Source: Rothia nasimurium (GTDB taxonomy: Bacteria; Actinomycetota; Actinomycetes; Actinomycetales; Micrococcaceae). Taken from it: a DNA stretch of 44,183 nt. This document shows positions 1-44,183 of the stretch, in pieces; position 1 is the first letter of the stretch, and each line of letters begins with the position of its first letter. Location of the stretch: assembly GCF_004569295.1 (NCBI RefSeq), contig NZ_SPQC01000023.1:1-44183 (forward strand), in the 5' to 3' direction. Under the pieces are notes generated by a model that ran no database searches, had not been told where the DNA came from, and was given only the letters and a program-made list of their open reading frames with translations. A program made the translations under genes and the position numbers.

Positions 1-61
1 GTTGGAAGAGGTGGATGAGTTGTTCTCGTTGGTGTTGGGTGAGTGAGCTTCGTGCTCGCAT
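1..61 (-). CDS. IS3-family transposase OrfA, N-terminal fragment
   Basis: An ATG at 61 on the minus strand opens a frame reading MRARSSLTQHQREQLIHLFQ up to the window edge. A basic start followed by a helix with REQLIHLF is typical of the helix-turn-helix N-terminus of IS3-family OrfA, which binds the IS ends. A GGGGAG ribosome-binding sequence (plus-strand 70-75) lies about 8 bases upstream, inside an inverted repeat. Only 20 codons are visible. Confidence 0.55.
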   Translation of the reverse strand, partial: MRARSSLTQHQREQLIHLFQ

Positions 62-68
62 AGGAGAT

Positions 69-118
69 GCTCCCCATTAGTTGGTGACTGTTTTTTAGTA
101 GTCCAACTTATGGGGAGC
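69..118. repeat. Inverted repeat in the IS end that covers the transposase ribosome-binding site
   Basis: The arms 69-84 and 103-118 are complementary at 15 of 16 positions with an 18-base loop. The outer arm is the IS terminal repeat; the inner arm holds the GGGGAG ribosome-binding sequence of OrfA. RNA entering from outside the IS would contain both arms and could fold to hide the site, whereas RNA started inside would not. IS10, IS30 and others are known to use such protection; its use here is inferred. Confidence 0.6.
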
Positions 119-144
119 AGTTCACACCCCTGAACCGGGGTTTT

Positions 145-1189
145 TTAGTCGCCGCGCAGCTTCAAGCGCGCGTTGGGCAGCTCCGGGGCAGGAATCACCG
201 ATGTGCGGGGCTTCTCTTCATATTCCCCGGGCAGCAGCACCACCCCGCCAAAGCGGGGGCAGTCGGGGCCAGCGTCCTGACCGACTGCAAGTGCCCCGCC
301 GATGACTATCTCGGTGCCCGACGCACCCGCCGGGGCGGTAACGGCCTCGAAGCTCTCAGCCTGGGAGTTCCAGGCGGCGCGGGCTTCGACGATGTCTTCG
401 TGGGAGCGGCCGATGAAGTTCCACCAGATAGCGATTTTCTCGCCGAAGGGGGCTCCGCCGAGCAGAATCAGGCGGGTGTCGCCGATCACCTCGATGGTGA
501 GTTCGGCGGTGCCCGGTTCGATAAAGAGCATTTCGTCGGCGGCTACCTGCTGGCCGTTAATGAGGAGGGCGCCGGTGTCGACCACGAAGCCGTGCTCGTA
601 CCCGGGGTTAGATCCGGGGGCACCCACCAGAATTTCAGCGCCGAGCAGGGGCGAGAAGGTGGTGATGGGCGACGAGCCGGTGAGGGTCTGCCCATCGATG
701 GCCACGCCCAAGCTCCCCCAGGAAGACGCGGGCCTGCACCGGAGCCGGGGCGGACGCGTCCTGCCCACTCCCCTGCCCGCCGAAAGTAAGGGCCTCGGGC
801 ACGAAGTTTTCGAAGGCGGGGGCGGTGTTCATGTCTTGGTGGGGCAGGGCGATCCAGAGTTTGGATGCTGTGCAGCACGAGTATTCGGAGTGGTTGATGC
901 CGTAGCCGGCGGTCATGAGGTTGAGCTCGCCGGGGCGTACGTCGGCAACGGTGCCGAGGGAGTCGCGGTGTTCGATGGTGCCGGTGAAGATCCAGCTGGC
1001 GGTTTGCAGGCCAGTATGGGGGTGCGGGGCGATGCGCATGCCGCCGGTGACGGCGACGTCGTCAGGGCCATAGTGTTCGATGAAGCACCAGGCGCCCACC
1101 ATGCAGCGGTCGCGGGAGGGCAACAGGCGGCGCACGGTCATGGCGCGCAACCCGCCGAGCGGGACGGGGCGAGGCTCAATGAGTTTCAT
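145..1189 (-). pseudogene. Pirin family protein, one frameshift
   Basis: The N-terminal part (start ATG at 1189, about residues 1-155) carries the pirin/bicupin signature: HPHTGLQTASWIFTG, then a GELNLMTAGYGINHSE stretch. The remainder, with the C-terminal cupin (IWWNFIGRSHEDI) and stop at 145, continues in another frame. The two frames meet at a run of five C (715-719). Removing one base gives a smooth ARVFLGSLGVAIDGQ junction. Pirins are non-haem metal cupins, some with quercetinase activity, usually about 290-330 residues, which the repaired product would match. A real mutation and a homopolymer sequencing error cannot be told apart here. No Shine-Dalgarno sequence precedes the ATG; see the leaderless promoter entry. 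Confidence 0.85.
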
Positions 1190-1616
1190 GGGTTTAGTGT
1201 ACTGGAGAAAAAAGGGAATACTTTACTCGTGAAGTTTTTTGGGGTGGGGCGTGGCGGGCCCGGTAGGCCCTAGTATTTATACGTCTGCAGGAAACGCCCA
1301 TACCGAACCCCTACCCTACAAGGGCACCAAAGGTGCACTCCCCCGAACATGCACAGGACGCAGCGGGGAGGGGAGCCGGCACAGGCGCCGCATCGCTCCC
1401 CGCGCACATGCGAGGGGACCACTCTCAGCTATAGAAATCACTGCCGGTAGCCTCACAGCCCGCAAAGCACATAAGGCCACCAGCAAGAAGAGGAACAGCA
1501 AAAAGAAACAGCTGAACCTGCACCGGGTGGGACAGAAGCCCCCACCCTCTCCTACCAGTTTAGAACAGGAGCTATACATGGAAAAGGCTAATGACTAAAC
1601 TTGCACCGGACACTGT
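1190..1616. other. 427-bp region between pirin and the CRISPR array, no convincing gene
   Basis: A 119-codon plus-strand frame (1239-1598) crosses it but has odd composition and no recognisable domain, and I do not call it. The region holds a hairpin (1526-1532 pairing with 1542-1548, GGGTGGG/CCCACCC) that could end array transcription, although it lacks a T-run. It also holds a CRISPR-repeat-like palindrome at 1397-1422. A good ribosome-binding site precedes a six-codon frame (MEKAND, 1578-1598), which I regard as chance. Confidence 0.5.
1196..1201 (-). promoter_or_regulatory. -10 box for a leaderless pirin transcript
   Basis: TACACT on the minus strand is followed by six bases and then the ATG at 1189, placing transcription start at or next to the start codon. 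No ribosome-binding site is present, as expected for leaderless mRNA, which is common in actinobacteria. The -35 region is weak. Confidence 0.4.
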
Positions 1617-4600
1617 GGCTCGTCCCCGCACACACAGGGAACACGGGCTATGGTGTATTCGTCGAATAGCTCGAAGGGGCTCATCCCCGCACACGCGGGG
1701 AACACCTGGGTGGGGTGGGCGTGGGTGCCGTCACCGGCGGCTCATCCCCGCACACGCGGGGAACACGCTTAGCCAGCTGACTCTTACCAACAATCAAGGG
1801 GCTCATCCCCGCACACGCGGGGAACACTATAAGGCTGCTATTTTCACCAAGCCGGTGCCGGGCTCATCCCCGCACACGCGGGGAACACCCGTTGGTTTTG
1901 CGAATTTCCGAGACCAGGGCGGGCTCATCCCCGCACACGCGGGGAACACATGCCAGGGTACGCAGCTCCTACCTTGTAGGGGGCTCATCCCCGCACACGC
2001 GGGGAACACCATCCTTTCGCTCAAGATGTTTTGCTCATGCGGGGCTCATCCCCGCACACGCGGGGAACACAACGGCGCCGCCCGGCGGGGTCTCCCTTCA
2101 CCAGGCTCATCCCCGCACACGCGGGGAACACGAAAAGTTTAGTGAGGACGCCAACCGGGAAGTGGGCTCATCCCCGCACACGCGGGGAACACCGGCAGGC
2201 GTGAAATTCGGGGAAAACCATGTCGGGCTCATCCCCGCACACGCGGGGAACACTGGCACAAACAGCGGTGAACGCGGCCCTTGATGGGCTCATCCCCGCA
2301 CACGCGGGGAACACTACGATGAGGCAAGAGCAGCGTACCCAGCAGTAGGCTCATCCCCGCACACGCGGGGAACACCAACCTGGGCTACCGCTGAGGCGGC
2401 CCCCGATAGGCTCATCCCCGCACACGCGGGGAACACGCGGTGACATCTACGGTCAGCCAGGCCCCTTCGGGCTCATCCCCGCACACGCGGGGAACACCTG
2501 AGCGGCATTATGTGGGCTCTGCTGGTGTGGGGCTCATCCCCGCACACGCGGGGAACACTTCGTACCCAGAGCGTAGAGCAGTGCACTCGGCGGCTCATCC
2601 CCGCACACGCGGGGAACACCTGAATCCGGTGAAAAGCTCAAAGGAATGGTTGGGCTCATCCCCGCACACGCGGGGAACACCATCCTTTCGCTCAAGATGT
2701 TTTGCTCATGCGGGGCTCATCCCCGCACACGCGGGGAACACACCCTCTTCAGCTTCACTGTCACCACCGGCTGGGGCTCATCCCCGCACACGCGGGGAAC
2801 ACCATCATCAGGGACACCTGTTACTGCAGAATCCGGGCTCATCCCCGCACACGCGGGGAACACTAGATGGGACGCGTCTGTGGGTTGCCCCTACGGGGCT
2901 CATCCCCGCACACGCGGGGAACACGCCGTGAGTGTCATCAGCCCTGACCATTTCCTGGGCTCATCCCCGCACACGCGGGGAACACCTTCACTCATTTTCT
3001 GGTTTCTCCTTTGTGAGAGGCTCATCCCCGCACACGCGGGGAACACATGTCTATCTCGACTTTGACAGTTTCGGAGTCGGGCTCATCCCCGCACACGCGG
3101 GGAACACGGTGAAATCGCACTATAAATGCACCACGCCCTGGGCTCATCCCCGCACACGCGGGGAACACGTGATGGTCAGGTAGGTATCGCCGTACCCCTC
3201 GGGCTCATCCCCGCACACGCGGGGAACACGGAAATACTACTACCCTGCCGGTAGAAGAGCGGGGCTCATCCCCGCACACGCGGGGAACACTTGTGCCGGT
3301 CGCTGATGCCCTGGTTTTTGTGGGGCTCATCCCCGCACACGCGGGGAACACGGTGCGGTGCTGGTGGTGGTGTTCATAAGGTGGGGCTCATCCCCGCACA
3401 CGCGGGGAACACCTGCTTGTTCACTTGCTGGGTCATGGTTTCCAGGGCTCATCCCCGCACACGCGGGGAACACCGCAGACGCGGGGAAAAAGCACCACCA
3501 GCAGGGGGCTCATCCCCGCACACGCGGGGAACACTTCGCACTTTCATGGCGTCACCTGTTTCGTACGGGCTCATCCCCGCACACGCGGGGAACACGAGCG
3601 AATCAAGTAGCCGTTCTTCTTCCACTCGGGCTCATCCCCGCACACGCGGGGAACACTGGTCAATCATGGAAGCCTGGACATACACAGGAGGCTCATCCCC
3701 GCACACGCGGGGAACACTCTTCCTTGGAGATCACGATTTCGTAGAGGCCGGGCTCATCCCCGCACACGCGGGGAACACCCGAATAAGTAGCCAACACTGA
3801 ACGGTTCACGGGGCTCATCCCCGCACACGCGGGGAACACTGGTACGGCCCCGTATCATCGACCGTGTACCGGGGCTCATCCCCGCACACGCGGGGAACAC
3901 CCACCGCCGACCCCGACGAATCCGCATACGACGGGCTCATCCCCGCACACGCGGGGAACACCCTTGGGGTGCCCCGAAGCCGCCTGCGTAGGCGGGCTCA
4001 TCCCCGCACACGCGGGGAACACGCGTCCTCGTACACGACGGCTTCCTTGCAGGGGGGCTCATCCCCGCACACGCGGGGAACACCGTTCGGCGAGGACGTC
4101 GAAGGTAGGGAGCGAAGGCTCATCCCCGCACACGCGGGGAACACACCAAATGCTCCCGAGTCCACACAGGCTTACCGGGCTCATCCCCGCACACGCGGGG
4201 AACACTCTTTGACGCTCACGGAGGTGAACTGACATTGGGGCTCATCCCCGCACACGCGGGGAACACAAGAAAACCATGGATCTGCTTCAACGCTCCTGGG
4301 GCTCATCCCCGCACACGCGGGGAACACAAGCAGGTAGCAATCGACGATGAAGCCGCCGAAGGCTCATCCCCGCACACGCGGGGAACACGAAAATTCGTGC
4401 CCACCTCATAGGAGCCGCCGGGGCTCATCCCCGCACACGCGGGGAACACACGGAAACTGGTTTAACGGAACCGTTCACGGCAGGCTCATCCCCGCACACG
4501 CGGGGAACACAGTCAATCTAAGGCGCTCAGTTCACAGCGGAAGGGCTCATCCCCGCACACGCGGGGAACACTTTCAAAGGAAGCGGTAGAGTCCAGCGGT

Positions 4601-5792
4601 AACGGGCTCATCCCCGCACACGCGGGGAACACTGAGTCTGCGGGTTTGACTGTGGCGGCCAGGGGGGCTCATCCCCGCACACGCGGGGAACACTTTTGTC
4701 CAGGTGCTGATGGTGGCTTTATGGCGGGCTCATCCCCGCACACGCGGGGAACACGAAACAGGTTGGTTGGATTATCGCTTGCGTTGCGGCTCATCCCCGC
4801 ACACGCGGGGAACACCTTGAAGAGGTCTTCAAAGACTATTTTGGGCAGGGCTCATCCCCGCACACGCGGGGAACACCCCACCGCTCGGGGGTGCGCTGAG
4901 CTTTTGCAGGGCTCATCCCCGCACACGCGGGGAACACTTCGTGTGCGTGCGCGTTATTAATGGGGTGTAGGGCTCATCCCCGCACACGCGGGGAACACAT
5001 TGCGTTGCTGATAATCGCTAGAGATTCGCGGGGCTCATCCCCGCACACGCGGGGAACACAGGAGCTGCCAGCGGCGCTTGGGGCCGTTGCCGGGCTCATC
5101 CCCGCACACGCGGGGAACACCCCGGTGGTGGTGATGTAGGCGCCGGTGACGGGGGCTCATCCCCGCACACGCGGGGAACACAACACCGCCCCCGCTACAC
5201 CGGCCGTCCCTGAGGGCTCATCCCCGCACACGCGGGGAACACCCCACTATCTCAGTAGATAAGAGTAAGCACCGGGGCTCATCCCCGCACACGCGGGGAA
5301 CACTTAGCTCTGTATCGCGTAAACGTACCCGTGGTGGGCTCATCCCCGCACACGCGGGGAACACTGCTGTGCTGGCACACTCAAAGGGTGCTAGCTGGGC
5401 TCATCCCCGCACACGCGGGGAACACGACCAACAGCACATGCGTGACGCGGTTAATTCGGGCTCATCCCCGCACACGCGGGGAACACCGTTTAGCCTCGGC
5501 CCATACCAGTGAGGAGACGGGCTCATCCCCGCACACGCGGGGAACACCACCAAATGCTCCCGAGTCCACACAGGCTTACCGGGCTCATCCCCGCACACGC
5601 GGGGAACACCTGAGGAGCGCGCCGAGCAGGCAGAGGCGCAGGGGCTCATCCCCGCACACGCGGGGAACACTTGGTGACGGCAAAGACCCGGCAGACTCCG
5701 GCGGGCTCATCCCCGCACACGCGGGGAACACTCTTAGAAGCGTTCGATGGGGAAATGGAGAGAAGGCTCATCCCCGCACACGCGGGGAACAC
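1617..5792 (-). CRISPR. Type I-E CRISPR array: 68 intact repeats plus one degenerate, 68 spacers
   Basis: The 28-bp repeat on the minus strand starts GTGTTCCCCGCG and ends GCGGGGATGAGCC, with a CCCCGC/GCGGGG hairpin. It has the classic type I-E form and orientation, so the array is transcribed leftward from a leader beside cas2. Intact repeats start at 1678 and every 61 bp to 5765, except for one 60-bp unit (spacer after the repeat at 1921) and one 62-bp unit (spacer 5548-5581). The leader-distal repeat (1617-1644) has three substitutions, as is usual at the old end. The base after the 28-mer on the crRNA strand is C in roughly 55 of 68 units, suggesting a 29-nt repeat whose last base derives from the PAM. 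Spacer oddities are listed as findings. Confidence 0.99.
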
Positions 5793-5871
5793 ACTTCCTG
5801 ACAAGGATATTTACCTGAGCCAAAGGTTAAATCCAATCAGTATGAGTGACTTATCGTCAGGAAATCATTAA
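5793..5871 (-). promoter_or_regulatory. CRISPR leader with candidate pre-crRNA promoter
   Basis: Only 79 AT-rich bases separate the first repeat from the cas2 stop. On the minus strand TTGGAT (5831-5836) and TAAATA (5808-5813) are spaced by 17 bp, a plausible sigma-70-type promoter starting RNA just before the first repeat. The leader is bracketed by an inverted repeat: TTCCTGAC at 5795-5802 against GTCAGGAA at 5856-5863, the first arm two bases from the repeat. The arms could be adaptation motifs read by Cas1-Cas2 or a host protein; that role is inferred. Confidence 0.65.
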
Positions 5872-6237
5872 CTACATCTTAGTCCGCCACGGGGGATTGC
5901 GACTACGCACTTGTGCTCGCGCTTTACTCCACCCCGTGGTACGTTTCGATTTCGCAGGGGAACCAGGTAAAGGTCTCATCATCAATGTTAACCCTTCCAG
6001 GTCGACAGGTTCCCAGTCGTGTTTATGCACCTTGAAACGAAGACGCTGTTCACTGTCCGAAGAGTACACCAGAATTGCTCTACCGCTCCCAGCATATAAG
6101 CAAGTTCGTTCCCAGAGAGCCTCGCGAACTTTTGCCGAAACATTGCCTACAAATGTTCCAGGACTAATCTCTAATAGCCACCGCGTCAGGTCTCCGCGTA
6201 ATCCCTCTGGGCACGCAGTCACAACTAAAACAATCAA
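5872..6237 (-). CDS. cas2: CRISPR-associated endonuclease Cas2, type I-E
   Basis: Cas2 pairs with Cas1 to form the integrase that inserts new spacers at the leader end of the array. The N-terminus MIVLVVTACPEGLRGDLTRWLLEI and the following SAKVREALWE stretch are the signature of the I-E (CT1978-like) Cas2 family. Translation probably starts at TTG 6237, overlapping the cas1 stop by four bases. At 121 residues it is longer than the E. coli protein (94), the surplus being a basic C-terminal tail (KSKRTTGWSKARAQVRSR). It is the last gene of the operon, and its stop lies 79 bp from the first repeat. Confidence 0.95.
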   Translation of the reverse strand: MIVLVVTACPEGLRGDLTRWLLEISPGTFVGNVSAKVREALWERTCLYAGSGRAILVYSSDSEQRLRFKVHKHDWEPVDLEGLTLMMRPLPGSPAKSKRTTGWSKARAQVRSRNPPWRTKM

Positions 6238-7175
6238 CTACCATCACCTGCATAGTTGATGCCTGCTTCTACTGTAGTTTTACCGGGCCCAGCCCAAAGT
6301 GAAAGCTCATCAATCTGCTCCCATTCAGTATCAATATCTGGAGCTAATAGCCGCGAAATATCACGAGCGCACCGGGCGAGTAGACGATGTGTGATTACAG
6401 CATCGCGGACAGCTCGGCGAACATCCGATGTGATGTTACTGCTGCCTGAAGCAACTACATCAAAAGCAGCCGGAATGGTGATCTCAGCTTTATACAAATC
6501 AGCGATATCAAAGACAAAAGAGCGATCATGGCCAGTATGAATAAAGCCCAGTCCTGGAGTACATCCCAACGCAACAATGACTGAATGAACCACCCCGTAC
6601 AAAGCAGCATTAGCGGCGGTAAGGGCTTGGTTAATGGGGGAACCGTCCTCAAAGGCCCCCGGCATATAATCGCGCTTACCCCAGGCAACACCAGTACGTT
6701 CAGAATGTTCACGGTAAATGCGACGGACGCGAGCACCTTCCCTGCCACGGAGCTGTTGCATAGTAAGTTGCGAGACATCTTCGCCTGGGAAACGATAGGC
6801 GTACATTTTCCGTGCAACATCAAGCCGTGAACGCACGTTTGAAACGTGCTCAGCCTGAGCCTGCAACATACGAGAGCTCCGAGCTAGAGAGCTACCGTGA
6901 GCATAGAATCGGACGCCGTTCTCACCACACCAAACTACGCTAGCTCCACAGTCACCCAAGAGAGTCATCGCAGCATTCGTTACACGGGTGCCGGGCCCTA
7001 AGAGCAAGCACCCTAAAGTGGCTGCTGGAATATGGATTACTCCCCTATCAGAAGTTGCGGTAACCGCGTTGGCGTCCCGGTGCACCGCACACCTCTCCAG
7101 ATACACAAAAGATAATCTGTCGCTAACTCGCGCCAGCTCAGTTCTAGTAGGTGGCGGTGCACCAGGAATACTCAT
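6234..7175 (-). CDS. cas1: CRISPR-associated integrase Cas1, type I-E
   Basis: This is the catalytic subunit of the spacer-acquisition complex (313 residues; usual I-E Cas1 about 300). The metal-binding residues are visible: E146 in LRGREGARVR, H213 in GFIHTGHDRSF, and D223/D226 in VFDIADLYK. The H-to-D spacing of 13 matches H208/D221 of E. coli Cas1. The start ATG overlaps the cas6e stop by four bases (ATGA) and has a strong AGGAGG ribosome-binding site within cas6e. All catalytic residues are intact, so the locus looks capable of adaptation. Confidence 0.97.
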   Translation of the reverse strand: MSIPGAPPPTRTELARVSDRLSFVYLERCAVHRDANAVTATSDRGVIHIPAATLGCLLLGPGTRVTNAAMTLLGDCGASVVWCGENGVRFYAHGSSLARSSRMLQAQAEHVSNVRSRLDVARKMYAYRFPGEDVSQLTMQQLRGREGARVRRIYREHSERTGVAWGKRDYMPGAFEDGSPINQALTAANAALYGVVHSVIVALGCTPGLGFIHTGHDRSFVFDIADLYKAEITIPAAFDVVASGSSNITSDVRRAVRDAVITHRLLARCARDISRLLAPDIDTEWEQIDELSLWAGPGKTTVEAGINYAGDGS

Positions 7176-7858
7176 GCCGCTGCCCTCCTAAGCGTCATTA
7201 GGCCGCAACCGTAGGCTTTTCCTCGCCCAATTCCCTGAATTAAAGCAGACTTTAGGGACTCAGAATCGGTAACTTTCAAGACGCCATCAAACTGCGCTTT
7301 TCGCAAAGTAACCTGTGCGCTTCTACCACCCTGACAGGGGTCCTTCCGAGAAAATCGAAGGTCTTCTCGGTTAGTAACATCGACAGCAAGACCTGTGAGG
7401 CCCTGAGGAGCCTCTTTTATTTCGAAACCAAAATCCGCAGACCGTTGGGTAAGCCAGTTAATCTGCTGTTCAGGAGTCACATGAGGTAAGACCTTCCCTC
7501 TGCTCCCGGGAGGAGTTGACTCCCGTTTGACAGGGTTAGCTTGCAGACGGAATCCCCACTCCTGCCCAACCATAAGTCGGTCAAGGAAAGTGCCGTAGTG
7601 AATCGAGTTCCAGGTTTGAGACACCCAACCCGCATTTTCAACGATATGGGTGAAATCTGGTTCCAGAGGGCTCACTACATACAAGGTATATTTGATGCCT
7701 TCTTGGTCTAAACGCCAAAGCACACGTTCCCCAGCTTCTTCAAGCGAACCTGGTGGGAAGGTCTGGAGCACAGCCTTGTGCATAAACTGACGGTTGCTTA
7801 GAAGCTTTCGTCCCTCACGTTTTTGTGGGTTGATAAGGATAGAACTGAACCAGGTCAT
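7172..7858 (-). CDS. cas6e: crRNA-processing endoribonuclease Cas6e
   Basis: Cas6e (CasE, Cse3) cuts pre-crRNA at the 3' base of the repeat hairpin and stays bound to the 3' end of the crRNA in Cascade. The 228-residue protein has the N-terminal MHKAVLQTFP block, where H27 is the likely catalytic histidine. It ends in the glycine-rich loop GIGRGKAYGCGLMTL typical of RAMP-fold Cas6e. It overlaps cas5 by four bases upstream and cas1 by four bases downstream, so translation is coupled. Confidence 0.97.
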   Translation of the reverse strand: MTWFSSILINPQKREGRKLLSNRQFMHKAVLQTFPPGSLEEAGERVLWRLDQEGIKYTLYVVSPLEPDFTHIVENAGWVSQTWNSIHYGTFLDRLMVGQEWGFRLQANPVKRESTPPGSRGKVLPHVTPEQQINWLTQRSADFGFEIKEAPQGLTGLAVDVTNREDLRFSRKDPCQGGRSAQVTLRKAQFDGVLKVTDSESLKSALIQGIGRGKAYGCGLMTLRRAAA

Positions 7859-8547
7859 AGGCCTCGCACCGCTTCCATAAAGGGATCACTCATGAGTTGT
7901 CCTTCTTCATTATCAAACACCACAGGCTCCGCTTCATACACGGTTCGCCAGCTGTATTGTCGGTTTTCTTGGCTATAGCTCAGTGGAGTATCTCGCACCT
8001 GGTCGCCGTCTTCACCAGTACGGGCATCTCGGATAAGGGGCAGAAAGACCTTCTGGTCTCTGCGTTTTTTATGCCAGGACGCTGCTCCCCAAGGCTGTTT
8101 GCGGAGCGCCGTTTCTGCGTCATCTTCGCTGACGCATACGAAAAGATCAGCATTTGCAGGACAGTTACGGCGCCCCAGGTAAAGGGGATACGCCGGCTTC
8201 TGTACCGCTTCCGCGATGGTTTCGATGAGCGCATCAGATCCTGACACAGCTGCTAGAAAGACCGCGTCTGACAGATAGTAACGGGTTGAGAGGTTAGGGG
8301 CTTTAGCACCTGGTTCGCGGGCTGTTTGATAGTCCCGTTCCAGGTTTCCTGGTTGGTCGATACGTACCGCAAACTCAAGCGCAGCAAGATCAGCGATATT
8401 ATCGGTTCGTTGTCTGCCCTGAGCCGCAGCAAGCAAACCTAAAACTCCTGACTTGGTGGGTACAGTATTAGTTGCACGAGTACGATAGCGGCTATTTGAC
8501 CCCCAGGATTGCAAAGGCCCTCTCAGTTTAAGAACCAGTGTTTTCAT
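7855..8547 (-). CDS. cas5e: Cascade subunit Cas5e
   Basis: Cas5e (CasD) holds the 5' handle of the crRNA (here ATGAGCC plus the next base) and connects Cse1 to the Cas7 backbone. The protein opens with MKTLVLKLRGPLQSWGSNSRYRTRATNTVPTKSGVLGLLAAA, the standard Cas5e start. I chose ATG 8547 over an in-frame start at 8661 because the extra residues would overlap cas7 and carry no conserved sequence. The product is 230 residues, normal for the family. It begins four bases after the cas7 stop and overlaps cas6e by four bases. Confidence 0.96.
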   Translation of the reverse strand: MKTLVLKLRGPLQSWGSNSRYRTRATNTVPTKSGVLGLLAAAQGRQRTDNIADLAALEFAVRIDQPGNLERDYQTAREPGAKAPNLSTRYYLSDAVFLAAVSGSDALIETIAEAVQKPAYPLYLGRRNCPANADLFVCVSEDDAETALRKQPWGAASWHKKRRDQKVFLPLIRDARTGEDGDQVRDTPLSYSQENRQYSWRTVYEAEPVVFDNEEGQLMSDPFMEAVRGL

Positions 8548-8551
8548 GGAG

Positions 8552-9670
8552 TTACTTACTTTCAGTGGCTTCCAGGGTTGCTGTGAGTTCGTCCAGAAGC
8601 TGGGGCAGGTTAGTAACGGTGCCCAAACTGTCAAGAGCCTTAACCAGGCTAGGCAAAGCAACTACCCAAGATGCCTCAGGCTTATAGCCGTACATAGCGT
8701 CTAGGGCTTGTGCCTCTTCTGCTAGTTTCTGAGCCGCTTGTAAGCGGTAACCACCGTTTTCATTGGTAGCAGGCACTTCAAAGGCGTTGACCAAGCTAAC
8801 GGGGCGATCCTTTCGGACGCTGACCACAATAGCCTCAGGTAAAGTACGGTTAGCAAAGGTATTCTGCTTGCCGGTAGGCATGGAAGTCAGGAAAGACTCC
8901 ACAAAAGCCCGCGTTGCTTTAACTGCGACGTCGCGGTCATCTAGATTCGCTGCTAAGCCCTCAAGGTTGACGGTGGCATAGCGGTAGAGGGTTGATGACA
9001 TCATCTCAACGGTACCCAGCATTCCAGCACCAGTTTCTTCGGCATCGCGAACCACATCATCAACGGCAGTGAAGAAGTCAAACTCGGGTTCAGCTCCCGC
9101 GACGCCTAATGCGTGGGCTACCTGGGCAGCCGCATCAACGTTATAGGCAGCATCGTCAGCGACCATGCGGCCAAAGAGGGCAATATCGACAGAGTTTTTA
9201 TCGTCAAGGACCTTCTGGGCGTCCTTCTTAGCAATCTTTTCTCCATCAGCATCAATAATTGCCTGAGCAGCAGCCTGAATCTGGTGGTTGCTGAGGAAAA
9301 GCAGGTAGCCGGTTTCGAGGTGGCTTTCTTCGTCTTCGCCCTTCTTCTTGGAAGAGGGGGAAACCTTAATGCCAGCAGTTTTCAAAAGAGCCTCAACCTC
9401 AGCGGTCGCGCGGGCCTCGTCCCAGCGCTCGTCGAGTTCCTGAATCTTGGACGCAATCTTCTGAACGACCCGCTTGGTACGTACACCCATGAGTTCAGGG
9501 GTGAGAGTTTCTGCAAGGTCATGTCGCATGACATGCTTCCATGCCTGAGATGAAACGCGCTGACGGGGCACACCGCCAAAAGTCGCTGTTTTGGGGGCGC
9601 CAGTATCATCGCGATTGATGTTGCTGGGAGGCAAGGTCTGTAGTGCGTGAATATCAATAAAGAGTGACAT
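8552..9670 (-). CDS. cas7e: Cascade backbone subunit Cas7e
   Basis: Cas7e (CasC, Cse4) forms the six-subunit filament that carries the crRNA spacer and flips out every sixth base, which matters for the regulatory pairing described upstream of cas3. The 372 residues begin MSLFIDIHALQTLPPSNINRDDTGAPKTATFGGVPRQRVSSQAWK, the typical Cse4 opening. A GAAAGGAAA ribosome-binding site precedes ATG 9670. There is a short charged insertion (SSKKKGEDEES) near residue 105. The gene lies 21 bp after cse2. Confidence 0.97.
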   Translation of the reverse strand: MSLFIDIHALQTLPPSNINRDDTGAPKTATFGGVPRQRVSSQAWKHVMRHDLAETLTPELMGVRTKRVVQKIASKIQELDERWDEARATAEVEALLKTAGIKVSPSSKKKGEDEESHLETGYLLFLSNHQIQAAAQAIIDADGEKIAKKDAQKVLDDKNSVDIALFGRMVADDAAYNVDAAAQVAHALGVAGAEPEFDFFTAVDDVVRDAEETGAGMLGTVEMMSSTLYRYATVNLEGLAANLDDRDVAVKATRAFVESFLTSMPTGKQNTFANRTLPEAIVVSVRKDRPVSLVNAFEVPATNENGGYRLQAAQKLAEEAQALDAMYGYKPEASWVVALPSLVKALDSLGTVTNLPQLLDELTATLEATESK

Positions 9671-9691
9671 TAGAGATTTTCCTTTCGATGG

Positions 9692-10324
9692 TTAGTTCTT
9701 GGTGGGTGTTTGTTTCCAGAGGGCTGAAGCATAGTCCCTGCCCCAACGCAGGATGACACCTTCACGTCGGCTAGGAGTATGCAGTGCCCAAAGGTCGCTG
9801 GCTAGTTGGGCATAGTCAAGCGGGATCTCGTAGGTGTGCAGAAGGCTAATGAGAGATCGGAGATGGTAGCTGATGGCGGAAGGAGTGCGAGCAACCATAA
9901 GAGCGTCCAGCCGACTTTTAATGGATTTGCTTCCCGATGAAACGGTCAACTCAGCAACAGCTGTTCCTAGTGACTTTTTACCTTTAAGGTGCATAGGACG
10001 GCCTAAAGCACGTTGGTGTAGTGCATATAGAGATAGAGCGGTGAAAGCTGCTCGCTCAGCGTTATTCGCTTCGTCCTTAGTACCGGTGTAGGCGAAATCG
10101 GGCAAAAGTGTATCCAAGGCATAGGACCATGCCAAAGGGTCTTTTTCCGGAGTTTTTCCTGCTGCCTTTCGAAGCGTTGCTAGGGTCGCTCGATCGCCGC
10201 GTTCATACGCTGCCTGAAGTTTGTAAAGAGCAGTTGCTATCGAGTTGTAGAAACTCTGTTTTTCAGGCAGAGAGGATAACGGCATATCTTGGCCGGAGAA
10301 ATCTTGTTGGGTTCCGGTATCCAT
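9692..10324 (-). CDS. cse2: Cascade small subunit Cse2
   Basis: Cse2 (CasB, Cas11) forms a dimer along the Cascade belly and stabilises the R-loop. The protein has 210 residues, within family range. The central part (AERAAFTALSLYALHQRALGRPMHLKGKKSLGTAVAEL) and the C-terminal DYAQLASDLWALHTPSRREGVILRWGRDYASALW are characteristic. AAAGGAAAACT precedes the ATG, and 11 bp separate it from the cse1 stop. Confidence 0.95.
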   Translation of the reverse strand: MDTGTQQDFSGQDMPLSSLPEKQSFYNSIATALYKLQAAYERGDRATLATLRKAAGKTPEKDPLAWSYALDTLLPDFAYTGTKDEANNAERAAFTALSLYALHQRALGRPMHLKGKKSLGTAVAELTVSSGSKSIKSRLDALMVARTPSAISYHLRSLISLLHTYEIPLDYAQLASDLWALHTPSRREGVILRWGRDYASALWKQTPTKN

Positions 10325-10335
10325 AGTTTTCCTTT

Positions 10336-11994
10336 CTATGAGGCATTTTCATTAGCCGGTATTCTTTCAAGGGTTTTCTTGAGAGACTTTCTAAGACGGT
10401 TAAAAGCTGTTGCGGTATTCAAAACTCGGGGCTTCTCAGAGCTTGTATCAAGCCTGCCAATCAGAGCCTTTGAACCTGCTCCCTGAGCTAACCTAATGGC
10501 TTCATCTCCGATAATTTTTTCAACGGTATCGCACCATTCGTTAAGTTTTTGAGCTAAATCAGTATCGGGAGTGACGGTCAGGAGCCAGTCTTTGAATCTA
10601 GTTTCAAGTTTATTGAGGGCACTTTCAGTCGCTGAAGGAACGAAAGCGTACGTCCCACCTGCAGCTTCTGCCAAGAAACCGGCGAACTGCCCCAAGTTGA
10701 TAGACGCCTCGACAGCTCGTCGAGCGGCCTGAACGATTCGGTCAGAGGACGGAGAATCTCTAGCTATCAGGGTACGGAGCTTGAACAGAACGACCTCATG
10801 AATTGAATTGGTAATAATCGAAGATTGAGGGCCATACACAAACCCAACAAGTTCTACTCGGACTTCTTGGTCTGCGTTAACCAGACGATTTTCTTTGAGC
10901 ACTTGTAGAGAGTGCAAGGTTGCTGGGATTTTGTCTGGTTCCCCGCCTTTTGGTATTTCTTGAAGTCGCTCATCAGCTAGGAGCGCCTCAATACCTTTCC
11001 AAAGGGTGCGTTCTTCAGGGTGGCTTTTAGCAAAAAATACCGGAGCTCCCTTCTTGGACTGGACCTTGCTGTAACGATAACCGGTCATGGGATCTGCAAA
11101 CTGATTTCTGATTTCAATTTTGTCGCCATTGGTGACCAGTACGCCGATGGCAACTTCCTCAACATCGTCCCAGAAAAGTCGGACGCGGCGGGATTGCCAG
11201 GTCAGTACATCGCAAGGCCCAGTCGGAAACTCGCTAGTGCGAGGAGCAGCGGTTGCAGGTTCCCTCTCCCAGACAGGGAGGTCCCCATCTAGGTTCTCTT
11301 CGGTGAAGATAAAACTTGCGGGAGTATTAAGCAGAAGAGTTTGAGCAAGGTTGGATCCGTGAACAACGACTCCACCGGTGAAACCAGCCCAGCCTGTTCC
11401 AATGGGATACCCTTTACCGCTCCCAGCTTTGACGCGGGGGTCGCCCACAGCACCAGGCTTAATGCCTGAGTAATCCCAAGCCTGGATTGAAATCAACCAA
11501 CGGGCGGTCTCTCCAGGAGAAAGAGCCTGAATTCCATTTCCAGCCCGCATGGTGAAGTAATCAGTCTCTGCTTCAGGGATGATGCGCTGGATAGGAGCAT
11601 GTTCACCCTTGGCAGTAGCCAAGTCAGCTACCTGCATGAAGGGAGCACGATCATCGAGCAAATCAAACCGGTCTCGATATTGAGTCAGATAATCAAACAC
11701 AGGCTCAGAAATAATTTCAGCCCCACCTTGCACAAGGTCTTCCCACCAGTCTAGGAAGTCCTCGCACTCCTGTACGTCTTCGGTGGCAGCGTGAGCCCTC
11801 CAGAAGATAGCAATAAGAATACGGAGTATAGCGTAATCCTGCTGGGGAGAGTCACCTGCCAAGCACTTAATATCCTCAAGTTCTTTAAACACTTCTGTAA
11901 GTGAAAGACAGCGGTTTGACCCATCAGCCATAAGGCATTGAACCCAGGGCTTGTCCACCAGGTTAAAGCTCAGTTCAGTTGCCGTTGAACTCAT
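10336..11994 (-). CDS. cse1: Cascade large subunit Cse1 (Cas8e)
   Basis: Cse1 (CasA) recognises the PAM and recruits Cas3. The 552-residue protein starts SFNLVDKPWVQCLMADGSNRCLSLTEVF, the family hallmark, and contains the conserved YFTMRAGNGIQALSPGETARWLISIQAWDYSGIK segment. It is somewhat longer than E. coli CasA (502). Its ATG at 11994 lies within the end of cas3 (20-bp overlap) behind a strong AAAGGAGAACC ribosome-binding site. Confidence 0.96.
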   Translation of the reverse strand: MSSTATELSFNLVDKPWVQCLMADGSNRCLSLTEVFKELEDIKCLAGDSPQQDYAILRILIAIFWRAHAATEDVQECEDFLDWWEDLVQGGAEIISEPVFDYLTQYRDRFDLLDDRAPFMQVADLATAKGEHAPIQRIIPEAETDYFTMRAGNGIQALSPGETARWLISIQAWDYSGIKPGAVGDPRVKAGSGKGYPIGTGWAGFTGGVVVHGSNLAQTLLLNTPASFIFTEENLDGDLPVWEREPATAAPRTSEFPTGPCDVLTWQSRRVRLFWDDVEEVAIGVLVTNGDKIEIRNQFADPMTGYRYSKVQSKKGAPVFFAKSHPEERTLWKGIEALLADERLQEIPKGGEPDKIPATLHSLQVLKENRLVNADQEVRVELVGFVYGPQSSIITNSIHEVVLFKLRTLIARDSPSSDRIVQAARRAVEASINLGQFAGFLAEAAGGTYAFVPSATESALNKLETRFKDWLLTVTPDTDLAQKLNEWCDTVEKIIGDEAIRLAQGAGSKALIGRLDTSSEKPRVLNTATAFNRLRKSLKKTLERIPANENAS

Positions 11995-14863
11995 GGTTCT
12001 CCTTTCTATAGGTCGGTTTATTTAGGAGCTCTAAACCGAGTTCCTGACTGTACCGCAGCCGAAAACCGGCTAACTCAGTTTCAAAATTTTCATCAAGAGT
12101 TACTTGTAGAAGCCCCTTAAGCAAAGGCGATTTCTGCCAAGCTAAATCGGTTGCCTGTTCTAACTGATCTAACACTTCATCGAGTAGCCAAGACCGTGAC
12201 AGCTGGTAGGGCAACCGCACCGTACACTGAGCTAAAAGATAGGCTGTATCTGCATCAGGGGTGAGCCCCACCGGCAAAGCCGGGGACTCGCCGTCTTCAA
12301 CCAGCCAAGGTAAGGGAGCATAATACCCATCGCCTACCTTCTGTACGAGCACTACTTCAAGGGTGGGCTCAGTATCACGTACTTGAGCAGCGCCTTCCTC
12401 ATCCGATAGATCGCCACTCTGAGCAGCCCATACTTCTGAGAATTCACGGACGCTCCGTGACAGCTCCGCTCTGAAGCTTTCAGATTTCTTCCGTGCAGTT
12501 TCTAACTCGCTATCAAGCTGTTGCCGGGCCCGCTGATAAGTGTCCTCCCAAGCTGGTAAGACATGAGAGCTGGAATAGACAGCCTCGACCAGAGAAGGAA
12601 TCTCACTAGGAACTTTGAGGACTCTCTCCACGCCCACATGAAGTGAAAGCTCACTGCATGTAGGTAGCAAGAGAGCTGCCTGATAGACAGCATCCACACC
12701 AGGTGCAAAGACCGGGCTAGAGTCTTCTGTTGGGAGTTCCTGCATACCCCGTACATACAGACGAGGCTCTTGAGCCCATTGCGGTCTATCTTCAGGCAAA
12801 CGTTGGTGACGGTGCAGTCGTCCTAGTCTCTGCAGGATTAAATCAATTGGCGCAATATCTGTCACCATACAGTCAAAGTCTAAATCCAAAGATTGTTCGA
12901 CCACCTGGGTTGCCACCACAATTCTGCGGTCAGGACGTCCCTGTCCTAGTGAAGCTCCGGGACCCAGCTCCTGTACCAGGTGGCTCTCCCTTTGAACACG
13001 TTCCACTGCCATATAGCGAGAGTGCAATAGATAGGCATCATCCCCTACCTGCTGTTGGGCGAGCTGATAGGCAGCCTGAGCCCGGTCAACAGTGTTACAG
13101 ATGACTAACAAACACCCTCCGCCCTCACGTACCTGCCCCATCAGCTGTTCGAGCGAAGCGTCATCATCAGCCATGGGTTCCACCGTGTAGGTAGTACTAC
13201 GAGAGCTCGCCTCAACCTCGTACACGTCAATTGAATTAGCTGCCACCGCAGTAATGACGGGGTAAGCAATGCCGGCCGAAGGAACAGCCTCAGCTGAAGT
13301 TCGTTTCCCTCTCAGCCCGGACTGGTACGCCACAGCTAATTTAGCTTTGGTTTCGTGGGGCAGAGTTGCCGAGAGCAGAACGACCGGAGCGCCGTAACTT
13401 CCCAGCCAGCGCAGGGCGGTCTCCATATAGTGATTCATATAAGCGCCGTAGGAGTGGACCTCATCAATGACTACGACTTTTCCTGCAAGACCGAGGTGGC
13501 GTAGCATCAGATGTTTACTCTGCAGAGCCATCATGAGGACCTGATCCACGGTAGCCACAACCAGACTTGAGAGAATCCCCTGCTTACGGCCTCTGAACCA
13601 CTGGTGAGCAATAACCTGGGAATGATTGTGAGCAGAATGTTGATCCTCATCATCGAGGTTATAACGGGCGTATCGCCCCATAGAAGTGTAGAAAGGGTTA
13701 AGCTGATTCTTCGAGTGCCCCAGATACATCGAGATCACCGGTGAATTATGCGACTGCTCTGCCCACCTTTTTATACGGGTAAAAAGGGCATCAGTAGTTG
13801 CCATAGTGGGAGCCCCAAAAAAGATGCCGCTACAACCATTGAGATGAGCTAGTTTTTCAGCAGCTACCAAAGCGGCTTCTGTTTTCCCCTCCCCCATAGG
13901 AGCTTCAATAATAAGCATAGAGGGCGGGTTCTCTAAGTTAAGTACTTCAATAACAGCTTCCTGCACTGGCCTGGGTGAGCTAGTTGCATCCCACAAAAAT
14001 TTAGCAGCATAAATTTCTCCAGGTGTTCGGTAGGAAAAATCTTCAGACTTCCAGCTTGGGGGGAGCCTGAGCTTGGAAGTAGCAGACTCAAAACGCGCAC
14101 GCTGGTCACCTGGTGCAAAGAGACCCAACGGGAAATAATTAGCGTTGGATGCAATCCAGTCCGCCATAATGACCACGCCTGCCAGAATCATTTTGGCGTT
14201 GTCTTTAAGCTTGGTTCGCTGACTTAGAAGCTTGATAATTGCCGGTTCAGCCTGAGTGAGCTCAAGAATTTTGCTCAGAAGTTCGTTATGAACTATCGCC
14301 CACCCATCCGACAGATTATCAACTTCGCGCTTTGCATTTTTGCGATGGTCACCACCTGCGGGGAGACCATGGTGGGCCCCTAAAATTTGACCTAGATGGG
14401 ATAACGTGCGGTAGCTGCTCTGACCAAATTTTTCATCGAAGAACTGAGCCAAAATAATGTAGCTCGCTGCAGAGTGTGGGGACCACTGATCTGAAGGTAC
14501 TGCGGAAGGCAAGCTCAACCCCGTTGCACGTATCTGGTCAGCCAGGAAACTGTAGCGAGATGATTCGTTGAGCTGACTTGCGAAAGAGTGACTAGCTTTG
14601 CCTACGTCGTGGGATCCGCACAGGAAAGCTACAAATCGCTGGCAATCTTCATTGGATAAACCAAGCTGTCTCTGAATAAAGCTACGGTGATTTTCTGAAA
14701 GGTAGTGGCTCCACAGGTAGGCTCCGGCCTGGGCAGAATCCATCATGTGCTGGGGCAGGTTAAGCCAGTCAGTGCTCTGGTCGTCAGATCGGTCAGTCTT
14801 GGCCCAGAGACTAGCGGCTTGCGGACTCCAGCTAGGGAAATCACCTGTAAAAAGTTGCTTCAT
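11975..14863 (-). CDS. cas3: CRISPR-associated helicase-nuclease Cas3
   Basis: Cas3 is recruited to Cascade R-loops and degrades target DNA. The N-terminal HD nuclease shows LPQHMMDSAQ and GSHDVGKASHSF (about residues 38-95), then GAHHGLPAGGDHR. The helicase has Walker A APMGEGKTEAAL (about 321-332), DEVH (about 467-470), LLSATLP, and QVVEQSLDLDFD near the C-terminal lobe. I chose ATG 14863 over the in-frame TTG at 14869 because AGAAGG lies at a normal distance from the ATG. At 962 residues it is full length. First gene of the operon, behind a near-consensus promoter. Confidence 0.97.
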   Translation of the reverse strand: MKQLFTGDFPSWSPQAASLWAKTDRSDDQSTDWLNLPQHMMDSAQAGAYLWSHYLSENHRSFIQRQLGLSNEDCQRFVAFLCGSHDVGKASHSFASQLNESSRYSFLADQIRATGLSLPSAVPSDQWSPHSAASYIILAQFFDEKFGQSSYRTLSHLGQILGAHHGLPAGGDHRKNAKREVDNLSDGWAIVHNELLSKILELTQAEPAIIKLLSQRTKLKDNAKMILAGVVIMADWIASNANYFPLGLFAPGDQRARFESATSKLRLPPSWKSEDFSYRTPGEIYAAKFLWDATSSPRPVQEAVIEVLNLENPPSMLIIEAPMGEGKTEAALVAAEKLAHLNGCSGIFFGAPTMATTDALFTRIKRWAEQSHNSPVISMYLGHSKNQLNPFYTSMGRYARYNLDDEDQHSAHNHSQVIAHQWFRGRKQGILSSLVVATVDQVLMMALQSKHLMLRHLGLAGKVVVIDEVHSYGAYMNHYMETALRWLGSYGAPVVLLSATLPHETKAKLAVAYQSGLRGKRTSAEAVPSAGIAYPVITAVAANSIDVYEVEASSRSTTYTVEPMADDDASLEQLMGQVREGGGCLLVICNTVDRAQAAYQLAQQQVGDDAYLLHSRYMAVERVQRESHLVQELGPGASLGQGRPDRRIVVATQVVEQSLDLDFDCMVTDIAPIDLILQRLGRLHRHQRLPEDRPQWAQEPRLYVRGMQELPTEDSSPVFAPGVDAVYQAALLLPTCSELSLHVGVERVLKVPSEIPSLVEAVYSSSHVLPAWEDTYQRARQQLDSELETARKKSESFRAELSRSVREFSEVWAAQSGDLSDEEGAAQVRDTEPTLEVVLVQKVGDGYYAPLPWLVEDGESPALPVGLTPDADTAYLLAQCTVRLPYQLSRSWLLDEVLDQLEQATDLAWQKSPLLKGLLQVTLDENFETELAGFRLRYSQELGLELLNKPTYRKENHEFNGN

Positions 14864-14916
14864 CGTCAACCTTCTCTACTTGGAAGATTCCTTCAAATAC
14901 TTAAGTCGTCTAGTTC

Positions 14917-14945
14917 AGATTAACAACCCCACCCTAAACTGTCAA
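14917..14945 (-). promoter_or_regulatory. Promoter of the cas operon
   Basis: On the minus strand TTGACA (14940-14945) and TAATCT (14917-14922) are exactly 17 bp apart, the best promoter in the window. It gives a 5' leader of roughly 47 bases before cas3. The AT-rich stretch upstream of the -35 box, plus strand 14946-14966, is the sequence matched by the pseudo-spacer of the nearby RNA gene. Confidence 0.8.
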
Positions 14946-14966
14946 CTAGTAATTATAAAAATATAT
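14944..14966 (+). promoter_or_regulatory. Putative Cascade regulatory target over the cas -35 box
   Basis: The plus strand reads AAC (14944-14946) and then TAGTAATTATAA. The pseudo-spacer at 15028-15048 (minus strand) reads C TAGTAGTTATAA. With the C counted as the 29th repeat base, spacer positions 1-5 and 7-12 match and only position 6, the base Cascade flips out, differs. Past position 12 the match is partial (4 of 8), which would favour binding without cleavage. The PAM-side bases are also the -35 box. Confidence 0.6.
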
Positions 14967-14971
14967 GCAAT

Positions 14972-15087
14972 TAAAATCCCCCTCAGCCAAAGCTGAGGGG
15001 GACTAGCCTCATACAGATGAGGAACGACTATCTAGTTATAACTACTAGGGCTCATCTCCAAACTTCTTTGAAGATCAGTCTCACGAA
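14972..15087 (-). ncRNA. CreA/CreR-like RNA: two degenerate CRISPR repeats around a pseudo-spacer
   Basis: Pseudo-repeat 1 (15049-15076) ends in exactly ATGAGCC, the crRNA 5' handle of this array, preceded by a 7-bp hairpin (CTTCAAA/TTTGGAG, one G-T pair) that ends at the same position as the repeat hairpin. A 21-nt pseudo-spacer follows (15028-15048). Pseudo-repeat 2 (15000-15027) has GTT, then CCTCAT-CTGT-ATGAGG, the counterpart of CCCCGC-GTGT-GCGGGG with compensatory stem changes, and ends in CC. A terminator follows directly. I infer an RNA of about 110-120 nt processed or bound by Cascade. Its pseudo-spacer matches the cas promoter. CreA antitoxin RNAs and cas-repressing CRISPR-like RNAs have this ΨR-ΨS-ΨR layout. 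Transcript ends are estimates. Confidence 0.62.
14977..15002 (-). terminator. Terminator of the CRISPR-like regulatory RNA
   Basis: A GC-rich stem pairs 14978-14987 with 14992-15001 (CCCCCTCAGC/GCTGAGGGGG) around a four-base loop. On the minus strand it is followed by ATTTTAATT. It can only end a minus-strand transcript coming from the right, ahead of the cas promoter, and so marks a separate short transcription unit there. Confidence 0.85.
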
Positions 15088-15093
15088 GCCCTC

Positions 15094-15099
15094 ATCCTA
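15094..15099 (-). promoter_or_regulatory. Candidate -10 box of the regulatory RNA
   Basis: TAGGAT on the minus strand would start RNA near 15087, about 10 bases before pseudo-repeat 1. The same hexamer precedes the TetR gene. No good -35 box is visible, so this is a weak call. Confidence 0.35.
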
Positions 15100-15174
15100 T
15101 TTCACCAGCTTTTTCGTGAAGGTGCTACCTACTGGAGCAACTGCAGACAGCCCTGTTCCTTGCCTCTACCCCTC

Positions 15175-15243
15175 CAGAAAAGACCAGTTAAACCAGAAAT
15201 GACCACCTACTAGGCGGTCATTTCTGACTTAGATGGTACCTAG
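15175..15243 (-). terminator. Terminator element downstream of the CoA-binding gene (copy 1 of a repeat family)
   Basis: A hairpin pairs CAGAAATGACC (15194-15204) with GGTCATTTCTG (15216-15226), with a further CCTA/TAGG inside. The flanks, CAGAAAAGACCA on one side and TTAGATGGTACCTA on the other, recur around a different stem at 41281-41350. Both copies lie just past the stop of a minus-strand gene. Confidence 0.7.
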
Positions 15244-15246
15244 TGC

Positions 15247-15750
15247 CTAGGCCAGCACCTGCCGCTTTGACGAAATCACGCCGGTCACGAACCCGGCCAG
15301 GTGCAGGCCGCCGTGGAAGCGGGCGTGCTCAATCTTCACGCACCGGTCCATCACCACGTTCAGCCCGGCGTCCTCACCCAGACGCGCAGCCTCCTCATTC
15401 CAGGAGCCCAACTGCATCCACACCGTCTTCGCGCCCACCTCGATGGCCTCCTGAACCACACCAGGCAGGTCCTCGTTGCGGCGGAAAATCTCCACCAGGT
15501 CAGGGGCCTCAGGCAGATCAGCCAGCGACGCATACACCTTCTGCCCCAGCACCTCCTTACCCTTAGCCGCCAAAATCGGGTTCACAAAATACAGGGTGTA
15601 GGGGCTCGACGACTGCAAATACGTCGCCACAAAATACGAAGACCGCGAAATCTTGTCAGACATACCCACAATCGCAATGGACTTCGTCTCGTGCAAAATC
15701 TTCAGTCGCTCCGGCGCGCTGGGGCCTTCCCAGGTACGAATCTCAGTCAC
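15247..15750 (-). CDS. CoA-binding protein (CoA_binding_2 family)
   Basis: This 167-residue protein has a Rossmann-like CoA-binding fold. It shows KSIAIVGMSDKISRSSYFVATYLQ (about residues 23-46), then PEAPDLVEIFRRNEDLPGVVQEAIEVGAKTVWMQLG, as in the YccU-like family. Its role is unknown; adjacency to metY suggests a link with acyl-homoserine or sulfur metabolism. The GTG start (15750) is three bases past the metY stop, with GAAGGAGG inside the end of metY, so the two form a translationally linked operon. Residue C137 in MDRCVKIEHARF is the conserved family position. Confidence 0.9.
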   Translation of the reverse strand: MTEIRTWEGPSAPERLKILHETKSIAIVGMSDKISRSSYFVATYLQSSSPYTLYFVNPILAAKGKEVLGQKVYASLADLPEAPDLVEIFRRNEDLPGVVQEAIEVGAKTVWMQLGSWNEEAARLGEDAGLNVVMDRCVKIEHARFHGGLHLAGFVTGVISSKRQVLA

Positions 15751-15753
15751 GGC

Positions 15754-17268
15754 TTAGGCCTCCTTCTTGGGTGCAGGAATTTCGCAGGCGGGCGCGGACG
15801 CCGGTGCGGACGTCCCAGCCCCCTCACGCGCTGCGCGCTCGGCAGCGTGGGCGGCTGCGTCCGCCTCCAGTGCCTCCTTCTGGGCAGCTGCCTCAGCTTC
15901 GGCAGCTTCGCGGCGGGCCACCAGCTCGTCCGCACTGGCGGTACCGACGACCTCACCGGCATGGTTGCGGCCAGAAGCAATGGTCAGGGCCTGGTCCAGG
16001 TCCCAGATAATGTCGACGGCATCTTCCAGGCCCACCGAAATACGAATCAGGTCTTCGCCCACGCCACCGGCTGCCAGCTGTTCAGCAGTCAGCTGCTGGT
16101 GGGTAGTTGAGGCGGGGTGCAGAATCAGGGTGCGGGCATCGCCAATGTTAGCCAGGTGCGATGCCAGCTGCAGGTTCTTGATGAACTCGGCACCCACGTC
16201 GCGTCCGCCCGCCTTCTCGGTGCCGGCAACGCCGAAGGAGAAGACCGACCCAACACCCAGCGGCAGCAGCTTCTGCGCCCGCTCGTAGTGGGGGTGCTCC
16301 GGCAGGCCGGCGTAGTTAACGTAGGAGATGCGGGCGTCCTCGTTTAGCCAGGCGACGACATCCTTGGCATTGGCCAGGTGGGCGTCCATGCGCTGGGGCA
16401 GGGTCTCAACACCCTGCAACAGATTGAAAGCTGCCTGGGCTGAGAGGGAGGGGCCGAAGTCACGCAGCTGCTCCGAACGCAGCTTGGTGAGGAAGCCGTA
16501 CTCACCGAAGTTACCCCACCAGGAGATATTGTTGTACGAGGGAATCGGCTCGGTCATGGTGGGGAACTTGCCGTTGCCCCAGTTAAAACGACCCGACTCG
16601 ACCACCACGCCACCCAGAGTGGTACCGTGACCGCCCAGGAACTTGGTAACGGAGTGAATCACGATGTCAGCGCCGTGTTCGATGGGGCGAACCAGGTAGG
16701 GGGTAGACAGGGTAGCGTCGACGACCAGGGGAATGTCGTTCTCGTGGGCAACGCGAGCCAGACCCTCAAGGTCAGCAACCTGGCCCGAGGGGTTAGCCAC
16801 GATTTCAGTGTAGATAGCCTTGGTTTCGGGGCGGATTGCGGCGGCAAAATCGGCCGGGTCGGTACCGTCCACAAAGGTAGTGTTAATGCCGAAACGACGC
16901 AGGGAAACATCCAGCTGGGTGATAGTGCCGCCGTAGAGGTTAGACGAAGCAACAATATGATCACCACTCTGGCACAGCGCCGCAAAAGTAATGAACTCAG
17001 CAGCCATACCCGAGGCAGTCGCTACCGCACCAATACCGCCTTCCAGCGAAGCAATGCGCTCTTCCAGAGCCGCCACGGTCGGGTTGCCCAGACGAGAATA
17101 AATGTTGCCGTACTTCTGCAGGGCAAAAAGGTTGGCGGCGTCATCCGCGTCCTTAAAAACAAAGGAGGTGGACTGGTAAATCGGAACCGCGCGAGCGCCG
17201 TGCTCAGCGTCGGGGGTGCCGCCCGCGTGCAGGGCGCGGGTGCGGAAGCCAAAAGTATGCTCAGCCAT
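15754..17268 (-). CDS. metY: O-acetylhomoserine sulfhydrylase / aminocarboxypropyltransferase
   Basis: MetY makes homocysteine from O-acetylhomoserine and sulfide using pyridoxal phosphate, a late step of methionine synthesis. It shows the Cys/Met-metabolism enzyme features: VASSNLYGGT, IPLVVDATLSTPYLVRPIEHGAD, and SVTKFLGGHGTTLGG with the PLP lysine. The start ATG follows AGGAGAGTCC. The protein has 504 residues against the usual 430-440. The surplus is a C-terminal tail of about 60 residues rich in Ala and Glu (EAAEAEAAAQKEALEADAAAH...), probably an exposed helix of unknown use. Confidence 0.95.
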   Translation of the reverse strand: MAEHTFGFRTRALHAGGTPDAEHGARAVPIYQSTSFVFKDADDAANLFALQKYGNIYSRLGNPTVAALEERIASLEGGIGAVATASGMAAEFITFAALCQSGDHIVASSNLYGGTITQLDVSLRRFGINTTFVDGTDPADFAAAIRPETKAIYTEIVANPSGQVADLEGLARVAHENDIPLVVDATLSTPYLVRPIEHGADIVIHSVTKFLGGHGTTLGGVVVESGRFNWGNGKFPTMTEPIPSYNNISWWGNFGEYGFLTKLRSEQLRDFGPSLSAQAAFNLLQGVETLPQRMDAHLANAKDVVAWLNEDARISYVNYAGLPEHPHYERAQKLLPLGVGSVFSFGVAGTEKAGGRDVGAEFIKNLQLASHLANIGDARTLILHPASTTHQQLTAEQLAAGGVGEDLIRISVGLEDAVDIIWDLDQALTIASGRNHAGEVVGTASADELVARREAAEAEAAAQKEALEADAAAHAAERAAREGAGTSAPASAPACEIPAPKKEA

Positions 17269-17333
17269 GGACTCTCCTGATCGATAGGCCTAGTTCTCTA
17301 CCCTCCATAGTCGCCCATGCCCGCGCGGCGGCG

Positions 17334-17363
17334 GTAACTTATTTCACGGTGTGAACAGGTTAC
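17334..17363. promoter_or_regulatory. Nested dyad upstream of metY and dedA, possible operator
   Basis: TTCAC-GGT-GTGAA (17343-17355) sits inside GTAAC (17334-17338) and GTTAC (17359-17363), nearly concentric. It lies about 65 bp upstream of metY in the divergent metY-dedA intergenic region. It does not match the corynebacterial McbR site as I remember it; the regulator is unknown. Confidence 0.35.
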
Positions 17364-17501
17364 GCAGCATTACTATAACGTGACCAAAACCCCCAGCCTC
17401 TCTACAAGCTAGCTCATAGCAAAACACAGGGTTCTACGAGAGAATAGAGAAAGTTTTGTCACCGGGCCGTTGCCCACATTTATACAGAAGAAAGGGCACT
17501 C

Positions 17502-18128
17502 GTGCTCCAGAACATTATCGACTGGGTTATCTCAATCATGGAGGCCATCGGCTCACCCGGTGTTGGCCTGGCTGTTTTCCTTGAAAACGTCTTCCCGCCG
17601 ATTCCCTCCGAGGTTATTCTGCCCCTGGCTGGCTTCACCGCCTCGCAGGGCTCCATGAACGTGGTCGCCGCCTTCATCTGGGCGACCATTGGCTCCTTGG
17701 CTGGCGCCTACTTCCTCTACTACCTGGGTGCCGCTATCGGCGCCAACCGCCTACGCAAGATCGCAGCCTGGATGTGGCTGGTCAAGGTTGAGGACGTCGA
17801 CGCCGCTCTGGCCTGGTTCGACAAGTACGGCAAGGCCTCCATCCTAATCGGCCGCGTTATCCCCGGTATTCGTTCGCTGATTTCGATTCCCGCCGGTATC
17901 GACCGCATGAACCCGCTGACCTTCGGCTTCTACACCCTCATCGGCTCATCCGTCTGGAACGCCCTGCTCATCTACTGCGGCTGGATTCTCGGCGAAAACT
18001 GGGCCGCCGTTGAAGGCATCATCAACCAGTACTCCAAGGTTGTATACGCCCTAGTAGCCCTGGCTCTCGTGGCTGCCTTCCTCTGGCTGCTGCGCCGCGC
18101 CCGCCAGGAAAAGCGCGACGTAGCCTAG
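17502..18128 (+). CDS. DedA family membrane protein
   Basis: DedA (SNARE-associated/VTT) proteins act in membrane lipid homeostasis, several as lipid flippases. The 208-residue protein shows the family motifs FLENVFPPIPSEVILPLAGF (about 25-45), with its re-entrant acidic segment, and GRVIPGIRSLISIPAG (about 118-133). Several hydrophobic helices precede a basic tail. The start is GTG 17502 behind AAGAAAGGG. TTGTCA about 45 bp upstream and a TATACA-like box at 18-19 bp spacing could be the promoter. Confidence 0.92.
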   Translation: MLQNIIDWVISIMEAIGSPGVGLAVFLENVFPPIPSEVILPLAGFTASQGSMNVVAAFIWATIGSLAGAYFLYYLGAAIGANRLRKIAAWMWLVKVEDVDAALAWFDKYGKASILIGRVIPGIRSLISIPAGIDRMNPLTFGFYTLIGSSVWNALLIYCGWILGENWAAVEGIINQYSKVVYALVALALVAAFLWLLRRARQEKRDVA

Positions 18129-18216
18129 CGGCGGGCGTCCGCACGGCTTAAGCTGAGCCCCGCGCCAGCACCTACTCCCCTTTGAGGGGTAGGGCGTCCT
18201 ACAGGCAGCAGCCCCG

Positions 18217-19422
18217 CTACTTCCACAGACGATTGCGGGCGTGCACCACCGACGGGCGAATCTGAATCCAGTCGCCGCAGGGCAGGCGCAGAGCCTTCTC
18301 ACACCCAGACAGGGCAGTAATAATCGACTCGCAGCGCTGGTTGAACTCGGAGACATGCCCCTTATCCACAATCTGCCCGGGGAAGTGCCGATGCATCTTC
18401 GACACAGAATCCGACGACTCCTGCAACCCGTGCCCGGTATGCCCCGGGATATGTTTAACCAGCACCCGGCGCTCCCGAATGGCCTCGGTCAGCCGCTCCA
18501 TCTCGTCCAGAACCTGCTGGTTCTGCACACCCTCGGTAGCCCAGGTGTTATACACCCAGCGGTTGTGCGCCAGGCGCAGCACAAAGGTCAGCGCCCCCAG
18601 CGAATCGGTGTGAATAATCAGCTGGCGACCACCGTGATAGAAGATATTAAAAGCAGCCAACATGGCCGAGAGCTCCCCGGTCATAATGTTCGTTGCATCG
18701 TAGTGGGCATGGAAGAAGAAGCCGTCTTCGCTCACCCCGCCGATGCCCATGCGTCCGCCCTTTAAATACTTCTTATTGTTCGTTGACCTGTACGAACAGT
18801 CGGTAAAGACGCTGTACTCCACCAGCTTCTCAACCGGCAGCTGGGCGGTGTTCTTCTCAAACTCGTGGTGGGCCAGGCGCGAAGCCTCGTCCATGAAGTG
18901 GGGCATGAGCTCCCCCGCGGGGGTGCCGATCAGCTTCACGTGAATCTCCCCCAGCGAGTGCGACTCGTAGGGGTTCATCACCTTATCAATAGAGCGGTAC
19001 TCCAGAAAGTCGCGGAAGGCCGTGAACTTGCGGAAGAGCAGCTTCAGGTAGTGCTTATCGGCGGTCACGGTGATGAGGTTGGTCTTGTAACCCTCGGGGA
19101 TAGCCTCCATCGCGGCCAAAATGGCGCGCCCGAGCATGTCGGTGTGCACGGTGTCGCAGGGGTCCATGAGGCTGTGGGTCAGGGATTCGGCGATAGGCTC
19201 ACTCTCAATCACCTCACGCTCGCCGTTTTCACGCGAGATAAGGGCGAAGGACGTCAGCCCCACATGGCAGTCACCGGCGGCTCGCACCTGGTCCATGACC
19301 ACCACAATCACTGCCACGCCCTGCTCGGTGAACCCTGCCGGGTAAGAGCTGGTGTAGTCCGGCGGTTCCCAGGTCAGCTCACATTTTTTGATATGTGCAG
19401 GCGTAATTTCCACATTATTCAT
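18217..19422 (-). CDS. Tandem RNase H-like protein
   Basis: The C-terminal half (about 200-345) is a recognisable RNase HI domain. It has VFTDCS (D208), MTGELSAMLAA (E250), IIHTDSLGAL (D273) and HIPGHTGHGLQESSDSVS (D338), the full acidic set. The N-terminal half (about 35-185) appears to repeat the fold in degenerate form: VIVVVMDQ (D44), DMLGRAILAAMEAI (D95), ITVTADKHYLKLL (D122), and HVKLIGTPAGELMPHFMDEASRLA (D178). The duplication is my inference from motif order. Substrate unknown; RNA in RNA-DNA hybrids is the default expectation. AGGAG touches the ATG at 19422, so GTG four codons in may be the true start. Confidence 0.75.
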   Translation of the reverse strand: MNNVEITPAHIKKCELTWEPPDYTSSYPAGFTEQGVAVIVVVMDQVRAAGDCHVGLTSFALISRENGEREVIESEPIAESLTHSLMDPCDTVHTDMLGRAILAAMEAIPEGYKTNLITVTADKHYLKLLFRKFTAFRDFLEYRSIDKVMNPYESHSLGEIHVKLIGTPAGELMPHFMDEASRLAHHEFEKNTAQLPVEKLVEYSVFTDCSYRSTNNKKYLKGGRMGIGGVSEDGFFFHAHYDATNIMTGELSAMLAAFNIFYHGGRQLIIHTDSLGALTFVLRLAHNRWVYNTWATEGVQNQQVLDEMERLTEAIRERRVLVKHIPGHTGHGLQESSDSVSKMHRHFPGQIVDKGHVSEFNQRCESIITALSGCEKALRLPCGDWIQIRPSVVHARNRLWK

Positions 19423-19773
19423 CTCCTAAGGGGTGTCTATAGTTGTTTTGCTTACTCTTTAAAGCTATACCAACTCAGCGTCGTTTTGCCAACAGGTGAG
19501 GGGCATCGGGGCCCTCTTCACTCTCTCGGTGAACGCCCACCAGCTTCGCGGAGCGTCCACCCCGCACGTAAGCACTGCGCGAGTCTGGTAAGCACTCGCG
19601 GAGCGGACGAGCGGACGGACGCCGAAACAGCCCGGCAGGAGACAAACCGGGCAGGGCTACAGAACCCCACATACAGGGACGCCCGCCCCGGCTTACGTAA
19701 GCCGGGGCGGGCGTCCTTTGAAGTAGTACTCACCCTATCCAAGATTTATAGAGTACGGCTAATCTAGGCTTGA
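19423..19773. other. 351-bp intergenic region with a dispersed repeat and a palindromic terminator
   Basis: No gene seen. A 35-bp segment (19565-19599) recurs at 23140-23174 with 31 of 35 positions identical, including AGTCTGGTAAGCACTCGC. It contains AAGCACT twice. A 40-bp perfect palindrome (19677-19716) ends the region beside the ocd stop. Confidence 0.6.
19677..19716. terminator. 40-bp perfect palindrome, terminator after ocd
   Basis: The 20-base arms are exactly complementary with no loop; the core is CCCCGGCTTAC/GTAAGCCGGGG. A related 46-bp palindrome at 24276-24321 differs by a compensated base pair (G-C to T-A). Position at a gene end suggests bidirectional termination. Confidence 0.7.
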
Positions 19774-20802
19774 TTAACCTACGGGCTTGAGCAATCCGAC
19801 GAGTGAAAATAGGTCTTTGGGATCCTCAGGATCAGCAATAAGTTCAATGTAATCCTGCAAATCGCTATCTTTAGTCCAGTCACGCACACACCGCAAGGCA
19901 GAGAAATCAGCAATTGCGAAACCAACTGAATCAAACAAAGTAATTTCTTCATCTGATGTGCGGCCTGGCTCAACTCCAGTGAGAACTTTCCAGAATTCAA
20001 CTACAGGGAAGTCGTCCTCCACCTGCTGAACCTCACCCTCAACACGAGTCTGAGGCGGGAATTCTACAAATACAGTAGAATCACGGACAATTTGCTCTTC
20101 CAGCTCTGTCTTGCCGGGGCAGTCACCGCCAACCGCGTTCAGATGCACTCCTGGAGCTACCTGATCTCGCGTCAAAATTTTATTTTGTGCCTTATCCGCT
20201 GTACACGTAGTGATGATATCGGCTCCCTCCACAGCTTCATCGACCGAAGAAGCAACATGGATTCTAAACCCTAGAGGCTCCATGTTACGGCGGAACTTCT
20301 CCATAGCAGCAGGATCCGTATCGAAGATCCTCAAATCCTCAATTCCCATTGCAGCACGGAACCCTAGTGCCTGGAATTCCGACTGCGACCCGCTGCCAAT
20401 CATCGCCATAGTATGAGAGTCGGGTCGTGCAAGTTTTCTTGCCACCATAGCTGAGGTAGCTGCCGTCCGCAAAGCAGTTAGCAATGTCATTTCTGCGATA
20501 AATGTAGGGTAGCCATTATCGACATCAGCTAACATGCCGTATGCGGTGACAGTCTGAAAGCCTCGGGCTGGGTTGGAAGGGTGTCCATTGACATACTTAA
20601 ACGAGTACTCTTCACCATCAGAAGTCGGCATCAGTTCGATGACGCCAAACGGTGTATGGCTAGCCACACGGGCAATTTTGTCGAACTTCTCCCATCTCGT
20701 GAAGTCACGTTCGATGTAGCCAATCATGGTATCGATAATCTTTTCAACACTCTCACGCTGAATCCAGCGTGCCATATTAGTGACGTTAACAAACTGAACC
20801 AT
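19774..20802 (-). CDS. ocd: Ornithine cyclodeaminase
   Basis: It converts L-ornithine to L-proline and ammonia with NAD. The 342-residue protein shows KYVNGHPSNPARGFQTVTAYGML (substrate region), ALRTAATSAMVARKLARPDSHTMAMIGSGSQSEFQALGF with the dinucleotide-binding GSGSQSEF, and HLNAVGGDCPGKTEL with the catalytic aspartate. This fits the proteobacterial-type Ocd rather than the alanine dehydrogenase or crystallin branch. ATG 20802 has an AAGAGAG ribosome-binding site. The divergently placed Lrp/AsnC regulator is a likely controller, responding to an amino acid such as ornithine or proline. Confidence 0.92.
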   Translation of the reverse strand: MVQFVNVTNMARWIQRESVEKIIDTMIGYIERDFTRWEKFDKIARVASHTPFGVIELMPTSDGEEYSFKYVNGHPSNPARGFQTVTAYGMLADVDNGYPTFIAEMTLLTALRTAATSAMVARKLARPDSHTMAMIGSGSQSEFQALGFRAAMGIEDLRIFDTDPAAMEKFRRNMEPLGFRIHVASSVDEAVEGADIITTCTADKAQNKILTRDQVAPGVHLNAVGGDCPGKTELEEQIVRDSTVFVEFPPQTRVEGEVQQVEDDFPVVEFWKVLTGVEPGRTSDEEITLFDSVGFAIADFSALRCVRDWTKDSDLQDYIELIADPEDPKDLFSLVGLLKPVG

Positions 20803-20943
20803 ACAGTGCTCTCTTCATTGAGGATGGACTAGATACAAACCTGTGACAAGCACAACAGTACAAGGGGTTACTGTGACCTAAAAGTAAAAAATTGATCTAT
20901 TTTCTACCCAAGAAGAGCAAATTGCGTACACAGAACTAACATT

Positions 20944-21384
20944 ATGACTATGAGACCTTTGAGTGACCTAGAATCTAAACTCATCGCTGAGCTACGTATC
21001 AATGGACGAGCTTCTATATCTCGCCTTGCTGAAACCCTTGGTGTGACGCGGGCTACCGTTACGAAGAAGATGGATGCTCTCGAGAGTGAGGGCATCATTG
21101 TTGGCTACACCGTACGAACCACAACAGATAGTCACCCCGGTGAAGTACACGCTATTTCCATGGTTGCACTGGAACGCAAAAATGCCACCCAAGCCATCGC
21201 AGACTTACGCGGGATCCCCGAGGTTATGGCGTTACATACTACTAACGGCAGCTGGGACTTGGTTCTCGAAGTGACCTGCAGAAACCTAGCCGACTTCGAT
21301 AGAGTCCTGCATCATATACGTTCTGTAACCGGAGTCGTAAATACTGAGTCTAGTCTGCTCCTTCGCACCATTAGTCGGCTGTAG
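20944..21384 (+). CDS. Lrp/AsnC family transcriptional regulator
   Basis: The 146-residue protein has an N-terminal winged helix (DLESKLIAELRINGRASISRLAETLGVTRATVTKKMDALESEGII, residues 8-52) and a C-terminal RAM ligand-binding domain (VMALHTTNGSWDLVLEVTCRNLADFDRVL). Such proteins sense amino acids and often regulate the neighbouring divergent gene, here ocd; the downstream permease may be a second target. No ribosome-binding site precedes ATG 20944. A TAACAT box at 20937-20942 would place transcription start at the next in-frame ATG (20950), so either start is possible. Confidence 0.93.
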   Translation: MTMRPLSDLESKLIAELRINGRASISRLAETLGVTRATVTKKMDALESEGIIVGYTVRTTTDSHPGEVHAISMVALERKNATQAIADLRGIPEVMALHTTNGSWDLVLEVTCRNLADFDRVLHHIRSVTGVVNTESSLLLRTISRL

Positions 21385-21427
21385 AAGAAGGGCGCCCACA
21401 CCGCATCGCGGCATGGGCGCCCTTCTT
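21385..21427. terminator. Bidirectional terminator between the Lrp gene and the permease gene
   Basis: A perfect 14-bp stem pairs AAGAAGGGCGCCCA (21385-21398) with TGGGCGCCCTTCTT (21414-21427). The T-rich end reads TTCTTTCAT on the plus strand, and AAGAAG gives T-rich RNA on the other strand. It lies between convergent genes. Confidence 0.85.
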
Positions 21428-21446
21428 TCATATGTGAGACTCTGAG

Positions 21447-22991
21447 TTAGTCGTCTGAGGTAAGATCTCTGTGGATTTTCACGCTACCTTGTGTGCGTTG
21501 CAGATAAGCGTCGGTTCCCGGGCGATGAGCAACAATAGGGAAGTTACCGGTGTAGCCTTCTCGTACACGAGCAATCTCGTTAACCCGGTTACGTACAGCG
21601 AACCAACCTCCTACTAGCACAGGAACCAGTAGAATAAAGGAACCAAGAGTCCAGGTGCCCACCGGGTAATCTACGGCCATCAGCACAATCACAGCTGCCA
21701 AGAAGGCAAGGACCAACCAGTCGCTAACGGGCGACAGAGGAGCGCGGTATTCAGGGCGCTGGTATTTACCTTGCTTAGCTAGTTTGACGAATTTCATGTG
21801 CGAAAGAGTAATTGCAGCCCAACCCGCCATTGTTCCTAGAGCGCCCATATTCAGCACAATCTCAAAGGCCTGCTCTGGGACAACAAAGTTAAGGAATACG
21901 CCAGCAACCGCCACTCCTGCGGTGAGCACAATACCGCCAAAAGGTACACCGCTCTTAGTCAGTTTGCCCGCAAACAATGGAGCTGACCCTGCTTGAGACA
22001 TGAAGTACATAATACGACCAGTTGAGTAGAGACCGGCATTCAGTGATGAAAGTGCCGCTGTAATAACCACTAACTGCATGATAGGGGCAGCATACTCAAC
22101 ACCAATCGACCCAAAGAAAGTTACGAATGGGGATTCACCAGCTGAGTAGGCGGTGTAGGGAAGCAGTAGACACAGTAGAAGCACAGAGCCAACGTAGAAC
22201 ACTGCAATACGCAGAATCACGGTGTTGATGGCTCGGGGAATGATTTTGCGAGCGTCCTTAGTCTCACCTGATGTAGTGCCCACCAGCTCAATACCTGCAT
22301 AGGCAAAGACAACACCTTGAACCACAATCAAAGCAGGCAGTACCCCGTTAGGTATTAGACCTCCGTTATCGGTAATGAGTGAGAATCCGGTAACGCTACC
22401 TGTCGGAGTACCAAAAATCACCATATAGATACCCACCAGCATAAAAATTACAAGCGCGGCAATCTTGATTAGCGAGAACCAGAACTCCATCTCGCCAAAG
22501 ACCTTCACCGAAACTAAGTTGAAGCAGAGTACAAAGCAGACCACGATGAGGGCCATGATCCACTGATCCACTCCCGCAATAAAGGAGCTGTATTGACCGA
22601 ACCATTTGATATAAATGGCGATGGCAGTTGCATCCGCTACGGCAGTCATTGCCCAGTTGAGCCAGTACAACCACCCAGATACATAAGCGGCTTTCTCCCC
22701 GTAGAATTCGCGGGAGTACGAAACGAAGGAGCCTGATGAAGGTCGGTGAACAATCAGTTCACCCAGAGCACGCAAAATAAGATAGCCGAAAAAGCCACAA
22801 ATTGCATAAAGAATAAATAGTGAGGGGCCAGCAGTTTCTAGTCGTGAGCCTGCGCCCAAGAAAAGACCTGTACCAATCGCGCTACCCATAGCAATCATTT
22901 GAAGCTGGCGGCGACCTAGGCCTTTGTGCAAGCCATCATCTTCGTGAGCGAAAGGATCTTCGGTCACGACTGAAGGTGTCTGTTGCGACAT
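21447..22991 (-). CDS. ansP: Amino-acid permease, L-asparagine permease-like (APC family)
   Basis: This is a 514-residue transporter with 12 hydrophobic segments of the APC amino-acid:proton symporter family. GLGRRQLQMIAMGSAIGTGLFLGAGSRLETAGPSLFILYAICG is the first helix with the GxG substrate site. ELVGTTSGETKDARKIIPRAINTVILRI marks the GABA/aromatic/asparagine permease branch. The AnsP assignment is from overall resemblance. A decayed paralogue lies at 27711-28845. AAGGGATGTC precedes the ATG. It ends at the bidirectional terminator shared with the Lrp gene. Confidence 0.85.
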   Translation of the reverse strand: MSQQTPSVVTEDPFAHEDDGLHKGLGRRQLQMIAMGSAIGTGLFLGAGSRLETAGPSLFILYAICGFFGYLILRALGELIVHRPSSGSFVSYSREFYGEKAAYVSGWLYWLNWAMTAVADATAIAIYIKWFGQYSSFIAGVDQWIMALIVVCFVLCFNLVSVKVFGEMEFWFSLIKIAALVIFMLVGIYMVIFGTPTGSVTGFSLITDNGGLIPNGVLPALIVVQGVVFAYAGIELVGTTSGETKDARKIIPRAINTVILRIAVFYVGSVLLLCLLLPYTAYSAGESPFVTFFGSIGVEYAAPIMQLVVITAALSSLNAGLYSTGRIMYFMSQAGSAPLFAGKLTKSGVPFGGIVLTAGVAVAGVFLNFVVPEQAFEIVLNMGALGTMAGWAAITLSHMKFVKLAKQGKYQRPEYRAPLSPVSDWLVLAFLAAVIVLMAVDYPVGTWTLGSFILLVPVLVGGWFAVRNRVNEIARVREGYTGNFPIVAHRPGTDAYLQRTQGSVKIHRDLTSDD

Positions 22992-23370
22992 GACATCCCT
23001 TATCTGTGTAGTGAGGATTTCAAGTCACAGGTTTATCAATATGTAGGTTACACCACAAGCCTGCCAAAGGGAAACAGTCCAAGAAGAAAGCTTCAGCGGC
23101 TACCGGGGGGACCGCCCTCATACAGCGCCCGCGCAGGCTCATGTGAGCACTGCCCAAGTCTGGTAAGCACTCGCAAGGCAGACGGACCAGAGGAAGGCAC
23201 CCCATAAGATAGCCTAGGCAGAAACTAGACCGAAGCATAAGGATGCCTCCATCTCATACCGCTTACCAGCCAGGTACTACCGCATGTCGCAAAAGTCTTG
23301 CTGGGGTTCCTGAGAATCCGTTTTACTAAGGATGTCAGCTCTAGTTATTCTCCCGATGGAAAGGGAAACC
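22992..23370. other. 379-bp intergenic region upstream of the LytTR gene
   Basis: No gene seen. It contains the second copy of the 35-bp dispersed repeat (23140-23174) and the 21-bp-spaced direct repeat at 23257-23283. TTGCTG (23298-23303) is followed about 18 bp later by TTTACT, a possible promoter for the LytTR gene. Confidence 0.5.
23257..23283 (+). promoter_or_regulatory. Direct repeat spaced 21 bp, candidate LytTR-binding site
   Basis: TACCGC occurs at 23257-23262 and 23278-23283, exactly 21 bp (two helical turns) apart. The second copy lies about 15 bp before a possible -35 box. LytTR-domain regulators such as AgrA bind pairs of 9-bp direct repeats with a 12-bp gap, the same period. 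The gene about 90 bp downstream encodes a LytTR protein, so autoregulation is plausible. Confidence 0.4.
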
Positions 23371-23808
23371 ATGAAGTTCACGCTTACTCTTGATCGAAAA
23401 TTCCAAGAAACCTGTGTTGATGTCACGGCCCCGGAACTCACTGCTGAGGTAGAAGAATTACAGAGCTATCTAACGAGCAAATCCCTAGTTCCCCTTCTGG
23501 CCTATACAAAGGGCGGCGCTGTGCCGTTGGAGTTAAAGCAAACTCTCCGGTTCTATACCTCAGATAAAAATGTCTATGCGCACACGATTCAGGGTGTATT
23601 GAACGTCAAGCTCCGTATGAAAGAGCTCGAAACCAGGTTGCCTACCAGCTTTATCAGAATCAATCAGGGCGAACTCATCAATATTCACTGGGTCGAACGC
23701 TTCGACGTTTCGTTCTCCACCACTATCGGCGTAGTGCTAAAAGACGGTACCCGATGTTTTGTTTCTAGACGTTCGCTAGCCAGAGTCAAACGGGCTCTCG
23801 GCCTTTAA
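23371..23808 (+). CDS. LytTR-type DNA-binding transcriptional regulator
   Basis: The C-terminal domain (about residues 45-145) is a LytTR fold: LRFYTSDKNVYAHTIQGVLNVKLRMKELETRLPTSFIRINQGELINIHWVERFD, then VVLKDGTRCFVSRRSLARVKRAL. No receiver or sensor domain is present. I start at ATG 23371, behind GAAAGGGAAACC, rather than at an in-frame ATG at 23332 with no such site. A DUF3021 membrane protein follows after 16 bp. This is the layout of the LytTR regulatory systems of streptococci and lactobacilli, where the membrane protein restrains the regulator. Such pairs are unusual in actinobacteria. Confidence 0.9.
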   Translation: MKFTLTLDRKFQETCVDVTAPELTAEVEELQSYLTSKSLVPLLAYTKGGAVPLELKQTLRFYTSDKNVYAHTIQGVLNVKLRMKELETRLPTSFIRINQGELINIHWVERFDVSFSTTIGVVLKDGTRCFVSRRSLARVKRALGL

Positions 23809-23824
23809 TCCACAGGAGAAAAAA

Positions 23825-24271
23825 ATGATTCGCAAAATCGCTATTGGTGCTCTCATCGGGTTTGCAATTGGTTGCACTATGGAGCTTTTACTTTCAGCTT
23901 TCGCCGGCAACTCCTATATCCCGGGAGTTACTAGTTACCTCAATCAATTCGATAACCAGAATATCGCTGTGCTCATACAACGCCTTATCTATTCCGGGCT
24001 AGGCACCATTCAGTATTGTGCAGCGGCGGGCCTCTATAAAAGGGAAAGCTGGCCGTTGCCTCTCACATCCCTGGTGCACGCCCTTATTGTGCTTACCAGT
24101 GTCTTACTCGCTGGTGCTTATCTGCACTGGTTTCCATTGACTCTCTCTGCTTTTGCGGGGTTTTTGCTTCAGGCGCTGGTGATATATGCCCTAGTTTGGG
24201 TCGTATCCTTCGGCATAGCGGTGAGCGAAACTCGCAAAGTTAACGCCGCTTTAGGTAAAGCAAACGCTTAA
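23825..24271 (+). CDS. DUF3021 family membrane protein, partner of the LytTR regulator
   Basis: The 148-residue protein has four predicted membrane helices (about 5-22, 48-68, 78-101, 106-130) and the GALIGFAIGCTMELLLSAF opening of the DUF3021 family. The start ATG follows CAGGAGAAAAAA, 16 bp after the LytTR stop, so the two are cotranscribed. By analogy with streptococcal HdrRM/BrsRM-type pairs it may inhibit the regulator until a membrane or density signal arrives; no experimental role can be read from the sequence. It ends at a 46-bp palindrome. Confidence 0.85.
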   Translation: MIRKIAIGALIGFAIGCTMELLLSAFAGNSYIPGVTSYLNQFDNQNIAVLIQRLIYSGLGTIQYCAAAGLYKRESWPLPLTSLVHALIVLTSVLLAGAYLHWFPLTLSAFAGFLLQALVIYALVWVVSFGIAVSETRKVNAALGKANA

Positions 24272-24275
24272 ACAC

Positions 24276-24321
24276 AAGGACGCCCTGCCCCGGCTTACGT
24301 AAGCCGGGGCAGGGCGTCCTT
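24276..24321. terminator. 46-bp perfect palindrome between convergent genes
   Basis: The 23-base arms are exactly complementary without a loop, from AAGGACGCCC to GGGCGTCCTT, with the same CCCCGGCTTAC/GTAAGCCGGGG core as 19677-19716. It separates the DUF3021 gene from ilvD and would end both transcripts. Confidence 0.8.
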
Positions 24322-24344
24322 ACCCGAGGTTAAAGGAGCGCGGT

Positions 24345-26183
24345 TTACTCGGGGACGATGCGCACGGCGCCCTTGTCGGCACTGGTGACCATGGAGGCGT
24401 AGGCGCGCAGGGCGCTGGAGACCTGGCGTTCGCGGGGCTTAGTGGGCTTCCAGGGGGCAGGGCCCTTCTTGGCGCGACGCTCGGCCAGCACCTCGTCGGA
24501 GACGTTCACACGCAGGATGCGGTTGTGAACATCGATCTCAATCTCATCCCCGTGCTCAATCAGGCCCACGGCGCCACCGGCGGCAGCCTCGGGGGAAATG
24601 TGGCCGATGGAGATACCGGAGGTGCCGCCCGAGAAGCGTCCGTCGGTAATCAGGGCACACTTCTTACCCAGGCCCAGGCCCTTGAGATAGGAGGTGGGGT
24701 AGAGCATTTCCTGCATGCCGGGGCCGCCCTTGGGGCCCTCGTACTGGATGACGACGATGTCGCCCTCCTTCACGTTCTTCGACAGGATCTCGAAGACGGC
24801 CTCGTCCTGGGACTCCACCACGAAGGCCTTGCCGACGAAGTGGAAGAGCTCCTCATCGATACCGGCGCTCTTGATGATGGCACCGTCCTCGGCGATGTTG
24901 CCGTAGAGAACGGCCAGGCCACCGTCCTTGGTGTAGGCGTGCTCAACGGCGCGGATGCAGCCGTTTTCGGCGTCGGTTTCGTGACTCTCGTACTTGTTGG
25001 CGGCAGAGAAGGCCTGGGTGGTGCGGACGCCGCCGGGTGCAGCCAGGAAGAGCTCCTTGGCGGTGTCGGTGGCGGCGCCGGAGCGGATGTCCCAGTCAGA
25101 CAGCCACTGTTCCAGGGAGCCGGAGTGCACAGAGTGGACATCGCGGTTCAGCAGACCGGCGCGGTCCAGCTCGCCGAGCAGGGCAGGAATACCGCCTGCG
25201 CGGTGCACGTGCTCGATGTGGTACTTGGTGGAGTTGGGGGCTACCTTGGCCAGGCAGGGCACCTTGCGGGAAATTGCGTCGATGTCGCGCAGTGTGAAGT
25301 CAACGCCGGCTTCGTGGGCAATCGCCAGAATATGTAGCACGGTGTTGGTGGAGCCGCCCATGGCAACGTCCAGGGCCATGGCGTTCTCGAAGGCGTCCTT
25401 GGTGGCGATGGAGCGGGGCAGCACGCTCTCGTCGTCCTGCTCATAGTAGCGCTTGGCCAGCTCAACAATCTTAGTGCCCGCTTCGAGGAAGAGCTGCTTA
25501 CGGGCAACCTGGGTGGCCAGGGTGGTGCCGTTGCCGGGCAGGGCCAGGCCAATTGCCTCGTTGAGGCAGTTCATGGAGTTAGCGGTGAACATACCGGCGC
25601 AGGAGCCACAGGTGGGGCAGGCGTTCTTCTCGACCTGGGCCAGGGCGTCGTCGCTGACGCTGTCGTCCACGGCCGTGACCATGGCGTCCACCAGGTCGAG
25701 GCGGTGCTCAACAACGCCCTCAATACCTTCGCCGGATTCCATAGGGCCGCCGGAGACGAAAATGACGGGGATGTTCAGGCGCATCGCCGCCAGGAGCATA
25801 CCGGGGGTGATCTTGTCGCAGTTCGAGATACAGACCAGGGCATCAGCGCGGTGGGCGTTGACCATGTACTCCACGGAGTCGGCGATCAGGTCGCGGGAGG
25901 GCAGGGAGTAGAGCATGCCGTCGTGGCCCATGGCGATACCGTCGTCCACGGCGATGGTGTTGAACTCCTTGGCTACACCGCCGGCTTCGCGGATAGCCCC
26001 GGCGACCAGCTCACCCATGTTTTTGAGGTGCACGTGGCCGGGCACGAACTGGGTGAAGGAGTTGGCGATGGCGATGATGGGCTTGCCGAAGTCGTCGTCG
26101 CCCATGCCGGTGGCGCGCCAGAGGGCGCGGGCGCCAGCCATGTTTCTACCGTGGGTGGATGTACGCGAGCGCAGTTCAGGCAT
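24345..26183 (-). CDS. ilvD: Dihydroxy-acid dehydratase
   Basis: IlvD dehydrates 2,3-dihydroxy-isovalerate and its homologue to the 2-oxo acids, the third step of valine and isoleucine synthesis. The 612 residues include the Fe-S cysteines in [11 protein letters not shown] and [19 protein letters not shown], and [55 protein letters not shown]. The length is typical of the [4Fe-4S] type. A GGGAGC ribosome-binding site precedes the ATG. It is a stand-alone gene; no other ilv or leu genes are in the window. Confidence 0.98.
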
Positions 26184-26493
26184 CGATAGCTCCCAAGAAA
26201 GTTTGTGGTTGGAGGTTTGGGTATTAGTCTACGCCTGTCGGTGCGGTAGTCCACAGAGTGGAAAGCGGGGTTCTCATATAGTGAAGATAGGGGCGAACAG
26301 TCCCGTCCCCTTTGGGTGAGGCAGGAGCTCATGACGGGAGTATGACGCGCAGCCGTCACTGTAGTTCATTTTTGAAATGTGCCGTCTTAGACCGAAAAGA
26401 GTTTGGGGGCTTACCGGGTGCGGGTGTTAGCTGGAGTCAAGACCGCTGACGCAGGCAGCCTCTACAACCGTAGGACCAACCCAGGAGCACATA
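26184..26493. other. 310-bp divergent intergenic region, ilvD and the MetE-like gene
   Basis: No gene or known riboswitch was recognised. I looked for SAM, SAH and cobalamin elements and did not see their conserved cores. On the minus strand TGGACT and TAGACT are 16 bp apart about 50 bp before ilvD and may be its promoter. Confidence 0.35.
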
Positions 26494-27699
26494 ATGCCCA
26501 TCAACACCGACCGTATCCTGACCACCCACGTCGGCTCCCTGCCCCGCAGCGAGCGCCTAATTCGCGCTAACGCCGTCCGCCGCGACGGTAGCATCGACGA
26601 GGCAGACTTCCAGAAGATTCTGACCGAAGAAACCCAGGCGGTCGTTGACCGCCAGGTAGAAATCGGCATCGACATTGTGAATGACGGTGAGTACGGGCAT
26701 GCCATGAGTCAGGCCGTGGATTACGGCGCCTGGTGGCACTACTCCTTTGCCCGCACCGGTGGCCTAAAGCTGCTGACCGAGGGCAACCCCGCCAACGAGG
26801 TACACCGTTCTGAGCCGGGCAAGCTCAAGTACACCAGCTTTGCTGACCGCCGCGACTGGACCCGTTTTCAGGACTTCTACACCGCGGAGCTCGACCTGGG
26901 CAACGACCCCGACCGCAGTTTCCCTGTTACCGTTGCCCCGCTGACCTACCAGGGTCAGGACGAGGTGGGGCGGGACGTCCGCAACCTGGCGGCTGCCACC
27001 GAGGACAAGGGGGTACACAGTGCTTTTGTTGCCGCCCTGTCACCCGGGTCAGCGGCCCGCGTGGGTAACCTCTACTACCCCACCGATAAGGAGCACATCT
27101 ACGCCTGGGCCGACGTGCTGAAGGAGGAGTACAAGGCCATCACCGATGCCGGCTTTACCCTGCAAATCGACGACCCTTCGGTGGCTGAGGGCTGGGACCA
27201 GATTAACCCCGAGCCCAGCGTCAGCGACTACCTTGACTTTATTCAGGTGGCAGTTGATGCCCTTAACTACGCACTTGAGGATATCCCGACCGAGCAGACC
27301 CGCTTCCACCTGTGCTGGGGTTCCTGGCACGGGCCGCACAGCACCGACCTGGAGTTCAAGCACCTGGCCGATACCCTGCTGTCAATTGACGCCGCCGGCT
27401 ACACCTTTGAGGCTGCCAACGCTCGCCACGCCTATGAGTGGAAGGTCTGGGAGAACCTGGAGCTGCCCGAGGGCAAGTACGTGATTCCCGGCGTCGTGTC
27501 GCACTCGACCAACCTGATTGAGCACCCCGAGCTGGTGGCCCAGCGCATTGAGCAGTTTGCTCAGGTGGTGGGCAAGGAGAACGTGGTGGCGTCAACCGAC
27601 TGCGGTCTGGGCGGACGCCTACACCCCGACCTTGCCTGGGCCAAGCTGGAGTCGCTGGCCACAGGCGCCCGCATCGCCAGCGAGCGCCTGTTCGGCTAG
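26494..27699 (+). CDS. Cobalamin-independent methionine synthase C-terminal-like methyltransferase
   Basis: The 401-residue protein matches the MetE C-terminal (UROD/MetE-like) fold, as in Bacillus YxjG/YxjH. It has TTHVGSLPRSERL at the start, VDIVNDGEYGH, HLCWGSWHGPHSTDLEF with likely zinc-site residues, and ENVVASTDCGLGG at the end. It lacks the N-terminal half of true MetE. It may transfer a methyl group to homocysteine from a donor such as methyltetrahydrofolate or a smaller methylated thiol; the donor is unknown. CCAGGAGCACATA precedes the ATG. Together with metY it points to local methionine metabolism, though the genes are not adjacent. Confidence 0.85.
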   Translation: MPINTDRILTTHVGSLPRSERLIRANAVRRDGSIDEADFQKILTEETQAVVDRQVEIGIDIVNDGEYGHAMSQAVDYGAWWHYSFARTGGLKLLTEGNPANEVHRSEPGKLKYTSFADRRDWTRFQDFYTAELDLGNDPDRSFPVTVAPLTYQGQDEVGRDVRNLAAATEDKGVHSAFVAALSPGSAARVGNLYYPTDKEHIYAWADVLKEEYKAITDAGFTLQIDDPSVAEGWDQINPEPSVSDYLDFIQVAVDALNYALEDIPTEQTRFHLCWGSWHGPHSTDLEFKHLADTLLSIDAAGYTFEAANARHAYEWKVWENLELPEGKYVIPGVVSHSTNLIEHPELVAQRIEQFAQVVGKENVVASTDCGLGGRLHPDLAWAKLESLATGARIASERLFG

Positions 27700-27710
27700 C
27701 CGCCTGGCGC

Positions 27711-28845
27711 CTACCGGTTCTTGAAGTATTCGGTGACCTGGCGGTCAGCGACTACGGGGCTAAGGCCTGTGTAGCCCTGGCGTTCTGCGGCGATCCGGCG
27801 GATATTGGTGCGGCAGGCGAACCAGCCCAGCACCATGAGCGGGATAATCACAATGAGGGACGCCAGGGTGTAGGTGCCCACGGGGTAGTCGAAGCCGATG
27901 AGTACCAGCACGCCTGCGAGGAAGGCCAGTATGATCCAGTCGGTGACGGGTGCCCCGGGCATGCGGTAGGCGGGGCGGGTGTATACGCCCTGCTTAACCA
28001 GTTTGAGGAACTTGATATGGCACAGGGCGATGGTGGCCCAGGCGGCGATAATGCCGATGGAGGCCAGGTTGAGCACGATCTCGAAGGCCTGTGAGGGCAC
28101 AAAGTAGTTGAGGACGACGCCAATCAGGGCTACCCGCTGCGGTCATGAGAATACCGCCGTAGGGTACGCCGCTCTTGGTCATGCGTAGGGCAAAGCGGGG
28201 GTGCGGAGCCCGCTGCTGCCATGGAGTGCAGGATGCGGCCGGTGGAGTAGAGACCCGCGTTGAGCGATGACATGGCGGCGGTGATAACGACCAGTTCCAT
28301 GATGGGCGCGGCGTAGTCTACGCCGACAGAGCCAAAGAAGGTGACCGTCGGCCGAATAAGCGGTGTGGGGTAGCAGCAGGGTAAGCAGTACCACGGAGCC
28401 CACGTAGAAGAGGGCGATTCGCCAGATGACGGTGTTGATGGCCTTGGGAATCACCTTGCGGGCATCCTTGGTTTCGCCCGAGGTGGTACCCACGAGCTCA
28501 ATGGAAGCGTAGGCGAAGATGACGCCCTGCATAATCACCAGGGTGGGCATGATGCCGTAGGGGAAGATACCGCCGTTGTCAGAGATTAGGCTGAAACCCA
28601 CTTCGCTGCCGGTGGGGGTGCCGAAGATGACGAAGAAGGTACCGACCACCAGGAAGATAACCAGGGCGGCAACCTTGATGAGGGCGAACCAGAATTCCAT
28701 TTCGCCAAAGACCTTGACCGAAATAAGGTTGAGGGCCACCACGGTGACGAGCACGAGCAGGGCGATCTGCCACTACTGGATACCGGCAATGAAGGTGCTG
28801 TACTGGCCGAATCACTTGACGTAGATGGCAATAGCGGTGGCAGAT
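27711..28845 (-). pseudogene. Decayed second AnsP-like permease gene
   Basis: The segments align in order with the intact permease at 21447-22991, from its fourth helix to the C-terminus. The reading frame is broken by in-frame stops where the intact copy has Trp (one at the IYVK*FGQYS position near 28813, another near 28780). At least three frameshifts follow, near 28350, 28195-28205 (a C-run) and 28135. The first roughly 120 codons are missing. The two copies share long blocks such as SVKVFGEMEFWF and ELVGTTSGETKDARK but differ at many positions, so this is an old paralogue, not a fresh duplication. Confidence 0.92.
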
Positions 28846-29245
28846 CAAGCACGAAGCAGGTCATTCTTTTCGTGTGAACAGGTTTATAGTAGTGATTTTT
28901 TGGCGCTCTTGTAGAGCGTAGCCCCGGCAGGGGTAGGATGGCGTGAAAAAGCGGTTGCGTTCTCACTATTCGGGCAGGCGGACGCCGGTGGGCTGTTTTC
29001 CGGGTGCGGCAGGTGCGTTTCGCACCACATCTTTTGGTTGAGGTGCTCTCGCTAACCGGTGTTTTCGCAGGCCAGAGAGCGCCCCGATTGCTTAAAACCT
29101 GCACGTGAGCGGCCTGACCAGCGTGTGACACACATTTACATGTGTGTCTCTCGCAAACACCCCATGCGAGTCCTAGACTATAGGGAAACACAATCACCGT
29201 GTGAAACTCTCACTCCATCTCGCACCTGTTACATAGGGGAACCAA
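28846..29245. other. 400-bp region upstream of treR
   Basis: No gene recognised. Homology to the permease stops abruptly at about 28845, suggesting a deletion or rearrangement border. A palindrome at 29127-29148 and a TAGACT/CTATAG segment at 29174-29182 lie in the presumed treR promoter region. Confidence 0.45.
29127..29148. promoter_or_regulatory. Perfect palindrome upstream of treR, possible TreR operator
   Basis: GACACACA (29127-29134) and TGTGTGTC (29141-29148) are exact inverted repeats with a six-base gap. GTGTG-A-CACAC (29123-29133) overlaps the first arm. It lies about 100 bp upstream of treR and just upstream of a candidate -10. GntR-type repressors commonly autoregulate through such sites. 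It does not match the Bacillus TreR site as I recall it. Confidence 0.4.
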
Positions 29246-29980
29246 ATGGGAAAGTTTGAACGCATCTACCACGACCTGGCTCGTGACATTGATGAAGGCA
29301 AGTACGGCGTGGGCGACCTGCTGCCCAGCGAAAAGAAGCTGACCGAAAAGTACAACGTCTCTCGTGAGACCGCCCGCAAGGCTCTGGCTATTTTGACCGA
29401 CCGCGGCTACATTCAGCGCATCATGGGTAAGGGCTCCCTGGTTATCGACCACAAGCGTTACTCGATCCCCGTGTCTTCTCTGGTGAGCTACAAGGAGTTT
29501 GCCGAGTCAGCCAGTCGCGACACCCAGACCGAACTGGTTGAACTGGAAGACACCCTGCTACCCCACGTACCCTTCCAGGCCCTGACCGACGGTTCAGTTG
29601 AGCAGGTTCCCGTCACCCACATCATGCGTGTGCGCCACATGGACGGTGCCCCCGCCATCATCGACCACGACTACATCATCAAGAGCGTGGTTCCCGAGAT
29701 TCCCCGCGAGGTCGCCGAGGACTCCCTCTACCACTACTTCGAGGGCGAGCTGGGCCTGAGCATCGTGTCATCAGCCAAGCAGATCACTATCGAACAGGCA
29801 ACCCCCAACGATGCCAAGTACCTAAACCTGCACGCTGGCGAATACGTTGCAGTGACCACCTCAATCACCGTACTTGAGGACGGCACCGCCTTCCAGTACA
29901 CCATCTCCCGCCACCGCGCCGATAAGTTCCGTTACCTGGACTTCGCGCACCGCCGCCAGGAAATTCCGGTTTCTGAATAA
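29246..29980 (+). CDS. treR: Trehalose operon repressor TreR (GntR/HutC type)
   Basis: The 244-residue protein has an N-terminal GntR winged helix (residues 5-70: FERIYHDLARDIDEGKYGVGDLLPSEKKLTEKYNVSRETARKALAILTDRGYI) and a C-terminal UTRA effector domain. Low-GC Gram-positive TreR proteins of this type release DNA on binding trehalose 6-phosphate. The downstream treC supports the assignment. AGGGGAACCAA precedes the ATG. A terminator follows its stop before treC. Confidence 0.9.
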   Translation: MGKFERIYHDLARDIDEGKYGVGDLLPSEKKLTEKYNVSRETARKALAILTDRGYIQRIMGKGSLVIDHKRYSIPVSSLVSYKEFAESASRDTQTELVELEDTLLPHVPFQALTDGSVEQVPVTHIMRVRHMDGAPAIIDHDYIIKSVVPEIPREVAEDSLYHYFEGELGLSIVSSAKQITIEQATPNDAKYLNLHAGEYVAVTTSITVLEDGTAFQYTISRHRADKFRYLDFAHRRQEIPVSE

Positions 29981-30012
29981 AGTTCCAAATCGGCTGTAAT
30001 ACAGACTGAAGA

Positions 30013-30027
30013 ACCTGTTAGACAGGT
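30013..30027. repeat. 15-bp palindrome between treR and treC
   Basis: ACCTGT-TAG-ACAGGT is a perfect dyad 33 bp after the treR stop. It may be an operator for treC or simply a small RNA hairpin before the terminator. Confidence 0.35.
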
Positions 30028-30037
30028 AAGGTTAAGG

Positions 30038-30076
30038 AGCGTACCCCGCTTTGATGGGGTGCGCTTCTTTTCTTTT
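30038..30076 (+). terminator. Terminator after treR
   Basis: AGCGTACCCC (30038-30047) pairs with GGGGTGCGCT (30056-30065), one G-T pair, followed by TCTTTTCTTTT. No clear promoter lies between it and treC, so treC may depend on read-through. Confidence 0.85.
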
Positions 30077-30144
30077 ACCCCGACCCCCACCCACCACCGG
30101 GCGCACCTACCCCAGCACCGGTGTCCTACCCTTTGGAGCACACC

Positions 30145-31806
30145 ATGAGCTTTCACGATAAGGTCATCTACCAGGTCTACCCCAAGTCCTTCTACGATTC
30201 GAGCGGCAACGGCATAGGCGACCTGCGGGGCATCATCGAGAAGGTCCCCTACATTGCCTCACTGGGCGTGGATATGGTCTGGTTCAACCCCTTCTTTGTC
30301 TCACCGCAGAACGATAACGGCTACGACATCGCCAACTACTACGAGGTCGACCCAGAGATGGGCACCATGGAGGACGCCGAAGAGCTGATTGCTGCCTTGG
30401 GGCGAGAGGGCATTGGGGTTATGTTCGATATGGTGCTCAACCACGTCTCTACCGAGCACGAGTGGTTCCAGCGGGCACTGGCCGGGGAGAAAGAGTACCA
30501 GGACTTCTTCTACCTGCGCCCGGCGCAGGCGGACGGCTCCCTGCCGACCAACTGGGAGTCCAAGTTTGGCGGCCCCTGCTGGTCACAGTTTGGCGATACC
30601 GGCCTCTACTACATGCACCTCTACGACGTGACCCAGGCAGACCTCAACTGGCACAACCCCAAGGTACGCGAAGAGCTCTTCAAGGTGGTCAATTTCTGGA
30701 AGGACAAGGGCGTTCGCGGCTTCCGCTTCGATGTGCTCAACGTGATTGGCAAGGCCGAGGATCTGCGGGACGCCGCCCCCGGCGAAAACGACAAGCTAAT
30801 CTACACCGACACCGACCGCGTGCACCCATGGGTGCAGGAGCTGCACCGGGCCACCTTTGGCGATACCAAGGGCATCGTGACCGTGGGCGAGATGTCGTCC
30901 ACCACCATCGACAGCAGCGTGCGCTACACCAACCCGGCCAATGAAGAGCTGGACATGGTCTTCTCTTTCCACCATCTCAAGGTGGACTACAACGGGTCCG
31001 AGAAGTGGTCTGACGTGCCCTTTGACTTCATGGCGCTCAAGGGCCTGCTGACCGACTGGGCAGTCGGCATCCAAGCAGGGGGCGGCTGGCAGGCGTCCTT
31101 CTGGAACAACCACGACCAGCCGCGCGCTATCAACCGCTTTGGCGATGTTGAGCGCTACCACGCTGAGTCCGCCACCATGCTCGCTGCCGCCGTACACCTG
31201 ACCCGCGGCACCCCCTACATCTACCAGGGCGAAGAAATCGGCATGGTTGACCCGGTCTACTCGTCGATGGCTGACTACGTGGACGTTGAATCCCACAACG
31301 CCTTTGATATTCTGCGGGAGCGCGGCGTGGGCGAGGACGAAGCCTTCCGTATTGTCACTAAGAAGTCCCGCGACAACTCCCGCACCCCTATGCAGTGGGA
31401 CGCCTCTGAGTTCGCCGGCTTCTCTCAGGTGAAGCCCTGGCTGATGCCCACCTCGCAGGCCGAGATTAACGTTGAGCGCGAAGAGGCGGAGGGCGTCATT
31501 CTGCCCTTCTACCGGGAGCTGGTGCGCCTGCGCCACGAGATGCCCCTGATTGCTGAGGGGTCCTATGAGCCTTTTGCCCGGGAGCACGAGAGCGTCTACG
31601 GTTTTGTGCGCGAGCACGAGGGCCAGCGCCTGCTGGTGCTCTGCAATTTCTACGGCAAGGACGCCGCCGTGCAGCTGCCCGCGGAGTTCGCGGCGGGGTC
31701 AGTGCTCCTGTGTAATTACAAGAATGAGCCCGTGCTGGCGGACGCCGCTGACGCGGGCGCCATTACCCTGCGACCCTATGAGGCGATAGCGGTGCTGGCT
31801 GGCTAG
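30145..31806 (+). CDS. treC: Trehalose-6-phosphate hydrolase (alpha,alpha-phosphotrehalase)
   Basis: TreC splits trehalose 6-phosphate, the product of PTS uptake, to glucose and glucose 6-phosphate. It is a GH13 TIM-barrel enzyme: VIYQVYPKSFYDSSGNGIGDLRGI, DMVLNHVSTEHEWF, GFRFDVLNVIGK (nucleophile Asp), VGEMSS (acid Glu), and FWNNHDQPRAINRFGD. Strong resemblance to TreC, and the neighbouring treR, separate it from other oligo-1,6-glucosidases. I start at ATG 30145, with TTTGGAG upstream, rather than at GTG 30121; this gives 553 residues. No treB (EIIBC) gene is present in the window. Confidence 0.93.
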   Translation: MSFHDKVIYQVYPKSFYDSSGNGIGDLRGIIEKVPYIASLGVDMVWFNPFFVSPQNDNGYDIANYYEVDPEMGTMEDAEELIAALGREGIGVMFDMVLNHVSTEHEWFQRALAGEKEYQDFFYLRPAQADGSLPTNWESKFGGPCWSQFGDTGLYYMHLYDVTQADLNWHNPKVREELFKVVNFWKDKGVRGFRFDVLNVIGKAEDLRDAAPGENDKLIYTDTDRVHPWVQELHRATFGDTKGIVTVGEMSSTTIDSSVRYTNPANEELDMVFSFHHLKVDYNGSEKWSDVPFDFMALKGLLTDWAVGIQAGGGWQASFWNNHDQPRAINRFGDVERYHAESATMLAAAVHLTRGTPYIYQGEEIGMVDPVYSSMADYVDVESHNAFDILRERGVGEDEAFRIVTKKSRDNSRTPMQWDASEFAGFSQVKPWLMPTSQAEINVEREEAEGVILPFYRELVRLRHEMPLIAEGSYEPFAREHESVYGFVREHEGQRLLVLCNFYGKDAAVQLPAEFAAGSVLLCNYKNEPVLADAADAGAITLRPYEAIAVLAG

Positions 31807-31820
31807 CGACGACCAAGATA

Positions 31821-31875
31821 AAACGCCCCCACCGACGCTACCCGCACACCGGGCTCAGAGCAGATGGGGGCGTTT
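31821..31875. terminator. Bidirectional terminator between treC and rbsK
   Basis: AAACGCCCCCA (31821-31831) pairs exactly with TGGGGGCGTTT (31865-31875). The terminal A/T runs serve both strands, and the flanking genes converge. Confidence 0.85.
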
Positions 31876-31886
31876 ACCGCTACTTC

Positions 31887-32804
31887 TTAGAAAATATGGG
31901 CGAACCTCTGGTGGAAGTCCTCACCGGTCGTGTATGACTTCTGAGTACCCTGGCGGGTCACTGAGTCACCGGCATAGTAGTTTGCCAAACGCAGGGACTC
32001 TGCAATATCGCCATTCTTCACCCAGTAATGGCTGAAGCACCCAATAAATGCATCCCCCGCGCCGGTGGTATCAACGGCATCAACGGCATTCCCTTCAATG
32101 AGCTTCTCGCCCTCTGCAGAAACCCACAGAACTCCGCGTGCACCGAGGGTAACAATCACGTTCTTGATACCAGAATCAAGCAGTACACCAGCAGCATTAG
32201 AAATATCGTCAAGCGTATCAACGGGCATACCCGATAGCAGAGACAGTTCGGTCTCGTTAGGGACGATGAACTCTACTGAGCGAGCCCGTTCCAGTGAAAG
32301 CTCAGGGGCAGCCGGAGCGGGGTTAAGCAAGACGGGAATGCCCAGCTCCTTCCCCAGATCAACCGCCGCATAAACAGTCTCAAGGTTGATTTCAAGCTGC
32401 AACACTATCAGTTTGCATCGGGCGATATCCTCACGAGCTGCCTGAAGATCTTCAGGGGTCAACAGAGCGTTGGCACCCTTGACGATGATGATGGAGTTAC
32501 GAGACTGCTGATCAACAAAAATCGGTGCAACCCCGCTGGTTGCGTCCGTCCGCAGAATGTACTTATCGCTCATGCCGTTGGCTTTGAAGTTGGCGATGGT
32601 GTTATCTGCAAAAAGATCATTACCCACGCGGGTCACCATGAGCACTTCGGAGCCTAAGCGGGAAGCTGCAACAGCCTGGTTAGCGCCCTTACCGCCACAC
32701 CCCAGTTGGAAATCTGGTGCTTCAATGGTCTCACCTTCCTGGGGCATACGGGTGATGTAGGAAATCAGGTCAACATTGTTTGAACCGATGACTGCGATAT
32801 CCAT
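31887..32804 (-). CDS. rbsK: PfkB-family sugar kinase, ribokinase-like
   Basis: The 305-residue protein has both PfkB signatures: GCGGKGANQAVAASRLGSEVLMVTRVGND (about residues 35-63) and AVDTTGAGDAFIGCF (about 250-264) with the catalytic Asp in GAGD. NPAPAAPEL and PNETE are ribokinase-like. It phosphorylates a sugar with ATP; ribose is the default guess, but the context (FucP-type carrier, epimerase, FGGY kinase) may mean another pentose or deoxysugar. GAAGGAG precedes the ATG, five bases after the stop of the epimerase-like gene; operon with fucP. Confidence 0.85.
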   Translation of the reverse strand: MDIAVIGSNNVDLISYITRMPQEGETIEAPDFQLGCGGKGANQAVAASRLGSEVLMVTRVGNDLFADNTIANFKANGMSDKYILRTDATSGVAPIFVDQQSRNSIIIVKGANALLTPEDLQAAREDIARCKLIVLQLEINLETVYAAVDLGKELGIPVLLNPAPAAPELSLERARSVEFIVPNETELSLLSGMPVDTLDDISNAAGVLLDSGIKNVIVTLGARGVLWVSAEGEKLIEGNAVDAVDTTGAGDAFIGCFSHYWVKNGDIAESLRLANYYAGDSVTRQGTQKSYTTGEDFHQRFAHIF

Positions 32805-32809
32805 GGGTA

Positions 32810-33862
32810 TTACTCCTTCGCCTGGGTCTGCGTTTCTGCTGCTGAAAGCAAACCAGTTTCTACTTCAAAGATGCGTTCTTCACCGGGAGAGAGGTGAATG
32901 AGGGTTCCCGCAGCGTCTGCCGCCAGATAGCCTTCAGGTCGAGACGTTCCCGGCAAGACGAAAGCCGCAACCGTCTGGTCAGGGTTATGCAAAATCCACC
33001 GTGTAGCAACGGGGAACTGATCCGTTGAGAACCTGGTAATAAAGGCAGTGCCGTCCGGGTGTGTGAGGGTGAACTGAGCGTCCTTGACCTGCTGGTCAAG
33101 AGCGTCAGCGAAGTACACAATCTCAGGGTCAAACGCTTCTGCACCCACCAGGGAGTCAGCATCATGCTCCCCTGAAAGAATGCTGTCATTGATCTTTTCC
33201 CACGCAGGAGTGGGGGTGACGTGAGCGGGTACGGTGCGGCGTAGCTGAAAGGAGTCTGCGGCGAGATTATCGCTCATCGTACCGCCGGGGACGAAAGCGT
33301 AGTTCATGTGGCACATGTACTGCAGGGGCATGGGTGCGTAGGCTGAAAGGTTCTTGACCTTCAGGCCAATGGTCAGCAAGCCGGATGACGCGGTGACGGT
33401 TACGGAGGGCGAGGCCAGGTAATGGTGACCAAAGCCCATGACGTATTCGCGGTGCGACCGCACCGTGAGTGCCCCATGATCTTCTATGATAAGTTCTGCT
33501 GAGTCCATCGGTGCGCAGGGAAATTCACCGTGGAGGGGGTGAGTATCCTCGGGTGCGGGGCATCCAGCGGCGAGTAGACCCGAGTGGAAGGCAAAACAAC
33601 CGTAGGTCTCAACAATTGTTGAGGCAGGCTGAGGCTGGTTGAACATGTTCTTCATGCGTAGGCTGGTCCCATCGAACTCGGCGTCCCAGATAATCTGCCC
33701 CATGAAGGGGAGCACTTCAACGAAACCACGAGAGTTTGCCAGGGTGAGTGATTGTACTCCGGAGGGATAGGTCAACGCGCTGACGGCAAATTCATCGTTC
33801 TGAAGAACCGTTGTTTTCTCGCTGGTGAAGAGGCTGTGATGGAGAGGAATAATCGTGCTCAT
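32810..33862 (-). CDS. DUF4432 family protein, aldose 1-epimerase-like
   Basis: The 350-residue protein belongs to the galactose-mutarotase-like beta-sandwich group. Visible features are RGFVEVLPFMGQIIWDAEFDGTSLRMKN, HPLHGEFPCAPMDSAELII (with the His expected near the sugar) and PLQYMCHMNYAF. Family members sit in sugar-use operons and are thought to interconvert sugar anomers; the substrate is unknown. AAGAAGG precedes the ATG two bases after the fucP stop, and rbsK follows, so the three genes form one unit. Confidence 0.85.
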   Translation of the reverse strand: MSTIIPLHHSLFTSEKTTVLQNDEFAVSALTYPSGVQSLTLANSRGFVEVLPFMGQIIWDAEFDGTSLRMKNMFNQPQPASTIVETYGCFAFHSGLLAAGCPAPEDTHPLHGEFPCAPMDSAELIIEDHGALTVRSHREYVMGFGHHYLASPSVTVTASSGLLTIGLKVKNLSAYAPMPLQYMCHMNYAFVPGGTMSDNLAADSFQLRRTVPAHVTPTPAWEKINDSILSGEHDADSLVGAEAFDPEIVYFADALDQQVKDAQFTLTHPDGTAFITRFSTDQFPVATRWILHNPDQTVAAFVLPGTSRPEGYLAADAAGTLIHLSPGEERIFEVETGLLSAAETQTQAKE

Positions 33863-33864
33863 TG

Positions 33865-35232
33865 TTATGCCTTCTTAGACTGACGGTAAAGGCCCCAGAA
33901 GTAGAGAGCCATAACCAAGAAGCAGAGAATGTTGATTGAGAAACTGATAGACATTGATCCAGTGAGGTCTGAAATCAGACCCTGGACAACGGGGATGACG
34001 GCACCGCCGATGATAGCCATGACGATGATAGCTCCGCCAGTTTCGGTAAAGCGCTTATCTTCAATGGTATCCAGGGTGCGCACATAAATTGTTGCCCATC
34101 CGGGGCCAAGCAAACCGGAAGCCAAAACCGCTGCCCACACTGCGGTGATGTTGGGGACGAAAACGACATAGGTTAGCGCTCCAACACCGATGAGGGAGTA
34201 AATAATTAGGACGAGGTCTTCATTCATTTTGGTGATGAGGAAGTTCGCGATGAACTTACCGATAAAGAAGGCCACGTAGGCAGCAAGCAGGTAGTTGGTA
34301 GCGGCACGCTCGTTGAGGGAATCATCAAGGGTGAGCGCCAGTCGGATGGTGAAAGACCACAGGGCAGTCTGCAGGCCGACGTACATGAACTGAGCGAAGA
34401 TACCTGCGAGGAAGTCTTTCTTCTGTAAGAGATAGCGCAGGGTTTCACCTAAACCAGCTGATTTTTCGTGGTTGCTAGCATCAAGCGGTTTGCTGGAAGG
34501 GTACTGAGTAATCGCGATAAGCAGTAACAGCACGATAAGGACACAGATAATCCAGCGATAAGGTTCTAGTGTGCGTTGCAGAAGCTGCTCGGTGAGTTGC
34601 TGGGCTGCTACCGGATCTAAACCTTTAAGTTGGTCTTCTAATGAAGCTCCTTCTGTGAAGATAAGATACTTACCCATAAGGGCACCAGCAAAGAAACCTA
34701 TAGGGGTGAAAGTCTGAGAAATATTCAGACGCAGAGTTGCTGTTTTCTTTGGGCCAATCATGGAGGAGTAGGTGTTAGCAGAAGTCTCCAAGAAAGACAG
34801 ACCGATAGCAACAGCGAAAAGAGAGGCAAGGAAGACGGAGTAAGTCGCTGCTTGTGAAGCAGGGAAAAACAGTAGGCAACCAAGAATGTAAATCGTGAGG
34901 CCGATGAGCAGTCCGGCCTTGTAGCTTAAACGACGAATAACCCGTGATGCGGGGATAGCGATGACGAAGTAGCCACCGTAGAAAGCAGATTGCACAAAAG
35001 CAGTTGCAAAGTCTGAAAGAGTAAAAATGTGCTTGAACTGGGCAATAAGAATATCGTTCAGACTAGCTGCTGCACCCCACATAGGGAAGCAGATAGAAAG
35101 CAGGACGTACTGGAAAATTGGGGTGCGGTCCAGGTATCCGTTGCGCAGCTGCCGTGCGGAGTCTTTAATAATTCCCCAAGAGGTGTTGGATACGCCGCGT
35201 TCTTCAACATGGGTAGGGTTTTCAACGTTCAT
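33865..35232 (-). CDS. fucP: L-fucose:H+ symporter family sugar transporter (FucP-like, MFS)
   Basis: A 455-residue carrier with 12 hydrophobic helices. The N-terminal FFVIAIPASRVIRRLSYKAGLLIGLTIYILGCLLFFPAS and SFLETSANTYSSMIGPKKTATLRLNISQTFTPIGFFAGALMGKYLI are FucP-family hallmarks. The family carries fucose, galactose, glucose or arabinose, so the substrate here is open. It starts at ATG 35232 behind GGGGAGGGG. A 30-codon frame ends two bases upstream, suggesting translational coupling. First of three genes. Confidence 0.9.
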   Translation of the reverse strand: MNVENPTHVEERGVSNTSWGIIKDSARQLRNGYLDRTPIFQYVLLSICFPMWGAAASLNDILIAQFKHIFTLSDFATAFVQSAFYGGYFVIAIPASRVIRRLSYKAGLLIGLTIYILGCLLFFPASQAATYSVFLASLFAVAIGLSFLETSANTYSSMIGPKKTATLRLNISQTFTPIGFFAGALMGKYLIFTEGASLEDQLKGLDPVAAQQLTEQLLQRTLEPYRWIICVLIVLLLLIAITQYPSSKPLDASNHEKSAGLGETLRYLLQKKDFLAGIFAQFMYVGLQTALWSFTIRLALTLDDSLNERAATNYLLAAYVAFFIGKFIANFLITKMNEDLVLIIYSLIGVGALTYVVFVPNITAVWAAVLASGLLGPGWATIYVRTLDTIEDKRFTETGGAIIVMAIIGGAVIPVVQGLISDLTGSMSISFSINILCFLVMALYFWGLYRQSKKA

Positions 35233-35233
35233 C

Positions 35234-35326
35234 TTAGCTGTCCCCTCCCCGGTAGAGTGAGGGCTTCCTAGAGGGGAAAGAAGGAATCAAGGTGATGTGG
35301 AAAATAAAGGGTGACACCATCGTCAT
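35234..35326 (-). CDS. 30-codon upstream ORF coupled to fucP
   Basis: A strong AAAGGAGTTGTT precedes ATG 35326. The frame runs 30 codons (MTMVSPFIFHITLIPSFPSR and ten more) to TAA at 35234-35236, one base before the fucP ATG. Its 3' part contains the fucP ribosome-binding site. The peptide shows no recognisable domain, and the first half is hydrophobic. It may be a leader peptide coupling translation to fucP. Not verified as expressed. Confidence 0.5.
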   Translation of the reverse strand: MTMVSPFIFHITLIPSFPSRKPSLYRGGDS

Positions 35327-35395
35327 AACAACTCCTTTGTCAGTTCTGATGAGACAAATATAAGTTGCCCTGCACCCCGCACCACGGGATTATCA

Positions 35396-35446
35396 TTACA
35401 TATGTTCCATTTTTATAGCATTTATACCGCGATGGAACATTTGTAA
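35396..35446. promoter_or_regulatory. 51-bp inverted repeat, likely operator of the fucP-epimerase-rbsK operon
   Basis: TTACATATGTTCCAT (35396-35410) and ATGGAACATTTGTAA (35432-35446) are inverted copies with one mismatch in 15. Their centres are 36 bp apart. The AT-rich centre contains TATAAA-like boxes on the minus strand. SorC-type regulators bind as tetramers to widely spaced half-sites, and the SorC gene is adjacent, so it is the natural ligand. Confidence 0.65.
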
Positions 35447-35461
35447 CCTTTTGCGTGGAGG

Positions 35462-36418
35462 TTACATCTTAAGTAGCTGCTGTGCAGTCTGGACATCCGT
35501 CACCAGCCTATTCGCGTAACCGTAGGTTACCGCCACGTGGACGGCACGAATTTTTTCAGGCCCGCCCGCAACAAGGATTTTCTGTTCCGTATGACGCATA
35601 TCAGGTAAAGAGATACCCAAGGTGCGGTTATTGAGCTCTGGAACGCACACCTGCCCCTTTTCGTTCAGGTAACGTGAGCAGATATCTCCCACCGATACCT
35701 GACGTAGATGCTCCTTTTCAGAGGGTGAGAGCAGCGGCGAACTGAAGAGGATTGAGCCCTGGTCAGTGGCTCCTACGCTATACACGGCAATGCGGCTTTC
35801 TGCGCCCAAACGCAAGACCTCGCTCACCCAAACATCACGTGACCGGCTCATTTTATCGCCAAACGTCGAGAACACAGCGGGTTCATCCATACTGTAAAGT
35901 TCAGCCGATAATGCTTCAGCAAACCGCTGGTACGTGTGAGCAATGTGCTGGCTGGCTGTACCATCCATAGCCTCACCCCGTAACTGAACAATCCTCACCC
36001 CGCTCACCTGTTGTGGAGTTAGCGCTTGAGCCATCTCAGCAATGGTGTGCGACCACGCTACACCGATGATATCCCCTTCTCGAACGAGCTCCTTAAGAAG
36101 CTGGGCTGCCGACCGCCCTAAAGCATGCCTCAAGTCCATCGGTCCGCGCCCTGCCACAGGGGCAAGCCTCACACCCAGAAGGCTATACTTCTTTCGTAGT
36201 TGCTCCGCCATTATCTGGTTATTATCACGTGGGTCAATCACAGTTGTCCGAATGAAACCGCGGTCTTTGGCATGGGTAAGCAACTTAGAAACCGTGGGAC
36301 GGGCAATATGCAGATGCTGAGCAACTTCCTGCTGAGAAAGACCCCGCTCATGGTAGAGCCTCGCCACTTCCAAAGCGGATATGTCTCGGCGCGTCAGCCT
36401 ATAGATGTCACGTTTCAT
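35462..36418 (-). CDS. SorC/DeoR-type sugar-sensing transcriptional regulator
   Basis: The 318-residue protein has an N-terminal helix-turn-helix (EVARLYHERGLSQQEVAQHLHIARPTVSKLLTHAKDRGFI, about 18-57) and a C-terminal SorC sugar-phosphate-binding domain of NagB-like fold (GDIIGVAWSHTIAEMAQAL; ISLPDMRHTEQKILVAGGPEKIRAVHVAV). These proteins respond to phosphorylated sugars, which the two kinases nearby could supply. No ribosome-binding site is present. TACAAT (36425-36430) lies six bases before ATG 36418, fitting a leaderless transcript. It lies between the fucP operon and the divergent FGGY kinase, and probably controls both. Confidence 0.88.
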   Translation of the reverse strand: MKRDIYRLTRRDISALEVARLYHERGLSQQEVAQHLHIARPTVSKLLTHAKDRGFIRTTVIDPRDNNQIMAEQLRKKYSLLGVRLAPVAGRGPMDLRHALGRSAAQLLKELVREGDIIGVAWSHTIAEMAQALTPQQVSGVRIVQLRGEAMDGTASQHIAHTYQRFAEALSAELYSMDEPAVFSTFGDKMSRSRDVWVSEVLRLGAESRIAVYSVGATDQGSILFSSPLLSPSEKEHLRQVSVGDICSRYLNEKGQVCVPELNNRTLGISLPDMRHTEQKILVAGGPEKIRAVHVAVTYGYANRLVTDVQTAQQLLKM

Positions 36419-36518
36419 ACCGTCATTGTACGGGCATCACCGAGAACGAAGCGAAGCGAACCTCATCGTTTTACCTTATCCAGCTGGGTTTTTCTGAGCA
36501 CCAAAGAACTCAACCATA

Positions 36519-38000
36519 ATGGGGAGTATGACACAAAAGGTATTTTTTGGCTTCGATGTAGGAACCTCAAGCACCAAGGCAGTTCTCATAGATACGAACG
36601 GTCAGCTTCTTAACACCGCAACAACAGAACACACCGTTACCCGCGGCGAACACGGCCTCGTTGAGATGCCGATGTTCGTATGGTGGCAAGAATTTAAAGA
36701 CCTGTACCGCGCGCTCATAGGTGGTCAAGACTTCGAAGTTATCGGAATCGGGCTCTCAGGCATGGGACCGTGCGTTGGCATGACCAGTCTCGAAGGCATC
36801 CCGATAGCTCCATCAGCTCTCTACGGTGTGGACTGGCGGGCAACAGACGAAATCCAGAAACTAACTACCCGCTATGGCGAGGACTACCTACTACACACCT
36901 ATGATTCGGCGCTGACTTCACAAGCCGGTGGCCCTAAAATAGCGTGGTTCCAGCAACGGTATACAGCAGATTTTGAGCGCGGCGTCCGGTTTTTTATGCC
37001 GCATTCATGGGTGATATGGCATCTAACCGGGGAGTATACACTTGACCGGCATTCTGCATCTCAGATGACGCCCCTATATAGGCCTGAAACCGGTGAATGG
37101 GATGATTCAATGGTGAGCGAGATAGGTGGAAAGAACCTTGAGATGCCCTGTCTGGGTTGGTCAAACGAGATTGCAGGGGAAACTCGTCCGAACCCCGAAA
37201 TTCCTGAGCTAAAAGGTGGAATTCCGGTAATTTTTGGAACCATTGATGCTTGGGCAGAACAAGAGTCTGTAGGGGCAACCGAAAATCACCACCTCTTTCT
37301 TATGTACGGGACGACCTTATTTCTCATCGCAAACACAGATCGCCGCGCACGCCATCTTTCGATGTGGGGAACAGCCGGAACGCGTAAAGGAACCCATCAC
37401 CTTGCCGGTGGTCTTGCTACCTCGGGAGCGTTAACGAGTTGGCTCCGAGACCTGACGGAGGCGACCGATTTTGCTCAGCTGATTGCTGAGGCTGAAGGTA
37501 CACCCGCAGGCGCCCATGGTCTGCTTGCTTTACCGTATTTCGCAGGCGAGCGAACCCCTATTCAAGATGCAGACGCTCGCGGAACACTTATCGGGCTCAC
37601 GCTGGATCATACACGCGGGCATATTTATCGGGCTCTGCTTGAATCTACCGCTTTTGCCGTCCGCCATAATATTGAGACGATGGAAGCTGCCGGCGCCAAT
37701 ATTCAGGGTATTACCTGTGCTGGTGGAGGAGTTAAATCTGACTTCTGGCCACAAATTATTTCTGACGTGACCGGCCGCGAACAGGTGATACGAAAGTACA
37801 CCATCGGTGCTTCTTTGGGCGACGCTTTTATGGTTGCTCAAACGCTAGGAGTAGCGTCTGACATTAATGAATGGAACCCCATTAATCATATGATTCACCC
37901 GCGAGAAGTGCCAATTTATAACCAGCTCTACCCGGATTACCGCCAGCTTTATGTCTCCACGAAAGATATTCAGCATAGGCTATCTAGGCTCCAGGGCTAG
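36519..38000 (+). CDS. FGGY-family carbohydrate kinase
   Basis: The 493-residue two-domain kinase has the ATP-binding start FFGFDVGTSSTKAVLIDTNGQLL and the C-terminal FAGERTPIQDADARGTLIGLTLDHTRGHIYRALLESTAF and CAGGGVKSDFWPQIISDVTG. YGVDWRATDEI carries the catalytic-base aspartate region. It resembles xylulo/glucono/erythrulokinase-like members; the sugar cannot be read from sequence. ATG 36519 or 36528 is possible: GGGGAG lies too close to the second, and the first has no clear site. Divergent from the SorC gene. Its 3' end overlaps the tetR gene by 17 bp, convergently. Confidence 0.88.
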   Translation: MGSMTQKVFFGFDVGTSSTKAVLIDTNGQLLNTATTEHTVTRGEHGLVEMPMFVWWQEFKDLYRALIGGQDFEVIGIGLSGMGPCVGMTSLEGIPIAPSALYGVDWRATDEIQKLTTRYGEDYLLHTYDSALTSQAGGPKIAWFQQRYTADFERGVRFFMPHSWVIWHLTGEYTLDRHSASQMTPLYRPETGEWDDSMVSEIGGKNLEMPCLGWSNEIAGETRPNPEIPELKGGIPVIFGTIDAWAEQESVGATENHHLFLMYGTTLFLIANTDRRARHLSMWGTAGTRKGTHHLAGGLATSGALTSWLRDLTEATDFAQLIAEAEGTPAGAHGLLALPYFAGERTPIQDADARGTLIGLTLDHTRGHIYRALLESTAFAVRHNIETMEAAGANIQGITCAGGGVKSDFWPQIISDVTGREQVIRKYTIGASLGDAFMVAQTLGVASDINEWNPINHMIHPREVPIYNQLYPDYRQLYVSTKDIQHRLSRLQG

Positions 38001-38556
38001 ATAGAGCCCTTGCCCCAGAACCTAATGTCCCCTTCAGCTGCTCCACGACCTCGAGCAGGGCGTCCATATCGCCGCTGAGGGCAAGGTTGGGGCGGGACTC
38101 GCTGCTGGCGACCGCCGCGTTGTAGTAGAGCCCGTCCCCCATCAGTAAGATAGCGCGCGCCACCGCGTCCGAGGGCACCTCGGCCCGAATCATCTCAAAC
38201 CAGCGGCCCTGGATCCTGTCATAGACCCCGGCTACCTTCTCGGCGGCGTCCTGACACAGGCGCGACGCGGCCACAAACACCCGGTCAAAAGGGGTGTCCT
38301 GGTACATGGACGTGCGCACATAGTAGGCACAGGCCCCGGCAGGATCATCCGCCATAGCCTTGAAATCCCGCTCGGCGAGCGCCCAGGCCCGCACCAACAG
38401 CCCGTCAACTAGGGCGGTTTTATCGGGGAAGTGGTAGAGTAGGCCCCCCTTTGACACCCCGGCGCGGGAGGCAATAGCGTTCATGGACGCCGCCCGCTCC
38501 CCCTCTTCAATGAGCAGGGCTTCGTAGGCGTCGAGGATTTTTTCGCGAGAACTCAT
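37984..38556 (-). CDS. TetR family transcriptional regulator
   Basis: The 190-residue protein has an N-terminal helix-turn-helix (REKILDAYEALLIEEGERAASMNAIASRAGVSKGGLLYHFPDKTALVDGLL) and a ligand-binding C-terminus (TetR_C, with FDRVFVAASRLCQDAA). Divergent from a DHA2 efflux pump, it is the probable pump repressor, induced by a pump substrate. TAGGAT (38564-38569) lies seven bases before the ATG, allowing a leaderless transcript, though AGGA could also serve as a ribosome-binding site. Confidence 0.92.
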   Translation of the reverse strand: MSSREKILDAYEALLIEEGERAASMNAIASRAGVSKGGLLYHFPDKTALVDGLLVRAWALAERDFKAMADDPAGACAYYVRTSMYQDTPFDRVFVAASRLCQDAAEKVAGVYDRIQGRWFEMIRAEVPSDAVARAILLMGDGLYYNAAVASSESRPNLALSGDMDALLEVVEQLKGTLGSGARALSSPGA

Positions 38557-38581
38557 GTGTTCTATCCTACCGGGCTGGCAC

Positions 38582-38611
38582 TTGAAAACAAAACCGTCCA
38601 GACGGTACAGT
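38582..38611 (+). promoter_or_regulatory. Efflux-pump promoter with a TetR operator in the spacer
   Basis: TTGAAA (38582-38587) and TACAGT (38606-38611) are 18 bp apart. Between them lies the perfect dyad ACCGTC-CA-GACGGT (38593-38606), whose last base overlaps the -10 box. A repressor bound there would block RNA polymerase. It lies in the tetR-pump divergent region, about 90 bp before the pump start. Confidence 0.6.
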
Positions 38612-38698
38612 AATCTATGTTGAACTAAAGCTACCGATGCAACACCCGCACCCAGCGGACACCCAATCCCAGGTAGCCGTCCTCACGAAAGAGCAGAC

Positions 38699-40234
38699 AT
38701 GCACCCCACAACCGGCCAAATGAGAGCCGTCACCGAACCCACCGCAGCACCCTACTCCCGCCGCTGGGCGGCCCTAGCCGTCCTTATGCTGCCGGTGCTC
38801 TTGGTCTCTGTCGACAACACAGTGCTCTCCTTTGCCCTGCCCGAAATCTCAGCCCGGCTCTCCCCCAGCGGCACCCAACTGCTCTGGATCAACGACGTCT
38901 ACCCGCTGATTCTCTCGGGCCTGCTCATTCCTGCAGGTAGCATGGGTGACCGCTTTGGTCGCCGCACCATGCTCCTGTTAGGAGGCTTCGGCTTTACCGT
39001 CATCTCGGCAGCCGCGGCCTTCGCCCCCACCGCCGCCTGGCTCATTGCCGCCCGCGCCGGCATGGGTATCTTCGGGGCCATGCTCATGCCCGCGACACTC
39101 TCGATTATCCGCAACATGTTCTCTGACGCCACCGAACGCCGCACCGCCATCGCCATCTGGGCATCCGGATTCGCTGGCGGTGCCGCCCTGGGCCCTATCG
39201 TCGGCGGCTTCCTGCTGGAGCACTTCTACTGGGGTTCGGTCTTTCTCATGGCAGTGCCCGTGTTGCTACCCATGCTCCTGCTGGGCTTCTGGCTGATTCC
39301 CAACTCCAAGGACCCTGCCCCCGGCACCATCGACTTCGTCAGCATCGCCCTGATTATGGCGACCATGGCCCCCTTCGTCTACGCCATCAAGCACTTCGCC
39401 CACGATGGCTTCGACCTGCTCACCATCGCCCTGCTGCTGGTCGCCCTCGTCTGCGGCATTGCTTTCACCCGCCGCCAGCTGGCGCGCACCAACCCCATGC
39501 TGGACATGCGCCTCTTCACCAACAAGCAGTTCACCGGCGCGGTGCTCACCAACCTCATGGCGATCTTCTCACTGGTTGGCTTCCTCTACTTCGTCTCCCA
39601 GCATCTGCAGCTGGTAAGCAGCCACTCCCCCTTTAGCGCGGCCCTGGTGCTGCTGCCCGGCCTGGTACTGACCGTCATTGCGGGCCTGGTCGTGGTGTAC
39701 CTGGTCAAAATCATCAAGCCCTGGATCGTGATTGCTGGCGCCCTACTCATGAACGCGGCAGCCTTCACCCTGGTTTTCTTCACCGCCGATTCCGGCTCGG
39801 ACACCGGTATTCTGGTCGCCTTTGCCCTGCTCGGTGTGGGCATTGGCTTCGCTGAAACCCTGACCAACGACATTATCCTGTCCGCTGTTCCCCCGCACAA
39901 GGCGGGTGCGGCGTCCGCTATCTCCGAGACCGCCTACGAGACCGGCTCGGTCATGGGCACCGCGATTCTGGGGTCGATTCTGAACGCGGCCTATGTTGCC
40001 CACCTGGTGGTGCCCGAGGGGGTTAGTGCAGCGGACGCGGACGCCGCCCGCGAGACCCTGGGCGGGGCGGCAGAAACCGCCGAACGCATCGGCGGGGAAA
40101 CCGGCGCTGCCCTGCTGACTTCGGCCCAGCACGCCTTCGACTCCGGCGTGGTCTACACCTCTGCCATTGGCGTAGTGCTCATGCTGATTTGCACCGTGAT
40201 GGTGGTGCGCACCCTGCGCGGGGTGAAGATGTAG
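38699..40234 (+). CDS. MFS drug efflux transporter, DHA2 (14-TM) family
   Basis: The 511-residue protein has about 14 hydrophobic helices. Motif A is GSMGDRFGRRTMLLLGG, preceded by LWINDVYPLILSGLLIPAG, typical of QacA/SmvA-type drug:proton antiporters. VSVDNTVLSFALPEI carries the conserved helix-1 aspartate and asparagine. Substrates are likely cationic or lipophilic drugs and antiseptics. GAAAGAG precedes the ATG. The adjacent tetR and operator suggest induction by substrate. It converges with corA, 10 bp from its stop. Confidence 0.92.
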   Translation: MHPTTGQMRAVTEPTAAPYSRRWAALAVLMLPVLLVSVDNTVLSFALPEISARLSPSGTQLLWINDVYPLILSGLLIPAGSMGDRFGRRTMLLLGGFGFTVISAAAAFAPTAAWLIAARAGMGIFGAMLMPATLSIIRNMFSDATERRTAIAIWASGFAGGAALGPIVGGFLLEHFYWGSVFLMAVPVLLPMLLLGFWLIPNSKDPAPGTIDFVSIALIMATMAPFVYAIKHFAHDGFDLLTIALLLVALVCGIAFTRRQLARTNPMLDMRLFTNKQFTGAVLTNLMAIFSLVGFLYFVSQHLQLVSSHSPFSAALVLLPGLVLTVIAGLVVVYLVKIIKPWIVIAGALLMNAAAFTLVFFTADSGSDTGILVAFALLGVGIGFAETLTNDIILSAVPPHKAGAASAISETAYETGSVMGTAILGSILNAAYVAHLVVPEGVSAADADAARETLGGAAETAERIGGETGAALLTSAQHAFDSGVVYTSAIGVVLMLICTVMVVRTLRGVKM

Positions 40235-40244
40235 AAGAGGACCG

Positions 40245-41258
40245 TTAAAGCCATTCTTTCTTTTTAAAAACCACCCACAGCCCAAAGGACACCGCAACCA
40301 TGAGCAGCAGGGACGCCGGGTAGCCAAAGGTCCAGTGCAGCTTGGGCATCACGTCGAAGTTCATGCCGTAAATTGAGCCAATCACGGTAGGGGCCACCAG
40401 AATCGCAGCCCAGGCCGAGATTCTCTTCGTATCATCGTTCTGCCGTTCCGCCACGATAGTGGAGTTCACCGCCAGGGCGTTCTCGAGGGAGGAGCGCAGA
40501 TCGTCTACCCGGTCAGCCACGCTGATGACGTGGTCTTTCACGTCGCGGAAGTGGGGGAGCAGCTCAAGCTGGTGCTCATTGCCGGTCTCAGCCTGAATAC
40601 GAATACGCCCCATGAGCAGGTCCAGCATCTGCCCCACTGGCTTGACCGCCCGTTTGAAGTCACTGACCTCGTTCAGCAGGCTGTAGATACGCTGCGATAT
40701 CTCGCTGGCTTCGGAGTTATCGGCGAAGAGGGCGTCCTCGATTTCGTCACCGTCGTTTTCTAGACCCTCAATAACGGGGAAGTAGCCGTCCACGAGCATA
40801 TCGAGCACCCGGTGCAAGAAAGCCAGTGGGTAGGCCTGCATGGTGGGGCTCTCCAGCGCGCTCGAGAAGACCGCGCCCATGGTGCGCTGGGTGGTGTCGA
40901 CAGAGCGCAGGGCATCTTTGACAAGCCAAATCACGAAGTTCTCGCCCACGAACATGTGGGTTTCACCGAAACGGATTTCTTCGGTGTCATCGAGGTAGAT
41001 CGCCGGGCGGAGCACCAGGTAGTAGGTGCTGCCGTAGCGATCGAGCTTGGAGCGCTGGTGGCCCTGCTCGGAGTCTTCAACAGCGAGGGGGTGCAGGTTG
41101 AAGAGGCCGGTGAGGGTGGTGAGGTCGCCGCGGGAAGGGTCAACCAGGCCGATATAGGCGCAGTCGGTGCCGGGAGTGAAGGCCCGGGCAAGGTCGGCGA
41201 GGGAGTCGTAGCCGGTGACGGCCCCGGTGGTGTGGTTGAGCGTGTTGAGTAAGGTCAT
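40245..41258 (-). CDS. corA: CorA family magnesium/cobalt transporter
   Basis: The 337-residue protein has the cytoplasmic CorA domain and two C-terminal membrane helices. YGMNF (Gly at about 298) is the GMN ion-selectivity motif at the end of the first helix. The periplasmic loop after it is DVMPKLHWTFGYP, and a basic tail ends the protein. It forms a pentameric Mg2+ channel. TACGAT lies seven bases before ATG 41258, fitting a leaderless transcript; a distant AAGGA is the only other candidate site. Confidence 0.95.
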   Translation of the reverse strand: MTLLNTLNHTTGAVTGYDSLADLARAFTPGTDCAYIGLVDPSRGDLTTLTGLFNLHPLAVEDSEQGHQRSKLDRYGSTYYLVLRPAIYLDDTEEIRFGETHMFVGENFVIWLVKDALRSVDTTQRTMGAVFSSALESPTMQAYPLAFLHRVLDMLVDGYFPVIEGLENDGDEIEDALFADNSEASEISQRIYSLLNEVSDFKRAVKPVGQMLDLLMGRIRIQAETGNEHQLELLPHFRDVKDHVISVADRVDDLRSSLENALAVNSTIVAERQNDDTKRISAWAAILVAPTVIGSIYGMNFDVMPKLHWTFGYPASLLLMVAVSFGLWVVFKKKEWL

Positions 41259-41280
41259 GGTGTCTATCGTAGTCCTTCTA

Positions 41281-41350
41281 CAGAAAAGACCATATTAAAT
41301 CAGAAAAACCCACCTAGTTAGTGGGTTTTTCTGGTTTAGATGGTACCTAC
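41281..41350 (-). terminator. Terminator after purA (copy 2 of the repeat family)
   Basis: CAGAAAAACCCAC (41301-41313) pairs perfectly with GTGGGTTTTTCTG (41321-41333). On the purA strand the second arm ends in a T-run. Flanks CAGAAAAGACCA and TTTAGATGGTACCTA match the element at 15175-15243, whose stem differs in sequence but has the same shape. Confidence 0.85.
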
Positions 41351-41382
41351 CCGGCGCAGGAAGAGGGGCGCGGACGTCCGCC

Positions 41383-42678
41383 CTACTTCTCGTCCTCGAT
41401 CAGGTCGCGCACAACGATGGTCTGCTCGCGGCCGGGGCCAACACCAATCGCCGAGATACGGCAGCCGGAAATCTCTTCCAGCTTCTCAAGGTACTTACGG
41501 GCATTCTCGGGCAGCTCATCAAGGGTCTTAGCCTCGGTGATGTCTTCGGTCCAGCCGTCGAAGTACTCGTAGATAGGCTTAGCGTGGTGGAAGTCCGACT
41601 GGGTCATGGGCATCTCATCGTGGCGAACACCGTCTACATCGTAGGCGACGCAGACAGGAATCTTCTCAAGCCCGGTGAGCACATCCAGCTTGGTGATGAA
41701 GAGGTCGGTGAAGCCATTGATGCGCACAGCCTGGCGGGCCAGAACCGCGTCGTACCAGCCGCAGCGGCGGGGGCGGCCAGTATTCACGCCGAACTCGCCA
41801 CCGGTGGTGCGCAGGAATTCGCCCATGTCGTCGAAGAGTTCAGTGGGGAAGGGGCCAGCACCCACGCGGGTGGTGTAGGCCTTCTGAATACCGATGACGC
41901 GGGAGATGCGGGTGGGGCCAACGCCGGAACCAACGGAGGCACCGCCTGCGGTAGGGTTAGATGAGGTGACGAAGGGGTAGGTGCCGTGGTCTACGTCGAG
42001 GAAGGTAGCCTGGCCGCCTTCCATGAGCAGGGTCTTGCCCTCGTCCAGGGCCTTGTTGAGCAGCTGGGTTGATTCAACAATCATGGGTGCCAGGCGGTCG
42101 GCGAAGCTCATGAAGTACTCAACGATTTCTTCGACCTCGACGTGGCGGCGGTTGTAGACCTTGACCAGTAGTTCGTTCTTCTGACGCAGGGCGCCTTCAA
42201 CCTTCTGGCGCAGGATGGACTCGTCGAGGATGTCCTGCACGCGAATGCCCAGGCGGCCTACCTTGTCCATGTAGGTGGGGCCGATGCCGCGGCCGGTGGT
42301 GCCGATGGCGCGCTTGCCGAGGAAGCGTTCGGTGACCTTGTCCATGGTCTGGTGGTAGGGCGCTACCAGGTGGGCGTTAGCTGAAATTTTGAGCTTGGAA
42401 GTGTCTGCGCCGCGGGCTTCGAGGCCGTCGATTTCTTCGAAGAGGGCTTCGGGGTTAACGACGACGCCGTTGCCGATGACGGGTACAGCGTTTTCTGAGA
42501 GGATGCCGGCGGGAAGGAGCTTGAGCTCGAACTTCTGGCCGTTGACGACGACGGTGTGGCCTGCGTTGTTACCGCCGTTGGGCTTGACGACGTAATCGAC
42601 GCGGCCGCCGAGCAGGTCGGTTGCTTTGCCTTTACCTTCGTCGCCCCACTGGGCACCTACAATCACAATTGCTGGCAT
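41383..42678 (-). CDS. purA: Adenylosuccinate synthetase
   Basis: PurA joins IMP and aspartate using GTP, the first committed step to AMP. The 431-residue protein has [17 protein letters not shown] at the N-terminus, [26 protein letters not shown] and [17 protein letters not shown], all standard. The length equals the family norm. CAGGAGTAAGACTT precedes the ATG. It is a stand-alone gene ending at the repeat-family terminator. Confidence 0.98.
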
Positions 42679-42949
42679 AAGTCTTACTCCTGAATAGGAT
42701 GGTCACCTGCCGGGTTTCACGGCGGTGGGGTGGGGCTGCGCGGCCTGAATGGCCTATGCGGGCAGCGCGGACGCAGGGCACACCATTCTTAAGGATAGCA
42801 AGGGTGGTTTGTGTTTGGGTGAGTGTTCCAGGTTTTGCGCTGCTGGCGGTAGAGGGTAGGCCGACGCCGGTGGCAGGTTCCCGGGAATCACCGAGAAATA
42901 ATCCGACATCTAGCCAGTGGGCACCCAGTTCGTCTTTAAGCTGGAAAGT

Positions 42950-43993
42950 ATGAGCGAAGACCCATACACACCTAACACACCGTCTTCTCAGCCCAATCAG
43001 CCCGGAGTACCCTCATCGCCTGCTGGGGCTTACGCCGCACCGGGCCAGCAGCCCTACTACGACCCCTACGCCGCGCCTCAGCAGCCTAACAGCAAAAAGC
43101 CTAAGAATGTGCTCGGCCTGGTGGCCCTAGGCTTGGGCGTCCTCGGCTTTATCCTGGGTTGCATCCCCGCGGTTGTGTTACTCGGCTGGCTCTTACTGTT
43201 TGCAGCTTTTGTAACCGGCATTGTTGGCCTTTTCCAGAAGAACAAGGAAAAAGTCACCTCGATTATCGCCATTGCACTCTCGGTAATCGGGTCAGTGATT
43301 TCAGGTATCGTCCTGTTTTTCTTTGCCCTCAACACCATCGCCAACGATTCTGAGCTCCAGCAGAGTCTACAAGAGCTTGAGTCAGCGGTAGCTAGCCCGT
43401 CGGCAACTGCTCCCACAGGTTCTACAGCCCCTGCTAGCTCTGCAGCCCCAACCACAACTACCCCGGCTACAACTGCCCCTGCCGCTTCGAGCGCGCCGTC
43501 TACCGAAGCATCCCAGCAGACTAATTCTGCTAGTAGTGATGTCCCACGCGATTACAGCAATGCCCTTTCAACCGCAAACCGCTACCTTAGCATCATGGAT
43601 TTCTCGTACGCAGGTCTCTACGAGCAACTCACCAGTGAATACGGTGAAAAGTTCTCACCTGAAGCAGCCCAGTATGCAATGGATAATCTCAACGCTGACT
43701 GGAATGCTGAAGCCCTGGGAAGCGCACAGAACTACATCGATATCATGCCTTTCTCATACGCGGGTCTCTATGACCAGTTAACTAGTGAATACGGCGAACA
43801 GTTCACACCTGAGCAGGCTCAATATGCAGTAGATAATGTTAAGGCAGATTGGAATGCTGAGGCTCTAGAGTCAGCCCGTAATTACCTAGATACTATGGAT
43901 ATGAGCACAGACCGTCTCTACGATCAACTCATTAGCGAATACGGTGAAAAATTCACCCCCGAGCAGGCCCAGTACGCCATCGATAATCTCTAA
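42950..43993 (+). CDS. Membrane protein with three Ltp-type repeats
   Basis: Starting at ATG 42950 behind TGGAAAG, the 347-residue protein has a Pro/Tyr-rich cytoplasmic N-terminus (1-50), then two hydrophobic segments (about 53-95 and 104-130) of DUF4190 type. A Ser/Thr/Ala/Pro linker (about 148-200) follows, then three repeats of about 48 residues. Each repeat runs like ALSTANRYLSIMDFSYAGLYEQL-TSEYGEKFTPEQAQYAIDNL. Repeats of this kind (Ltp) occur in cell-surface proteins and in the Ltp lipoprotein of streptococcal phage TP-J34, which blocks phage DNA entry. Whether this host protein does so is unknown. No lipobox is seen. Confidence 0.8.
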   Translation: MSEDPYTPNTPSSQPNQPGVPSSPAGAYAAPGQQPYYDPYAAPQQPNSKKPKNVLGLVALGLGVLGFILGCIPAVVLLGWLLLFAAFVTGIVGLFQKNKEKVTSIIAIALSVIGSVISGIVLFFFALNTIANDSELQQSLQELESAVASPSATAPTGSTAPASSAAPTTTTPATTAPAASSAPSTEASQQTNSASSDVPRDYSNALSTANRYLSIMDFSYAGLYEQLTSEYGEKFSPEAAQYAMDNLNADWNAEALGSAQNYIDIMPFSYAGLYDQLTSEYGEQFTPEQAQYAVDNVKADWNAEALESARNYLDTMDMSTDRLYDQLISEYGEKFTPEQAQYAIDNL

Positions 43994-44033
43994 AGACGAG
44001 AAAAATATAAAAGCCCGTCTTGCCCCCGCTCTT

Positions 44034-44183
44034 TGAACTAGCCCCCGAAAGTTGGACTGGTTTAATCCTAGACCGTCAGGGCTGCCAAAGCCTGGCTCCG
44101 ATACCCCATCGGAGCCAGGCCCTTTAATCGCTCCTGAAGCCTACCGTTGTTATACCAATAGATATAGTCATCAACCGCCTGAC
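44034..44183 (-). mobile_element. IS3-family insertion sequence, right end (continues beyond the window)
   Basis: The element ends at 44034 with TGAACTAGCCCCCGAAAGTT..., related to the end at 124. It is in the same orientation as the left-hand element (transposase on the minus strand), but the left element shows its OrfA end here and the right element its OrfB end. Copy identity cannot be judged from these fragments. Confidence 0.75.
44068..44183 (-). CDS. IS3-family transposase OrfB, C-terminal fragment
   Basis: The minus strand reads QAVDDYIYWYNNGRLQERLK followed by GLAPMGYRSQALAALTV and a stop at 44068-44070. YIYWYNN.R.Q..LKG.AP..YR is the conserved C-terminus of the IS3-family DDE (rve) integrase domain. 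The catalytic residues lie outside the window. Confidence 0.9.
   Translation of the reverse strand, partial: QAVDDYIYWYNNGRLQERLKGLAPMGYRSQALAALTV

Follow-up and report, generated by a model that had tools for sequence, protein, structure and literature searches.

The locus examined here raises the question of why a CRISPR-like guide RNA element should lie directly ahead of the first gene of a type I-E cas operon, outside the CRISPR array. It was found in a 44,183-nucleotide (nt) stretch of Rothia DNA (the window), for which a reading made from the letters alone had proposed that the guide directs Cascade to the cas promoter. Sequence comparison within the window, in close relatives and across the order Actinomycetales supports this proposal, and the element is very probably a creR, by which the cell's own Cascade would be guided to repress its own cas promoter. 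Below we describe the anatomy of the element, its seed, its protospacer-adjacent motif (PAM) and the uniqueness of its match, followed by the joint change of guide and promoter and the recurrence of both in relatives.

Anatomy of the guide RNA element and its target

The host genome comprises 2,688,339 bases (2.69 Mb), and the minus strand of the window carries a complete type I-E operon upstream of an array, in the gene order cas3-cse1-cse2-cas7-cas5-cas6e-cas1-cas2. The cas3 gene (11975–14869, minus strand), which scores above cut-off against TIGR01587 and TIGR01596, has an open reading frame from a TTG at 14869, the ATG at 14863 being the more likely start. Its best-matching named relatives are the Cas3 proteins of R. 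nasimurium strains, in a comparison from which the window's own record was possibly excluded. The remaining genes (5872–11994, minus strand) match TIGR02547, TIGR02548, TIGR01869, TIGR01868, TIGR01907, TIGR03638 and TIGR01873, all above cut-off. The array (1616–5792, minus strand) consists of 68 identical repeats (GTGTTCCCCGCGTGTGCGGGGATGAGCC in the crRNA orientation) and a degenerate repeat at the far end, with a spacing of 61 and spacers of 33 nt; the repeats end in ATGAGCC, and the base that follows, base 29, is C in 56 of the 68. Two of its repeat-spacer-repeat units (1981–2071 and 2652–2742) are identical, so one spacer occurs twice. A comparison of the array with phage records returned no protospacer, the two weak multi-piece matches (68–69% identity) being taken as repeats, and hence gave no PAM.

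The creR element is bordered by the cas operon on one side and by metabolic-type genes (with CoA-binding and PLP-enzyme domains) on the other. Its region had no match in a plasmid collection, and a search of 14700–15400 against Rfam gave sub-threshold matches only. Other repeated sequences in the window include a dispersed palindromic terminator-like intergenic element (15183–15242 and 41278–41349), which covers all 22 further own-genome matches of the creR-upstream query, several of them being the two strands of one place, and three tandem units with 150-bp spacing (43614–43990), which lie inside an open reading frame and represent a 50-residue protein repeat.

The element starts with a degenerate first repeat, psiR1 (15049–15076, minus strand), in which 15 of 28 bases are those of the array repeat and which comprises a 7-bp hairpin (CTTCAAA-GAAG-TTTGGAG) followed by the exact 5′ handle ATGAGCC. 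In a scan of the window for an exact handle with a 6-bp stem and a 4-nt loop, psiR1 was the sole such site outside the array. The pseudo-spacer (15028–15048, minus strand) is 21 nt long, counting base 29, and the guide proper, TAGTAGTTATAACTAGATAG, starts at 15047, the ninth base counted from the first base of the handle. There follow a degenerate second repeat, psiR2 (15000–15027, minus strand), which agrees with the array repeat to the same extent (15 of 28) and contains the hairpin CCTCAT-CTGT-ATGAGG, and a probable intrinsic terminator of the guide RNA (14973–15001, minus strand), in which, judging from the fold, CCCCCTCAGC and GCTGAGGGGG are joined by TTTG and followed by ATTTT. The terminator hairpin has at least 10 bp and a U-rich tail, and was left unflagged by a terminator scan of 14800–15300. 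The sequence-only reading had described these same parts, from the degenerate repeat with its exact handle and hairpin, through the 21-nt pseudo-spacer and the second degenerate repeat with its hairpin, to the terminator behind it, and all of them are present. CreR RNAs are likewise characterized by two (often degenerate) repeats around a single short spacer, set next to the cas operon but separate from the array.

The 123-nt RNA of the element folds better than its own shuffles (z = −5.2; 0 of 200). In its minimum-energy fold, psiR1 and the terminator form and part of psiR2 pairs with upstream sequence; the psiR2 hairpin, if forced, costs about 2.8 kcal/mol. The handle is exact and a hairpin stands at the right place, as recognition by the cognate Cas6 would require, but the sequence of the psiR1 stem is not that of the array stem, and recognition by Cas6e is therefore not assured. 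A scan of 14800–15300 turned up no convincing promoter for the guide RNA.

The target of the guide, TAGTAATTATAA and the bases that follow it (14947–14967, plus strand), matches guide positions 1–5 and 7–12, with a mismatch at position 6 and patchy matching beyond position 12. It is flanked by the PAM AAC (14944–14946, plus strand), which overlaps by two bases the −35 box of a putative cas promoter (14917–14945, minus strand) read by eye as TTGACA (14945–14940), a 17-nt gap and TAATCT (14922–14917). The −10 box is weak, with three of six bases agreeing with TATAAT, and neither this promoter nor one for creR was flagged by a promoter scan of 14800–15300. From the −10 box to the cas3 ATG there are 53 nt. 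The target precedes the point at which the cas transcript presumably begins, and from this position pairing would be with DNA rather than with cas mRNA. As in CreR, complementarity to the cognate cas promoter is limited and PAM-flanked. At positions 1–5 and 7–11 the guide and target agree at 10 of 10 bases with an AAC PAM, which none of 1,000 dinucleotide shuffles of the downstream region equalled. The PAM and split seed together, AANTAGTANTTATA, occur once in the 2,688,339-base genome, at the cas promoter site, and the reversed pattern does not occur.

These observations bear out the pairing set out by the earlier reading: the match of 12 of 13 bases to plus-strand positions 14946–14958 is correct; the lone mismatch falls at guide position 6, which, with a 29-nt repeat, is a flipped-out position; the flanking bases are AAC, ending in the same C that follows most array repeats; the PAM (14944–14946) overlaps the complement of TTGACA (14940–14945); and pairing beyond position 12 is partial.

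Joint change of guide and promoter in relatives

psiR1 is identical in the R. nasimurium genomes G016, G017, G018 and G019 and in G004. Aligned with G016, the window shows 96–98% identity over 15140–15041, 42–56% over 15040–14863 and 82–95% in cas3. The divergent block contains most of the guide, psiR2, the terminator and the promoter, together with the cas3 leader. The R. nasimurium guide, TAGTAGATGTGC, nonetheless agrees with its own target, TAGTATATGTGA, at 10 of 10 bases at positions 1–5 and 7–11, and positions 7, 9 and 11 differ between the window and R. nasimurium alleles in guide and target alike. In G016 the psiR2 hairpin (CCTCGT-GTCG-ATGAGG) retains its pairing, and at the position of the terminator the R. 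nasimurium loci show, on inspection by eye, another G+C-rich hairpin, likewise followed by a T tail. TTGACA stands at an unchanged place in R. nasimurium, though most of the block differs. Because the edges of identity are sharp, exchange of a block seems the better explanation than stepwise compensation. A second such exchange separates G027 and G013 from G015, with the same psiR1 and a different guide and target. The comparison of relatives for which the sequence-only reading had called thus finds the handle, the hairpins and the guide–promoter pairing conserved, with guide and promoter changing together.

We compared ten guides with ten regions in all combinations; of the nine Rothia guides among them, three (C, F and I) had first been spotted by eye. 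With an AAN PAM required, own pairs scored 9–10 of 10 and all others at most 7, except for the identical guides of G027 and G013. When the PAM requirement was dropped, unrelated guides and regions scored 7–9 and once 10, so the PAM belongs to the evidence. Base 29 of the array agrees with the target PAM in the window, G016, G026 and G013; the agreement is not general, since base 29 is mostly G at the C-type Rothia loci, where the target PAM is AAC, and is mixed in G002.

Several relatives have kept the element and lost cas genes. In G017, G018 and G019, cas3 residues 1–160 alone are left at the locus, together with the guide and promoter, and the stretch examined yielded no further cas gene (the G019 contig ends beyond the cas3 fragment). 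G018 has no Cse1 match anywhere in its genome; G017 and G019 have another I-E system. In G004 (L119, G004:C72) a creR of the R. nasimurium type is kept, and its terminator is directly followed, in place of the cas promoter, by unrelated sequence that may be an insertion element; only cas3 residues 691–964 were found elsewhere. A separate observation is that a complete tet(M)-type ribosomal protection gene (NF012155, above cut-off) directly follows the 5′ fragment of cas3 in G018 (L035:10406–12340) and also in L036 and L037; in these three R. nasimurium genomes its frame takes the place expected for the remainder of the operon, downstream of a creR and a cas promoter that are both intact.

The strongest rival to the creR reading is a CreTA module, in which the guide would act as an RNA antitoxin, keeping a neighbouring toxin RNA repressed and thereby addicting the cell to Cascade. 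The psiR1-psiS-psiR2 layout and the split seed are those of creA, as far as the available part of its description goes (PMC8501985), but the target here is the cas3 promoter, and the 53-nt leader behind it lies inside the block that is 42–56% identical between the window and G016. Where CreTA has an adjacent toxin RNA gene with a targeted promoter, reading of the leader revealed no toxin. Moreover, G018 keeps guide, promoter and cas3 fragment without a Cse1 match, so that losing Cascade looks survivable, an indirect argument against an addiction module. We regard CreTA as very unlikely. The earlier reading had likened the element both to CreA/CreTA and to cas-repressing RNAs; the second likeness, to CreR, fits better, and the first fails on the target, which is a cas promoter.

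Recurrence, Cascade signature and guide length

To delimit the distribution of such elements we used one rule: a handle within one mismatch, a hairpin directly before it, an AAN PAM and at least 9 of 10 matches at positions 1–5 and 7–11. The searches covered 35 Rothia genomes including the host's own, from which 19 regions were taken; of the genomes sampled, 42 of 395 in the family and 61 of 396 in the order contained Cse1, and 23 non-Rothia family regions and 51 order regions were added. Genomes with Cse1 below cut-off were left out (Rothia G008, G009 and G030; order G396, G426, G470, G583, G685 and G709), L105 was excluded from the region counts (its contig starts inside cas3), and L040 (G004) was counted as a miss (its contig ends inside cas3).

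The rule matched 22 of the 41 Rothia and family regions (expected 0.3), on which it had been tuned and which include near-identical loci (four C-type Rothia and four with the R. nasimurium allele) and three loci without cas genes. It matched 20 of the 51 order regions (expected 0.55), for which the stem rule was fixed beforehand but the array handle of each locus was added to the handle list. In total, 42 of 92 cas-upstream regions of the order Actinomycetales carry such guides, against about 0.9 expected from dinucleotide shuffles (20 per region); 19 of 41 and 31 of 51 regions are without such an element under the rule. As to the tuning, a strict stem rule (loop 3–6, at least 5 bp) found 16 of 41 and missed Rothia loci with longer loops; the loop was loosened after these misses had been seen and before the order set was taken, and with loops of up to 8 and a minimum stem of 4 bp the count was 21 of 41 (expected 0.27), which the addition of the handle GTGATCC raised to 22 of 41. 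Five scrambled handles gave 1, 2, 0, 0 and 0 matches, compared with 23 for ATGAGCC, several of these being array or chance matches.

The cas3 and cse1 starts are readable in 15 Rothia I-E loci, and 13 of these pass the rule. G001 has a 9/10 match with a 22-nt guide, seen by eye only and kept outside the rule counts, and, of the Rothia I-E loci examined, G029 (L047) alone showed no creR. The AT-rich cas3–cse1 region of this locus (L047:16759–17203) holds palindromes such as TTACCATGTAATTAATTACC, perhaps the operators of a protein repressor. Other features noted during the survey are a match far from cas3 in L097; two equal-score Cse1 copies and several scattered cas3 fragments beside the I-E system in L048 and L116 (G001:C1); and, in C-type Rothia, two small frames between creR and cas3 (L041:17131–17824, with the same sequence in L042, L043 and L044), one of them weakly resembling ribbon-helix-helix/RelB antitoxins (below cut-off) and the other without a family, which are possibly a toxin–antitoxin pair.

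The survey yields 34 distinct guides (L169 is not among them, its first 11 guide bases being those of L166). Cascade flips out every sixth base, and the matches at positions 1–20 of these guides number 34, 34, 32, 34, 34, 4, 34, 33, 27, 32, 32, 8, 25, 23, 23, 20, 19, 8, 12 and 10. Positions 6, 12 and 18 thus dip to 4, 8 and 8, compared with 27–34 at positions 1–5 and 7–11, and the rule had scored none of the three. The PAM, required by the rule to be AAN, is AAC at 24 of the 34. A PAM-free scan that allowed one mismatch in positions 1–11 found 40 matching guides, 29 of them with a single mismatch, which fell at position 6 in 20 of the 29; the PAMs of the 40 were AAN in 22, CCC in 11 (mostly repeat-like self matches) and other in 7. 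When 10 of 10 was required, 20 guides matched at offset 8 from the handle and none at offsets 4–7 or 9–13, so that guide matches are confined to the register expected of a Cascade guide. In the available part of the CreA study, positions 1–5 and 7–11 are likewise needed and positions 6 and 12 free (PMC8501985).

This pattern weighs on two further alternatives. Were the element the decayed remains of an ordinary array, with a surviving spacer that happens to match the promoter, degenerate repeats (15 of 28 bases in each) would be natural, but the match is unique in the genome, guide and target change together in relatives, the guides recur in 42 of 92 regions against about 0.9 expected, and the register counts stand at 20 against 0; we consider this highly improbable. 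Equally improbable is that the match consists of two binding sites for a repressor protein, with repeat-like hairpins belonging to an unrelated RNA: paired short sequence copies near a promoter are typical of operators, yet here the sequence varies by system with the register to the handle fixed at 8, and the mismatches concentrate at positions 6, 12 and 18.

Guide length provides a further regularity. Measured by script from handle to psiR2, the pseudo-spacers of the 34 guides are 21 nt (13 cases), 22 nt (3), 27 nt (2), 31 nt (1), 33 nt (9), 34 nt (3) and 46 nt (2), with one unmeasured. Of the two 46-nt cases, the window ties between 21 and 46, the latter being the terminator hairpin, and is read as 21, and L045 is spurious and is 34 nt by eye; L041, to which the script assigned no length, is also 34 nt by eye. 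A stricter psiR2 score keeps 26 of the 34 guides, at 21 nt (13), 22 nt (2), 27 nt (2), 31 nt (1), 33 nt (7) and 34 nt (1). This score was reached by 2 of 1,700 shuffles, whose best placements show no preference for these length classes; as related loci are not independent, we give no P value for the ladder. Cas7 covers 6 nt, and the clusters at 21/22, 27 and 33/34 nt fit whole Cas7 steps.

A broader proposal, to which we give an even chance, is that the cas-silencing guides of Actinomycetales come in discrete lengths of 21, 27 and 33 nt (plus 0–1) set by the 6-nt pitch of Cas7. The 21-nt class would then yield a truncated Cascade with four Cas7 subunits that poorly licenses Cas3, trimming by whole subunits would make a dedicated repressor, and the guide/terminator/promoter cassette would be exchanged between species. 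In a type I-B system, the available part of the report describes a 24-bp spacer with which the target was repressed and interference and primed adaptation were lost (PMC10989794), which suggests why short guides suit a repressor.

Proposed mechanism and known systems

On the creR reading, the degenerate two-repeat mini-CRISPR would be transcribed toward the cas operon and stopped by its own terminator. Cas6e would cut at psiR1, and probably at psiR2 too, to give a crRNA-like RNA with a normal 5′ handle, which would load into the cell's own Cascade. The complex would bind DNA at 14944–14967 through the AAC PAM and the split seed (1–5 and 7–12), on the −35 side of the promoter, and so block RNA polymerase. 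Compared with an array spacer, the window guide lacks 12 nt, the equivalent of two Cas7 subunits; this and the patchy pairing after position 12 may leave Cas3 without licence to cut. Array crRNAs compete for Cascade and anti-CRISPRs remove it, so repression may fall when free Cascade is short, and cas expression rise in response.

If so, Rothia and many of its actinomycete relatives would have a defence system that gauges its own Cascade supply with an RNA resembling an immune guide. The many guide–promoter pairs may serve as a natural experiment on binding without cutting, with a seed at 1–5 and 7–11, free positions at 6, 12 and 18 and an adjacent PAM, and the 21/27/33-nt ladder predicts Cascade complexes with fewer Cas7 subunits. 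For CRISPR-based silencing in actinomycetes there is a caution: the complex may already be loaded with a native guide, and cas expression may be under that guide's control.

The rival readings rejected on the evidence given for each are CreTA, a chance match, operator sites and Racr. The last, an RNA anti-CRISPR left by a phage that would soak up Cas proteins, would account for a solitary repeat-like unit, such units being described in phages in the available part of PMC10651486, and is highly implausible for an element that lies between a cas operon and metabolic-type genes rather than in a phage or mobile element, is kept in relatives and has a guide matching the cas promoter.

A search of the literature on Rothia, CRISPR and type I-E gave no description of such an element by title and the start of the abstract, and the words CreR, CreTA and Rothia are absent from the available part of a review of CRISPR in actinomycetes (PMC12231136). 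The earlier reading knew of no description for this host, and none was found here either; the kind is published, as CreR. For the length ladder, no report was found by title among the matches listed, which is no proof of absence.

In class 2 systems, autoregulation of the tracr-L or scaRNA type works through an RNA whose short pairing redirects the effector to a chromosomal promoter, either its own or another; these cases differ from the window element in using a single-protein effector, a different RNA and an unrelated sequence. Racr shares with the window element the solitary repeat-like unit, but in the available part of its description is a phage-borne inhibitor (PMC10651486), whereas the window element is chromosomal, cas-linked and guide-bearing. 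CreTA is closer, having the psiR1-psiS-psiR2 layout, a seed at 1–5 and 7–11 and a promoter target with a PAM, as far as the available part of PMC8501985 describes it; the window element differs in targeting the cas promoter rather than a toxin promoter and in outliving the loss of cas genes.

The closest counterpart is CreR, like the window element a crRNA-like RNA beside cas genes that matches its own cas promoter. The work of Liu et al. reportedly covers CreR in type I-E systems as well. The accessible parts of two papers describe CreR as a crRNA-like RNA near cas genes that is complementary to its own operon's cas promoter and usually has no toxin gene with it (PMC12737573), found in type I and V-A systems, repressing its own cas promoter and responding to crRNA supply and anti-CRISPRs (PMC12737573 and PMC12948488), and termed a mini-CRISPR regulatory RNA (PMC12948488); the source given in that part of PMC12737573 is Liu et al. 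2023 (Cell Host Microbe 31:1481, doi 10.1016/j.chom.2023.08.005). Compared with CreR, the window element stands out by its short 21-nt guide, the order-wide 6-nt length ladder and the swapping of guide and promoter as a block. These features may in part be known already, and the 6-nt ladder may be new. The control of cas genes by a guide RNA of their own is already known; the addition here is to have traced it through many relatives, in each of which the guide fits its own promoter.
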